IMG/VR virus record: IMGVR_UViG_3300030102_003835
Location: 1 to 44,846 of that record
Strand: one strand, 5' to 3'
DNA: 44,846 nt
Origin: a virus
The translations under genes and the position numbers were made by a program. Below are positions 1-44,846 of the stretch, in pieces. Numbering within the stretch: the first letter of the stretch is position 1; each line of letters opens with the position of its first letter. The notes beneath the pieces were generated by a model. The model was not told the origin of the DNA. It worked only from the letters and a program-made list of their open reading frames with translations, and ran no database searches.

Positions 1-381
1 GTTCATTAAGTATGTAGGTTTTTGATAGTAGTTTTTAATAATAAACTTAGCTAAGTATATCAATCGCTCTTCCCAGTTGTCTATAAGTATACGTTCAACA
101 CCTTTAAAGTGATAGCCATTACCCGCTGGTCTTGTTTTAGTTTTATTTATTTGGTAACAACTTGAGTTGTATTCACTTATATTACGTACATAACCTGCTT
201 TGTATGTAGCAAAACGTAAAGGTTTTGGATCAAGCGTTTGCCACATCTGTTGTATTGGTAATTCAAACACTTGCGTACCGTTTTTCTGTTGTCTTTTTGT
301 TGACACATCTTTGATACCTAGTATCTTGAAGATAGTCATTGCCTCGCGGGCACTTCTGATTTCTGTTGACATGTATTCCAT
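1..381 (-). CDS. Hypothetical protein, 3' end outside window
   Basis: Open from an ATG at 381 to the left edge without a stop (127 codons visible), so the C-terminus is missing. A second ATG at 372 is an alternative start. The visible product begins MEYMSTEIRSAREAMTIFKI, is basic overall, and ends with a Tyr/Lys-rich stretch. No family was recognised. It starts one base after the end of the 383-700 gene and is the last visible member of the leftward transcript that begins at P1. Confidence 0.6.
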   Translation of the reverse strand, partial: MEYMSTEIRSAREAMTIFKILGIKDVSTKRQQKNGTQVFELPIQQMWQTLDPKPLRFATYKAGYVRNISEYNSSCYQINKTKTRPAGNGYHFKGVERILIDNWEERLIYLAKFIIKNYYQKPTYLMN

Positions 382-382
382 A

Positions 383-700
383 TTATCCGAGTATATCTAG
401 TTTTGTTATTAATTCTTTTGTGTATTTAGCTACTAAAGCGTTTTTAAAGTTAAGCTTTAGCTCTCTGTGAAACTTACCTTTCATGTTATTGAACTCAGTA
501 TACCTGCAAGCATTATCTGCTTTTGGCGTGTCAGTATGTTTAAACTCGCTAAGGTCTGCAATATAGTCATAAAAACTAGATCTTACACCTGCAAAGTCTC
601 TAACTTCTTGCAGTATATTTTGTATTTCTTGCGCTTTTTGTTCTAAATAATTATCAGCTTTACGTTGTAATTGCTTTTCAATTTCATTAGTGTTTTTCAT
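383..700 (-). CDS. Hypothetical coiled-coil-like protein, 105 aa
   Basis: The frame is open to an upstream TTG, but the ATG at 700 (MKNTNEIEKQLQRKADNYLE) follows a typical A/T-rich leader and is preferred. It overlaps the end of the upstream gene by 14 bases, which suggests translational coupling. The first 40 residues are Glu/Gln/Lys/Leu-rich and probably helical; the rest is a basic helical stretch. No catalytic motif and no recognised family. Confidence 0.6.
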   Translation of the reverse strand: MKNTNEIEKQLQRKADNYLEQKAQEIQNILQEVRDFAGVRSSFYDYIADLSEFKHTDTPKADNACRYTEFNNMKGKFHRELKLNFKNALVAKYTKELITKLDILG

Positions 701-884
701 AATATTCAATTTTACTTAAGTTAATTCTTCCGTCAGCGTGAGACATCCACTCACAATCATCTAGTTTATGACCTTGGTCAATCATAATATCTTCAAAGTC
801 TTCTGCGTCTAGCTCTTTATCAGTTTCTATAATATACTGATATACTAAACCTTCTTCATAATCTAATACTGTTAATGTATTCAT
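687..884 (-). CDS. Small acidic hypothetical protein, 65 aa
   Basis: The start is placed at the ATG at 884 (MNTLTVLDYEEG), not at the longer upstream extension, because the extension reads back through the T-run that ends the structured RNA region and because TAAATACTATG is the recurrent leader in this arm. The product is strongly acidic (EGLVYQ, KELDAEDFED). No domain recognised. It lies just downstream of the RNA candidate at 905-1105 and overlaps the next gene by 14 bases. Confidence 0.6.
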   Translation of the reverse strand: MNTLTVLDYEEGLVYQYIIETDKELDAEDFEDIMIDQGHKLDDCEWMSHADGRINLSKIEYYEKH

Positions 885-904
885 AGTATTTAATTTAATA
901 GTTA

Positions 905-1105
905 ATAAAAAAACGAGGTGGCCAAGTGAGTGCACACAGTTTATCCGCTAATCCTAGACATCGGTCCACTGTGTAAGATTGAGGTCCACTAAATCGCTCT
1001 ATCCCCCATACTCGTCTCACGCGCCACGCTCGTATACCGGCGTCAGGTGGTAGGACTTGTCGCCTACACTTCGGCTCCCGCAATACTTCTACTGCCTCGC
1101 TTATT
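905..1105 (-). ncRNA. Candidate structured non-coding RNA, about 200 nt
   Basis: A 240-bp gap without a credible gene holds a segment that is about 55% GC by hand count (914-1099), far above its surroundings. On the minus strand, 1102-1095 (AAGCGAGG) can pair with 918-911 (CCTCGTTT), closing the whole segment with 8 bp including one G-U, and a T-run follows immediately (913-907). Internal stems include 1067-1063 with 1054-1050 (GTAGG/CCTAC) and 974-968 with 940-934 (ACACAGT/ACTGTGT). A closing stem, a GC-rich core and a terminal U-run are typical of a structured RNA gene ending in a terminator. It could instead be a long leader or processed spacer of the P1 transcript. It does not match tmRNA, RNase P, a hammerhead or a tRNA as far as I can tell by eye. 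Confidence 0.5.
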
Positions 1106-1125
1106 GTTAAACCTGACTAGTTTCT

Positions 1126-1338
1126 TTATCTAAGACATGTACCGTAACCTTTACGCCTACTCGCCTTGTGTATAGCAACAGACATTGCCTGTGATACTAT
1201 TTGTATTGTGTTACCTGTTTTATGATTAGTAATAGGTGCCGATGCGACACGCTCTACATTACTACATTTAACACATGTTTTGTACCCGTATTTTTGTCTT
1301 ACAGGGTGGACGGGTGCACCACATTTACAGTAATTCAT
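1126..1338 (-). CDS. Small zinc-ribbon-like protein, 70 aa
   Basis: Two CxC/CxxC-type pairs near the N-terminus (C4, C6 in YCKCGAP and C22, C25 in KTCVKCS) could bind one zinc ion, like the short DksA/TraR-style zinc-finger proteins common in marine phages. The C-terminal half is basic (KASRRKGYGTCLR) and may contact nucleic acid. It is the first gene after promoter P1 (leader about 44 nt) and lies directly upstream of the structured RNA candidate. The zinc role follows from residue spacing; the biological function is unknown. Confidence 0.7.
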   Translation of the reverse strand: MNYCKCGAPVHPVRQKYGYKTCVKCSNVERVASAPITNHKTGNTIQIVSQAMSVAIHKASRRKGYGTCLR

Positions 1339-1374
1339 ATTATTTAATTTTATTTAATAAGCTTTTGTCATATA

Positions 1375-1405
1375 TATTATCCAATAGTAATCGTATTTAA
1401 TTTGT
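1375..1405 (-). promoter_or_regulatory. Promoter-like element P1
   Basis: Reading leftward: ACAAATTAAA, TACGA, eight bases, GGATAATA. It aligns without gaps with five other copies. The GG lies 44 bases upstream of the zinc-ribbon gene start at 1338. A five-codon mini-ORF (MTKAY) begins 11 bases after the first G. The element overlaps the stop codon of the 33-aa ORF upstream. Confidence 0.75.
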
Positions 1406-1498
1406 AATACCGTTAGTTACTAACATAAATACTATTGAGCCTAGTAGCGCTGCTGCACCACCTATCATAGCTAAATCTGTGTGTGAAAATTTTCTCAT
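1397..1498 (-). CDS. Small single-span membrane peptide, 33 aa
   Basis: ATG at 1498, TAA at 1399-1397. The product starts MRKFSHTDLAMIGGAAALLG and continues as one hydrophobic helix (about residues 9-27) ending TNGITN. It is the last ORF of the leftward operon from P2, 10 bases after the exported 124-aa protein, and its stop lies inside promoter P1. The basic N-terminus and Gly/Ala-rich helix fit a small inner-membrane peptide. No homologue recognised; the position in an envelope-directed operon is the main support. Confidence 0.45.
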   Translation of the reverse strand: MRKFSHTDLAMIGGAAALLGSIVFMLVTNGITN

Positions 1499-1508
1499 AA
1501 TTAATATT

Positions 1509-1883
1509 TTATAAAGGTTTAGTGATTAATACTTCAAAAACTTTACCTTTTGGTTTAAATGTAAATACTGTTTGATTAGTGTTAACTACTGCACACTTTT
1601 GAGGTTTATCATCTTCTTGTGTACATAGTTCTCTAGTGTCACCGAGTTTATCTAAAAATGAAATAACAACTTTATCTGCATAAGTATATCTAACCCAGTG
1701 ACGTTTTTTGTTAAATCTACCTAAGTAAAAATATTCTAAGTCATTGTAACCAGCTATATCGTTATAAAGTACCATTTCGCTTCTACCAAATAGGTTTTTA
1801 GTAGTAATATCTATGTACTCTGTTTGTGCTTTGGCTGCCACACCACCTAGTAGTAATGCAACCGATAGTGTTATCTTTTTCAT
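1509..1883 (-). CDS. Exported protein with signal peptide, 124 aa
   Basis: The N-terminus has two lysines, a hydrophobic core (VALLLGGVAA) and an AKA-Q cleavage site near residue 19-20, a typical Sec/SPI signal, so the mature protein of about 105 aa should be periplasmic or surface-exposed. The mature part is Tyr/Phe/Lys-rich and looks like a small beta-strand domain with two cysteines (CTQ, KCA) that could form a disulfide. The start overlaps the previous gene's stop (TAATG at 1883). Family and function are unrecognised. Confidence 0.7.
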   Translation of the reverse strand: MKKITLSVALLLGGVAAKAQTEYIDITTKNLFGRSEMVLYNDIAGYNDLEYFYLGRFNKKRHWVRYTYADKVVISFLDKLGDTRELCTQEDDKPQKCAVVNTNQTVFTFKPKGKVFEVLITKPL

Positions 1884-2362
1884 TAGTATACTTCTTTTAG
1901 CTGTAACTCAAAGATTTGACCGTCACCGTTCTCTACAAAGAACTGAGCTTTGTACATATTTTCGTGCAATAAGTATACAGCTAAGTCGGTGTGACCTGAG
2001 AGTTGTACGTTAATATTTCCATCGATAAGACCTTGTGCTCTGTCGCTAATTTGGTCTTTTAGGTTTTGAAAACCTTTTACTTTTCTGCCATCGAGCATAG
2101 CATAGAACTCATACTCATCATAGCGAACGTCGTCAATACCTGGCAGGTTTGCTACGTTTATACACATAGCAACGCCGAAGTCAACTACAAAACTAGTATC
2201 GTTACCAGTACAAGTTGACACTGCATAAGTACTTACACTATTGTCGCTCATAATTTTTACATGAGTATCTCTGTCAAACTGAACGTCATAGTCAGTTTTT
2301 TCGCAAGATGTTAGCGCGAGAGTAGCTGCTACTGCCGCTGCTATAAATTTGTTACTTTTCAT
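1883..2362 (-). CDS. Putative lipoprotein, 159 aa
   Basis: The signal sequence ends in a clear lipobox, L17-T18-S19-C20, after an Ala-rich hydrophobic core; lipidation at C20 is predicted. The mature protein is acidic, with two cysteines (STCTGN and AMCINV) that could be disulfide-linked, and it looks globular. It overlaps the tiny ORF upstream and is coupled by TAATG to the exported protein downstream. Phage lipoproteins expressed early often act in superinfection exclusion; that role is inference only. Confidence 0.7.
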   Translation of the reverse strand: MKSNKFIAAAVAATLALTSCEKTDYDVQFDRDTHVKIMSDNSVSTYAVSTCTGNDTSFVVDFGVAMCINVANLPGIDDVRYDEYEFYAMLDGRKVKGFQNLKDQISDRAQGLIDGNINVQLSGHTDLAVYLLHENMYKAQFFVENGDGQIFELQLKEVY

Positions 2363-2432
2363 AAATTTGTCTTTTTAGTGCTACTAAATAATAGTAGATT
2401 AATAAATATACTGCTAAATCTATAGGTGTCAT
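2352..2432 (-). CDS. Tiny membrane peptide, 26 aa
   Basis: ATG at 2432 overlaps the TAA of the preceding gene by one base, and its TAA ends inside the first codons of the lipoprotein gene, so it bridges two genes with 1- and 11-base overlaps. The product (MTPIDLAVYLLIYYYLVALK, then six residues) is one hydrophobic span followed by a charged tail. The tight tiling argues for translation; the short length leaves doubt. Confidence 0.4.
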   Translation of the reverse strand: MTPIDLAVYLLIYYYLVALKRQIYEK

Positions 2433-2755
2433 TAGTCTATTTCATCACAGTTTTCGCAATTTACAAATGGCTCAGTGATTAAACCTGCATTAATATCTTC
2501 TAGTCTTGACAACAAGTCTATTAAGTTTTGCAAGTATAGTTCACCAACGCACTGTTGTACTCTACCATCTTGAATATCAGAGTGCATCCACTCTATTATA
2601 TCTTCAATAGTAGCTCTTGATTCTACGTATGCCCATTGAGCTTTAAACGTATTAGACGTCGCTATTCCTTCTAAGTCGTGATACTTTTCAGACTGTTGCG
2701 CGTAACACATACCACCTAGTAGTAATGCCGCGACTGTAATTTTAATTTTCTTCAT
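2432..2755 (-). CDS. Exported protein with signal peptide, 107 aa
   Basis: The signal peptide has a Lys-rich start, a hydrophobic core VAALLLGG and a probable cleavage after CYA (residue 20). The mature portion of about 87 aa is acidic and helical, with a C-terminal CENCDE motif and another cysteine (QQCVGE). It starts three bases after the stop of the 68-aa gene and is followed by the 26-aa membrane peptide with a 1-base overlap. No family recognised. Likely periplasmic or extracellular. Confidence 0.7.
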   Translation of the reverse strand: MKKIKITVAALLLGGMCYAQQSEKYHDLEGIATSNTFKAQWAYVESRATIEDIIEWMHSDIQDGRVQQCVGELYLQNLIDLLSRLEDINAGLITEPFVNCENCDEID

Positions 2756-2758
2756 ATT

Positions 2759-2965
2759 TTAATAGTATTTATTAGATTCATCTTCTTCATATTTATCTAT
2801 CATTGCCTGCTCGGCCTCTAACTCACTTAACCACTCACCTGTGTATTTGTTTTTAAAATATTCACCACAAACTGATACTACTGCTTCGTGGTCATGAGTT
2901 ACTTTTACCGTATTATCGTCACTTACCTTGTAAGTTTTACCGATTTGTTTAATTGTTACTGTCAT
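2759..2965 (-). CDS. Hypothetical protein, 68 aa
   Basis: The ATG at 2965 (MTVTIKQIGKTYKV) follows AGTAAATAAT, the usual leader, and begins one base after the upstream stop; the longer frame would overlap that gene. An N-terminal beta-rich portion is followed by an acidic helical tail (ELEAEQAMIDKYEEDE). No motif recognised. Second gene of the P2 operon. Confidence 0.6.
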   Translation of the reverse strand: MTVTIKQIGKTYKVSDDNTVKVTHDHEAVVSVCGEYFKNKYTGEWLSELEAEQAMIDKYEEDESNKYY

Positions 2966-2966
2966 A

Positions 2967-3158
2967 TTATTTACTATATTTATCGTATAACTCGTTCGCT
3001 TCGGTGTAATAACCACCGTCTTTTAACTCGAACATTAGTTTAGTTATTAATTCAAATGACTTTCTACCTTGTTTATACCAGTAGTTGTCGTCACTCATCA
3101 TATAATACCAGTCGTGACTGACTAGTAGTGCCTCTAGTTCTTTTAATTTAATTTTCAT
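2967..3158 (-). CDS. Hypothetical protein, 63 aa, first gene after P2
   Basis: An in-frame ATG at 3179 exists but lies inside promoter element P2 (it overlaps GGATAAT), so the ATG at 3158 (MKIKLKELEALL) is preferred; it would leave a leader of 19 nt. The protein is helical and Tyr-rich (DWYYMMSDDNYWYKQ). Its C-terminal part, KDGGYYTEANELYDKYSK, looks like a short helical repeat. Function unknown. It heads a closely packed seven-ORF operon. Confidence 0.6.
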   Translation of the reverse strand: MKIKLKELEALLVSHDWYYMMSDDNYWYKQGRKSFELITKLMFELKDGGYYTEANELYDKYSK

Positions 3159-3169
3159 ATCTTTATTAT

Positions 3170-3200
3170 TATTATCCATTAGTAATCGTATTTATATTGT
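3170..3200 (-). promoter_or_regulatory. Promoter-like element P2
   Basis: ACAATATAAA, TACGA, eight bases, GGATAATA in the same gapless register as the other copies. This is the only copy in which the base triplet at +12 is ATA, not ATG, so it has no leader mini-ORF. It is predicted to drive the envelope-directed operon 3158 to 1397 and lies directly downstream of the minihelix at 3206-3244. Confidence 0.75.
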
Positions 3201-3205
3201 ATAGT

Positions 3206-3244
3206 AGTGTGGGTGGAATCGAACCACCATTAACCGTTCACACT
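3206..3244 (-). ncRNA. tRNA-like acceptor/T-arm minihelix
   Basis: On the minus strand 3244-3239 (AGTGTG) pairs with 3211-3206 (CACACT). Between them are a 10-nt connector and a perfect T-arm, 3228-3212: GGTGG, loop TTCGATT, CCACC. It contains the canonical B-box GGTTCGATTCC and a T-loop of exactly seven bases. The T-stem 3' strand runs straight into the acceptor 3' strand, as in a real tRNA. D and anticodon arms are absent; the seventh acceptor position is an A-A mismatch and the next three bases are CTA, not CCA. It begins within the TAA of the 75-aa gene, so it sits at the 3' end of the P3 transcript. Possible roles: transcript-end structure, RNase P/Z target, or a relic of a host tRNA 3' end. 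Confidence 0.5.
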
Positions 3245-3471
3245 TAGTCTACTTGACACTCTCGTGCCCACGTAGGAATATTATTGGAGTTAGTATAGTT
3301 ACCATACTTTTGGAAACACTCCATTGTCTCTAATTTTTCTTGGTTTAGAGCGTAAACACCATCGTGGTCATACTTGATGACATCACCTTTTTTGTTAGTA
3401 AACTTGATTACAAGTTCTTTACCAATCATACCTTTTGAGACTACAAATCTCTTTTTTTCTACTAAGTTCAT
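3244..3471 (-). CDS. Hypothetical protein, 75 aa (paralogue of 4611-4841)
   Basis: Starts MNLVEKKRFVVSKGMIG and ends WARECQVD. It shares about two thirds of its residues with the 76-aa protein at 4611-4841, including the blocks FTNKKG, YDHD, NQEK and CFQKYGNYTNSNN. The pattern suggests a small beta-rich domain followed by a conserved Asn/Tyr-rich segment; no named family was recognised. It is the third gene after P3, and its stop codon forms the edge of the tRNA-like minihelix. Confidence 0.65.
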   Translation of the reverse strand: MNLVEKKRFVVSKGMIGKELVIKFTNKKGDVIKYDHDGVYALNQEKLETMECFQKYGNYTNSNNIPTWARECQVD

Positions 3472-3489
3472 AATTTCTAATTTAATTTA

Positions 3490-3579
3490 TTAATATTTCT
3501 TTTTATTTATAATTCTGTGTGAGTTTAACTTTTGTTGTTTAACTTGTCTTTTTACTTTTATACTTCTAAATGTTGACAT
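3490..3579 (-). CDS. Small very basic peptide, 29 aa
   Basis: ATG at 3579, one base after the upstream gene's stop, TAA at 3492-3490. The product MSTFRSIKVKRQVKQQKLNS plus HRIINKKKY has about ten Lys/Arg and no acidic residue, so it could bind RNA or DNA. It fills the otherwise empty gap between two genes of the P3 operon and has the usual AATAT-ATG leader. No homologue recognised. Confidence 0.45.
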   Translation of the reverse strand: MSTFRSIKVKRQVKQQKLNSHRIINKKKY

Positions 3580-3580
3580 A

Positions 3581-3781
3581 TTACTTATTATTTATTCTGT
3601 TATTTAATTCTTTTATTACCTGTACAAACATCTCTTCTTTATCATTAAAGAATTTATCATTTGACTCTTCATATTTTTCGATACCATACTCAAACATATA
3701 GTCTACTAGTACTTCATCTATTTTATCTATTATAGTATCTACTGTTTCATCTACTACCTTATTAATTATTTTCTCTGACAT
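3581..3781 (-). CDS. Hypothetical helical protein, 66 aa
   Basis: The frame extends upstream to a TTG inside promoter P3, so the ATG at 3781 (MSEKIINKVVDETVDTIIDK) is chosen, giving a 34-nt leader. The protein is acidic and probably all-helical with heptad-like Ile/Val spacing over residues 5-30, which suggests a small oligomeric coiled coil. No motif or family recognised. First gene after P3. Confidence 0.6.
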   Translation of the reverse strand: MSEKIINKVVDETVDTIIDKIDEVLVDYMFEYGIEKYEESNDKFFNDKEEMFVQVIKELNNRINNK

Positions 3782-3807
3782 ATTATTTATTTTATTAAGT
3801 TCATTTA

Positions 3808-3838
3808 TATTATCCAATACCTGTCGTATTTAGTTTGT
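3808..3838 (-). promoter_or_regulatory. Promoter-like element P3
   Basis: ACAAACTAAA, TACGA, eight bases, GGATAATA. An ATG exactly 11 bases after the first G opens a five-codon mini-ORF (MNLIK) that ends five bases before the main ATG at 3781. The upstream edge touches the stop codon of the 3838-4062 gene. Confidence 0.75.
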
Positions 3839-4062
3839 TATCTTCTTAGTTTATAGTCTAAATCTTTATTTAAAGTATGAATATCTTTGTTGTGAGATTT
3901 TAAAGAAGTTAGTTTAATATAACAGTAACCTTTTAAATTAAATTGTTCTGATAAAGGTATTTCATTATAGTACTTCGGTAATTGGTGAAGTTGAAATGGA
4001 ATATAAGTTTGGTTATTTAATTTAATTATATTAGTTGATGAGTCTGATTTAAAGTTTGACAT
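3838..4062 (-). CDS. Hypothetical protein, 74 aa
   Basis: ATG at 4062 after P4 (leader about 40 nt). The product starts MSNFKSDSSTNIIKLNN and is Leu/Tyr/Asn-rich with a basic C-terminus (DLDYKLRR). It is predicted to be the only gene between P4 and P3. No domain or homologue recognised. Confidence 0.6.
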   Translation of the reverse strand: MSNFKSDSSTNIIKLNNQTYIPFQLHQLPKYYNEIPLSEQFNLKGYCYIKLTSLKSHNKDIHTLNKDLDYKLRR

Positions 4063-4094
4063 AGTATATTATTTTATTAGTTTAAATTCATATA

Positions 4095-4125
4095 TATTAT
4101 CCAACAAGTGTCGTATTAGTCTTGT
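4095..4125 (-). promoter_or_regulatory. Promoter-like element P4
   Basis: ACAAGACTAA, TACGA, eight bases, GGATAATA. Its TAATACGAC is identical to bases -17 to -9 of the T7 RNA polymerase consensus promoter, and GG follows seven bases later (eight in T7). A four-codon mini-ORF (MNLN) begins at +12. It overlaps the last codons of the 4116-4355 gene. Confidence 0.75.
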
Positions 4126-4355
4126 ATTTTAAGTAACTCAAGTTGGTAATACTTGTACATGTCTTTATCATAAATATTTTTGTAGTAATTCATTTCATCA
4201 AGTAATTCTTCTTCAGAATATTTATGAGTAACTTTTGATTGTGACTTTGGTATTAGACATAGTAACTCAAATTCTTGTTGAGTAATGTGACCTTCAAGTA
4301 AACCAATTGTGTACTTAGTAACATTGATATTATATTTAGTATTTTGTACAATCAT
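4116..4355 (-). CDS. Hypothetical protein, 79 aa
   Basis: ATG at 4355 (MIVQNTKYNINVTKYTIG), leader about 43 nt after P5. Residues 15-35 (GLLEGHITQQEFELLCLI) suggest a short helix-turn-helix-like segment, and the C-terminus is Tyr/Glu/Lys-rich and helical. A regulatory role is conceivable but unsupported. It carries promoter P4 within its final codons. Confidence 0.6.
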   Translation of the reverse strand: MIVQNTKYNINVTKYTIGLLEGHITQQEFELLCLIPKSQSKVTHKYSEEELLDEMNYYKNIYDKDMYKYYQLELLKIQD

Positions 4356-4390
4356 AGTATTTAATTTTTAATAGTTATTAATTTCATTTA

Positions 4391-4421
4391 TATTATCCAA
4401 CAAGTATAGTATTTAATCTGT
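4391..4421 (-). promoter_or_regulatory. Promoter-like element P5
   Basis: ACAGATTAAA, TACTA (the only core with T in place of G), eight bases, GGATAATA. The leader holds an eight-codon mini-ORF (MKLITIKN) starting at +12 and ending five bases before the main ATG at 4355. Confidence 0.7.
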
Positions 4422-4470
4422 AAAAGTAGTATAATTGTTTATGTGATAATTTTAGTGTTGAGGTAATCCA

Positions 4471-4554
4471 CTACCTCTCTCTATTTACAATTTGTATTTC
4501 AATATATTGTAAAGTAATTCCAAGTATTATTAGTATTATTAAATCATGTATCAT
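4471..4554 (-). CDS. Possible tiny membrane peptide, 27 aa
   Basis: ATG at 4554, TAG at 4473-4471, in the 255-bp gap between two better-supported genes. The product begins MIHDLIILIILGITLQYIEI, a single hydrophobic span with a charged tail. It lies downstream of the P6-driven gene with no promoter of its own. An inverted repeat, GAGGTA/TACCTC, at 4460-4477 overlaps its stop and could act as a weak transcript end. The low-complexity A/T sequence makes this call tentative. Confidence 0.3.
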   Translation of the reverse strand: MIHDLIILIILGITLQYIEIQIVNRER

Positions 4555-4603
4555 AATAGTGTGACATTAGGTAGTTAAGTAAAGTATAGTAGGTGGCAAG
4601 TGT

Positions 4604-4620
4604 CACAGTTTTACACTGTG
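4604..4620 (-). terminator. Hairpin at the end of the 76-aa gene
   Basis: Perfect 6-bp inverted repeat CACAGT (4604-4609) and ACTGTG (4615-4620) with a 5-nt loop, overlapping the TAA of the 4611-4841 gene. No U-run follows on the minus strand, so it is at most a weak terminator or an mRNA 3'-end stabiliser. The paralogous gene at 3244-3471 also ends in a structure at the same place. Confidence 0.4.
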
Positions 4621-4841
4621 TACTCGCGACCAAATGTTGGAACATTATTACTATTTGTGTAATTACCATACTTTTGAAAACAGTTCATTGTTTCAAACTT
4701 TTCTTGATTTGCACTATACACTGCATCGTGGTCGTAAGTATATGTTTCACCTTTTTTATTTGTAAAAGTAATTAATACATTTTTACCGATTAGTGACTTT
4801 GATATTACAAATCTTTTTTTAGTTAATGTTTCTTGTGACAT
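4611..4841 (-). CDS. Hypothetical protein, 76 aa (paralogue of 3244-3471)
   Basis: Starts MSQETLTKKRFVISKSLIG and shares KKRFV, FTNKKG, YDHD, NQEK and CFQKYGNYTNSNN with the 75-aa paralogue about 1.4 kb away; by hand about 47 of 70 positions match. It is the gene nearest the divergent control region, directly after P6, so it is probably among the first phage proteins made. No named family recognised. Confidence 0.65.
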   Translation of the reverse strand: MSQETLTKKRFVISKSLIGKNVLITFTNKKGETYTYDHDAVYSANQEKFETMNCFQKYGNYTNSNNVPTFGREYTV

Positions 4842-4879
4842 AATAATTTAGTTTAAGTTATATATTTTATTTACATTAT

Positions 4880-4910
4880 TATTATCCAGATACTGTCGTA
4901 ACTAATTTGT
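4880..4910 (-). promoter_or_regulatory. Promoter-like element P6
   Basis: ACAAATTAGT, TACGA, eight bases, GGATAATA, the outermost copy, facing left from the divergent region. The ATG at +12 is followed directly by TAA, a start-stop mini-ORF. The main start at 4841 lies 46 bases downstream of the first G. Confidence 0.7.
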
Positions 4911-5160
4911 AACAAAAACGTGAAAATATCTACAGAAAATAGTTTTAATAGTTACATAGTGACAATGCTATGAAACGATTAAACGCTAAAACCATTTGCG
5001 CAAACGTAAAAAGCAAAGCGGGGCTGGTAATGCAAAAAGCGTTTTGTAAACAAAGGGGGGCCAGGGGGGGAGGGGGGCTACACTTTACTCTAAAATATAT
5101 AATAACTTTTTTTATGTGTGATTACTATTGTATAACGTTATAACTTAAAAAAAATATAAA
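4911..5160. promoter_or_regulatory. Divergent control region with G-tracts
   Basis: This is the switch point between leftward and rightward genes. It holds a striking G6-CCA-G7-A-G6 run at 5055-5077 on the plus strand, able in principle to form a G-quadruplex, in an otherwise A/T-rich sequence. Inverted repeats include AAACGCT (4981-4987) with AGCGTTT (5038-5044), and CAAAA/TTTTG flanking AGCG just before the G-tract. A rightward promoter is expected here because the first rightward gene starts at 5161, but neither the P1-P6 element nor a clear Bacteroidetes TTTG/TAnnTTTG promoter is visible. An origin role is possible but unproven. Confidence 0.45.
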
Positions 5161-5868
5161 ATGGCATTTAAAATGAAAAACCCTATGATGGGTGCAGCCG
5201 CTAAAATGGCAGGAGATCCTAGAGCCGCTATGAAGATGAAGTCAGCACTAAAGAGAACTGATATACAGCTGTTCAACGTAGACGCAGTTACGGGAGAAGA
5301 AACAAGAAGAGAAATATCTAAAGAAGAGTTTGAAGATATTAGAAACATGTCTGACGCTGAGTATAGAGAAAAATACGGTGGCACAAAGCCTTCAATTGAT
5401 ACTAAAGGCACAAATGTAACTGAAATGAACATAGGTCGTACCGGAGGCGGTGAAGACGCGCCAGGATATAATGAAGACGCTTACGAGAGTAAAATAGTTC
5501 TTACAGGTGAAGATGTAACTGACTATAAAGAGACTCAGAAAGACAGAGAAAAAACAACACCTCCAGGAGCAAAAACAGATAGAGAGATAAAAGCAGATGC
5601 TAATATAATTGAAGCGGAAGGTTTTGACAGTGGAAAACCAAACGATGTCATTAAATCTAATTATCTTAGCCAAGCAGATCAAAAGAGAAAGCTTGTTGAT
5701 TTATTTTCGCAGCATGCATTTGGCTATGAGGGAGAATATCAGATTAAATTTAATAGCAAAGGACAACCGACATACAACGGAAGACCTATCACTTATAAAA
5801 TGTTAGATGCCTTAGAAGATAAGAAGCTTTCAGCAGAATATAAGTCTAGACAAGGTGGAGAAAAATAA
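5161..5868 (+). CDS. MAFKMK-leader protein, 235 aa
   Basis: The N-terminus MAFKMKNPMMGAAAKMAGD continues to RAAMKMK at residue 21-27 and matches the next gene's N-terminus closely (MAFKMKNP..., AAGDNR.AMKMK). After this basic Met/Lys-rich leader comes an acidic, low-complexity middle (residues 40-150, rich in Glu, Asp, Thr and Gly) and a C-terminal domain ending YKSRQGGEK. No enzyme motif seen. It opens the rightward block. I infer a virion or late structural role from the company it keeps. Confidence 0.75.
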   Translation: MAFKMKNPMMGAAAKMAGDPRAAMKMKSALKRTDIQLFNVDAVTGEETRREISKEEFEDIRNMSDAEYREKYGGTKPSIDTKGTNVTEMNIGRTGGGEDAPGYNEDAYESKIVLTGEDVTDYKETQKDREKTTPPGAKTDREIKADANIIEAEGFDSGKPNDVIKSNYLSQADQKRKLVDLFSQHAFGYEGEYQIKFNSKGQPTYNGRPITYKMLDALEDKKLSAEYKSRQGGEK

Positions 5869-5893
5869 TTACGTAATTTAAAAAAACAAAACA

Positions 5894-6973
5894 ATGGCAT
5901 TTAAAATGAAAAATCCATCTATGGCTAAGCTTACTAAAGCAGCGGGTGATAACCGTGTAGCTATGAAGATGAAGATGGAATCAGCAGCTAAAATGAAAAA
6001 AGAAGCTGCAATGAAAATGAAAAAAGAGTCTATGGCTAAGCTAAAAGAAAAAGCTGCCATGAAGATGAAAAAGTCTCCTATGGAGAAAGAACTTGTTGGT
6101 AATCAGAAAAATTTAAACGAAGGTTTAAAGAAAGCAATTGAAGCTGCGCCAAGCAAGATGAAGAAAGGTGAGCCAATGAAAATGAAAAAAGGTGAGCCAA
6201 TGAAAATGAAAAAAGAATCTTCTATGAAGATGGGTCATAAATCAGCTACTAAGTTAAAAAAACCTTCACCTGCTAAGCAAAAGATGAACATGGTAAAAGG
6301 TCCTGATGGCAAGATGGTCCCTGATTTTGCTGTAGACGGTAAAGGTGCTAATGATATGAAGTCTGGTGCTAAAATGAAAGATGATAGTCCAGTAAAAAAA
6401 ACTTACAGCCAAGCTTGGAACGATATGACCGAAGCGCAAAAAAGTAAGTTTGAAAGCAAAGAAGATTTTATAAGTAAAGCTAAGCGTTATAATCAAAAAA
6501 AGTACGGAACAACTGAGCCTACTAAAGCGGCGGACAAGTTTACTGGCGGAGATAGAAAAGAGTTAGAAAAGTTAGCTAAACCTAAAAAAATAGCTCGTAG
6601 AGAGGGCGGAGAAAAAGGTAATAAATTAGCTAAAGTAACAACTCCTAGAAAACCTAGTACAGCTGATCAAATAACAGCTATTAAAAGAGAAGGTGGTAGA
6701 GGCGCTAGAAAAATAGCTGCAGCAGAAAGAAAAATGAGAAAAGCAGCTGGCGATACTTCAAAGAGAGGCGATAGAAAAAGAAGAAAGGCAGCTAAAAAGC
6801 TAGGAAAAGCTGGAGTAGAAAGCCCGATGACGATGGTAAAAGCAGTTCGTAAAGAGCAAAAACCTAAAAATCCTAAAGGGGTTCAACAGCCAGCACTTAA
6901 AAACAATAAAGTAAAGCCTGTAAAGCAGACTGGTAAAAAACTAAGAAAGCCTAGCGTTACAGCAAAATTTTAA
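5894..6973 (+). CDS. MAFKMK-leader, Met/Lys-rich basic protein, 359 aa
   Basis: Begins MAFKMKNPSMAKLTKAAGD. Residues 15-125 are dominated by MKMKK-type repeats, including two tandem GEPMKMKK units encoded by a perfect 24-bp DNA repeat. SP-K motifs recur (SPMEK, SPAK, SPVKK, SPMT), recalling the SPKK minor-groove-binding motifs of histone H1 and similar proteins. The C-terminal half is strongly basic (RKRRKAAKKLGKAG). The composition fits a nucleic-acid-binding, DNA-condensing or packaged head protein. That is inference; no family was recognised. Confidence 0.75.
   Translation: MAFKMKNPSMAKLTKAAGDNRVAMKMKMESAAKMKKEAAMKMKKESMAKLKEKAAMKMKKSPMEKELVGNQKNLNEGLKKAIEAAPSKMKKGEPMKMKKGEPMKMKKESSMKMGHKSATKLKKPSPAKQKMNMVKGPDGKMVPDFAVDGKGANDMKSGAKMKDDSPVKKTYSQAWNDMTEAQKSKFESKEDFISKAKRYNQKKYGTTEPTKAADKFTGGDRKELEKLAKPKKIARREGGEKGNKLAKVTTPRKPSTADQITAIKREGGRGARKIAAAERKMRKAAGDTSKRGDRKRRKAAKKLGKAGVESPMTMVKAVRKEQKPKNPKGVQQPALKNNKVKPVKQTGKKLRKPSVTAKF
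6164..6211 (+). repeat. Tandem 24-bp direct repeat inside the Met/Lys-rich gene
   Basis: Two adjacent units of about 24 bp, each containing GGTGAGCCAATGAAAATGAA (at 6167 and 6191), encode consecutive GEPMKMKK octapeptides. Shorter diverged MKMKK units surround them, suggesting that the protein grew by slippage or unequal duplication. Confidence 0.8.
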
Positions 6974-7008
6974 AACTAATTATTAACCAATAAATAAAAC
7001 CAATTAAA

Positions 7009-7305
7009 ATGACGTATTTGTATTACAAAACTAGTACGTGGACCGGTAATCCACAAGTAAACGACAAAACCAAAGAGCAATGGAAGCACTTAGCCAACAA
7101 AGAAAACTGGCGTATAGTACAATTGCCTAACGGTTATTACCAAACTGAAGTTAATCACCCTGAAGATGACGATAAGTGGTCAGATGTTACGCGTAGAGAA
7201 ACTTTAGAAGGCGCTGAATCTGCAATTGATGGTAGCATCGAGCACTTTAGCAAGAAACTAGAAGCCACAAAAGGCCCAAAAGTAGTGAAAACCTTCAATA
7301 AATAA
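7009..7305 (+). CDS. Hypothetical protein upstream of groEL, 98 aa
   Basis: Starts MTYLYYKTSTWTGNPQVNDK after a leader containing AACTAATTATTAACC, a 15-mer also found ahead of the major capsid gene at similar spacing. The product is Trp/Tyr-rich at the N-terminus with an ordered charged C-terminal helix (RETLEGAESAIDGSIEHF). No motif recognised. The intergenic gap to groEL is 30 bp, so co-transcription is likely. Confidence 0.65.
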   Translation: MTYLYYKTSTWTGNPQVNDKTKEQWKHLANKENWRIVQLPNGYYQTEVNHPEDDDKWSDVTRRETLEGAESAIDGSIEHFSKKLEATKGPKVVKTFNK

Positions 7306-7335
7306 ACTCAAATAAATTAAATTAAATTAAATCAA

Positions 7336-8907
7336 ATGGAGTACAACAATCCTAGTCTCCTCATCAAAGAATTAAACTTTGGTGAGGACGCTAAAACCAA
7401 AATTACAGCTGGTGTAACCAAGTTAGCCAGCGCAGTTAAATCAACATTAGGCGCCTCTGGTAAGTGCGTAATCTACGAAGATGCAAGAGGTATGCCAGTT
7501 ATTACAAAAGACGGTGTAACCGTTGCAGAAAGTGTAGTTCTTTACGATCCAGTTGAGAATATCGGCGCTACACTTATTAAAGAAGCTGCTAAAAACACAG
7601 TTAAAGAAGCCGGCGATGGTACTACAACTGCAACTGTGTTAGCCGAGTCCTTGCTAAATACAGTAAATTCACCTAAATTTGAGGACTCCGCCTCTCGTGT
7701 TCTGCGAGATGGCGTTAATTCTGGCCTAAAAAAGGTCAATGACTACCTAAATTCAGTAAAAATAGACGTAACTGACGAAACACTACAGCATGTTGCTGCT
7801 ATATCGTGTAATAATGACGCTACTCTTGGCGATATTATAGCCGAAGCGTACAAAACTGTAGGTAAAGACGGTGTAGTACTCATGGAAGAGTCAGAAACTG
7901 AAGAAACTTACGTAGAAGTAGTAGACGGTGTACAAATAGACTGTGGTCTTACGTCACCAAACTTTGTAACTAACAAAGATAAACACAAGTGTGAGCTTGA
8001 TAACCCGTTAGTATTTATATGCATGAGTGAAATACCTAACGTACGTAAGATACAAAGCATATTAGAACATGCTATAAAGAATAATAGAGCATTATTAATT
8101 GTAGCTCCAGTGGCTCAACCTGTTAAAGCTACACTTATGATGAATAAAGTTAAAGGTAATATTAAAGTAAACATCGTAGACTTACCAGGCTTTGGCCCTA
8201 CTAAAAAAGATACATGTGAAGATCTTGCTATACTAACAGGCGCCACAGTCATGAACGAAGAACTAGGTGATGATTTAGATCTTATGAAGCCTGATTGTTT
8301 AGGTGAAGCTGAGTTTGCCACTACAGACGATAAGACTACTGTAATAACTACTATAGAAGAATTAAACGAAGATATATCTGAGCGTATAGATCAGGTAGCT
8401 AAAATGGTTGCAGATGAAAAAAATGGTTTTATTAAAAAGAAACTGGAGCAAAGACTGTCTATGTTATCGGGTAGTGTTGGAATTATCCGTGTTGGGGCAA
8501 ACTCGAAGGTGGAGCTTAAAGAAAAGAAAGACAGGATCGAGGATGCTATTTACGCTACGAAGGCTGCGCTAAAAGAAGGTATAGTACCTGGAGGTGGTAT
8601 AGCACTCTTTAATGCTTCAGAAAAAATCGAACCCACTAACGTGGGCGAAGAAGCATTGCTTGAAGCTATTAAATCACCGTTTAAAACTATTATGGCTAAC
8701 GCTGGATTTAACGTTATAGCTTCTCCAAGCGAAGAAGGTATAGGTGTTAATGTTGTAACTGGCGAAGAAGTTAGCATGGTAGAAGAAGGTATTATAGATC
8801 CTGTACTTGTAACTAAGTCAGCACTTAAAAATGCAGTGAGTGTTGTTATGACTATCGTTTCTGCAGACTGTGTAATATCAAACGCTAGAGTAGATGAAGG
8901 CAGTTAA
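7336..8907 (+). CDS. groEL: Phage chaperonin GroEL (Cpn60), 523 aa
   Basis: ATP-dependent folding chamber protein, recognisable along its length. The nucleotide-binding GDGTTTAT motif has its Asp at residue 94, ITKDGVTVAES follows the N-terminal STLGASGK (bacterial GroEL has TLGPKG), and the EKKDRIEDA block with D403 corresponds to the ATPase Asp398 of E. coli GroEL, followed by EGIVPGGGIAL. Slightly shorter than cellular GroEL (about 548 aa) and without the Gly-Gly-Met tail. It overlaps groES by 14 bases, the reverse of the usual cellular groES-groEL order. Probably folds capsid or tail proteins too specialised for the host chaperonin. Confidence 0.95.
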   Translation: MEYNNPSLLIKELNFGEDAKTKITAGVTKLASAVKSTLGASGKCVIYEDARGMPVITKDGVTVAESVVLYDPVENIGATLIKEAAKNTVKEAGDGTTTATVLAESLLNTVNSPKFEDSASRVLRDGVNSGLKKVNDYLNSVKIDVTDETLQHVAAISCNNDATLGDIIAEAYKTVGKDGVVLMEESETEETYVEVVDGVQIDCGLTSPNFVTNKDKHKCELDNPLVFICMSEIPNVRKIQSILEHAIKNNRALLIVAPVAQPVKATLMMNKVKGNIKVNIVDLPGFGPTKKDTCEDLAILTGATVMNEELGDDLDLMKPDCLGEAEFATTDDKTTVITTIEELNEDISERIDQVAKMVADEKNGFIKKKLEQRLSMLSGSVGIIRVGANSKVELKEKKDRIEDAIYATKAALKEGIVPGGGIALFNASEKIEPTNVGEEALLEAIKSPFKTIMANAGFNVIASPSEEGIGVNVVTGEEVSMVEEGIIDPVLVTKSALKNAVSVVMTIVSADCVISNARVDEGS

Positions 8908-9151
8908 TCATTACGTTATCGTAGATAAAATAAAGACTGAGCAAAAAAAAGTTGCAGGTCTTATTATGACAGAAGACTTAGATGAAGACAACAGATATTT
9001 AAAAGGTAAAGTTATATCTGCTGGCAATTTAATAGAATTTATAAAAGACGGTGACGTAGTTTATTACGACAAACACGCTGGTCACGGTATACATTTTAAA
9101 GATAAACTTTATTTTGTCATAAAGGCAAGTGATATTGTACTAGTAGATTAA
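8894..9151 (+). CDS. groES: Phage co-chaperonin GroES (Cpn10), 85 aa
   Basis: Single Cpn10 barrel: KVISAGN in the position of the VVAVG strand, IKDGDVVYYDKHAG in the position of VKVGDKVLFPKYAG, and a terminal strand ASDIVLVD. The region EQKKVAGLIMTEDLDEDNRY corresponds to the mobile loop that binds GroEL. A little shorter than bacterial GroES (97 aa). It starts inside the groEL 3' end (14-base overlap, different frame), so translation is probably coupled and the two act together. Confidence 0.9.
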   Translation: MKAVNHYVIVDKIKTEQKKVAGLIMTEDLDEDNRYLKGKVISAGNLIEFIKDGDVVYYDKHAGHGIHFKDKLYFVIKASDIVLVD

Positions 9152-9230
9152 ACATAAACTATAAACCATAATCCTTAAACACAAAATCTAAAACAAATTA
9201 TTTATTAATCACTTAAAAAATTAAAACAAA

Positions 9231-9665
9231 ATGGCAAGTGCAGTAACAATCGGGGCTAAAGGCCCTTACTTATACTTCGCGGAAGCAGAAGTAGCAACAA
9301 CAACTGAAGCCATCATGGTGCCGGCCAACTCTTATTTAGGAGCTAACCCAACTGGTGATACTACTTTAGTTTTATCATTTGCAGATGTAGTAGGTACTGA
9401 TACAGTAAACACTGTAACCTTAACAATCGCAACTGACACTCACAAAGAGGTAATGAGAGCTTTAGTTGAAATCATGAACTCTAACCCTAATAAAGCTAAC
9501 AACGGGGTAATAGTTGTAGCAGACGCAGAAGATACAACGGCTAAAGAACTTACTACAGCTACAGGTGGTGCTGGTACATCGTACTCTCCAGCTGTATTTG
9601 GAACTAAAACTCCTGTTTATCACAAAGCGTTTAAAGGTAATGTAACTGGCGTGGCAATCGCTTAA
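9231..9665 (+). CDS. Putative virion decoration protein, 144 aa
   Basis: Ala/Thr/Val-rich, beta-strand-like sequence starting MASAVTIGAKGPYLYFAEAE. It aligns by eye with the downstream 124-aa product: PYLYF with NYLYF, then an acidic-to-hydrophobic segment, a VVLTH/TLTIAT strand, a helix followed by NANP-type SNPN or NAHP residues, and a final GVAI. A small, Gly/Thr-rich, abundant-looking protein next to head genes suggests a capsid decoration or head-fibre role. Preceded by a 79-bp gap without any recognisable signal. Confidence 0.65.
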   Translation: MASAVTIGAKGPYLYFAEAEVATTTEAIMVPANSYLGANPTGDTTLVLSFADVVGTDTVNTVTLTIATDTHKEVMRALVEIMNSNPNKANNGVIVVADAEDTTAKELTTATGGAGTSYSPAVFGTKTPVYHKAFKGNVTGVAIA

Positions 9666-9691
9666 TTTGTAACTAAATAAAAAATAGAAAA

Positions 9692-10066
9692 ATGGAAAAT
9701 TATTTATATTTCTCAGACGGCGATGGAGCAGATGCTACAGGCGACGCAGGTATGTGGCCAGCTTCAAGATTTATTGGAGTAAGCCCTGCTTCAGCTACTA
9801 CTACAGAAGTTTACTTTGAAGGTCAAACTGGTGTTGGTGATGGCGTTGATAAAGTTGTTTTAACACATTTAAACTCAGCTACAGTACTTGACGATCAAGC
9901 AGATATTGCTGGTCACAAATGTCAACAAATAGCTAACGCTATATCAAGCTTGTTAAACGCTCACCCTCACGGAGGTAAAATGCATACTGTTGTTGACTTA
10001 ACTGAAAGTATTACAGCGGCTGGTATGCCAACTATTTCAGGAGTAGCTATTACTATCGACTCGTAA
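9692..10066 (+). CDS. Putative virion decoration protein, 124 aa (paralogue)
   Basis: Begins MENYLYFSDGDGADATGDAG and appears to be a diverged paralogue of the 144-aa protein upstream, with the same order of strands and the same AISSLLNAHPHGG / EIMNSNPNKANNG segment. Asp/Gly-rich N-terminus, beta-rich body. The short 26-bp gap and shared leader style indicate co-expression. Structural role inferred from composition and context only. Confidence 0.65.
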   Translation: MENYLYFSDGDGADATGDAGMWPASRFIGVSPASATTTEVYFEGQTGVGDGVDKVVLTHLNSATVLDDQADIAGHKCQQIANAISSLLNAHPHGGKMHTVVDLTESITAAGMPTISGVAITIDS

Positions 10067-10069
10067 TAA

Positions 10070-10510
10070 ATGAGATTAACCTCTCACGATTTACGTGAAT
10101 TAAAAATCCTTAAGTATTACAGGCTCACTAGAAAGTGGGCTTGTAAGACTTACGGGTTAACAGATGCCGAGCTTGAATTACTAATATTCTTAGACTGTCA
10201 AGGTCGGTTTACAAGACAAGAGTTTATAGACGGTACTTATACTATGAGTTGGGATAAGAAACGTTGGGATAAACTAAGAAAACTAGGCTGGATAGAAGTG
10301 TGGCGTCATCGAAATCGAACAACGATTAAGTACAGCGTTTTTAAAACTTCATTTAAATGCAGCCAACTTATAAGTAGAATATACCGTATCTTACTCGGAG
10401 AAGAAGACATGCCAGTATCAGATCGTAGCGTATTCTACAATAACAAAACATATACAGATAAAGTCTTTAACAAGGCTATTGACGATATGATTAAAGATCC
10501 AAATAGATAA
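10070..10510 (+). CDS. Winged-helix-like DNA-binding protein, 146 aa
   Basis: Residues 20-100 read as a MarR-like winged helix: a helix with TDAELELLIFL, a second with FTRQEFIDGTYTMSWDKKRW, a recognition-type helix DKLRKLGWIEVWRHR, and a wing with RTTIKYSVF. The protein is basic. It could be a late transcription regulator or take part in packaging initiation. It starts 3 bp after the previous gene and overlaps the next by one base. Confidence 0.6.
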   Translation: MRLTSHDLRELKILKYYRLTRKWACKTYGLTDAELELLIFLDCQGRFTRQEFIDGTYTMSWDKKRWDKLRKLGWIEVWRHRNRTTIKYSVFKTSFKCSQLISRIYRILLGEEDMPVSDRSVFYNNKTYTDKVFNKAIDDMIKDPNR

Positions 10511-10770
10511 TGGCATTTAAAATGAAAAAGTTTAGTGGGTTTGGAAACTCACCTATGAAAAAAGAAGATATAGCAGCTACACGACCTATGACAGAAGCTG
10601 AACGTAAACGCGCAAAAGGAAATATGGGTACAGCGCCAGGAGGTATTGGAGCTATTGCTAAAGGTGTAAAACACCTAAAAAAAGCCCACACTAAGCTTCA
10701 CAAAGATCACAAAACTATAAGAGAAGCAACTAAAGCAACAACGCCTTACGGCATGGGCTCAATGAAATAA
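10510..10770 (+). CDS. MAFKMK-leader protein, 86 aa
   Basis: Starts MAFKMKKFSGFGNSPMKKED, including an SPMKK motif, followed by a basic, Gly/Ala/Lys/His-rich body ending TTPYGMGSMK. Its first 17 bases are identical to those of the 5161 and 5894 genes. It overlaps the previous stop by one base (TAATG). No fold recognised. Probably a small basic virion or nucleic-acid-binding protein; this rests on composition alone. Confidence 0.65.
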   Translation: MAFKMKKFSGFGNSPMKKEDIAATRPMTEAERKRAKGNMGTAPGGIGAIAKGVKHLKKAHTKLHKDHKTIREATKATTPYGMGSMK

Positions 10771-10774
10771 TAGT

Positions 10775-11131
10775 ATGGCGTTTAAGTTAGGTAACGAAAA
10801 AAGAGGTATAAAAAATTCAGAAACAACACCTATATTTAGAAAAAAGCTAGATAAAGGTATTGTAGCAGAAGCTAACTTAGATGGATCTATATTTATAAAT
10901 AAAAATGTTAAGCCTGGTAGTGCTCTTGAAAAAAGAGCTATACGCCATGAAAAACAACATTTAAAAGATATGGCAGATCCTAAAATAGGTTTGTCATATG
11001 GAGATGATTACGTTAGATACAAAGGTAAAACATATCCAAGAAAAGACGGTAAAATAAAGTACAACGGTAAGTTCCACGAAGAAGGTAGCATGGTGTTTCC
11101 TTGGGAACAAAGAGCTAAAAAAGCAGAATAA
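10775..11131 (+). CDS. MAFK-leader protein with HExxH motif, 118 aa
   Basis: Starts MAFKLGNEKRGIKNSE, a variant of the MAFKMK leader. The central IRHEKQHLKDM (H58, E59, H62) matches the zincin HExxH catalytic motif, and HEE further on (FHEEGSMVF) could supply another ligand. At 118 aa it would be a minimal metallopeptidase or a domesticated, possibly inactive one. The pairing with MAFK-type neighbours suggests a packaged peptidase-like protein. The alternative is a structural protein with a chance motif. Confidence 0.6.
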   Translation: MAFKLGNEKRGIKNSETTPIFRKKLDKGIVAEANLDGSIFINKNVKPGSALEKRAIRHEKQHLKDMADPKIGLSYGDDYVRYKGKTYPRKDGKIKYNGKFHEEGSMVFPWEQRAKKAE

Positions 11132-11133
11132 CT

Positions 11134-11688
11134 ATGGCATTTAAAATGAAGAACGCTTCAATGGCTAAATTAGCTAAAGAGGTTAGCGAAAGAAAACAAA
11201 ACAGAATAATTAAGCGCATGAACAAGCTTCAAGATAAAGCTGAAGACGCTAACAGACAGGGCAAAGATAGAAAAGCCCAGAGAAAAATCGACAAGATGAG
11301 TAAACTTGAAGATAAGTTGCTACCAGGATTACAAAGACCAGAACCAACTTTTGAAGGTACTGATGAGTTTAGAAGCAAAAGAGAGATTAAAAAAGCACAA
11401 CGTAAAAATAAAAGAGCAAGAGCTCATGAACTTAAACATTCTGCAATGAAGCTAAAAGAAGATAAAGGGCCTGGACAAGGAACTAAAGTAGGTCAATTTA
11501 CTGGAGCTGGTATGCCAGATTTTTTATACGATGCTGATGGAAAGAAAATAAACACTAATAATATAGACGAAAGTAACTTAAGTAAAATTAAACTAGAGTC
11601 TGGTACTAATAGAAAATATGTTGTTATGCAAGAAGACTCTGATCTTGCAGAAGCTGGTGCTAGATTTTATTTATCAAACCCAAAATAA
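11134..11688 (+). CDS. MAFKMK-leader protein, 184 aa
   Basis: Starts MAFKMKNASMAKLAKEVSER. Residues 15-110 are Lys/Arg/Glu/Gln-rich and probably a long basic coiled coil (KRMNKLQDKAEDANRQ, RKIDKMSKLEDKLL); the C-terminal 60 residues look globular (GQFTGAGMPDFLYDADGKK). GMPDF recalls VPDF in the 5894 product. It overlaps the holin gene by one base. Likely a virion-associated member of the MAFKMK set. Confidence 0.7.
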   Translation: MAFKMKNASMAKLAKEVSERKQNRIIKRMNKLQDKAEDANRQGKDRKAQRKIDKMSKLEDKLLPGLQRPEPTFEGTDEFRSKREIKKAQRKNKRARAHELKHSAMKLKEDKGPGQGTKVGQFTGAGMPDFLYDADGKKINTNNIDESNLSKIKLESGTNRKYVVMQEDSDLAEAGARFYLSNPK

Positions 11689-12056
11689 TGATAAACAACT
11701 TAGTAGGAGGCTTATTTGGCAAGATCGTAGATAATGCCGAAGGTATACTTGACAAAGTAATTACGACAGACAAAGAAAGAGACGAAGCAAAGCTTGCTCT
11801 TAAAAAACTACTTCTCGATGCAGAAAAAGAAGCTTTTGCAAAAGAAGTTGAAGATCGTAAGTCTGCGCGTGATATGTATAAAGACGATGCTATTATTCAA
11901 AAAGTATTAGCAACGCTATTTACTGTAGCATATTTCGGTATTACATTTGTAATGTTTAATTACTTTGTAACAAAGTCTATAAACTTAGGCGAGTTTGAAA
12001 TAAGCTTTATATCAACAATATTTGGTGCTATGAGTGCTCAAATAAAAGAAAAATAA
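11688..12056 (+). CDS. Putative holin, 122 aa
   Basis: The N-terminal amphipathic segment INNLVGGLFGKIVDNAEGIL is followed by ITTDKERDEAKLALKKLL and a charged helix, then hydrophobic spans around residues 68-88 (VLATLFTVAYFGITFVMFNY) and 100-115 (FEISFISTIFGAMS). This layout matches the Holin_3TMs type family found in many phages. It should oligomerise in the inner membrane to time lysis. No endolysin was recognised next to it. Confidence 0.7.
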   Translation: MINNLVGGLFGKIVDNAEGILDKVITTDKERDEAKLALKKLLLDAEKEAFAKEVEDRKSARDMYKDDAIIQKVLATLFTVAYFGITFVMFNYFVTKSINLGEFEISFISTIFGAMSAQIKEK

Positions 12057-12057
12057 A

Positions 12058-12252
12058 ATGGGATTTAAAATGAAATACAAACGTAATGATTTTCCTTTTA
12101 AACCTCCAGTCGGTCCAGTAGCTAATAAAAAGAAAACAGACCGAAACAAAGAAGAAGAAGAAAATAGAATAGAGCATAACGTTGAGGCTAAAATGGACCA
12201 CGTTAGAGGTATTTTTCACCCTGAATATATTAACAAAAAAAGAAAAAAATAA
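12058..12252 (+). CDS. MGFKMK-leader protein, 64 aa
   Basis: Starts MGFKMKYKRNDFPFKPPVGP, a one-residue variant of the MAFKMK leader that keeps the same DNA pattern (TTTAAAATGAAA). The rest is a charged Lys/Glu stretch followed by a basic tail (INKKRKK). It begins one base after the holin stop. Very basic ends suggest nucleic-acid or capsid contact. No fold assigned. Confidence 0.6.
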   Translation: MGFKMKYKRNDFPFKPPVGPVANKKKTDRNKEEEENRIEHNVEAKMDHVRGIFHPEYINKKRKK

Positions 12253-12255
12253 AAT

Positions 12256-12618
12256 ATGGCAATGAATTCAACTGCAACAGCTTATAACTTCGGCCAGTTA
12301 GGTAGTGCTCACATGCACAACGACAACGGCGAAGATTTAACTCCACCAGATGGTATGGTGATAGTAGCTATAACTATGCTTGGCGCTACTACTTTTGATA
12401 AGTTAACTTGTGACACTAGCAACTCCGTAGTATATGGTGGTACTGAAAGTAATAATGTATATTTTGGTATTACAAACGGTAATACTGGCGGAAACAGTGA
12501 AGTCGTAGACACTAGTATAGAGTTTCCAGCTGGTATGACTATATATGGAAGATGGACTGTAGTTAGCTTAAATGCTGCAGACACTGATGGAGGTATAATC
12601 GCTTATTTCGGATTTTAA
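12256..12618 (+). CDS. Putative virion structural protein, 120 aa
   Basis: Thr/Gly/Asn-rich beta-type protein (GQLGSAHMHNDNGEDL, AGMTIYGRWTVVSLNAADTDGG) ending in an aromatic YFGF. The sequence type is common among small head or tail accessory proteins of marine phages. Overlaps the next gene by one base. No enzyme motif. Confidence 0.55.
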   Translation: MAMNSTATAYNFGQLGSAHMHNDNGEDLTPPDGMVIVAITMLGATTFDKLTCDTSNSVVYGGTESNNVYFGITNGNTGGNSEVVDTSIEFPAGMTIYGRWTVVSLNAADTDGGIIAYFGF

Positions 12619-12992
12619 TGGCTTTAGGTAACGCAAATTCACAAGCTCAGTCTAGAGGTAAAAACAAACCTGTTATTGTTAAGCGACGCAAAGAAGTTGT
12701 TTTAGGCAAAGGTCTTTTCACTGGAACTATAAATATGACTCCTTTTCCAGATCTTAATAAACCTTTAAATGCGTGTCTTCTTTCTACGCCTGATACTACT
12801 GTTTTTCACAACGCAGCGCCTGGTGGTAATGATTTTGGAGGAATAAGCGTTGGAGATAAAATTTATACAAGACGTAGAGTTAATGATAAATTTACTCTTG
12901 CAGACGGTGCTTACAAAGGCATTAATGATAGAGGAGATAATATCGCTATATCAATACTCAACGGAACTATAGCCGCTTTAAACCGTTGTTAA
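12618..12992 (+). CDS. Putative virion structural protein, 124 aa
   Basis: Starts MALGNANSQAQSRGKNKPVI, a basic N-terminus I recognise from many marine phage structural proteins (MALGNANSxAQxRGKNKPV). A beta-rich body and C-terminal GTIAALNRC follow. Probably a small head-associated protein; the exact position in the virion is unknown. The short 29-bp A/T leader to the next gene carries no terminator. Confidence 0.6.
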   Translation: MALGNANSQAQSRGKNKPVIVKRRKEVVLGKGLFTGTINMTPFPDLNKPLNACLLSTPDTTVFHNAAPGGNDFGGISVGDKIYTRRRVNDKFTLADGAYKGINDRGDNIAISILNGTIAALNRC

Positions 12993-13021
12993 AAAATAAA
13001 TAACTAATTAAATTAAATAAA

Positions 13022-13303
13022 ATGGCAAAAAGAAAAACACCGAAGGTGAAAGACCTTCGACCAGAAAAAATTACTAAAGAACAACTTGGCAAAATGCAAA
13101 ACGTTGTTAGAGCTATCAATGAAGGCCAACAACAGCTTGGTATGCTCGAGTCACAAAAGCACGCACTGCTACACGACGTGATGCAGCTTCAAACAATGAT
13201 TGGCAAAATTCAGCAAGAACTAAAAGAAGAATATGGCAACATCGATATTAACATAAGCGATGGCGCTATTAAATACTTACAAGATGAGCAAGCTGATTCG
13301 TAA
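13022..13303 (+). CDS. Coiled-coil protein, 93 aa
   Basis: The basic start (MAKRKTPKVKDLRPEKITKE) is followed by a long predicted coiled coil with regular Leu/Gln/Ile spacing (residues 22-72: ...GQQQLGMLESQKHALLHDVM and on). A short acidic tail follows. Located just before the second GroES-like gene and terminase. It could be an assembly or packaging accessory, but no family was recognised. Confidence 0.6.
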   Translation: MAKRKTPKVKDLRPEKITKEQLGKMQNVVRAINEGQQQLGMLESQKHALLHDVMQLQTMIGKIQQELKEEYGNIDINISDGAIKYLQDEQADS

Positions 13304-13505
13304 AATAACTATAGGTAAAGATTATAAAATAGATGCTATGCATTATTCTGTAGGCCAAGAAGTTTATGGAGGTCATACTATATGTGATATAATTGAAGAG
13401 AAAGAGAAGTACAGCATTTATATTAAAAAAAATAAAGATGTTATGCCTTGGAAAGACTTTAATAAAAACATGGCGGTGTCTGTTGAGTATAACTTAGAGT
13501 ATTAG
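13284..13505 (+). CDS. Hypothetical protein, 73 aa
   Basis: The ATG at 13284 (MSKLIRKITIGKDYKIDAMH) is preferred over an in-frame one at 13260, because it reduces the overlap with the preceding gene to 20 bases. It reads as a small beta-barrel-like domain: YKIDAMHYSVGQEVYGGHTI, then ICDIIEEKEKYSIYIKK. The TAG at 13503-13505 overlaps the GTG of the next gene. Function unknown. Confidence 0.55.
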   Translation: MSKLIRKITIGKDYKIDAMHYSVGQEVYGGHTICDIIEEKEKYSIYIKKNKDVMPWKDFNKNMAVSVEYNLEY

Positions 13506-14110
13506 TGAAGTCGCCGTATAACTATATAATAAAACCTAAAGGCGAAAGATATAATAACACTGTAAGTGTTGGCGATAAGTCATTAATTACTAACACAGAT
13601 ATATTTGATCACAAGCATGTTAATAGAGAAGCTATAGTTTTATCTACGCCAAAGGCTTTTAATACAGATATAAAAGAAGGTGACACTGTTATTGTTCATC
13701 ACAACGTATTTAGAAGATGGAATGACGCTAGAGGTAAAGAGAGAAACAGTAAAAGCTTTTTTAAAGAAGATCAATACTTTGTGAGTGAAGATCAAATATT
13801 TGCTTACAAGCAAGTAGCAAACTGGAGTAGACTTAAACTGTCGTCTTGGAAACCAATGCAAGGCTTTTGCTTTGTTAAACCTATAAAGTCAACTGACAAA
13901 TTTTCACAAGACGTAGAGAAACCGTTAGTTGGTATAGTTAAATATTCTGATGGATCATACAATGTTGGTGATCTTGTAGGATTTACACCTAACTCAAAAT
14001 ATGAGTTTATTATTGAAAGAGAAAGACTGTATAGAGTTTACTCTAAATTTATTACAATTAAATATGAATATCAAGGAGACGAAGAAGAGTATAATCCAAG
14101 CTGGGCATAA
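13505..14110 (+). CDS. Tandem GroES-fold protein, 201 aa
   Basis: GTG start overlapping the previous stop (TAGTG). Two halves each read as a Cpn10 barrel. Half one (residues 1-100) has YNYIIKPKGERY, EAIVLSTP and DIKEGDTVIVHHNVFRR, resembling VKVGDTVIFHHN-type GroES strands. Half two (about 115-195) has MQGFCFVKPIKS, VGIVKYSD and YNVGDLVGFTPNS, then RLYRVYSKFITIKYEY. Such proteins are annotated as GroES-like in related phages. It could cap the phage or host GroEL for capsid folding, analogous to T4 gp31, or be a structural barrel. No clear mobile loop was identified. Confidence 0.65.
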   Translation: MKSPYNYIIKPKGERYNNTVSVGDKSLITNTDIFDHKHVNREAIVLSTPKAFNTDIKEGDTVIVHHNVFRRWNDARGKERNSKSFFKEDQYFVSEDQIFAYKQVANWSRLKLSSWKPMQGFCFVKPIKSTDKFSQDVEKPLVGIVKYSDGSYNVGDLVGFTPNSKYEFIIERERLYRVYSKFITIKYEYQGDEEEYNPSWA

Positions 14111-14273
14111 AGCTGTTGAAGAACTAATAAAAGTAGCTCAAGAACAGATTATTACTCACAGCGAAGATGATGTTTCTGCTGACAGATTAAAAAACGCTGC
14201 AGCTACTAAAAAGTTAGCTATATTCGATGCTTTTGAAATACTTAATCGTATACAAGAAGAAGAGAAGATCTAA
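14064..14273 (+). CDS. Probable small terminase subunit, 69 aa
   Basis: ATG at 14064 (MNIKETKKSIIQAGHKAVEE) overlaps the preceding gene by 47 bases, with no later start codon in frame that keeps the conserved helices. The product is all-helical; the segment RLKNAAATKKLAIFDAFEIL is one I have seen repeatedly directly ahead of large terminases in marine phages. Small size and position support a DNA-recognition packaging subunit. Direct sequence evidence for TerS is weak. Confidence 0.45.
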   Translation: MNIKETKKSIIQAGHKAVEELIKVAQEQIITHSEDDVSADRLKNAAATKKLAIFDAFEILNRIQEEEKI

Positions 14274-14276
14274 GTA

Positions 14277-16493
14277 ATGTACGAACAAACACTATATAAA
14301 ATTGTTGAACCGGTTAAGAAGACTACTATAAGTCGACTTAACAAAAAACGTCTATGGAAATATGGATATGATAAAGAAAACGATATTGTCATTATTAGCA
14401 AAACTGGAAAAATTGGACAAGTGGTGGAGATTCAAGGTTTGCGAATTGGGTTGCCGGCTGAACCGACACGAGTGCATATGTTTGACAAAAACAAATGGCA
14501 AAAAGTAGAATACCCTAAAGAGTTAAGCAAGCTAAAAAATATATTTGACTGGAGGTCGTACCCTGAAGAAGCAAAAGAACAGTGGTACGATTATATAGAC
14601 GAAGAGTTTAAGCGTCGTGATGAAGGCTTTTGGTTTTATAATAACAATAAGCCTACGTATATAACAGGTAGTCACTATATGTATTTGCAATGGAGTAAAA
14701 TTGATGTTGGCGCTCCAGATTTTAGAGAAGCTAACAGACTGTTCTTTATATTTTGGGAAGCTTGTAAAGCTGATAGTAGATGCTACGGTATGTGTTATTT
14801 AAAAAACAGACGTAGTGGTTTTTCATTTATGAGCTCAGCTGAAACTGTTAACTTAGCCACAATATCGAGTGATGCTAGATATGGAATACTATCTAAAAGT
14901 GGTGCTGATGCTAAAAAAATGTTTACCGATAAAGTGGTGCCAATATCTGTTAACTATCCGTTTTTCTTTAAACCGATACAAGACGGTATGGACAGACCTA
15001 AAAGTGAACTTGCTTATAGAGTTCCTGCAAGTAAGTTTACGCGTAAAAAAATTACTGCAAACGAAAAGCAGGAAGAGCTGGTTGGACTTGACACTACTAT
15101 TGATTGGAAAAACACTGGTGACAACAGCTATGACGGTGAAAAGCTTAACTTGCTAGTTCACGATGAAAGTGGTAAGTGGGAAAGACCTGATAATATTCTA
15201 AACAACTGGCGAGTAACTAAAACTTGTTTAAGGCTAGGTGCTCGTATAGTTGGCAAGTGCATGATGGGTTCTACAAGTAACTCGTTAGACAAAGGCGGTG
15301 ATAACTTTAAAAAACTATACAATGACTCAGACGTCACAAGTAGAAATAGAAATGGACAAACAAAGTCTGGCTTATATTCTTTGTTTATGCCAATGGAATG
15401 GAACTTTGAAGGATTTATTGACGAATACGGACAACCTACATTTAATAACCCTAGCGATGATGTATACGGACCACACGGTGAATTGATAGATCAAGGGGTT
15501 ATTGATCATTGGGAAAATGAAGTTGAAGGATTAAAGTCAGATCAAGATGCGTTAAACGAGTTTTATAGGCAGTTTCCAAGAACTGAAGAACATGCATTTA
15601 GAGATGAGACAAAAAATAGTATATTTAATTTAGTTAAGATATACGAACAAATAGATTACAACGAAGGAATAACTAGCTCTGCAGTTATTAACACTGGTAA
15701 TTTTCAGTGGGCTAACGGAGTTAAAGATACCCATGTAATATTCCACCCAAACCCACAAGGTAGATTTAAAATATCTTGGACACCTCAGCCACACCTACAG
15801 AACAAAGTTATAATTAAGAACGGAATAAAATATCCTGGAAATGAGCATATGGGCGCTTTTGGCTGCGATAGTTATGATATTAGCGGTACTGTTGATGGTC
15901 GAGGATCCAACGGATCTCTTCATGGATTAACAAAGTTTTCAATGGAAGATGCTCCTGCTAACGCTTTTTTTCTAGAATATATAGCTAGACCACAAACAGC
16001 TGAAATGTTTTTTGAAGATGTATTAATGGCGCTAGTATTTTATGGTATGCCTTTGCTTGCAGAGAACAACAAACCAAGATTACTATATTATTTGAGACGT
16101 AGAGGTTATAGAGGATTTAGTATGAATAGACCTGACAAAGTTTGGAATAAATTATCTGTTGCTGAAAAAGAAGTAGGTGGTATACCTAACTCTAGCGAAG
16201 ATATAAAACAAGCTCATGCTGCTGCTATTGAGATGTATATCAACGATCATGTTGGCCACATAGAAAATGGTAGATATGGTTCGATGTATTTTAATGACAC
16301 GTTGAACGATTGGGCTAAGTTTGATATAAATAAAAGAACTAAGTTTGATGCATCTATAAGTTCTGGTTTAGCTATAATGGCTTGCAACAGACATTTATAC
16401 GCGCCAAACGCTAAAATAGAAAGACCAAAAGTAAACATAAATATTGCTAGATATAAAAACGATGGTTATTCATCGACAATAATTAAAAATTAA
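14277..16493 (+). CDS. Terminase large subunit (TerL), 738 aa
   Basis: Packaging motor ATPase and headful or end-generating nuclease. A deviant Walker A, K176-N-R-R-S-G-F-S183, follows a hydrophobic strand (CYGMCYL); Walker B is LLVHDE with D296 and catalytic E297; the nuclease domain begins at GAFGCDSYD with D531 in an RNase H-like position. Stretches such as WKNTGDNSYDGEKL and NNWRVTKTCLRLG are typical of crAss-like and marine Bacteroidetes phage terminases. Longer than many TerL proteins (450-650 aa) because of an N-terminal extension of about 100 residues. Portal follows after 2 bp. Confidence 0.9.
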   Translation: MYEQTLYKIVEPVKKTTISRLNKKRLWKYGYDKENDIVIISKTGKIGQVVEIQGLRIGLPAEPTRVHMFDKNKWQKVEYPKELSKLKNIFDWRSYPEEAKEQWYDYIDEEFKRRDEGFWFYNNNKPTYITGSHYMYLQWSKIDVGAPDFREANRLFFIFWEACKADSRCYGMCYLKNRRSGFSFMSSAETVNLATISSDARYGILSKSGADAKKMFTDKVVPISVNYPFFFKPIQDGMDRPKSELAYRVPASKFTRKKITANEKQEELVGLDTTIDWKNTGDNSYDGEKLNLLVHDESGKWERPDNILNNWRVTKTCLRLGARIVGKCMMGSTSNSLDKGGDNFKKLYNDSDVTSRNRNGQTKSGLYSLFMPMEWNFEGFIDEYGQPTFNNPSDDVYGPHGELIDQGVIDHWENEVEGLKSDQDALNEFYRQFPRTEEHAFRDETKNSIFNLVKIYEQIDYNEGITSSAVINTGNFQWANGVKDTHVIFHPNPQGRFKISWTPQPHLQNKVIIKNGIKYPGNEHMGAFGCDSYDISGTVDGRGSNGSLHGLTKFSMEDAPANAFFLEYIARPQTAEMFFEDVLMALVFYGMPLLAENNKPRLLYYLRRRGYRGFSMNRPDKVWNKLSVAEKEVGGIPNSSEDIKQAHAAAIEMYINDHVGHIENGRYGSMYFNDTLNDWAKFDINKRTKFDASISSGLAIMACNRHLYAPNAKIERPKVNINIARYKNDGYSSTIIKN

Positions 16494-16495
16494 AT

Positions 16496-18928
16496 ATGGC
16501 TGAATCAGTATATAAAAATTATTTTCCTAGTCAAGCTGTTAGCGACTTAGAAAAAATACTACCTGAATATGGTTTAAAAATAGCAAAAGCTATAGAAAAA
16601 GAGTGGTTTGAGTCAAACACTATGGGTAACAATTATTCTAGTAGTAGATATTATAATAATAAAAATACATTTCACAAGTTAAGATTATACGCAAGAGGTG
16701 AACAAGGTATACAGAAATATAAAGATGAGCTTTCTGTAAACGGTGATTTATCTTATTTAAATTTAGACTGGAAGCCTGTGCCTATTATACCTAAGTTTGT
16801 TGACATTGTTGTTAACGGTATGAGTGAAAGAGCTTTTGACGTAAAAGCACACTCGCAAGATCCTTACGGCGTACAAAAACGCACTGACTATATGCAACGT
16901 ATGTTAGATGAAATGCGCACAAAAGACTTCAACAAATTTTACAAAGATACTTTCAATGTAGATTTATCTTCAGTTCCAGAAGACAAGTTGCCAGAAACAG
17001 AAGAAGAGCTTGAGTTACATATGCAGCTTACATATAAACAAGCTGTAGAGCTAGCAGAAGAACAAGCTATAAATGTATTGCTTAAAGGTAATAACTACGA
17101 TCTTATAAGAAAAAGAGTTAATTATGATTTAACTGTGCTAGGTATAGGCGCTGTTAAAACAAGCTTTAATAGATCTGAAGGTGTAGTTGTAGAGTATGTT
17201 GATCCAGCCGACTTAGTATATTCGTACACAGACTCACCATATTTTGAAGATATATACTATGTTGGCGAAGTAAAAGATGTACCTATCAATGAACTTGTAA
17301 AGCAGTTTCCAGATCTACAAGAAGATGAAATAAAAAAAATACTAAATTCTAATAATCAAACATCAGGTAGATACTCGAGAAAATACTCTTACGGTAGAGA
17401 AACTGATAACAATAAAGTACAAGTTTTATATTTTAACTACAAGACATACATGAACAATGTATACAAGGTTAAAGAGACTGCTACTGGCGCTATGAAAGTT
17501 ATAGAAAAAGATGATACTTTTAATCCACCAACAGAAGCGCAGGTTAACTTTGCAAAATTACAAAAAACAGTAGAGTGTTTGTTTGAAGGTGCATTTATAG
17601 TTGGAACTGACATGCTTATACAATGGCAGAAAGTTGATAACATGATGAGGCCTAAAAGTGATTTTAATAAAGTAAAAATGAATTACTCTATTGTGGCGCC
17701 TCGTATGTATAACGGTCGTATAGAAAGTTTAGTTAGTCGTATTACAGGCTTTGCTGACATGATACAACTTACACACTTAAAGCTACAGCAAGTTATGTCA
17801 AGACTTATACCTGATGGTATTTATCTTGATGCTGACGGTTTAGCTGAAATAGATTTAGGTAACGGCACAAATTATAATCCACAAGAAGCTTTAAATATGT
17901 TCTTCCAAACAGGTAGTGTTATTGGTAGATCAATGAACGAGCTAGGCGAAGGTAATCCAGGCCGTGTGCCAATACAAGAAATACAAAGCGGTAATGGTGG
18001 GGCTAAAATGCAAAGTTTAATAGGCACGTACAACTATTATTTACAAATGATTAGAGATACTACCGGGCTTAACGAAGCGCGTGACGGTAGTACTCCAGCA
18101 AAAGATGCTTTAGTTGGTGTACAAAAACTAGCGGCTGCAAATAGTAATACAGCAACAAGACATATACTGCAGGCTGGATTATTTTTAACTAAGTCTGTAG
18201 CTGAAAGTTTATCACTTAGAATATCTGATATAATAGAGTACTCGCCTACAAAAGATGCGTTTATTCAAGCTATAGGAGCTCATAACGTTGGCACATTAGA
18301 AGAAATGGCTAGTTTGCACTTGTATGACTTTGGCATATTTATAGAGCTTGCGCCAGATGAAGAAGAAAAACAATTACTTGAAAACAATATACAGCAAGCG
18401 TTACAGCAAAATAGTATAGATTTGTCTGACGCTATAGACTTGCGTGAAATTAAAAATGTTAGACTTGCTAATCAAATGCTAAAGATTAGACGTAAGAAAA
18501 AACTTGATGACGATCAAAAGCGTCAACAAGAAAATATAAAGGCTCAGTCTGAAGCTAACGCACAAGCGCAGCAAGTTGCTGCTCAAGCAGAAGTACAGAA
18601 GCAACAAGCTATGACGCAAATGAACGCGCAGCTTGAACAAATAAAAGCTAAGACACAAATAATAACGCATGAAGCTAATGTTAAAAAAGAACTTATGGAC
18701 CATGAGTTTGAAATTAACATGCGATTAAAGCAAATGGACTTACAGTCTATTAGCAATAAAGAAAAAGAAAAAGAAGATCGTAAAGATGAAAGAACTAGAA
18801 TACAAGCTAGTCAGCAAAGCGAGCTTATAGACCAAAGAAAAACAGGCGCACCACCTAAAAAGTTTGAGTCATCAGGTAATGATATACTTGGAGGTGGCAT
18901 GGGACTAGGTGGTTTTGACCCTAGATAA
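16496..18928 (+). CDS. Portal protein, 810 aa
   Basis: The dodecameric ring at the packaging vertex. The N-terminal region has KLRLYARGEQ, SYLNLDWKPVPIIPKFVDI and VVNGMSERAFDVKA, a signature I associate with portals of crAss-like phages. The middle contains the clip/stem region, and residues about 665-780 form a Gln/Ala/Lys-rich coiled coil that is unusual for small portals but common in this large type. Length (about 800 aa) fits that family. Position directly after TerL and before scaffold supports the call. Confidence 0.88.
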   Translation: MAESVYKNYFPSQAVSDLEKILPEYGLKIAKAIEKEWFESNTMGNNYSSSRYYNNKNTFHKLRLYARGEQGIQKYKDELSVNGDLSYLNLDWKPVPIIPKFVDIVVNGMSERAFDVKAHSQDPYGVQKRTDYMQRMLDEMRTKDFNKFYKDTFNVDLSSVPEDKLPETEEELELHMQLTYKQAVELAEEQAINVLLKGNNYDLIRKRVNYDLTVLGIGAVKTSFNRSEGVVVEYVDPADLVYSYTDSPYFEDIYYVGEVKDVPINELVKQFPDLQEDEIKKILNSNNQTSGRYSRKYSYGRETDNNKVQVLYFNYKTYMNNVYKVKETATGAMKVIEKDDTFNPPTEAQVNFAKLQKTVECLFEGAFIVGTDMLIQWQKVDNMMRPKSDFNKVKMNYSIVAPRMYNGRIESLVSRITGFADMIQLTHLKLQQVMSRLIPDGIYLDADGLAEIDLGNGTNYNPQEALNMFFQTGSVIGRSMNELGEGNPGRVPIQEIQSGNGGAKMQSLIGTYNYYLQMIRDTTGLNEARDGSTPAKDALVGVQKLAAANSNTATRHILQAGLFLTKSVAESLSLRISDIIEYSPTKDAFIQAIGAHNVGTLEEMASLHLYDFGIFIELAPDEEEKQLLENNIQQALQQNSIDLSDAIDLREIKNVRLANQMLKIRRKKKLDDDQKRQQENIKAQSEANAQAQQVAAQAEVQKQQAMTQMNAQLEQIKAKTQIITHEANVKKELMDHEFEINMRLKQMDLQSISNKEKEKEDRKDERTRIQASQQSELIDQRKTGAPPKKFESSGNDILGGGMGLGGFDPR

Positions 18929-18950
18929 CTATTAACTTATATTATATATT

Positions 18951-20135
18951 ATGGAAGAAAACGAAAACATTGAAGAAGTTCAAGGCGTAGAGCCTAATGA
19001 AGAACAAGTGGAACAACCGCAAGAAGAGCAGCCACAAGAAGAAGTAGTAGAACAAGAGTCGCCAGTGTCTTATAGAGAAGACGGTACTATTGTTCTTGAT
19101 ATGAACAAAATAAACGAATTAGAAAATGCCGTTCAGGAGCAAAACACAGATGAGATACCTGTTCGCGACGAATCCGGAGTTAGCGAAGAAGTACGCGAAG
19201 AAAACGTCGAAGCAACAAATGAAGAAGTTGCCGAACAAAGTGTCCAAGAAGAAGTAAGTAACACTGTTGATGCAGCTAACGCAGCTATAGATAAAGCTGA
19301 AGCTACTGGTCAGGCATTACCAGAAAATATACAAAAGCTAGTTGACTTTGTGAACGATACTGGCGGAAGCGTAGAAGATTATGTTAGATTAAACCGTAAC
19401 TATGAAGAAATGGATAATTTAACAGCGCTTGACGAATATTATAGAACAACTAAGCCTCACTTAGACGCTGAGGAACGACAATTTCTTATGGAAGAAAACT
19501 TTAAGTTTGACGAAGAAGTTGACGAAGAAAGAGAAATACGTAGAAAGAAAATAGCCTTAAAAGAGCAGGTTGCAGAGGCTAAAGCCTATTTAGACGGGCA
19601 AAAGTCTAAGTATTATGACGAGATTAAAGCAGGGTCAAATCTTACTGCCGAGCAGCAAGAGGCGATACAGTTCTTTAATCAATATAACGAAGACGTGGAA
19701 GCACAGGAGCAATTAGCAAAAGAACGTTCTGATTATTTTATCAACAAAACTAATCAAGTTTTAAACGACAATTTCAAAGGTTTTGAATACAATGTCGATG
19801 GTAAAAAATTAAATGTTAAAGTACCTAATCCAAGTGAAGTTGCGAGAAAACAAAGTGACATTAATAATTTTATCAATAAGTTTTTAAACAAAGATAATAC
19901 TATTAAAGACATTGAAGGTTATCACAAAGCTTTATATGCTGCTATGAATCCAGACGTTATCGCTAGACACTTTTACGAACAAGGTAAAGCTGACGCTATA
20001 CAAGATTCTGTTGCTAATGCAAAAAATGTAAATATGGATGCTAGACAGTCTTTTAGTAATGAAAGCACAGGTGGAATTAAAGTAAGAGTATTAGGTGATG
20101 ATACGCCTTCGTTTAAATTTAAAAAAAGAAACTAA
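18951..20135 (+). CDS. Probable scaffolding protein, 394 aa
   Basis: The N-terminal 130 residues are extremely Glu/Gln-rich and low-complexity (EEQVEQPQEEQPQEEVVEQ). The middle is helical and charged (RRKKIALKEQVAEAKAYLDG) and the C-terminus is short and basic (SFKFKKRN). An acidic coiled protein with a basic capsid-binding tail located between portal and major capsid gene is the classical scaffold arrangement. No protease domain is visible, so the scaffold is either recycled whole or processed by another protein. Confidence 0.75.
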   Translation: MEENENIEEVQGVEPNEEQVEQPQEEQPQEEVVEQESPVSYREDGTIVLDMNKINELENAVQEQNTDEIPVRDESGVSEEVREENVEATNEEVAEQSVQEEVSNTVDAANAAIDKAEATGQALPENIQKLVDFVNDTGGSVEDYVRLNRNYEEMDNLTALDEYYRTTKPHLDAEERQFLMEENFKFDEEVDEEREIRRKKIALKEQVAEAKAYLDGQKSKYYDEIKAGSNLTAEQQEAIQFFNQYNEDVEAQEQLAKERSDYFINKTNQVLNDNFKGFEYNVDGKKLNVKVPNPSEVARKQSDINNFINKFLNKDNTIKDIEGYHKALYAAMNPDVIARHFYEQGKADAIQDSVANAKNVNMDARQSFSNESTGGIKVRVLGDDTPSFKFKKRN

Positions 20136-20163
20136 TTATTAACCCATTTAAAACAAATTAAAA

Positions 20164-21687
20164 ATGGCAATTTCAAATCCCGGTGGTTTGTTAAACAGCG
20201 TTCCAGCTCCTATGAAGCAAGCGCTAGCTACAAACTACTTAGACTTTACTGCGTCTGGCACAAACTGGTCGCAACAATACCTGCCCGATCTAATGGAAAA
20301 AGAAGCTGAAGTATTTGGTCCTCGTACCATTTCAGGTTTTTTATCTAAAATCGGAGCGGAAGAGGCTATGACTTCTGATCAAGTTATTTGGTCTGAGCAA
20401 GGTAGATTACACTTATCTTACAAAGGTAAAGTATCAAGCGCTACAGGTGGTCTTAACTCAAGTTCACAGCTTACAATTCAGTCTGATATTGACGGAGCTG
20501 ATTCTGATAACGCAGGTATCTCTAACAGTCATACTGGAGAGGTAAGACATGGTATTAGAGTTAATGACACTATTATTATTGCTGACGCTACTAATAACGT
20601 TGTTAAAGCTGTAGTAACAAAAGTAGCTACAGACGTTATTGACGTTTCACCTTACAAAGCTGACACTTTATCTACTACTGGTAATCAAGAAACTACTATT
20701 TTAGTTTACGGTTCTGAGTTTGGCAAAGGTGTTTCTTACAATGCTGCGGCTGGAGATGCTACTGCTGAAGGAAGAGGTGCTAACGAGCCAAGATTTCAAA
20801 CTTTCACTAACAAGCCTATCATTATGAAAGACTACTACGAAGTATCAGGATCTGATACATCTCGTATTGGTTGGGTTGAGATTACTGGTGAAGAAGGACA
20901 GTCTGGTTACTTATGGTACTTAAAAGCTGAATCTGACACAAGAGCTCGTTTCAATGATTACTTAGAAATGTCTATGCTTGAGTCTGAAAAATCAGCTGCA
21001 GATGGTTCAAACACTTTACTTGATGCTAACGATCAAGTTATTGCTGGTGGAGCTACTCAGTACGGTACTGAAGGTTTATTTGCTGCTATTGAATCAAGAG
21101 GTAATGTTACTACTGGTGTTACTGGTGTTAACGCTGCTAGTGATTTAGCTGAGTTTGACGCAATACTTGCTGAGTTTGACTCTCAAGGTGCTATTGAAGA
21201 AAACATGTTATTCGTTAACCGTGCTACATCTTTAGCGTTTGACGATATGTTAGCTTCTATGAACTCTTACGGTGCTGGTGGTACATCTTACGGTGTATTT
21301 GAGAACGACGAAGATATGGCTTTAAATTTAGGTTTCTCTGGATTCAGAAGAGGTTCTTATGACTTCTATAAGTCTGATTTCCGTTACTTAAACGATAAAG
21401 CTACTCGTGGTGGTATTAACGACGCGGCTGGTGCTAACGCTATCCGTGGAGTCATTATTCCCGCTGGTACTTCAACTGTATACGATCAGCAATTAGGAAA
21501 GAACCTTAAGCGTCCTTTCTTACACGTTCGATACAGAGCTTCTCAAACAGATGATCGTAGAATGAAAACTTGGACTACTGGTTCAGTTGGAGCTGCTACG
21601 TCTGCTTTAGATGCAATGCAAATTCACTTCTTATCTGAAAGATGTTTAGTTACTCAAGGTGCTAACAACTTTATGTTAATGAAGTAA
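20164..21687 (+). CDS. Major capsid protein, 507 aa
   Basis: Expected HK97-fold shell protein. The N-terminal segment MAISNPGGLLNSVPAPMKQA is followed by a helix/arm and FGPRTISGFLSKIGAEEAM; the length of about 500 aa matches crAss-like capsid proteins. Support comes from position after scaffold and the strong terminator directly downstream. Its leader shares a 15-base string with the leader of the gene before groEL. Codons are more uniform (many GGT, TCT and GCT) than in neighbours, fitting high expression. Confidence 0.85.
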   Translation: MAISNPGGLLNSVPAPMKQALATNYLDFTASGTNWSQQYLPDLMEKEAEVFGPRTISGFLSKIGAEEAMTSDQVIWSEQGRLHLSYKGKVSSATGGLNSSSQLTIQSDIDGADSDNAGISNSHTGEVRHGIRVNDTIIIADATNNVVKAVVTKVATDVIDVSPYKADTLSTTGNQETTILVYGSEFGKGVSYNAAAGDATAEGRGANEPRFQTFTNKPIIMKDYYEVSGSDTSRIGWVEITGEEGQSGYLWYLKAESDTRARFNDYLEMSMLESEKSAADGSNTLLDANDQVIAGGATQYGTEGLFAAIESRGNVTTGVTGVNAASDLAEFDAILAEFDSQGAIEENMLFVNRATSLAFDDMLASMNSYGAGGTSYGVFENDEDMALNLGFSGFRRGSYDFYKSDFRYLNDKATRGGINDAAGANAIRGVIIPAGTSTVYDQQLGKNLKRPFLHVRYRASQTDDRRMKTWTTGSVGAATSALDAMQIHFLSERCLVTQGANNFMLMK

Positions 21688-21696
21688 ATCACTTTT

Positions 21697-21731
21697 AAGC
21701 TACCCTGCCTTCGGGTGGGGTAGTTTTTTAT
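21697..21731 (+). terminator. Strong intrinsic terminator after the capsid gene
   Basis: A 10-bp stem, 21700-21709 (CTACCCTGCC) with 21714-21723 (GGTGGGGTAG), with two G-U pairs, closed by a TTCG (UUCG) tetraloop; flanking AAG/TTT pairs extend it. T6 and a second T-rich run follow. Placed ten bases after the capsid stop, it should end or reduce transcription and protect the capsid mRNA 3' end. Confidence 0.92.
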
Positions 21732-21753
21732 TAATTTTTTATTATATTATATT

Positions 21754-22578
21754 ATGGCAAAGAAAAAAGAAACAAAAGTTGAAGTAGCACAACCAGAAGT
21801 TAAAGCTACAAATAAAATGGTTGAAGTAGTTATTGAAAAGCCACAACCTAAAAAACCTGAGTGGGAGGTAAAAGATAGAATTTATTATTTAAAAGGTAGA
21901 AACAAACCATTGTCTCATATGATTAGATCAACTAACATATATTGGTTTGACGAAGAAAAAGGTTTTCAAAGAGAGCTTAAGTATTGTAAAAATCAACAAA
22001 CTTGTTTTGTAGATGAAATGAAAGGTGATCAAAGACTTTCACATATTATATTTAGAAGTGGTTCTTTGTATGTTCCAAAAGAAGAGACAGTTTTGCAAAA
22101 GCTTTTATCTATATACCACCCGCACAAAGATAAAATATTTTACGAACACAAACCTGTTCAAGTTGCAGAAAATCAACTAGACTGGCTAGAGTTTGAAGTG
22201 CAGGCGTTAATGATAGCTAAAGAGATGGATGTTGATATGGCTGAAGCTATTATGAGAGTAGAAAAAGGATCTGAAGTAACTAACTTAAGTTCTAAGGAGC
22301 TTAGAAGAGATTTGTTGCTGTTTGCTAAGAGAAATCCTAAACTGTTCTTAGAACTCACTACAGATGATAATGTGATGCTTAGAAACTTTGGTATTAAAGC
22401 TGTAGAAGCTAATATAATAAAGTTATCAGCTGATCAGCGTTATTTCATGTGGAGCAGTAATGATAGAAAAATTATGACTGTACCATTTGATGAGCACCCA
22501 TATTCTGCTTTAGCTGCTTGGTTTAAAACAGATGAAGGTATGGAGATTTACTCCAACATTGAGAAACGATTAAATTAA
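21754..22578 (+). CDS. Putative structural protein, 274 aa
   Basis: The Lys/Glu-rich start (MAKKKETKVEVAQPEVKATN) leads to a globular region containing WEVKDRIYYLKGRNKPLSHM and WFDEEKGFQRELKY, a helical middle (LDWLEFEVQALMIAKEMDVD) and a C-terminal LSADQRYFMWSSNDRKI. No catalytic motif. It lies alone between two tetraloop hairpins, so its dosage may be set separately from capsid and connector genes. A head-completion or cement role is plausible. Confidence 0.6.
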   Translation: MAKKKETKVEVAQPEVKATNKMVEVVIEKPQPKKPEWEVKDRIYYLKGRNKPLSHMIRSTNIYWFDEEKGFQRELKYCKNQQTCFVDEMKGDQRLSHIIFRSGSLYVPKEETVLQKLLSIYHPHKDKIFYEHKPVQVAENQLDWLEFEVQALMIAKEMDVDMAEAIMRVEKGSEVTNLSSKELRRDLLLFAKRNPKLFLELTTDDNVMLRNFGIKAVEANIIKLSADQRYFMWSSNDRKIMTVPFDEHPYSALAAWFKTDEGMEIYSNIEKRLN

Positions 22579-22589
22579 TCACATAGTAG

Positions 22590-22615
22590 AGCAGCCACTC
22601 TACGGGGTGGTTGCT
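22590..22615 (+). terminator. UACG-tetraloop hairpin after the 274-aa gene
   Basis: 11-bp stem, 22590-22600 (AGCAGCCACTC) with 22605-22615 (GGGTGGTTGCT), two G-U pairs, loop TACG (UNCG class). There is no clean U-run (TAACTATAAAAAT follows), so it may be an attenuator, processing site or mRNA stabiliser more than a full terminator. Confidence 0.7.
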
Positions 22616-22634
22616 TAACTATAAAAATATAATA

Positions 22635-23387
22635 ATGGCAGTAAGTATAGACACGGTATATCAAAAAGTTTTAGCAATAGCTAATAAAGAACAAAGAGGC
22701 TATATTACGCCTATAGAATTTAACTTGTTTGCAGAGCAAGCGCAGCTAGATATATTTGAAAATTATTTTGACGACTTAGATCAAGCGCAGATGACTAAAG
22801 GTGTATCTACAGAATACGGTGATATGGTAGATACGTTAGCCGCTAAAATAGCACCATTTCAACAATTTGATGTAGCTATGTCTGCTATAGCAAACACAAA
22901 CGAAGTAACACTACCAATATCTACAGCTGTGCATAGACTAGGTACAGTTTTTTATGAAGTAAGTTCAGACAACTTTATTGAAGTAGAACGTGTAGAAATC
23001 AACGATCTTCGTATGATGCAGCAAACAGGTTTATTTAAACCTAACGCTAACAGACCAGTATATGTTTACAAGACTAATACTGTACTAAAAATATTTCCTT
23101 CTGCAAATACTCCTAGCTATGCTACTTCTAATATATCGTGTAATTATATAGCTAAACCTACTACACCTTACTGGAATTATGTTGTTGTGCCACAGTCTGC
23201 TGGCGGCAACGAATATCCTTTGCATGATTCAACTAATACTGTAAACTTTGAACTACACCCATCTGAAGAAGATACATTAGTATTTAAAATACTAGAACTT
23301 GCTGGTATATTACTTAACAAACCAGGTTTAGTAGGTATAGCCGCAGGTAAAGATAAAGATAATAGAAACGTACAAGTAGCACAATAA
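22635..23387 (+). CDS. Head-tail connector/ring protein, 250 aa
   Basis: The frame is open to a TTG inside the hairpin, but the ATG at 22635 (MAVSIDTVYQKVLAIANKEQ) follows the normal A/T leader and is chosen. RGYITPIEFNLFAEQAQLDI followed by FENYFDDL is a helical signature found in ring/connector proteins of marine Bacteroidetes phages. The C-terminal half is beta-rich, ending GKDKDNRNVQVAQ. Position between capsid and tail genes agrees. Confidence 0.6.
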   Translation: MAVSIDTVYQKVLAIANKEQRGYITPIEFNLFAEQAQLDIFENYFDDLDQAQMTKGVSTEYGDMVDTLAAKIAPFQQFDVAMSAIANTNEVTLPISTAVHRLGTVFYEVSSDNFIEVERVEINDLRMMQQTGLFKPNANRPVYVYKTNTVLKIFPSANTPSYATSNISCNYIAKPTTPYWNYVVVPQSAGGNEYPLHDSTNTVNFELHPSEEDTLVFKILELAGILLNKPGLVGIAAGKDKDNRNVQVAQ

Positions 23388-23388
23388 T

Positions 23389-24288
23389 ATGGGATTATTT
23401 GAAGGAACAACAGGAAACTATTACGAAGGACCAGATAATAGTTTTAACAGTGGCGATGAAGATTATGGTAATTATCAATTTACTTCATTACAACATATTA
23501 TAAATCAATTTATATTAGCGTACGTTGGTGAAGAAAAATTATTAAGTAAAGTTAGAAGAGCTGACGTAGCGTTTCATGCGCAAAGAGCTTTGCAAGAATT
23601 TAGCTTTGACGTTTTTAAATCTACTAAAGCGCAAGAAATAGAAGTGCCTGCAACTCTGCAAATGGTATTACCACACGATTATGTCAACTATGTTAAGCTT
23701 TCGTTTTCTGACGGCGCTGGTATTAAAAGAATAATACATCCAACTAGACTTAGTAGTAATCCAGACGCTATAACTCAAGGAGCTGATGGTAGCTATACAC
23801 TCAGCACCGATGAAATACAAACATCAGACTCTGACACTTGGACTAAATACAAAGGATCAAGTCCTGCAGAAAATCAAACAGCTAACTATGATTATGACGA
23901 CGATATATACAATGATATTGTTGGTCAACGTTACGGTATAGAGCCAAGCGAAGCTCAAGTAAACGGTAGTTTTTATATTGATGATAAAAAAGGTAAAATA
24001 CATTTTAGCTCTAACTTATCTGGTAAAACAGTTATATTAGATTATATTAGTGATAGTTTAGGAACAGATGCTGAAATGAAAGTACATAAGTTTGCTGAAG
24101 AAGCAATGTACAAAAATATAGCATATGCTATACTAACTACTAGGGCTAATATACCTGAGTTTATAATACAAAGATTTAGACGTGAAGCTTTTGCTACAAA
24201 AAGAACTGCTAAGCTTAGATTATCAAATATTAAGCTACAAGAAATAGTACAACAATTAAGAGGTAAAGCTAAACATATAAAACACTAA
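23389..24288 (+). CDS. Head-tail connector/tail-tubular-like ring protein, 299 aa
   Basis: Starts MGLFEGTTGNYYEGPDNSFN. The helical part QFTSLQHIINQFILAYVGEE, then RRADVAFHAQRALQEFSFDV, resembles connector proteins (P22 gp4 / T7 gp11-like position) of crAss-like phages; a middle beta domain contains VPATLQMVLPHDYVNYVKL and YIDDKKGKIHFSSNL. The last 60 residues are basic (RRFRREAFATKRTAKLRLSN). It begins one base after the previous stop and directly precedes the giant tail protein. Confidence 0.65.
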   Translation: MGLFEGTTGNYYEGPDNSFNSGDEDYGNYQFTSLQHIINQFILAYVGEEKLLSKVRRADVAFHAQRALQEFSFDVFKSTKAQEIEVPATLQMVLPHDYVNYVKLSFSDGAGIKRIIHPTRLSSNPDAITQGADGSYTLSTDEIQTSDSDTWTKYKGSSPAENQTANYDYDDDIYNDIVGQRYGIEPSEAQVNGSFYIDDKKGKIHFSSNLSGKTVILDYISDSLGTDAEMKVHKFAEEAMYKNIAYAILTTRANIPEFIIQRFRREAFATKRTAKLRLSNIKLQEIVQQLRGKAKHIKH

Positions 24289-24291
24289 TAC

Positions 24292-27200
24292 ATGCCTGAA
24301 TTAAATAGAAGTTTTATTAAAGGCAAGATGAATAAAGACCTTGATGAAAGGTTATTGCCGCCTAATGAGTATAGAGATGCTATGAATATTAGTGTTTCAA
24401 CTTCAGAAGATTCTGATGTTGGTGCTATTGAAAATTTATTAAGCACTAAATTTTTAGACAACACTGTATTTAAAAAGCCAAGAAACTACAAAGATGGTAG
24501 TGGAAGCGCAGGTAGATATGTTTTTGAAAACGTTGAGTCTTTATACACAGGCGCTAAAAATATTGATAGAGTAACTTTTGCATATTCACCAGCTCAAGTT
24601 GTAGGTGTTAAAGAAGATACTACTACTGATAGAATTTACTATTTTGTAAAGGATGCTGCTGGTCCTGTAGAAGGCGCCAGCTCAGATGGAACAACTTTTT
24701 ACGCTGGAATAAGATCTGACTGTATATTTGAAGCAACTCCAAGTGAAGCGTTTTATAGGTTGCCTGGTCAGTCTATATTGCCAGTATTTACTGATGTTTA
24801 CGAGGTCAGATTAAGAATAGCTAACTACACTTCTTCTGATACAATAAACGGAGCTAACAATTCTGGCGTTGATTACAATGGTATAGAAATTGGCATGAAG
24901 GTAGATGCTGTAGATGCTAACGGCAATAGTGTTTGGCTTGGTCAATACGATGATGTAGAAGTAACAGGTATAGCGGTCGATGATTTTCAAGACACTCAAT
25001 CTGTAGATGCTTCTAGCACTAATCACGTTCAAATAACTACTAACAAAGCTACGGTTTTAACTAGTGCTCAATTTAATGCTGGTGTAGTTTTAGTTTTTAC
25101 AAAGCCAAAAATATTAAACTTTGAATCAGGAACAGAAGCTTTATATACTGACGCTAACGGCAGTGAGATACTAACGCCAACGCCAACTAATATAATAACA
25201 GCTATAGATATATTTGACGGCATGCTGTTTTTTACTGACGGAAGAAATGAACCTAAAAAAATAAACATTGAAAGATGTTTAAAAGGTACTATAAGCGGAT
25301 CTAATCCAGGTGGTATATTTAATACTACACATTTAATGATTCCAACTTCAAGCGAATCTAGTTTAGATAATAACTTTTGGAACGCTATATATAACGAAAG
25401 CGCTGATGGTAATGCAAACGTAGGCGGTACTGCAGAAAGATATAATACGCCTATGAAACTAGAACATGTTTCAGTAATGAGGCCTGCACCTATTACGCCG
25501 CTTAAAGTGTTAGCTACTGATAACTCTAGAAATACAGACTTTTTATTTGCTTCTACTACTGCTATAACGACTGGTGCTATAAACTTAGGATCTAGTGGAT
25601 TAAACGCTACGGTAGGCAATGAAGTAGCAATTAATACTACTCAAGCTAATGCTTTTGCTATTGGTGATGACGTTTTAGTTACTGACCATGACGATGCAGC
25701 TATATTTCTTAGAGGTACTATAGTTGACTTAACAGGTAATACTTCTTCAGACTCAATAACAGTATCTGTGACTAGCATTGAAGGTACGCTTGATGACGCA
25801 AACGAAGATTATACAATAACTAGAGTTGCTAGTGAAGATGAAAAACTATTTAAAGAAAACTTTGTAAGGTTTGCTTATAGATATGTTTATCCTGACGGTG
25901 AAGTTTCTTCTTTATCACCATTTACAAATCCTGTTTTTTTACCTAGAACATACTCTTATGATTCTAAAGAAGCCTTTAACAAAGGCATGGAAAACAACAT
26001 TTCGTTTTTTAAATTACAAAATTTTGCGCCAGCAAACATGCCGCTAGACGCTGTTAGTGTAGACATACTTTATAAAGAAGATATATCACCTAATATTTAT
26101 TTTGTTAGAAATATAAAAGGAAATAAGCTTTTATCTACAAATGCTTTAGGAAACAACTTAGGATTTAACGATAGTGAATTTGACGCAGAAGGTTTTATTT
26201 GCGAAACTTTACTTTTAGATTCTACTTATGTAGGCTTAGGAGCTAATCAGTGGGTTACTGCTGTTAACAAAGGTAGCATATCTATGGATGCAGAGCAATT
26301 TGGATCTACTATACCTTCTAATCAACTATTAAGAAGTTACGACAACGTTCCAAAAACAGCTAAGTGCCAAGCTATAAGTGCTAATAGGCTGATATACGCA
26401 AACTACACTCAAGCTTATGATTTAACCATAGATGAAGTTAATTCTGACGGTGGTAGAAAAACATTAAGACCAGAAATAAATTTAGCCATAAGAAACTTAG
26501 GTAGCGTTAGCGCTGGCACGCCTAAAGAGTCTATAAAAAGCCAAAGAACTTACCAAGTTGGTGTAGTATATAAAGATTTTTTAGGAAGAGAAACAGCTGT
26601 GTTGATTGATAAAAATAGCTCTTTAACTTCGTCTATAGATTTGTCTGATCAACATTTAAAGCTACAAGCCACTATACTTTCTTTAGCGCCTAACTGGGCC
26701 ACGCATTATAAGTTCTATATTAAAGAAACTTCAAATGAATACTATAATTTAGTTTTACATAGATCTTATAACTTTAACGGCGCCGCAACAAGTTTAGGCG
26801 AAGATGCTGGTGATGTTGATAATAAATTTGTTTATTTAGCTTTTAATTCTTCTGATAGAAACAAAGTGCAAGAAGGAGACTTTTTATCTATCAAAAAAGC
26901 AAGAGACGGTGGGGCTACTACTTACAAAACTGTAGCTAATAAAATAAAAGTTCTTGATATAAAAAATGAAGCGCCAGACGGTACTGATCCAGCAATAAGT
27001 CAAACTGACAAAGAAGGAAAGTTTTTTGTTAAAGTTAAAAATATAACTAATCTTTTGTCAGGAAATAACACAGGAGAACTAAACAATAGTAATAATCCTA
27101 CTGGCACCGCAGCTAGTCCTGCAACAGCAGACGCTGCCATATTTGAAGTGTTACCATCACCTGACAGAGATGTTAACTTATACTACGAAGCTAGTCAATG

Positions 27201-30200
27201 TTATCCTATACAACTTACAGAAGAAACTATACACGAGTGGGTTAATCCAGGTGATGAAGTTTTTGGCTTTGATTATGTGGCTAATGCAGCTAGCTCTGTT
27301 AAGCTTACTTCAGAAAAATACAATACAACTAGTACTAACTACGACACTGCTGCTACTTTATTTGTAAATACTATAACTTTTGATCATGCTAAACAAGCTT
27401 GGGCTTTGACTTTTAAATCTGTTAATGGCGACGCTCCTAATGCGCCAAACGATGCTTTAGGTGGAGCTTTTACTTTTCAAAATGACTCTTATTTAGGAAC
27501 TCTTCATTTTAAACAAAAAGACGGGTCAATCAACGTATCTGAAATACACTTTGAAAATGATACTGGTTCTTACAATAACAGTGCTTCTGGAGCAGATAAT
27601 ACTACAGTATTTATAAAAAAGTTTACACATCCTCAAGGTGCTGGTAATACAGCTGATGCTGCTACAGTTGTTTTACCTTGGTTTAACTGCTATAGCTTTG
27701 GAAACGGAGTAGAATCTGATAGAATACGAGATGATTTTAATGCACCCACTATAGCTAATGGTGTTAAAGCTTCTACTGTATTTGAAAATTATAAAGAAGA
27801 AAAAAGAGAGCATGGATTTATATTTTCTGGAATATACAACTCTACATCAGGAATAAACAGACTGAATCAATTTATACAAGCAGAGCCTATTACAAAAGAT
27901 TTAAATCCAGTGTATGGTAGTATACAAAAAATTGTAGCTAGAGATACTGATATAGTTGCTTTGTGTGAAGATAAAGTATTGAAAGTTTTAGCTAACAAGA
28001 ACGCTTTATTTAACGCTGATGGTAACACAAACGTAACTTCAAACACACAGGTTCTTGGGACAGCAATACCTTTTTCAGGTGAATATGGAGTTTCTAATAA
28101 TCCAGAGTCTGTAGTTGTAAGTGGTTATAGAGTTTATTTTACAGATAAATTTAGAGGTGCAGTTTTAAGACTGTCTAACGATGGGCTAACGCCAATATCT
28201 GAATATGGCATGTCTGATTATTTTAAAGATACGTTAAAAGAAGCTTTAGTTTGTATAGGTAGCTTTAATGATAGACTAGGTGAATATGATTTATCTATAC
28301 ACTCTAATCTTAGCAGAGGTACAACAAGCCTTTCTAATACACAGCCTAACACTAAGACTGTAGACACAATATCGTTTAACGAAAAAGTTAATGGTTGGTC
28401 TAGTTTTAAATCGTATGCTCCTGAAGCTGGCGTTAGCTTAGACGGCGAATATTATACTTTTAAATTTGGTAATATATACGAACACTCAATTGAGTCTTTT
28501 AGAAACTCTTTTTATGGTATTGTCGCTGGTGTTAGATCTAGTGCTTCTGCTGGCGCTACAGTTATACCAGTAAACTCTCCTATAAATCCAAACATAAAAG
28601 CTGGCGATAAAGTGTTTCATTCAAATATCTCAAGCGGTAATAGTTATGTGTCTACTGGAATAATACCAGAAGATACTACTGTGGTTGGTGTAGGTGGAAC
28701 TGTTGCAGAACCTACAATAACAATATCTAACGCTACAACAGGCGTTGTTCCACTAGGTGTTATTGTTACTCATGGTACTTTTTCAAATAGTACCGTTACT
28801 ACTATATTTAACGACTCGCCTAGCTCTGTTAAAAGTTTTCAGTATTTAAAGTATGAAGGCACACAATCAAGAGTATTAAAACCTGACGTTGTAGTTTTAA
28901 ATAGTGCTTCAGCAGTGACTAGCGGCGCAAGCATTACGCTAGCAGAATCAAACGATGCTATAGCGGTAGGTCAAACTGTGTTTTTAACAACAACTGGTGT
29001 TGAAGTAGGTACTGTTCAAGCGATAAGTGGTACGGCTCTAACGTTGACAGCTGCGGTAGCTGCTACAGTAGGATCTGGAGCTAGTTTAACTTTTGCAGAT
29101 CAACAATATTATAACAACTTTTCTAAAAATGGTTGGTTTGCTTCTTCTGTAGAAACAGATTTACAGAGTGGTAAAGTTTTAGAGTTTATAAAAAAAGAAG
29201 GTAAATGGTTTAATTATTTTAAAGGCGTTACATCAAGCTTTACAAATCAAACTTTAGCAGCTGATGCGTCGGGTAATATTGATTCTCAAGAGTTTTCTGT
29301 TCAAGGTATAGCTAGAACTACATCTAGAAGCTTTGCTGGAGACACTACTCCAGGTTCTACATTTAGCGTAAAAGTTGAAATTGTTGATCAACAAGACGTA
29401 AGTGGTCAAGCTAACGTCTACAACATAGATAGTTCTATTTTAATTAATAATCTACAGTCAATTGCTAACAGCAATGATACTGCAACCGGTACAGTAACAT
29501 TTACTCCTTCGCAAAGCCCTACTACAACTATAAATCTATTACCAACAGAAAATAATGGTATTAGCGCGGAAGACTTTTTTGTTACTGGTGGTACGTCAGG
29601 CGATACAAGTGATGCTGCTTCTGGAACAACTTTCACGCATGGAACAAACGGTATTACTCTTAACACTGAAGCTGGTAATAAACCGCTTAAAGCTGTTACT
29701 TTTACTAATTCAACTTCTGCTTATGCGCCTGACAACTTTGTAATAGTAAGTATTGTTTTTGCAGACACTACTGTTGACGCAAACTTATCTTATCAAGTGC
29801 CTATAGCTATGACTTTAAAAAATAGAAGTGACGATGAAGATAGGCCAAACGATAAAACTAATTCTAAAATTAGAGGTATTCACAATGTTAAATGTATACT
29901 ACAGTCTTATAATCATGGTGGTCAAGGTCATTTTTTTGCTGAAACTACAGGTAAAGTAAATGGAGCTGTAACTAGCGACGCTACAGTTGTTTTAGATGAA
30001 CTTCCTGTCGGTACAGGTGTAACTGGCAATACACTTGGCTTTTTTAGCGTAGGAGATACTGTAACAGGCGCTGGCGTTGCGGCTGGAACTACAGTTGCAA
30101 GTATAACTAACGCGACTACGTTTGAACTTTCAGCGGCAACTTCAATAGCTGACAATACAGATCTTTCGTTTAGCGGAATAACAGCTGGTAGCAATTATAC

Positions 30201-30636
30201 TATAAACACAACTCTTAATACTTGGCAGACAGGTGGTACGCAAGACGAAACATTAACTACAGTATCTACTGGTACGCCTTTTATAAACACACAAAATCTT
30301 GTTAACTCATTTAGAATTTCATGTGGAACTAATAGAGGTTTAGCTGTAAACTTTATAAACTCTGGCTATGACAGTATTAGTATATCGCCAGCTAGTCATG
30401 CTCCTTTTATATTTATTAAACAAACTTTATTTCAACAAAACGGAACATCGTTTCCACCAACAAACAATAATCCTCAAGGCTTGACTTTTACCGGTAGTAA
30501 TATTCCAATAACTTTATTTATAGAAGTATTTTTTAATCCACCTCCAGGTTTTGTAGCTGCTCAAGCAACAACAATATACTTTTACGTAAAAGCAACTGGT
30601 GCAAACTCATCTGGAATGACACAACTCTTATCGTAA
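24292..30636 (+). CDS. Giant tail/stabilisation (muzzle-like) protein, 2114 aa
   Basis: The N-terminus MNKDLDERLLPPNEYRDAMN (residues 13-32), then SEDSDVGAIENLLST, is characteristic of tail-stabilisation or muzzle proteins of crAss-like and related podoviruses. Residues 524-545 (FVRFAYRYVYPDGEVSSLSP) are another hallmark. The central part is beta-rich and propeller-like (KIVARDTDIVALCEDKVLKV). From about residue 1410 onwards several Gly/Thr-rich repeat modules of the GDTVTGAGVAAGTTVASI type appear, suggestive of surface-exposed adhesin-like domains. Probably forms the tail nozzle plus a receptor-facing extension. Confidence 0.75.
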   Translation: MPELNRSFIKGKMNKDLDERLLPPNEYRDAMNISVSTSEDSDVGAIENLLSTKFLDNTVFKKPRNYKDGSGSAGRYVFENVESLYTGAKNIDRVTFAYSPAQVVGVKEDTTTDRIYYFVKDAAGPVEGASSDGTTFYAGIRSDCIFEATPSEAFYRLPGQSILPVFTDVYEVRLRIANYTSSDTINGANNSGVDYNGIEIGMKVDAVDANGNSVWLGQYDDVEVTGIAVDDFQDTQSVDASSTNHVQITTNKATVLTSAQFNAGVVLVFTKPKILNFESGTEALYTDANGSEILTPTPTNIITAIDIFDGMLFFTDGRNEPKKINIERCLKGTISGSNPGGIFNTTHLMIPTSSESSLDNNFWNAIYNESADGNANVGGTAERYNTPMKLEHVSVMRPAPITPLKVLATDNSRNTDFLFASTTAITTGAINLGSSGLNATVGNEVAINTTQANAFAIGDDVLVTDHDDAAIFLRGTIVDLTGNTSSDSITVSVTSIEGTLDDANEDYTITRVASEDEKLFKENFVRFAYRYVYPDGEVSSLSPFTNPVFLPRTYSYDSKEAFNKGMENNISFFKLQNFAPANMPLDAVSVDILYKEDISPNIYFVRNIKGNKLLSTNALGNNLGFNDSEFDAEGFICETLLLDSTYVGLGANQWVTAVNKGSISMDAEQFGSTIPSNQLLRSYDNVPKTAKCQAISANRLIYANYTQAYDLTIDEVNSDGGRKTLRPEINLAIRNLGSVSAGTPKESIKSQRTYQVGVVYKDFLGRETAVLIDKNSSLTSSIDLSDQHLKLQATILSLAPNWATHYKFYIKETSNEYYNLVLHRSYNFNGAATSLGEDAGDVDNKFVYLAFNSSDRNKVQEGDFLSIKKARDGGATTYKTVANKIKVLDIKNEAPDGTDPAISQTDKEGKFFVKVKNITNLLSGNNTGELNNSNNPTGTAASPATADAAIFEVLPSPDRDVNLYYEASQCYPIQLTEETIHEWVNPGDEVFGFDYVANAASSVKLTSEKYNTTSTNYDTAATLFVNTITFDHAKQAWALTFKSVNGDAPNAPNDALGGAFTFQNDSYLGTLHFKQKDGSINVSEIHFENDTGSYNNSASGADNTTVFIKKFTHPQGAGNTADAATVVLPWFNCYSFGNGVESDRIRDDFNAPTIANGVKASTVFENYKEEKREHGFIFSGIYNSTSGINRLNQFIQAEPITKDLNPVYGSIQKIVARDTDIVALCEDKVLKVLANKNALFNADGNTNVTSNTQVLGTAIPFSGEYGVSNNPESVVVSGYRVYFTDKFRGAVLRLSNDGLTPISEYGMSDYFKDTLKEALVCIGSFNDRLGEYDLSIHSNLSRGTTSLSNTQPNTKTVDTISFNEKVNGWSSFKSYAPEAGVSLDGEYYTFKFGNIYEHSIESFRNSFYGIVAGVRSSASAGATVIPVNSPINPNIKAGDKVFHSNISSGNSYVSTGIIPEDTTVVGVGGTVAEPTITISNATTGVVPLGVIVTHGTFSNSTVTTIFNDSPSSVKSFQYLKYEGTQSRVLKPDVVVLNSASAVTSGASITLAESNDAIAVGQTVFLTTTGVEVGTVQAISGTALTLTAAVAATVGSGASLTFADQQYYNNFSKNGWFASSVETDLQSGKVLEFIKKEGKWFNYFKGVTSSFTNQTLAADASGNIDSQEFSVQGIARTTSRSFAGDTTPGSTFSVKVEIVDQQDVSGQANVYNIDSSILINNLQSIANSNDTATGTVTFTPSQSPTTTINLLPTENNGISAEDFFVTGGTSGDTSDAASGTTFTHGTNGITLNTEAGNKPLKAVTFTNSTSAYAPDNFVIVSIVFADTTVDANLSYQVPIAMTLKNRSDDEDRPNDKTNSKIRGIHNVKCILQSYNHGGQGHFFAETTGKVNGAVTSDATVVLDELPVGTGVTGNTLGFFSVGDTVTGAGVAAGTTVASITNATTFELSAATSIADNTDLSFSGITAGSNYTINTTLNTWQTGGTQDETLTTVSTGTPFINTQNLVNSFRISCGTNRGLAVNFINSGYDSISISPASHAPFIFIKQTLFQQNGTSFPPTNNNPQGLTFTGSNIPITLFIEVFFNPPPGFVAAQATTIYFYVKATGANSSGMTQLLS

Positions 30637-31010
30637 TGGCAGTAATAGAAGTAACATATAATTTTACAACACAGATAAATAGATCTGTTCAAATAGGTGA
30701 CACACTGTATTACGCTTCAGCTAGTGTAACTACACATCCGGTAGACACTGTACTAACGTATAACGATATTGTAAAAGCTGGACCTATAAAAACTATAACA
30801 AGAACAGCTAGCGGAGGATCTATAGTTGTTAATCAAGACTCTTTAGTTGCTATGGCTGCAGTAGGAGACTTTATATTTTTTAGTAAAGAAGCGGCTACAA
30901 ACAACTCTCACATGCTGGGATATTTTGCAGAAATAAAACTAGAGAACAATAGTAATAAAAAAATAGAACTATTTAACATAGCTACAGACGTATTTGAAAG
31001 TAGCAAATAA
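30636..31010 (+). CDS. Small structural protein, 124 aa
   Basis: Overlaps the giant tail gene by one base (TAATG). Beta-rich, starting MAVIEVTYNFTTQINRSVQI; the C-terminal HMLGYFAEIKLENNSNKKIE, then LFNIATDVFESSK, is a sequence type common in small tail-associated proteins of marine phages. Function unknown; probably a tail accessory or assembly factor. Confidence 0.6.
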   Translation: MAVIEVTYNFTTQINRSVQIGDTLYYASASVTTHPVDTVLTYNDIVKAGPIKTITRTASGGSIVVNQDSLVAMAAVGDFIFFSKEAATNNSHMLGYFAEIKLENNSNKKIELFNIATDVFESSK

Positions 31011-31040
31011 GTGTAATAGTAAACATATAAATTTAATTAA

Positions 31041-31514
31041 ATGAGTGAATTACAGAAAACTGAGCGTACGCTAGCTATGCGAAGTAAAATACAAAAGCTT
31101 GAAGAAGACTTATTGTCTGCAGCCAACGATAGTAATATTGTAGCTGGCGATAACAACGGTCTTGGTAATAAGCTAGCGCCACTAGAGCACACTTTTGCAG
31201 ATGGTGTGTATGTTAGACAAATGTATATGCCTAAAGACACTGCTGTTGTAGGCAAGATACATAAAAGAGAACATGTTTGGTTTTTACTGCAAGGTTGTAT
31301 TAGTGTGGCTACAGAAGATAAAACAGAAGAGTACGAAGCTCCTTGCTACGTAGTTTCGCCTGGCGGTAGTAAAAGAGTTATATTAGCTCTTGAAGATACT
31401 ATATTTATTAATATACATCCAAATCCTAGTAATACTCAAGACTTAATAGAGCTCGAAAAATATAACGTAGCTAAAGACTACGAAGAGTACGAACAATACA
31501 TTAAAAAACAATAA
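31041..31514 (+). CDS. Cupin-fold protein, 157 aa
   Basis: After an N-terminal helical segment (residues 1-45) comes a single cupin barrel: KIHKREHVWFLLQGCISVAT corresponds to cupin motif 1 with two His and a Gly, and EAPCYVVSPGGSKRVILALE plus TIFINIH to motif 2 with the third His. The C-terminal 25 residues are acidic and helical (DYEEYEQYIKK). Metal binding is likely, but the reaction is unknown. Such cupins recur beside tail genes in marine phages and may modify or bind glycans. Confidence 0.7.
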   Translation: MSELQKTERTLAMRSKIQKLEEDLLSAANDSNIVAGDNNGLGNKLAPLEHTFADGVYVRQMYMPKDTAVVGKIHKREHVWFLLQGCISVATEDKTEEYEAPCYVVSPGGSKRVILALEDTIFINIHPNPSNTQDLIELEKYNVAKDYEEYEQYIKKQ

Positions 31515-31515
31515 T

Positions 31516-32169
31516 ATGGCATTTGCAACAGTAGCAATAATAGGTGCGGCAGCTGGTTTAGCTCAAATAGGTATTGGGTTAAGCAGAAGAAAAAAACTTA
31601 AAGATGAGTTAGAAGCAGCTAAAGCTGCTCAAGAAGAAGCTTTACAAGCTTTTCAAGATCAAGAAATAACTAATCCATACGAAGATTTAGAAAACACTTT
31701 TGAAGACTTACAAGTAAATACACAGCAAGCAGAGTTTGAAGCTAGGCAAAATCAACAAGCTCAAGCAGATATAATGGGTAACTTAAAAGGTGCCGCTGGT
31801 AGCTCTGGTATTGCAGGTCTTGCTCAAGCTATGGCAAATAAATCTACACAAGATGCTGCTAGAGCTTCAGCTAGTATAGGTCAGCAAGAAGCTGCTAACG
31901 AACGTATGAAAGCTCAAGGCGCCGCTAGCGTACAATCACAAAGAGCTGCAGGTGAAGCCTCAAGACAGCAAAGAGAGTTAGCAAGAGACGAAACTATACT
32001 AGGTATGCGTATGGGTGAGACAGCGGCTAATCAACAAATGGTAGCTGATAATAACGCTATGATTATGAGTGGTATTGGAAACGTAGCTAGCGCTGGTATG
32101 CAATACGCTGGTGGTATGCCTATGAAAAGACGACCAAAAAGAAAAATTAAAAAAGCTAAAAAGAAGTAA
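31516..32169 (+). CDS. Putative internal/ejection protein, 217 aa
   Basis: A hydrophobic N-terminus (MAFATVAIIGAAAGLAQIGI) is followed by a long Ala/Gln/Glu-rich helical region and a very basic C-terminus after GGMPMKRRPKRKIKK. A membrane-active N-terminus with an Ala/Gln helix, sited directly before two larger ejection-type genes, resembles the smallest internal virion protein (T7 gp14 position). The MAF start and MPMKRR end echo the MAFKMK set. Confidence 0.65.
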   Translation: MAFATVAIIGAAAGLAQIGIGLSRRKKLKDELEAAKAAQEEALQAFQDQEITNPYEDLENTFEDLQVNTQQAEFEARQNQQAQADIMGNLKGAAGSSGIAGLAQAMANKSTQDAARASASIGQQEAANERMKAQGAASVQSQRAAGEASRQQRELARDETILGMRMGETAANQQMVADNNAMIMSGIGNVASAGMQYAGGMPMKRRPKRKIKKAKKK

Positions 32170-32171
32170 GT

Positions 32172-33743
32172 ATGGCTGAATCTACAGGAACAAGTTTAAG
32201 AGAGTTGGCTTACAAAGCTGCTTATGGTGATCGCACTTCAGGTATGAATGACCTAGCAGATACTGTAATGGAAACTTACGAAAAGTATGCTGAGCCTATG
32301 GCTAAAGCTGCAGCCGAGCGCCAAGCAGCTAGACAAGAAAAAAGAGAAGATAAAAAAGAATTTAGAGATGCTGGGTATTCTAGAGGAGAAGCTAGAAGAG
32401 CGGTTAATAAAGGTGAGTTTCCTGAGTTTGACAAAGACGGAAATAGAATACCAGACTCTTTGCAAACAATAGGTACTCCTGATGACAAAGATGGTGATGG
32501 TATTCCAGACACTATAGACGCAGGTTATGATCCTAAAGGAGAAAGTATATATGATAATCCTTATATAACAAAGCCACCGGGTATGCCTATGCGTAGCCCT
32601 ATTAAAAATCTTGCAGCAGGTGCTTTTGCTGCAGCTTATAATCCTAGCGGTAAAAATATGAACACTCAGATAGACTCGATTAAAAAGTCTATACAAGCTG
32701 TTTCCGCGCAACAAAAAAAAGTTTTAGTTGACAAAGTAGTAGCTGAGTTAGAAGATTTTGTTCCAGAAAATGTAGATACGCAAGGCTTTGCTGGATTTAA
32801 AAACGGTAGCGTTGCTGTTCAAAACTTTGGCATTGACTTAAAGAAAAAATTAGCTGAAAAGAAAAGCGAGGCTATAAAATTAAATCCTTATTCTCAAGAG
32901 TATAAAGAAATTATAGGTGAGATTGACGCTATAACAAAGTCTTCAAAGATGTTAGTTATGGAAAAAACAAGATTATCAAACTTAAAAAAAGAGTGGGGTA
33001 AATCTTCAGATAAAGCAGATAACTTATATTCTAAAGGCTCTTCTAAAAAAACAATGAATTATCTAAATCAAGTTATGAGTAACACTGCTGGTATGACATT
33101 AAACGAGCAAGGGCAAGCGCAGTTTACAGTGGCTAAAGTAGATAACAAAGGAAACTTTGTGTATGAAGTTAATTTAGACGGCTCAAGCCCTGTTCTTCAA
33201 ACAGAAACTATAACAATTCAAGATTTAAATAAAAACTTATTTCAAAAAGTTGACGTGTCTGAACAATTAAAAGACTATCATCAAATGTTAAGAAAAGACA
33301 TAATGGATAAAGTTAGCTTTAACAAAGGTGGATCAAAAAGTTTTTGGAGCGGCATTATAGCTCCTGAGTGGGAAACAGGTATGAGCGATGGTGACTTATT
33401 ATCTTTTATACATGACAGACCTTACAACATGTATTCACAAACTTCTTTTTACGACGACTTTACAAGTTATTTTAAAGGCAAGCAACTAGAAATAACTGCA
33501 GACGGCGAGCCTTTAGTTATGACTAAAGACGCTATAGATATATTGTTTGATCCTGATACTAGAGACTGGGATGCTGAAACTCAAGACGGTAAAACTGTTA
33601 GAGAGTATATACGCGAAGAGCTAATTAATTATTACTCTAGAAAAAGCGAACAATACTACTACTACACTTCTAGAAAGCAAGATCCTACAAGTAATACTAT
33701 TGGTACGGCTATAAGCCAGGTTAACCAAGAATTTAGCAATTAA
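32172..33743 (+). CDS. Putative ejection protein with Ca-binding-like loop, 523 aa
   Basis: The N-terminal helical, Ala/Glu/Arg-rich region (residues 30-80) is followed by FDKDGNRIPDSL and DDKDGDGIPDTID (about residues 103-116), which match the DxDxDG calcium-binding loop of thrombospondin type 3-like repeats. Next comes PPGMPMRSPIKNLAAGAFAA, a proline/Met motif like that of the neighbouring gene, then a long helical body. Placed between a small and a giant ejection-type protein, it is probably the middle ejectosome component. Confidence 0.6.
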   Translation: MAESTGTSLRELAYKAAYGDRTSGMNDLADTVMETYEKYAEPMAKAAAERQAARQEKREDKKEFRDAGYSRGEARRAVNKGEFPEFDKDGNRIPDSLQTIGTPDDKDGDGIPDTIDAGYDPKGESIYDNPYITKPPGMPMRSPIKNLAAGAFAAAYNPSGKNMNTQIDSIKKSIQAVSAQQKKVLVDKVVAELEDFVPENVDTQGFAGFKNGSVAVQNFGIDLKKKLAEKKSEAIKLNPYSQEYKEIIGEIDAITKSSKMLVMEKTRLSNLKKEWGKSSDKADNLYSKGSSKKTMNYLNQVMSNTAGMTLNEQGQAQFTVAKVDNKGNFVYEVNLDGSSPVLQTETITIQDLNKNLFQKVDVSEQLKDYHQMLRKDIMDKVSFNKGGSKSFWSGIIAPEWETGMSDGDLLSFIHDRPYNMYSQTSFYDDFTSYFKGKQLEITADGEPLVMTKDAIDILFDPDTRDWDAETQDGKTVREYIREELINYYSRKSEQYYYYTSRKQDPTSNTIGTAISQVNQEFSN

Positions 33744-33746
33744 ATT

Positions 33747-36700
33747 ATGGAAAGATATAATGTAGAAGGGCAGCTATATGACGTTGCTCCACATAGATTA
33801 AATGATTTTTTAAACAAGTTTCCTAACGCTACAAAAGTTGAAAGCGTGGAAAAGACAAGCGACGTTGCGACGCAGGATGCCCCTGTAGCGTCGAAAAAAA
33901 ATATGGCATCCAGCTTGGTAAATTATTCTTCGGAATCATTATCAACAAAGCTAGCGGCGATAGAACAGCTAGACAAACCTAACGCAAGTCAAGTATCACC
34001 ACTAAAACAAAATATGGTATATGAGGCTCCAGACATGGGTGGTGGTGAAATGCAAATGTTTGGAACAGCTACACGCTCGTCAAGTGTAACTCCAGTAAAA
34101 GAAATTAAAACTATTAAAACTAAATCTGGACTTGAGCTAAACTTTACTGTAGGAGAAGATAGAGCTAGAAGTATAGAAGAAATAAATCAAGTTCTTGAAG
34201 ATAATAAAAAACAACTAGAAGAAGCTCAAGCTTTAGAAGAAGAAAAGAAAAGACAAGAAGAAATAAAAGTAATTAACTCAAAGATAGCTGCAGCTACAAA
34301 CCCTCAGTATAAAGAACTATATACTAAGCTGCAAGACTTGCCCACAATGAGTGTTGAAGCTGTTGAAATACAAGAACAGCTAAATAAAATAGTTGATTTA
34401 GAGTATGAAAAGATTAACGATCCTACCTATGAAGGAAAAAGCGATTATGACTACGTTAACAATGCAGCAGACAACATACAAAAAAAATATCCTAAAAAGT
34501 TTGATAAAGTTGATGTTTATTTAAATATTGATAATGAAATTATTGGAAATAGTATTGACAATGAATTTGTTCCAGACGGCACTGTAAGACATAAAGAAGG
34601 TCTTAGATCAGTAACTAACTACGAAAACATTGGCTTTGCTGACAAAGAAATACTAAGAAAGAAAAAAGAATACGAAAGAGTATTAGAGATATACACTACT
34701 ACAGAAGGTTTAGATGGTAGCTTTTTAAATATTAGTGCTGGAGATGTAGGACCTTTAAACGCTTTCTTTGATGGCTTTGATTTAATGAAGAACATGCCTG
34801 AAAAAGAAAGGTTTGAAGTTACTGAAGAAATTAAAAGAGAAATAATCGGTATTGTATCTAATTTAGAAGAAGGTAACGGTATTGAAATGGCAATACGTTT
34901 AGATAAAGCTGGCTCTTTAAAAAGCATATCTTTACAAGAGAGAAAAAGAATAATCCAACAGGCACAAAACAACGTTTTAAATAGAAGAACTCTAAAAGCA
35001 AATAAAGGTTTTGAAGAAGTAATTGAAAAACAAAAAATATTTGAAGCTAACCACAAGATATTTAAAGATGATGTTGATCAAAGAATTAAAGATTATTCTT
35101 TAAAATTTCAAGACATAAACAATAAGTTTGAAATTCTTGGACCTGTAGATGAAAACTCTCCTATTGAATCTATAGAAGCTTATAATAATTTAGTAAATCA
35201 ATACCAAGCTTTAAACAAAGATTACGAATTAACGCTAGATAGCTTTACACAAAGAGAAAACTCTTTAAGATCGCGTAGCAACAGTATAAACAGCTTAGTA
35301 GAGTCAATTACAGAAGACTACGTAAACTCTTTGATAGAATTAGATTATAACGCTATAACACAAGAGTTTAATAATCAACCGTTTGAAGAAACTACGCAAG
35401 CGTTTAAAGAGTATAAAGAAAGATTTTACAATAGAGCTCAAAACGCTGACAACGCTTTTAATGGTTGGATGTATAGAAACGTTGATTCAGCTTTATTGTT
35501 TGGTGAAAAAGCTATAAATCAACTTTCTTACATTAATCCTTATGTTTTTGGAACTTGGCTTGCTGGAACTCTTGCAGACACTTTTGATCTTGACGATATG
35601 TTTGCTGGGCCTGGTAAAAAAGTAACTAACACAGATGTCATCATGAGGCAGCTGTTTCCTAAAGAAGGATTTGTTAATTTTTATACGTCAGAAGAAGTAG
35701 AAACTATTAAAAGAGCAGACTATGATCAAGCTATAAAAACTGATTTTAAATCGCTTCTTAATGAAGATTATTTAGGTAGAAAAGCATTTAATACAATATC
35801 TACTTTGTTGCCATACGTGTATGGTATAGCAAAAATACAAACAATAAAATCTATAGACGACGTATCTAATATTTACAAAAACGGTTATAAAAAAGTTTTC
35901 AACAAATCAAAAGGTATTAGACAAGTTAGAACTAACGCTCAAATAGCTAGAGATTATAACATGCTTGTTAATACGCAGCGTATGTTAACTTTTGACATGT
36001 ATCACATGGGGCTTGATAACGGTCTTAGTAAAGAAAAAGCTTTAGTGTTTGGAGCTGTGTCTTCTACCGTAACAGGTCTTACGCAGATGATAATGCCTGA
36101 TCAATACTTTTTTAGTGGAGCAAAAGCTCAAGCTATATTAAAAACTTTTTCAGGATCTTTATCAGCCGCAAAAACAAAAGCAGCGATAAATGCAGCTGTA
36201 ACAACTTATACTAAAAATATATTTAAAGAAATTGGTGAAGAAGAGTTAGACTACTTTGCTCAAGAAACACTAAAGCATGCTTCATTTTTACATCACGATC
36301 CTCAGTACTTGAACGCTGCGGCACACATGGAATTATTGTTTGCTACAATAGGTTTAAGTGGTAGTATAGGTACTGTTGGTGCTGTAAGACAGTATAAAGC
36401 TGAGAAGAAAAACATAGATAAAGTGTTGTTGTCTGAAAGATATGAAATTGATGCTATGCTTCAAGATCGTATAGAAACAGCTAGAAGAAAAGCTGATATT
36501 ATTAACAAGCTTCAAGGCATGAGCCAAGCTGAAAAAAATCGTAGATTAGAAAGCTTGCAAGAAGATATTGATCAAGCCCAAACCGCTAGAACATACAATA
36601 CTACTTTAAGAACAGCTCAAAGAATAGCGCCTAAGTACATAAACTATGAACAACTTGAATTAATAAGACAAAGAGTACAGTTAGAAAACGAATTAAAAGG

Positions 36701-39700
36701 TACTAAAACTGAGTTTGAGAAAAAAGAAATTAGAGAGAAAATAAAAGGTTTAGAGACTGAATTTGAAAACGCTAAAGTACAAGAGGTAGCTGATAAAAAC
36801 TTAGAAGAAACTATAAAGTCTGTAGAAGAAATAACTCAAGGTGTTAACTTTTTAGTTGCTGACGATATTGCTCAAGCAGAAAATATAATAAGACAACTTA
36901 ACGAAGCCGCTAAAGAAGCTAACCGTGAGCTAGGCACTGATCAGTTTCAAGTACTTGATGAATTTCAAATTAAAGAAGCTGCACAGCAAGAAGGCTTTAA
37001 CTTTGATGGCGTTAAAATAATAAACAAACAAGTAGCTAGATCAACTAATGCTACTAACATTGCTGCGCACGAGCTTTTACATGATATAATAAAACAAACA
37101 GTTGAGGCAAATCCAGAAGTAGCACAGCGTATTGCTAACGCTTACGGAGAGTTACTAATGAGCATTAATCCTGAGCAAGTATTAAATAGTACTTTTAAAA
37201 GAAAATTAGAGTTATATCAAACAAGACAAAGCGATGTTCGTAGAATAATAGCTCAAAATCCTGGAGCTACTGACGTAGAGATACAAGCTTTAATTGATCA
37301 ACAAATAGGTCAGGATATACACAAGCAAGCTATAGAAGTTTTAACTTTAGCATCTGATGCTTTTGCCACTGGTGATTTAGACTTTGAGCAAATGAACAAA
37401 AGAGGTGCTTCTGATATATTAAGAAGAATACAGCAAAATCTAGAAGGCACGTTTTTAAATAGATGGTCTATGGAAGTTGAGTTTAATAATGCTAACGATA
37501 TATTTAACTTTATAAAAGACTATAATGTTAGTATTAAAAAACGTAAACTAACAAAAGCTCAAAAGAAATTATTTGATCAAAAAATAGAAGGCAAGCTAAC
37601 AGAAAGCGGTGTTGAAGTTGACAGTAGAGCTATACAAGAGTCTAGAAGCGAGAGAGCTTATCAAACAGTAGAGAGTAGAAAAGAAGCTTTATTAAATCCT
37701 AGAACTAAAGATAGAACAGCTATACAGATAGCTTTTGACTTGCAAAATGATATAGAGAGACGTATGCAGTTCTTAGAAGGTGTTGATATATCTGAAGTTG
37801 CTCTTGAGTTTATGACAGACACTGAAAGTGAAAGAGGCCTGCCTGCTTTACTTAGAAAATATAATCCTCAAAGAAACCCAAGCATAATGGGTTATTTAAA
37901 TGCTTTTGTTCCAGGTACTGGTAGAAGTCTGCTAGATGTTAGGCTTCAAGAGTTTTACGAAAAAGATCCTAGGTATGCTAACATAATACAGTCGACAACT
38001 GAGGAAGCTGCAGGTAGAAAAGTAGAAAACAGAATAGCTGAAGAGGCGGCTGAGCAAGAGGCAGAGAGATTAACAAAACTAAAAGTGTTACCTGAGTCTT
38101 TAAACGTAACAGAGCAAGTACAACAAGAAGTAAACGATGCTAATGTTGACGAAGTTACTTTAACTAAATTTAAAGATGTTCCTAACGCAGCTGTAAATAC
38201 TGTAGGTGAGTTGTTTGGAATATCGCCTAAAAAAATAAAAAGCAAAGCAAACTTAACTGCGGCTGAAGTTAGAGCTGCTCAACAGTTTATACTAAAAAAT
38301 GCTCAGTTAATATTAGACGCTCTACCACAAGGCTTTGACTCTGACGGTCAAGCTACAGGTGTGCCAAGAACTATACTTGAGACTTTGTATACTAAACGAT
38401 CTTCAAGAGCTAAAACAAAAGCTGGATTAAAAACTCAAGTAAAAAGAACTAATATAAAAGTTTCAGAACTATTAGAGCTAGTAGATATAGTAGATGGCGT
38501 TCCTACGCGTAATAGGAATACATCTGCGAGAATTATTGCAATAGCAGATCTTCTAGGTAAGGTCATGACAAATCAACAGCTTAGAATCAATAATCCTGCA
38601 TTGGCAAGAATATCTGATGGTATGTCGCCTGTTATGTTTTCAAAATCTTTAAATCAAGATAGAAGCGGTGTTATAATGAGATGGCCTGGTATATCTCAAG
38701 AGTACGGCTATGATCAAATGGATCTTACAGATATAGATGGTGACAGACAAGCTATGATAGACTGGATTAAAGAAGTTGGTAGTAAAGATATGCCACTAAG
38801 CTTTTGGAAAACAGTATTAGTAGGCTCTGGCGCTAAAGGAACTAGAGTTGATATTGACGGCGTAGAAGTAAGAAGATATGATTTACTTGATGGCAGCACA
38901 ATACTAGAAACAGATCCTAACTTTGAAGCCAGTAGAATAAATCACGTGCCAGCTAGTCCTAAACATTTGTTTGCAAACGTAGATCAAATAGAAGAAACGT
39001 TTAAAGATGTAGAGTTTGTTGAAGAAACTGACTTATCAAAAGCTTTAGCTGGAAGAAAACGTTACAGCAAACAGTCTAATGAGTGGGCTCAAAAGCAATT
39101 TAATGATCCAAAAGTAATAAAGTTTCTCGATGACTCACAAGCTGCGTTCATAAATACTTGGCTTACTATTCAAGAAGGTGTTAAAAACAAAGACTCAAGA
39201 AAATATTGGGCTGCAATACTTGAAACAACGTCTGTTGGTCAAAACAACTTTATAAGAATAAACTCTACGTATGGGTTTCATAATACTTTAGGACTAGAGA
39301 ACAGAGAAGAACACGCTGCACCTGCTACAGAGCACGCTCAAGTTCTTTGGACACTAGCTCTTGATGGTGTTTTAACAGAAGGCTTGTTGCAGACTATGAA
39401 CGAAAATTTTGTTCAAGGTGCTTTGCCAAAAATATTTGACGACTTGTTAGGCGAATACAAAGATGCTATACCATCAGAATATCATCACGACGTTTTGTTT
39501 GGCCGTACACCATATTGGATTAGGTATATAAATCCTATTGTTAACAAACAAAGATATGAGTTAGATGGCAAGTTCTACTATGGTATAAACCCTAACGTAA
39601 TAACTTTACCTGGAAATGTTACTTTAGCACAAGAATTTAATGTCGGTGTTGATGAGTCTCTACATATGAATCAAGATGTAATATCAATGCAGCAAGACTT

Positions 39701-42566
39701 ATTGTTTGATATATTCTTAGGTAATATAACGCAGCAAGAAGCTAAGAGTAAAATAAATAAGTATGTAAATAACAACTCTGTAAAAGTTAAAACTGAGCTT
39801 GATACTAGATTAGAAAACTCTGAGGTAGCATATAGATACAGTAAGTCTGAAAGACAAGCAAGAGGTGCTTCAGTGTTTGACTTCGACGAAACATTAATTA
39901 TAGACGGTGAAAACTTTATCATAGCTACAAATCCCGAAACTAATGAAAAAATTAGAATAAGCTCAGCTTCTTGGCCAATAAGAGGACCTCAGCTCGCTGC
40001 TCAAGGTTATGAGTTTGATTTTACAGATTTTGTAAATGTTAGAGGCGGAGTTGATGGTCCACTTCTTCAAAAGATGAAAAACCAAATAAACAAGTACGGT
40101 GTTAACAATGTATTTGTGCTAACGGCAAGACCATCTGAGTCTGCTACAGCAATACATGAGTGGCTTAAAACTAAAGGCATTAGTATACCACTTAAAAATA
40201 TAACAGGTTTAGGCAACAGTACAGGCGATGCTAAGGCTGCTTGGATGTTAGGTAAGTACGAAGAAGGATATAACGATATGTACTTTGTTGACGATGCTCT
40301 ACCTAATGTTGAAGCTGTGCAACACGTGTTTGATCAATTAGACATTAAAGGTAAATCTGTACAGGCAAGAATAGATTTTAGCAAGTCTTTAAACAACGAG
40401 TTTAATAACATGCTTGAAAGAACTAAAGGTATTGAAGCTGTTAAAACTTTCTCAAGAGTTGAAGCTCAAAAGCGTGGTAAAAACATAGGTGGTTTTAAAA
40501 TATTTATACCGCCTTCTGCAGAAGATTTTACAGGTTTACTACGATACTTTGTAGGTAAAGGTAAACAAGGCGACGCTGACATAAAGTTTTTTGAAGAAGC
40601 TTTAGTTAAACCTTTTGCTAGAGCAGATCGTGAAATGGCTCAAATGAAGCAAGGTATTAGAGATCAATATAGAGCTTTAGGCAAGAAGTTTCCAAGCGTA
40701 AAGAAAAAATTAGGTAAACTTACAGATGAAAAAGGATTTACTTTTGATAATGCTATTAGAGTTTATTTATTTAATAAAGCTGGATATGAAATACCAGGAC
40801 TATCTAAGACAGCTGAAAGAGCTTTAATAAGAATAGTAAAAGGTGATTCTGATCTTAGAGCTTATGCTGACGCTATAGGTGCTATTACAAAACAAAAAGA
40901 AGGTTATATTGCTCCTGACGAGTATTGGAACGTTGGTAATATAGCTCAAGACTTACAAAACGTAGTAAATAAAGTCAGTAGAAAACAGTTTCTTGAAGAG
41001 TGGAAAAGTAATGTAGATGAAATATTTACACCTGAAAACTTAAATAAAGTAGAGGCTGTATACGGTACTGATTTTAGATCTGCTTTAGAAGACATACTTT
41101 ACCGTATGGAGAGCGGACAAAACCGTAGACGTGGCGCAACTAAGTTTGAAAACCAATGGAATAATTGGATCAACAACTCTGTTGGTGCTATAATGTTCTT
41201 TAACGCAAGATCTGCCGTGCTACAAACAATATCAACAGTCAACTTTATAAACTTTGACGACAACAATATATTTGCTGCTAGTAAAGCTTTTGCTAATCAA
41301 AAACAATATTGGAAAGACTTTAGCTTTTTATTTAACTCAGACTTTTTAAGAAACAGACGCGCTGGCTTAGCGACTAACGTAAACGAAGCAGAGCTTGCTA
41401 GCGCTGTAGCTGGTGCTAAAAACAAAGCTAAAGCTGCGCTACAATATTTATTAAAGATAGGTTTTACACCAACACAAATAGCAGATAGCTTTGCTATTGC
41501 TTCTGGTGGTTCAACTTATTATCGAAACAGAATTAATACATATGTTAAAGCTGGCGATACACAAGCTGAAGCAGAGCGAAAAGCTATGTTAGACTTTCAA
41601 GAAATAGCAGAAGAAACACAACAGTCTGCAAGGCCTGATCGTATATCACAACAGCAAGCCTCAAACTTAGGGCGTATAATACTTGCTTTTGCTAACACGC
41701 CAATGCAGTATAACAGACTTATTAAAAAAGCAGCTGGTGATTTAATAAACAAAAGAGGTGACTGGCGAGCTAACGTATCTCGTATACTTTATTATGGTGC
41801 CGTACAAAACTTTATATTTGCATCACTACAAAATGCGTTGTTTGCCTTAGCGTTTGATGATGAAGGTGATGATGAAAAACAGAAGGTTAAAGAAACTAGA
41901 ATAGCAAACAGTATGTTAGACTCTATACTTAGAGGTTCAGGTATAGCTGGAGCTACTCTTGCTACTGTTAAAAACGTAATACTAGAGTTCATAGAGCAAG
42001 AAGAAAAAGGTTTTAGAGCTGATTATGGTCAAGTTGTAGTAGAAGGTTTACAAGTTTCTCCACCTTTAGGATCAAAAGCTAGAAAACTATACTCATCACT
42101 GCTAACTTATAAGTACAATAAAAAAGTTATGAGCCACATGAGTATGTTAGATTATGATAATCCTTCTTGGCTAGCTTTAGGTAACGTTGTTGAAGCTACT
42201 ACTAATATACCTATGGCTAGAGCTATACGTAAAATAGACAACTTACGTGAAGCTATGAATCAAGAAAACACTAACTTACAAAGACTGTTTTTAGCTTTAG
42301 GTTGGAGTAGCTGGGATTTAAATGTAGGCGAGCGAGTTGTTAGAAACCCAGGTAAAGAAAATGAGTATGTTATATTTTTAGATAAGCGAAGAAAAGCTGT
42401 TGAAGACGCTAAGAAAGAAGTAAAAGAAAAAGAAAAAGAAGAAAAAGAAAAACAGATACAGGAAAAGAAAAAGAATCAGCAAAGATGTACGGCTATTAAG
42501 TCTAATGGTGAAAGATGTAAGATGATGATTGACAAGCCTAAGAAAAAATGTCATTATCACGATTAA
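33747..42566 (+). CDS. Giant multidomain virion (ejected) protein, 2939 aa
   Basis: The N-terminus MERYNVEGQLYDVAPHRLND is typical of large ejection-type proteins in marine phages. Visible elements in order: coiled coils (about 140-220); zincin-like AAHELLHDI with H1108-E-L-L-H1112; DLTDIDGDRQAM, a DxDGD string at 1662-1666; a complete HAD phosphatase signature with D2045-F-D-E-T2049, T2126 in VLTARPSES and D2182-D2183 in YFVDDALP; a helical region including FNARSAVLQTISTVNFINFD; and a C-terminal C2914/C2924/C2935/H2938 zinc motif (CTAIKSNGERC...KCHYH). This is a polyvalent-protein layout. I infer delivery into the host with DNA. It overlaps nothing upstream (3-bp gap). Confidence 0.75.
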   Translation: MERYNVEGQLYDVAPHRLNDFLNKFPNATKVESVEKTSDVATQDAPVASKKNMASSLVNYSSESLSTKLAAIEQLDKPNASQVSPLKQNMVYEAPDMGGGEMQMFGTATRSSSVTPVKEIKTIKTKSGLELNFTVGEDRARSIEEINQVLEDNKKQLEEAQALEEEKKRQEEIKVINSKIAAATNPQYKELYTKLQDLPTMSVEAVEIQEQLNKIVDLEYEKINDPTYEGKSDYDYVNNAADNIQKKYPKKFDKVDVYLNIDNEIIGNSIDNEFVPDGTVRHKEGLRSVTNYENIGFADKEILRKKKEYERVLEIYTTTEGLDGSFLNISAGDVGPLNAFFDGFDLMKNMPEKERFEVTEEIKREIIGIVSNLEEGNGIEMAIRLDKAGSLKSISLQERKRIIQQAQNNVLNRRTLKANKGFEEVIEKQKIFEANHKIFKDDVDQRIKDYSLKFQDINNKFEILGPVDENSPIESIEAYNNLVNQYQALNKDYELTLDSFTQRENSLRSRSNSINSLVESITEDYVNSLIELDYNAITQEFNNQPFEETTQAFKEYKERFYNRAQNADNAFNGWMYRNVDSALLFGEKAINQLSYINPYVFGTWLAGTLADTFDLDDMFAGPGKKVTNTDVIMRQLFPKEGFVNFYTSEEVETIKRADYDQAIKTDFKSLLNEDYLGRKAFNTISTLLPYVYGIAKIQTIKSIDDVSNIYKNGYKKVFNKSKGIRQVRTNAQIARDYNMLVNTQRMLTFDMYHMGLDNGLSKEKALVFGAVSSTVTGLTQMIMPDQYFFSGAKAQAILKTFSGSLSAAKTKAAINAAVTTYTKNIFKEIGEEELDYFAQETLKHASFLHHDPQYLNAAAHMELLFATIGLSGSIGTVGAVRQYKAEKKNIDKVLLSERYEIDAMLQDRIETARRKADIINKLQGMSQAEKNRRLESLQEDIDQAQTARTYNTTLRTAQRIAPKYINYEQLELIRQRVQLENELKGTKTEFEKKEIREKIKGLETEFENAKVQEVADKNLEETIKSVEEITQGVNFLVADDIAQAENIIRQLNEAAKEANRELGTDQFQVLDEFQIKEAAQQEGFNFDGVKIINKQVARSTNATNIAAHELLHDIIKQTVEANPEVAQRIANAYGELLMSINPEQVLNSTFKRKLELYQTRQSDVRRIIAQNPGATDVEIQALIDQQIGQDIHKQAIEVLTLASDAFATGDLDFEQMNKRGASDILRRIQQNLEGTFLNRWSMEVEFNNANDIFNFIKDYNVSIKKRKLTKAQKKLFDQKIEGKLTESGVEVDSRAIQESRSERAYQTVESRKEALLNPRTKDRTAIQIAFDLQNDIERRMQFLEGVDISEVALEFMTDTESERGLPALLRKYNPQRNPSIMGYLNAFVPGTGRSLLDVRLQEFYEKDPRYANIIQSTTEEAAGRKVENRIAEEAAEQEAERLTKLKVLPESLNVTEQVQQEVNDANVDEVTLTKFKDVPNAAVNTVGELFGISPKKIKSKANLTAAEVRAAQQFILKNAQLILDALPQGFDSDGQATGVPRTILETLYTKRSSRAKTKAGLKTQVKRTNIKVSELLELVDIVDGVPTRNRNTSARIIAIADLLGKVMTNQQLRINNPALARISDGMSPVMFSKSLNQDRSGVIMRWPGISQEYGYDQMDLTDIDGDRQAMIDWIKEVGSKDMPLSFWKTVLVGSGAKGTRVDIDGVEVRRYDLLDGSTILETDPNFEASRINHVPASPKHLFANVDQIEETFKDVEFVEETDLSKALAGRKRYSKQSNEWAQKQFNDPKVIKFLDDSQAAFINTWLTIQEGVKNKDSRKYWAAILETTSVGQNNFIRINSTYGFHNTLGLENREEHAAPATEHAQVLWTLALDGVLTEGLLQTMNENFVQGALPKIFDDLLGEYKDAIPSEYHHDVLFGRTPYWIRYINPIVNKQRYELDGKFYYGINPNVITLPGNVTLAQEFNVGVDESLHMNQDVISMQQDLLFDIFLGNITQQEAKSKINKYVNNNSVKVKTELDTRLENSEVAYRYSKSERQARGASVFDFDETLIIDGENFIIATNPETNEKIRISSASWPIRGPQLAAQGYEFDFTDFVNVRGGVDGPLLQKMKNQINKYGVNNVFVLTARPSESATAIHEWLKTKGISIPLKNITGLGNSTGDAKAAWMLGKYEEGYNDMYFVDDALPNVEAVQHVFDQLDIKGKSVQARIDFSKSLNNEFNNMLERTKGIEAVKTFSRVEAQKRGKNIGGFKIFIPPSAEDFTGLLRYFVGKGKQGDADIKFFEEALVKPFARADREMAQMKQGIRDQYRALGKKFPSVKKKLGKLTDEKGFTFDNAIRVYLFNKAGYEIPGLSKTAERALIRIVKGDSDLRAYADAIGAITKQKEGYIAPDEYWNVGNIAQDLQNVVNKVSRKQFLEEWKSNVDEIFTPENLNKVEAVYGTDFRSALEDILYRMESGQNRRRGATKFENQWNNWINNSVGAIMFFNARSAVLQTISTVNFINFDDNNIFAASKAFANQKQYWKDFSFLFNSDFLRNRRAGLATNVNEAELASAVAGAKNKAKAALQYLLKIGFTPTQIADSFAIASGGSTYYRNRINTYVKAGDTQAEAERKAMLDFQEIAEETQQSARPDRISQQQASNLGRIILAFANTPMQYNRLIKKAAGDLINKRGDWRANVSRILYYGAVQNFIFASLQNALFALAFDDEGDDEKQKVKETRIANSMLDSILRGSGIAGATLATVKNVILEFIEQEEKGFRADYGQVVVEGLQVSPPLGSKARKLYSSLLTYKYNKKVMSHMSMLDYDNPSWLALGNVVEATTNIPMARAIRKIDNLREAMNQENTNLQRLFLALGWSSWDLNVGERVVRNPGKENEYVIFLDKRRKAVEDAKKEVKEKEKEEKEKQIQEKKKNQQRCTAIKSNGERCKMMIDKPKKKCHYHD

Positions 42567-42583
42567 TGTGTAATAATTTACTT

Positions 42584-43627
42584 ATGAAGTATATAATTTT
42601 AATAGCAGTTTTTTTAATATCTTGCGTAGCGCCTAAAGAGTGTTGTTCGCAAATCAAAAAAACATTTAAGTTTTCTACGTTTTATATAGCTACAAACGGT
42701 GGTACATCATTGTCTGATCAAGATGTGTACTCTGTTGATGGCAGTATATTAGATTACGACACTATATTAACGCCTTACGATTACTCATTAACTATGGGTA
42801 TACGTAAGATACAAAGATTTCAATATGAAGGTAGTACGCCATTTAAAGATGGTACTGAAACATCGTTCTCAGATGCCGCAAACGTTGGACGATCTCCGTT
42901 TGAGTATTTGTTTGAAGTTGATTACAAAAGACAAGAAGGTGTAGAGTACTTTGATCAACATCATTTTTTGAGATATGTTAAACCAAAGTGGTTTACAAAA
43001 GTAGAATATATTAAAGATGGTTTTGCAGACATAGAATATTATGAAGCTACACAAAGATTTAGATTAAACGGTAAAAAAAAGTTATCGTTTAACTTTGGTG
43101 GCGTTACTAGACTAGCAGAGCCATACGGTTATGATCCGCTAGAAGAGTGGACAATGGCTACGGGTGACATACACTATACGCAGCTAGCAATACAAGAAGG
43201 TTACAATGTAGATGTATACAACAATGAATACAAAGATCCAAGTGGTAATGTAGTAGCTACAAGCTCTGATGTTTGGAATCAAGTAGTAATACCTACAGTT
43301 TTAGAAAATTACGTAGATAAAAAGCGTAATGAGTTAGATAATCAATGGCAATACAGTTTTGTTGTTGGTTTTGATTTTTACCATTATACCAAAAACTTTT
43401 GGCTACACAGCTGGGCAAATTTAATGCCATATCACTACAATGATGGCAGTAGCTTTTCATACCATAACTTTAACGACGGCGAACAATGGTATGATTATTC
43501 TGGTGGCTTAATATTTGGTTATAAGCTAAACAGAAACTTAGGTATATTTGCTGAAGGTAAGTACAATAAATATTGGAATCGTGAGTGGTACGATTTTAAA
43601 GCAGGTATAAACTATATTATATTTTAA
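42584..43627 (+). CDS. Putative lipoprotein with beta-barrel-like C-terminus, 347 aa
   Basis: The ATG at 42584 (MKYIILIAVFLISCVAPKEC) gives a signal sequence ending in a lipobox L11-I12-S13-C14; an ATG at 42566 that overlaps the previous stop (TAATG) would add six residues. The mature protein is Tyr/Phe/Trp/Asn-rich with alternating strands and ends GKYNKYWNREWYDFKAGINY followed by IIF, the aromatic terminus common in outer-membrane barrels. It may insert in the host outer membrane late in infection, or be a surface virion protein. No named family confirmed. Confidence 0.6.
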   Translation: MKYIILIAVFLISCVAPKECCSQIKKTFKFSTFYIATNGGTSLSDQDVYSVDGSILDYDTILTPYDYSLTMGIRKIQRFQYEGSTPFKDGTETSFSDAANVGRSPFEYLFEVDYKRQEGVEYFDQHHFLRYVKPKWFTKVEYIKDGFADIEYYEATQRFRLNGKKKLSFNFGGVTRLAEPYGYDPLEEWTMATGDIHYTQLAIQEGYNVDVYNNEYKDPSGNVVATSSDVWNQVVIPTVLENYVDKKRNELDNQWQYSFVVGFDFYHYTKNFWLHSWANLMPYHYNDGSSFSYHNFNDGEQWYDYSGGLIFGYKLNRNLGIFAEGKYNKYWNREWYDFKAGINYIIF

Positions 43628-43629
43628 CA

Positions 43630-43848
43630 ATGGCATTTTATCAAAAAAATAATCCTTTTAAAAAAAGAGGTAACGAAGAATTTGAAATTACCGAAGGCGG
43701 TGACAATAGTAAAATATTAAAAAAATACGGTTGGAGCGGTAAAACAAGAGAAGAAGTTAAATCTACGATTAAGTTTAATACCTCTAATCAGTTAGAGAAA
43801 CAAAAGAAAAGAGACTTTTACAAAATATACGGAACTCTAAATAAATAA
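43630..43848 (+). CDS. MAF-leader basic protein, 72 aa
   Basis: Starts MAFYQKNNPFKKRGNEEFEI, a distant variant of the MAFKMKNP leader found 31 kb away, retaining MAF, K, NP and K. The remainder is a charged, mostly helical sequence (KYGWSGKTREEVKSTIKF) with a basic end. It begins two bases after the preceding stop. Probably a small virion protein of the same type; membership is tentative. Confidence 0.5.
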   Translation: MAFYQKNNPFKKRGNEEFEITEGGDNSKILKKYGWSGKTREEVKSTIKFNTSNQLEKQKKRDFYKIYGTLNK

Positions 43849-43851
43849 CTA

Positions 43852-44130
43852 ATGGCAACTGAAATAGGTAAAGACACAAAAGTAAAGTTAAGTTTAGAAA
43901 CAATAATATCTTTAGGTATAGTATTAGTAACAATGACTGGTATGTGGTTTACTTTGCAAGCTGATATAGCTGAAGCAAAAGAACTTCCTGAAGCGCCAGA
44001 TCCAGAAGTCACACGCATGGAGTTTGACATGAAAGATCAAATGATACGTAATACTATTATGAACACTCAAGAAGATGTTCAAGAGATTAAAGTAACTCTT
44101 GAAAAAATTGAAGATAAACTTTATAAGTAA
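43852..44130 (+). CDS. Membrane-anchored coiled-coil protein, 92 aa
   Basis: One hydrophobic span (residues about 19-36, IISLGIVLVTMTGMWFTL) follows a charged N-terminus; after a Pro-rich linker (ELPEAPDPEV) comes a regular heptad helix (MKDQMIRNTIMNTQEDVQEI onwards). The arrangement resembles small holin-associated or spanin-like phage proteins, but no lipobox or cysteine supports a spanin. It shares one base with the next gene. Confidence 0.6.
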   Translation: MATEIGKDTKVKLSLETIISLGIVLVTMTGMWFTLQADIAEAKELPEAPDPEVTRMEFDMKDQMIRNTIMNTQEDVQEIKVTLEKIEDKLYK

Positions 44131-44471
44131 TGAATAAATTTACTAGATTTTTGTACGCGCTGTTAATTATAATAGCGTTTACTATAGGTGTAGCTTATAG
44201 TCAAGTTAAAGTAATACATTTTAACGCTGGCTGGAACGAAGCTAACGACGTTGAGTGGTTTGATAAATTATCAGATGCCGGCAAGAAAAGTTTAAGTATA
44301 GACGATCAAGAAATACAAAAGAAATATGCTATTGCTATTGTACCTACTATCATTGTGTTTGATGAGGGCGAAGAGGTAAAACGCTTTCAAGCAGACTTAA
44401 GTTTTAAAATGGTTGCTACTCGTGAAGAGATACAAGAATATATTGATGAATTAATTATAAGTAAATTTTAA
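44130..44471 (+). CDS. Exported thioredoxin-like protein lacking cysteines, 113 aa
   Basis: Signal peptide MNKFTRFLYALLIIIAFTIG with cleavage near VAYS-Q. The mature part follows a thioredoxin pattern: a strand KVIHFNAGWNEAN where thioredoxins have FWAEWCGPC, helix DVEWFDKLSDAG, strand AIAIVPTIIVFDEGEEVKRF containing the cis-Pro motif VPT, and a terminal helix. The redox CxxC is absent (GWNEAN), so disulfide chemistry is not expected; a binding or scaffolding role is likelier. Confidence 0.65.
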   Translation: MNKFTRFLYALLIIIAFTIGVAYSQVKVIHFNAGWNEANDVEWFDKLSDAGKKSLSIDDQEIQKKYAIAIVPTIIVFDEGEEVKRFQADLSFKMVATREEIQEYIDELIISKF

Positions 44472-44846
44472 TGAAGTATTTATTAACACTATTACTATGT
44501 ATTAACATAGCTTTTGCACAGTGTCCTAACGGTACATTTGTAGATATAATTATTAATCCTGACCAATATCCAGAAGAAACTTCTTGGGCTATTATTACTG
44601 AGCTAGAAGATACTATTATTTCAGGCGGGCCTTATATTGATATAGTAGATTATTCACCTCAAGTAACACAATTGTGTATACCTAACGGTGAATACATATT
44701 TAATATAGCTGATCAATATGGTGATGGTATGGCTGGTAGCTTATGGGGTGGTCAAGATGGATCATATTATATAGTACACTGTGGAGACACTATAGTGCAA
44801 CCAGACTCTGCAGACTTTGGCTATGCTGCGTTTCATGGCTTTACAT
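44471..44846 (+). CDS. Exported protein, 3' end outside window
   Basis: ATG at 44471 overlaps the previous stop by one base; open to the right edge (125 codons visible). Signal peptide MKYLLTLLLCINIAFA-Q. The mature sequence contains PDQYPEETSWAIITELEDTI, LCIPNGEYIFNIADQYGDGM and SLWGGQDGSYYIVHCGD. It matches a repeat-like domain common in secreted Bacteroidetes proteins (ETSW...Y.F.I.D.YGDG...GSY). This is a strong host-type signature and may reflect gene capture from the host. Confidence 0.65.
   Translation, partial: MKYLLTLLLCINIAFAQCPNGTFVDIIINPDQYPEETSWAIITELEDTIISGGPYIDIVDYSPQVTQLCIPNGEYIFNIADQYGDGMAGSLWGGQDGSYYIVHCGDTIVQPDSADFGYAAFHGFT

Follow-up and report, generated by a model that had tools for sequence, protein, structure and literature searches.

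A short, rigidly spaced element occurs six times in the left arm of the window, by which we mean the whole 44.8-kb stretch of DNA analyzed here, a viral fragment, and it very probably marks promoters to which a phage-encoded sigma factor directs the host RNA polymerase. The signal and the gene for this sigma factor co-occur in dozens of uncultivated marine phages. At its core, the original prediction held that the promoters are specific to the phage and depend on a transcription protein whose gene lies outside the window, and in this it was right. It had also named an unknown host sigma factor as one possible reader; the protein that emerged is indeed of the sigma type, by its matches to PHROG 351 and to PDB entries, but it is encoded by the phages, as seen in relatives, and not by the host.

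The six copies and the small genes they would serve are listed here, with percent identities referring to counterparts in a relative, G013 (L328).

1375 to 1405, minus strand: candidate promoter copy, with ACAAAT at 1405-1400, TACGA at 1395-1391 and GATAATA at 1381-1375; predicted +1 at 1369; would serve the ORF at 1126-1338
3170 to 3200, minus strand: candidate promoter copy; predicted +1 at 3164; would serve the ORF at 2967-3158 with a 6-nt leader
3808 to 3838, minus strand: candidate promoter copy; predicted +1 at 3802; would serve the ORF at 3581-3781
4095 to 4125, minus strand: candidate promoter copy containing TAATACGAC; predicted +1 at 4089; would serve the ORF at 3838-4062
4391 to 4421, minus strand: candidate promoter copy, TACTA replacing TACGA; predicted +1 at 4385; would serve the ORF at 4116-4355
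4880 to 4910, minus strand: candidate promoter copy heading the left arm; predicted +1 at 4874; would serve the ORF at 4611-4841
1126 to 1338, minus strand: small gene behind the copy at 1375-1405; counterpart 93% identical
2967 to 3158, minus strand: small gene behind the copy at 3170-3200; counterpart 94% identical
3581 to 3781, minus strand: small gene behind the copy at 3808-3838; counterpart 82% identical
3838 to 4062, minus strand: small gene behind the copy at 4095-4125; counterpart 96% identical
4116 to 4355, minus strand: small gene behind the copy at 4391-4421
4611 to 4841, minus strand: small gene behind the copy at 4880-4910; counterpart 95% identical

For the ORF at 2967-3158, an alternative longer frame from 3179 would begin within the -10 element of the copy at 3170-3200.

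The positions and the minus-strand orientation of all six copies were borne out, with no copy on the plus strand and none in a reversed-pattern control. Across the whole window, TACKA-N7-TGGATAATA with at most one mismatch was observed 6 times against 0.08 expected, and in none of 100 shuffles did it reach six. As first described, every copy has TACGA (TACTA in one), an 8-base gap with T as its final base, and then GGATAATA. The upstream ACARNNTAAA, described as common to all, is exact in four copies and gives way to ACAAGACTAA at 4095-4125 and ACAAATTAGT at 4880-4910; the presence of TAATACGAC in the former, with GG 7 bases downstream, was correctly noted. A matrix trained without the window recovered exactly these six window sites, at 23 to 43 bits, and none in window shuffles at the same threshold. 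The set is therefore real, rigid and far beyond chance. In line with each element heading one transcription unit, an ORF lies 6 to 33 nt downstream of the predicted start at all six; from the copy at 4880-4910 to that at 1375-1405, the predicted leaders are 33, 30, 27, 21, 6 and 31 nt. The statement that the elements contain no well-spaced -35/-10 pair was mistaken, since ACAAAY(T) and GATAAT, 17 bp apart, form one.

The motif recurs widely among relatives. Scanning viral contigs with a 14-base core gave more than 100 stretches, and many of the contigs are 50 to 70 kb long and carry several copies apiece. The consensus reads TTACAAACTAAATACGA, 7 free bases, T, and GGATAATATAAAT(G/A), with GATAATA as the most invariant part. 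Spacing is nearly fixed, the gap from AAATACGA to GATAATA being 9 bp in 167 of 169 sites and that from ACAAACT to GATAATA 17 bp in 91 of 93. In a matrix scan, above-threshold elements number 6 to 22 per genome, on a single strand of each and in the replication arm, the 22 copies of G010 including a repeated stretch. An ORF lies within 60 nt downstream of 86% of sites, compared with 30% of nearby positions.

The matrix that chose the sites spans -38 to -7 only, and the +1 position played no part in the choice. Nevertheless, the base exactly 7 nt past GATAAT is a purine at all 96 sites from ten genomes and at 317 of 318 sites of a set selected by the sigma protein, against a background of 65% (p about 1e-57); because the sites are related by ancestry, these counts and the p value exaggerate the independent evidence. 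In about 70% of sites the base directly before this purine is T. This layout fits a sigma promoter, for which -35-like and -10 elements 16 to 18 bp apart and a purine start approximately 7 nt past the -10 are expected, and transcription would begin at that purine. An ATG falls exactly at the predicted +1 in 32 of the 96 sites, and 31 of those 32 open at least 35 codons, compared with 30% of nearby ATGs. With the ATG of an open gene at +1 in 31 of 96 sites, about one-third of the units would yield leaderless mRNA. By comparison, leaderless mRNAs make up about 5.5% in Flavobacterium psychrophilum (PMC9723704), and leaders exceed 10 nt in 87% of cases in F. johnsoniae (PMC6847099).

The near-complete relatives encode a 250-amino-acid protein that matches PHROG 351, "RNA polymerase sigma factor" (E values of 5e-18 and 7.5e-23). 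A profile search of the PDB gave 66 matches, the best at 3e-11, and sigma factors accounted for 60 of 60 among the matches listed. Foldseek matches, among those listed, were to sigma chains of initiation complexes (best 3e-6); the predicted fold has a mean pLDDT of 75 and a disordered linker. An alignment of 42 members contains an IRGAIRRAID..R..RIPEHK stretch, which we take to be sigma regions 2.3 to 3.0, and a C-terminal helix-turn-helix (HTH)-like stretch, presumably region 4.2. Homology to sigma regions 2 and 4 is thus present in the relatives. By tblastn, no isolated phage of the collection was found to encode this sigma, and their motif matches, among those listed, were at chance level (all E > 0.05). 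Our literature searches turned up no paper describing this sigma or its motif in phages of flavobacteria.

To what extent the sigma gene and the motif travel together was assessed in 48 records. Of those at least 58 kb long with two or more sites, 17 of 17 have the sigma gene; sites without it occur solely in records shorter than 56 kb, the window among them. One genome, G022, has the sigma gene and lacks the standard motif, carrying GATAATA sites with a diverged upstream part, and the terminase relatives MW202828.1 and elemoA have neither. The Fisher p value for linkage, 5e-5, is only indicative because some records with neither feature had entered via a chance match. In the reverse direction, 64 of 80 loci picked by the sigma protein alone have sites on the sigma strand, with 339 sites on that strand versus 9 on the opposite one. 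Most siteless loci end shortly upstream of the sigma gene; L289 and L320 have ample upstream DNA and no standard site, and show diverged versions instead.

The terminase, portal, GroEL and one structural protein of the window match phage families. Related terminases in isolated phages belong to phages of Flavobacterium, Cellulophaga, Tenacibaculum and Maribacter and to the spring-water phage MW202828.1. The Flavobacterium phage elemo group and MW202828.1 have terminases (46% and 63% identity, respectively) and GroEL/GroES genes related to those of the window, but both the sigma and the motif are absent there. In near-complete relatives, one arm combines small genes with primase-helicase, ribonucleotide reductase, thymidylate synthase, ERF and ligase genes, and the other carries the structural genes on the opposite strand. 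The sigma gene was not found within the 44.8-kb window, which is a fragment. The left arm of G013 matches window genes at 53 to 96% identity, with near-identical promoter flanks, and in G013 the sigma gene and a partner gene lie further along the same strand as the left-arm genes. From that spacing, the sigma and partner genes of the window virus are expected to the left of window position 1, at a distance of about 2.5 to 3.9 kb.

Several features, then, are read directly from sequence: the element, its spacing and strand, its position ahead of ORFs, the invariant purine, the coincident ATG and, in relatives, the linkage to sigma. On this basis, we propose that the elements act as promoters for genes of the left arm, the replication side, in a podovirus related to Flavobacteriia phages. 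A sigma-70-family factor of about 250 amino acids, encoded by the phage, would bind the host core RNA polymerase and direct it to the elements, with sigma region 2 reading the -10 element GATAATA (-12 to -6), and with ACAAAY (-36 to -31), 17 to 18 bp upstream, most likely being read by region 4. The first transcribed base would be the purine 7 nt past GATAAT.

Instead, the reader of the elements might be one of the host's alternative sigma factors, exploited by the phage, whose own sigma would have other targets. Flavobacteria possess several alternative sigma factors (PMC9723704), and the exact site occurs in a few Flavobacteriaceae MAG contigs. We consider this improbable. The host motifs of F. 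psychrophilum (TAnnTTTG variants, a sigma-54-like motif, TAnnTTGY and a CGT box) are unlike the element (PMC9723704), and exact matches were limited to 6 stretches in 84,980 genomes, no chromosome having more than one or two sites, and hence there is no sign of a host regulon. A host factor would also leave the co-occurrence of sigma gene and motif unexplained.

A phage sigma as the reader leaves part of the element to be accounted for. The AAATACGA block (-29 to -22) lies beyond the usual sigma contacts and exceeds what a sigma needs at -35, so that one has to assume either another factor or some unusual contact. A candidate is a 206-amino-acid protein encoded directly before the sigma gene or nearby in 77 of 80 loci; it is absent from the other three, where fewer than 850 nt lie upstream of the sigma gene. 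It has a conserved, HTH-like C-terminal stretch (KITI..IA..L..S.RTIHRNM) and is modeled with a pLDDT of 88.5, and it gave no significant match to the PDB, by sequence or fold, or to PHROGs. Gene position and the HTH-like end lead us to guess that it binds promoter DNA, and it may be the protein that reads the block. Across lineages, GATAATA, the spacing and the +1 purine are kept and the upstream part drifts. Sites in L256 and L320 read GGTTGACACGA, with ACAAA gone and ACGA retained; those in L264 read ACAAACAAAA, without ACGA; L289 has CCCCTAACTAAATAC(A/T)A and L299 has ACAA-AATAATACGT. That either upstream half can be lost singly suggests two separate readers. Comparison by eye of these variants with residues of sigma region 4 and of the partner's C-terminal segment revealed nothing diagnostic.

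The same observations, an upstream block outside the usual sigma contacts and an HTH-like protein conserved near sigma, could favor a phage activator, such as the 206-amino-acid protein, that reads the DNA and recruits the host primary sigma, with the phage sigma being accessory or acting elsewhere. This is very unlikely in our judgment, because GATAATA, the most invariant part, differs from the TAnnTTTG of flavobacterial sigma-A (PMC6847099), and a different sigma is therefore to be expected. Indeed, the original prediction had correctly stated that the elements do not match the Bacteroidetes TTTG/TAnnTTTG promoter, the sites having GATAATA in place of TAnnTTTG at -12 to -5. Flavobacterial sigma-A promoters resemble the window sites in their presumed use of the same core polymerase and in starting a few bases past the -10/-7 element, and differ in that the -10 of the window sites is closer to the E. 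coli type (PMC6847099, PMC9723704). Host-type TTG-N16-23-TAHHTTTG promoters showed no general excess over shuffles, and a scan of the left arm for E. coli-type promoters gave 39 against 30 expected.

Returning to the phage sigma as the factor at the -10, it is possible, if doubtful, that sigma and the new-family 206-amino-acid protein form a two-protein switch, jointly reading a rigid tripartite promoter (ACAAA, ACGA at -25 to -22, and GATAATA) whose start is often set on the initiation codon, such that infection would shift translation towards leaderless messages.

The original prediction had favored a single-subunit phage RNA polymerase, either non-virion or an N4-like virion enzyme, reading T7-type promoters and starting at the GG, which we now regard as the least credible reading. 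T7 promoters (TAATACGACTCACTATAGG) do share TACGA and GG with the window sites in about the same register; with +1 on the second G, TACGA would span -14 to -10, and TAATACGAC is present in one copy. But the sites lack the CACTATA segment, nothing in the window comes within 3 mismatches of the T7 consensus, and the predicted purine start, on an ATG at many sites, lies 12 nt beyond the GG. Nor was such a polymerase found. PF00940 had no match in the near-complete relatives, nor was a PF00940 polymerase present in the 32 records searched, and the same search detected T7 (E value of 1e-109) and N4 (1e-14 with a 421-amino-acid frame; the giant frame was marginal at 7e-3). A PDB search with the two giant proteins of the window gave no RNA polymerase match, and two giant proteins that were aligned with each other turned out not to be genuine counterparts. 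Large proteins searched with a regular expression for the catalytic residues of a polymerase gave scattered chance matches only. Nor would a T7-type enzyme account for the invariant purine, the leaderless ATGs or the linkage to sigma.

Phage sigma factors are already known. Podovirus sigma factors gp47 of phage 7-11 and gp36 of phiEco32 redirect host RNA polymerase to phage promoters, those of 7-11 being bipartite, and in phiEco32 a helper, gp79, activates sigma-dependent transcription (PMC8948821). The phages described here resemble both in encoding a sigma-family protein, and the pairing of sigma with a partner recalls phiEco32. They differ in promoter sequence, GTAAtg-16-aCTA and tAATGTAtA for 7-11 and phiEco32 versus ACAAAYTAAATACGA-N8-GGATAATA here, in the genes served, middle and late versus the replication arm, and in host, enterobacteria versus presumably Flavobacteriia (PMC8948821). 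What is new is the sigma family, the tripartite fixed-gap promoter, the predicted leaderless starts, and lineage variants in which one or the other upstream part is lost.

The proposed system, which the isolated relatives are without, would offer a code by which transcription can be read in a large group of uncultivated marine phages, and would make possible the correct annotation of genes and start codons in these phages. How a promoter drifts alongside its sigma becomes testable over numerous lineages in nature. The system would also be a case of a phage that produces many leaderless mRNAs, in hosts of a group whose ribosomes are independent of Shine-Dalgarno pairing. If the two-protein switch were true, infection would tilt translation to leaderless messages, which are rare in that host group.

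The window encodes a GroEL-type chaperonin at 7336-8907 (phrog_5725, E 1.6e-133), and a chaperonin of this type is common to the window phage and its relatives. Two copies of one left-arm gene lie at 3244-3471 and 4611-4841; both match a single gene of the closest syntenic relative, G013, the former with 65% identity and the latter with 95%. In the right arm, the adjoining proteins encoded at 5161-5868 and 5894-6973 both start with MAFKMKNP. The second of these probably has internal repeats, because it gave several alignments to one shorter G013 protein.

Among the non-coding stretches of the window, 4555-4630 on the minus strand folds better than its shuffles (z -2.9). No such advantage over shuffles is seen for a tRNA-like stretch at 3206-3273 (z -0.7), and no tRNA was predicted by ARAGORN. 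Approximately 220 bases on the minus strand at 900-1125 contain no convincing gene. Their RNA folding is at the level of shuffles (z -0.4), and they gave no match to any Rfam family.

The gene for the phage sigma-70-family factor gave two matches in genome G017 (L216:3695-4444 and L219:4909-5658), perhaps because this genome has two sigma genes or because the assembly contains a repeat. The sigma frame at 55767-56520 in a contig of genome G016 is split into two pieces.

The phage promoter (ACAAAY(T), 17 bp, GATAATA) was also observed in a 64-kb contig assigned to a Prochlorococcus single-cell genome (QCKH01000009.1), one protein of which is 53% identical to a protein of a relative. This contig is perhaps a co-sorted phage with a different host. 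Four contigs of metagenome-assembled genomes (MAGs), each assigned to the Flavobacteriaceae or Flavobacteriales, carry one exact promoter copy apiece without the phage sigma gene:

L330:4720-4750, exact phage promoter copy
L332:324-354, exact phage promoter copy
L333:149-179, exact phage promoter copy
L334:4275-4305, exact phage promoter copy

In two of these genomes, the copy is upstream of related short open reading frames, and in G050 a near-copy of the promoter is found 18 kb from the exact one. One copy precedes a putatively TerB-like gene, and another, at the end of its contig, immediately follows a tRNA-Asp-like sequence. The MAG copies could represent host genes triggered by infection, integrated elements, or assembly joins.
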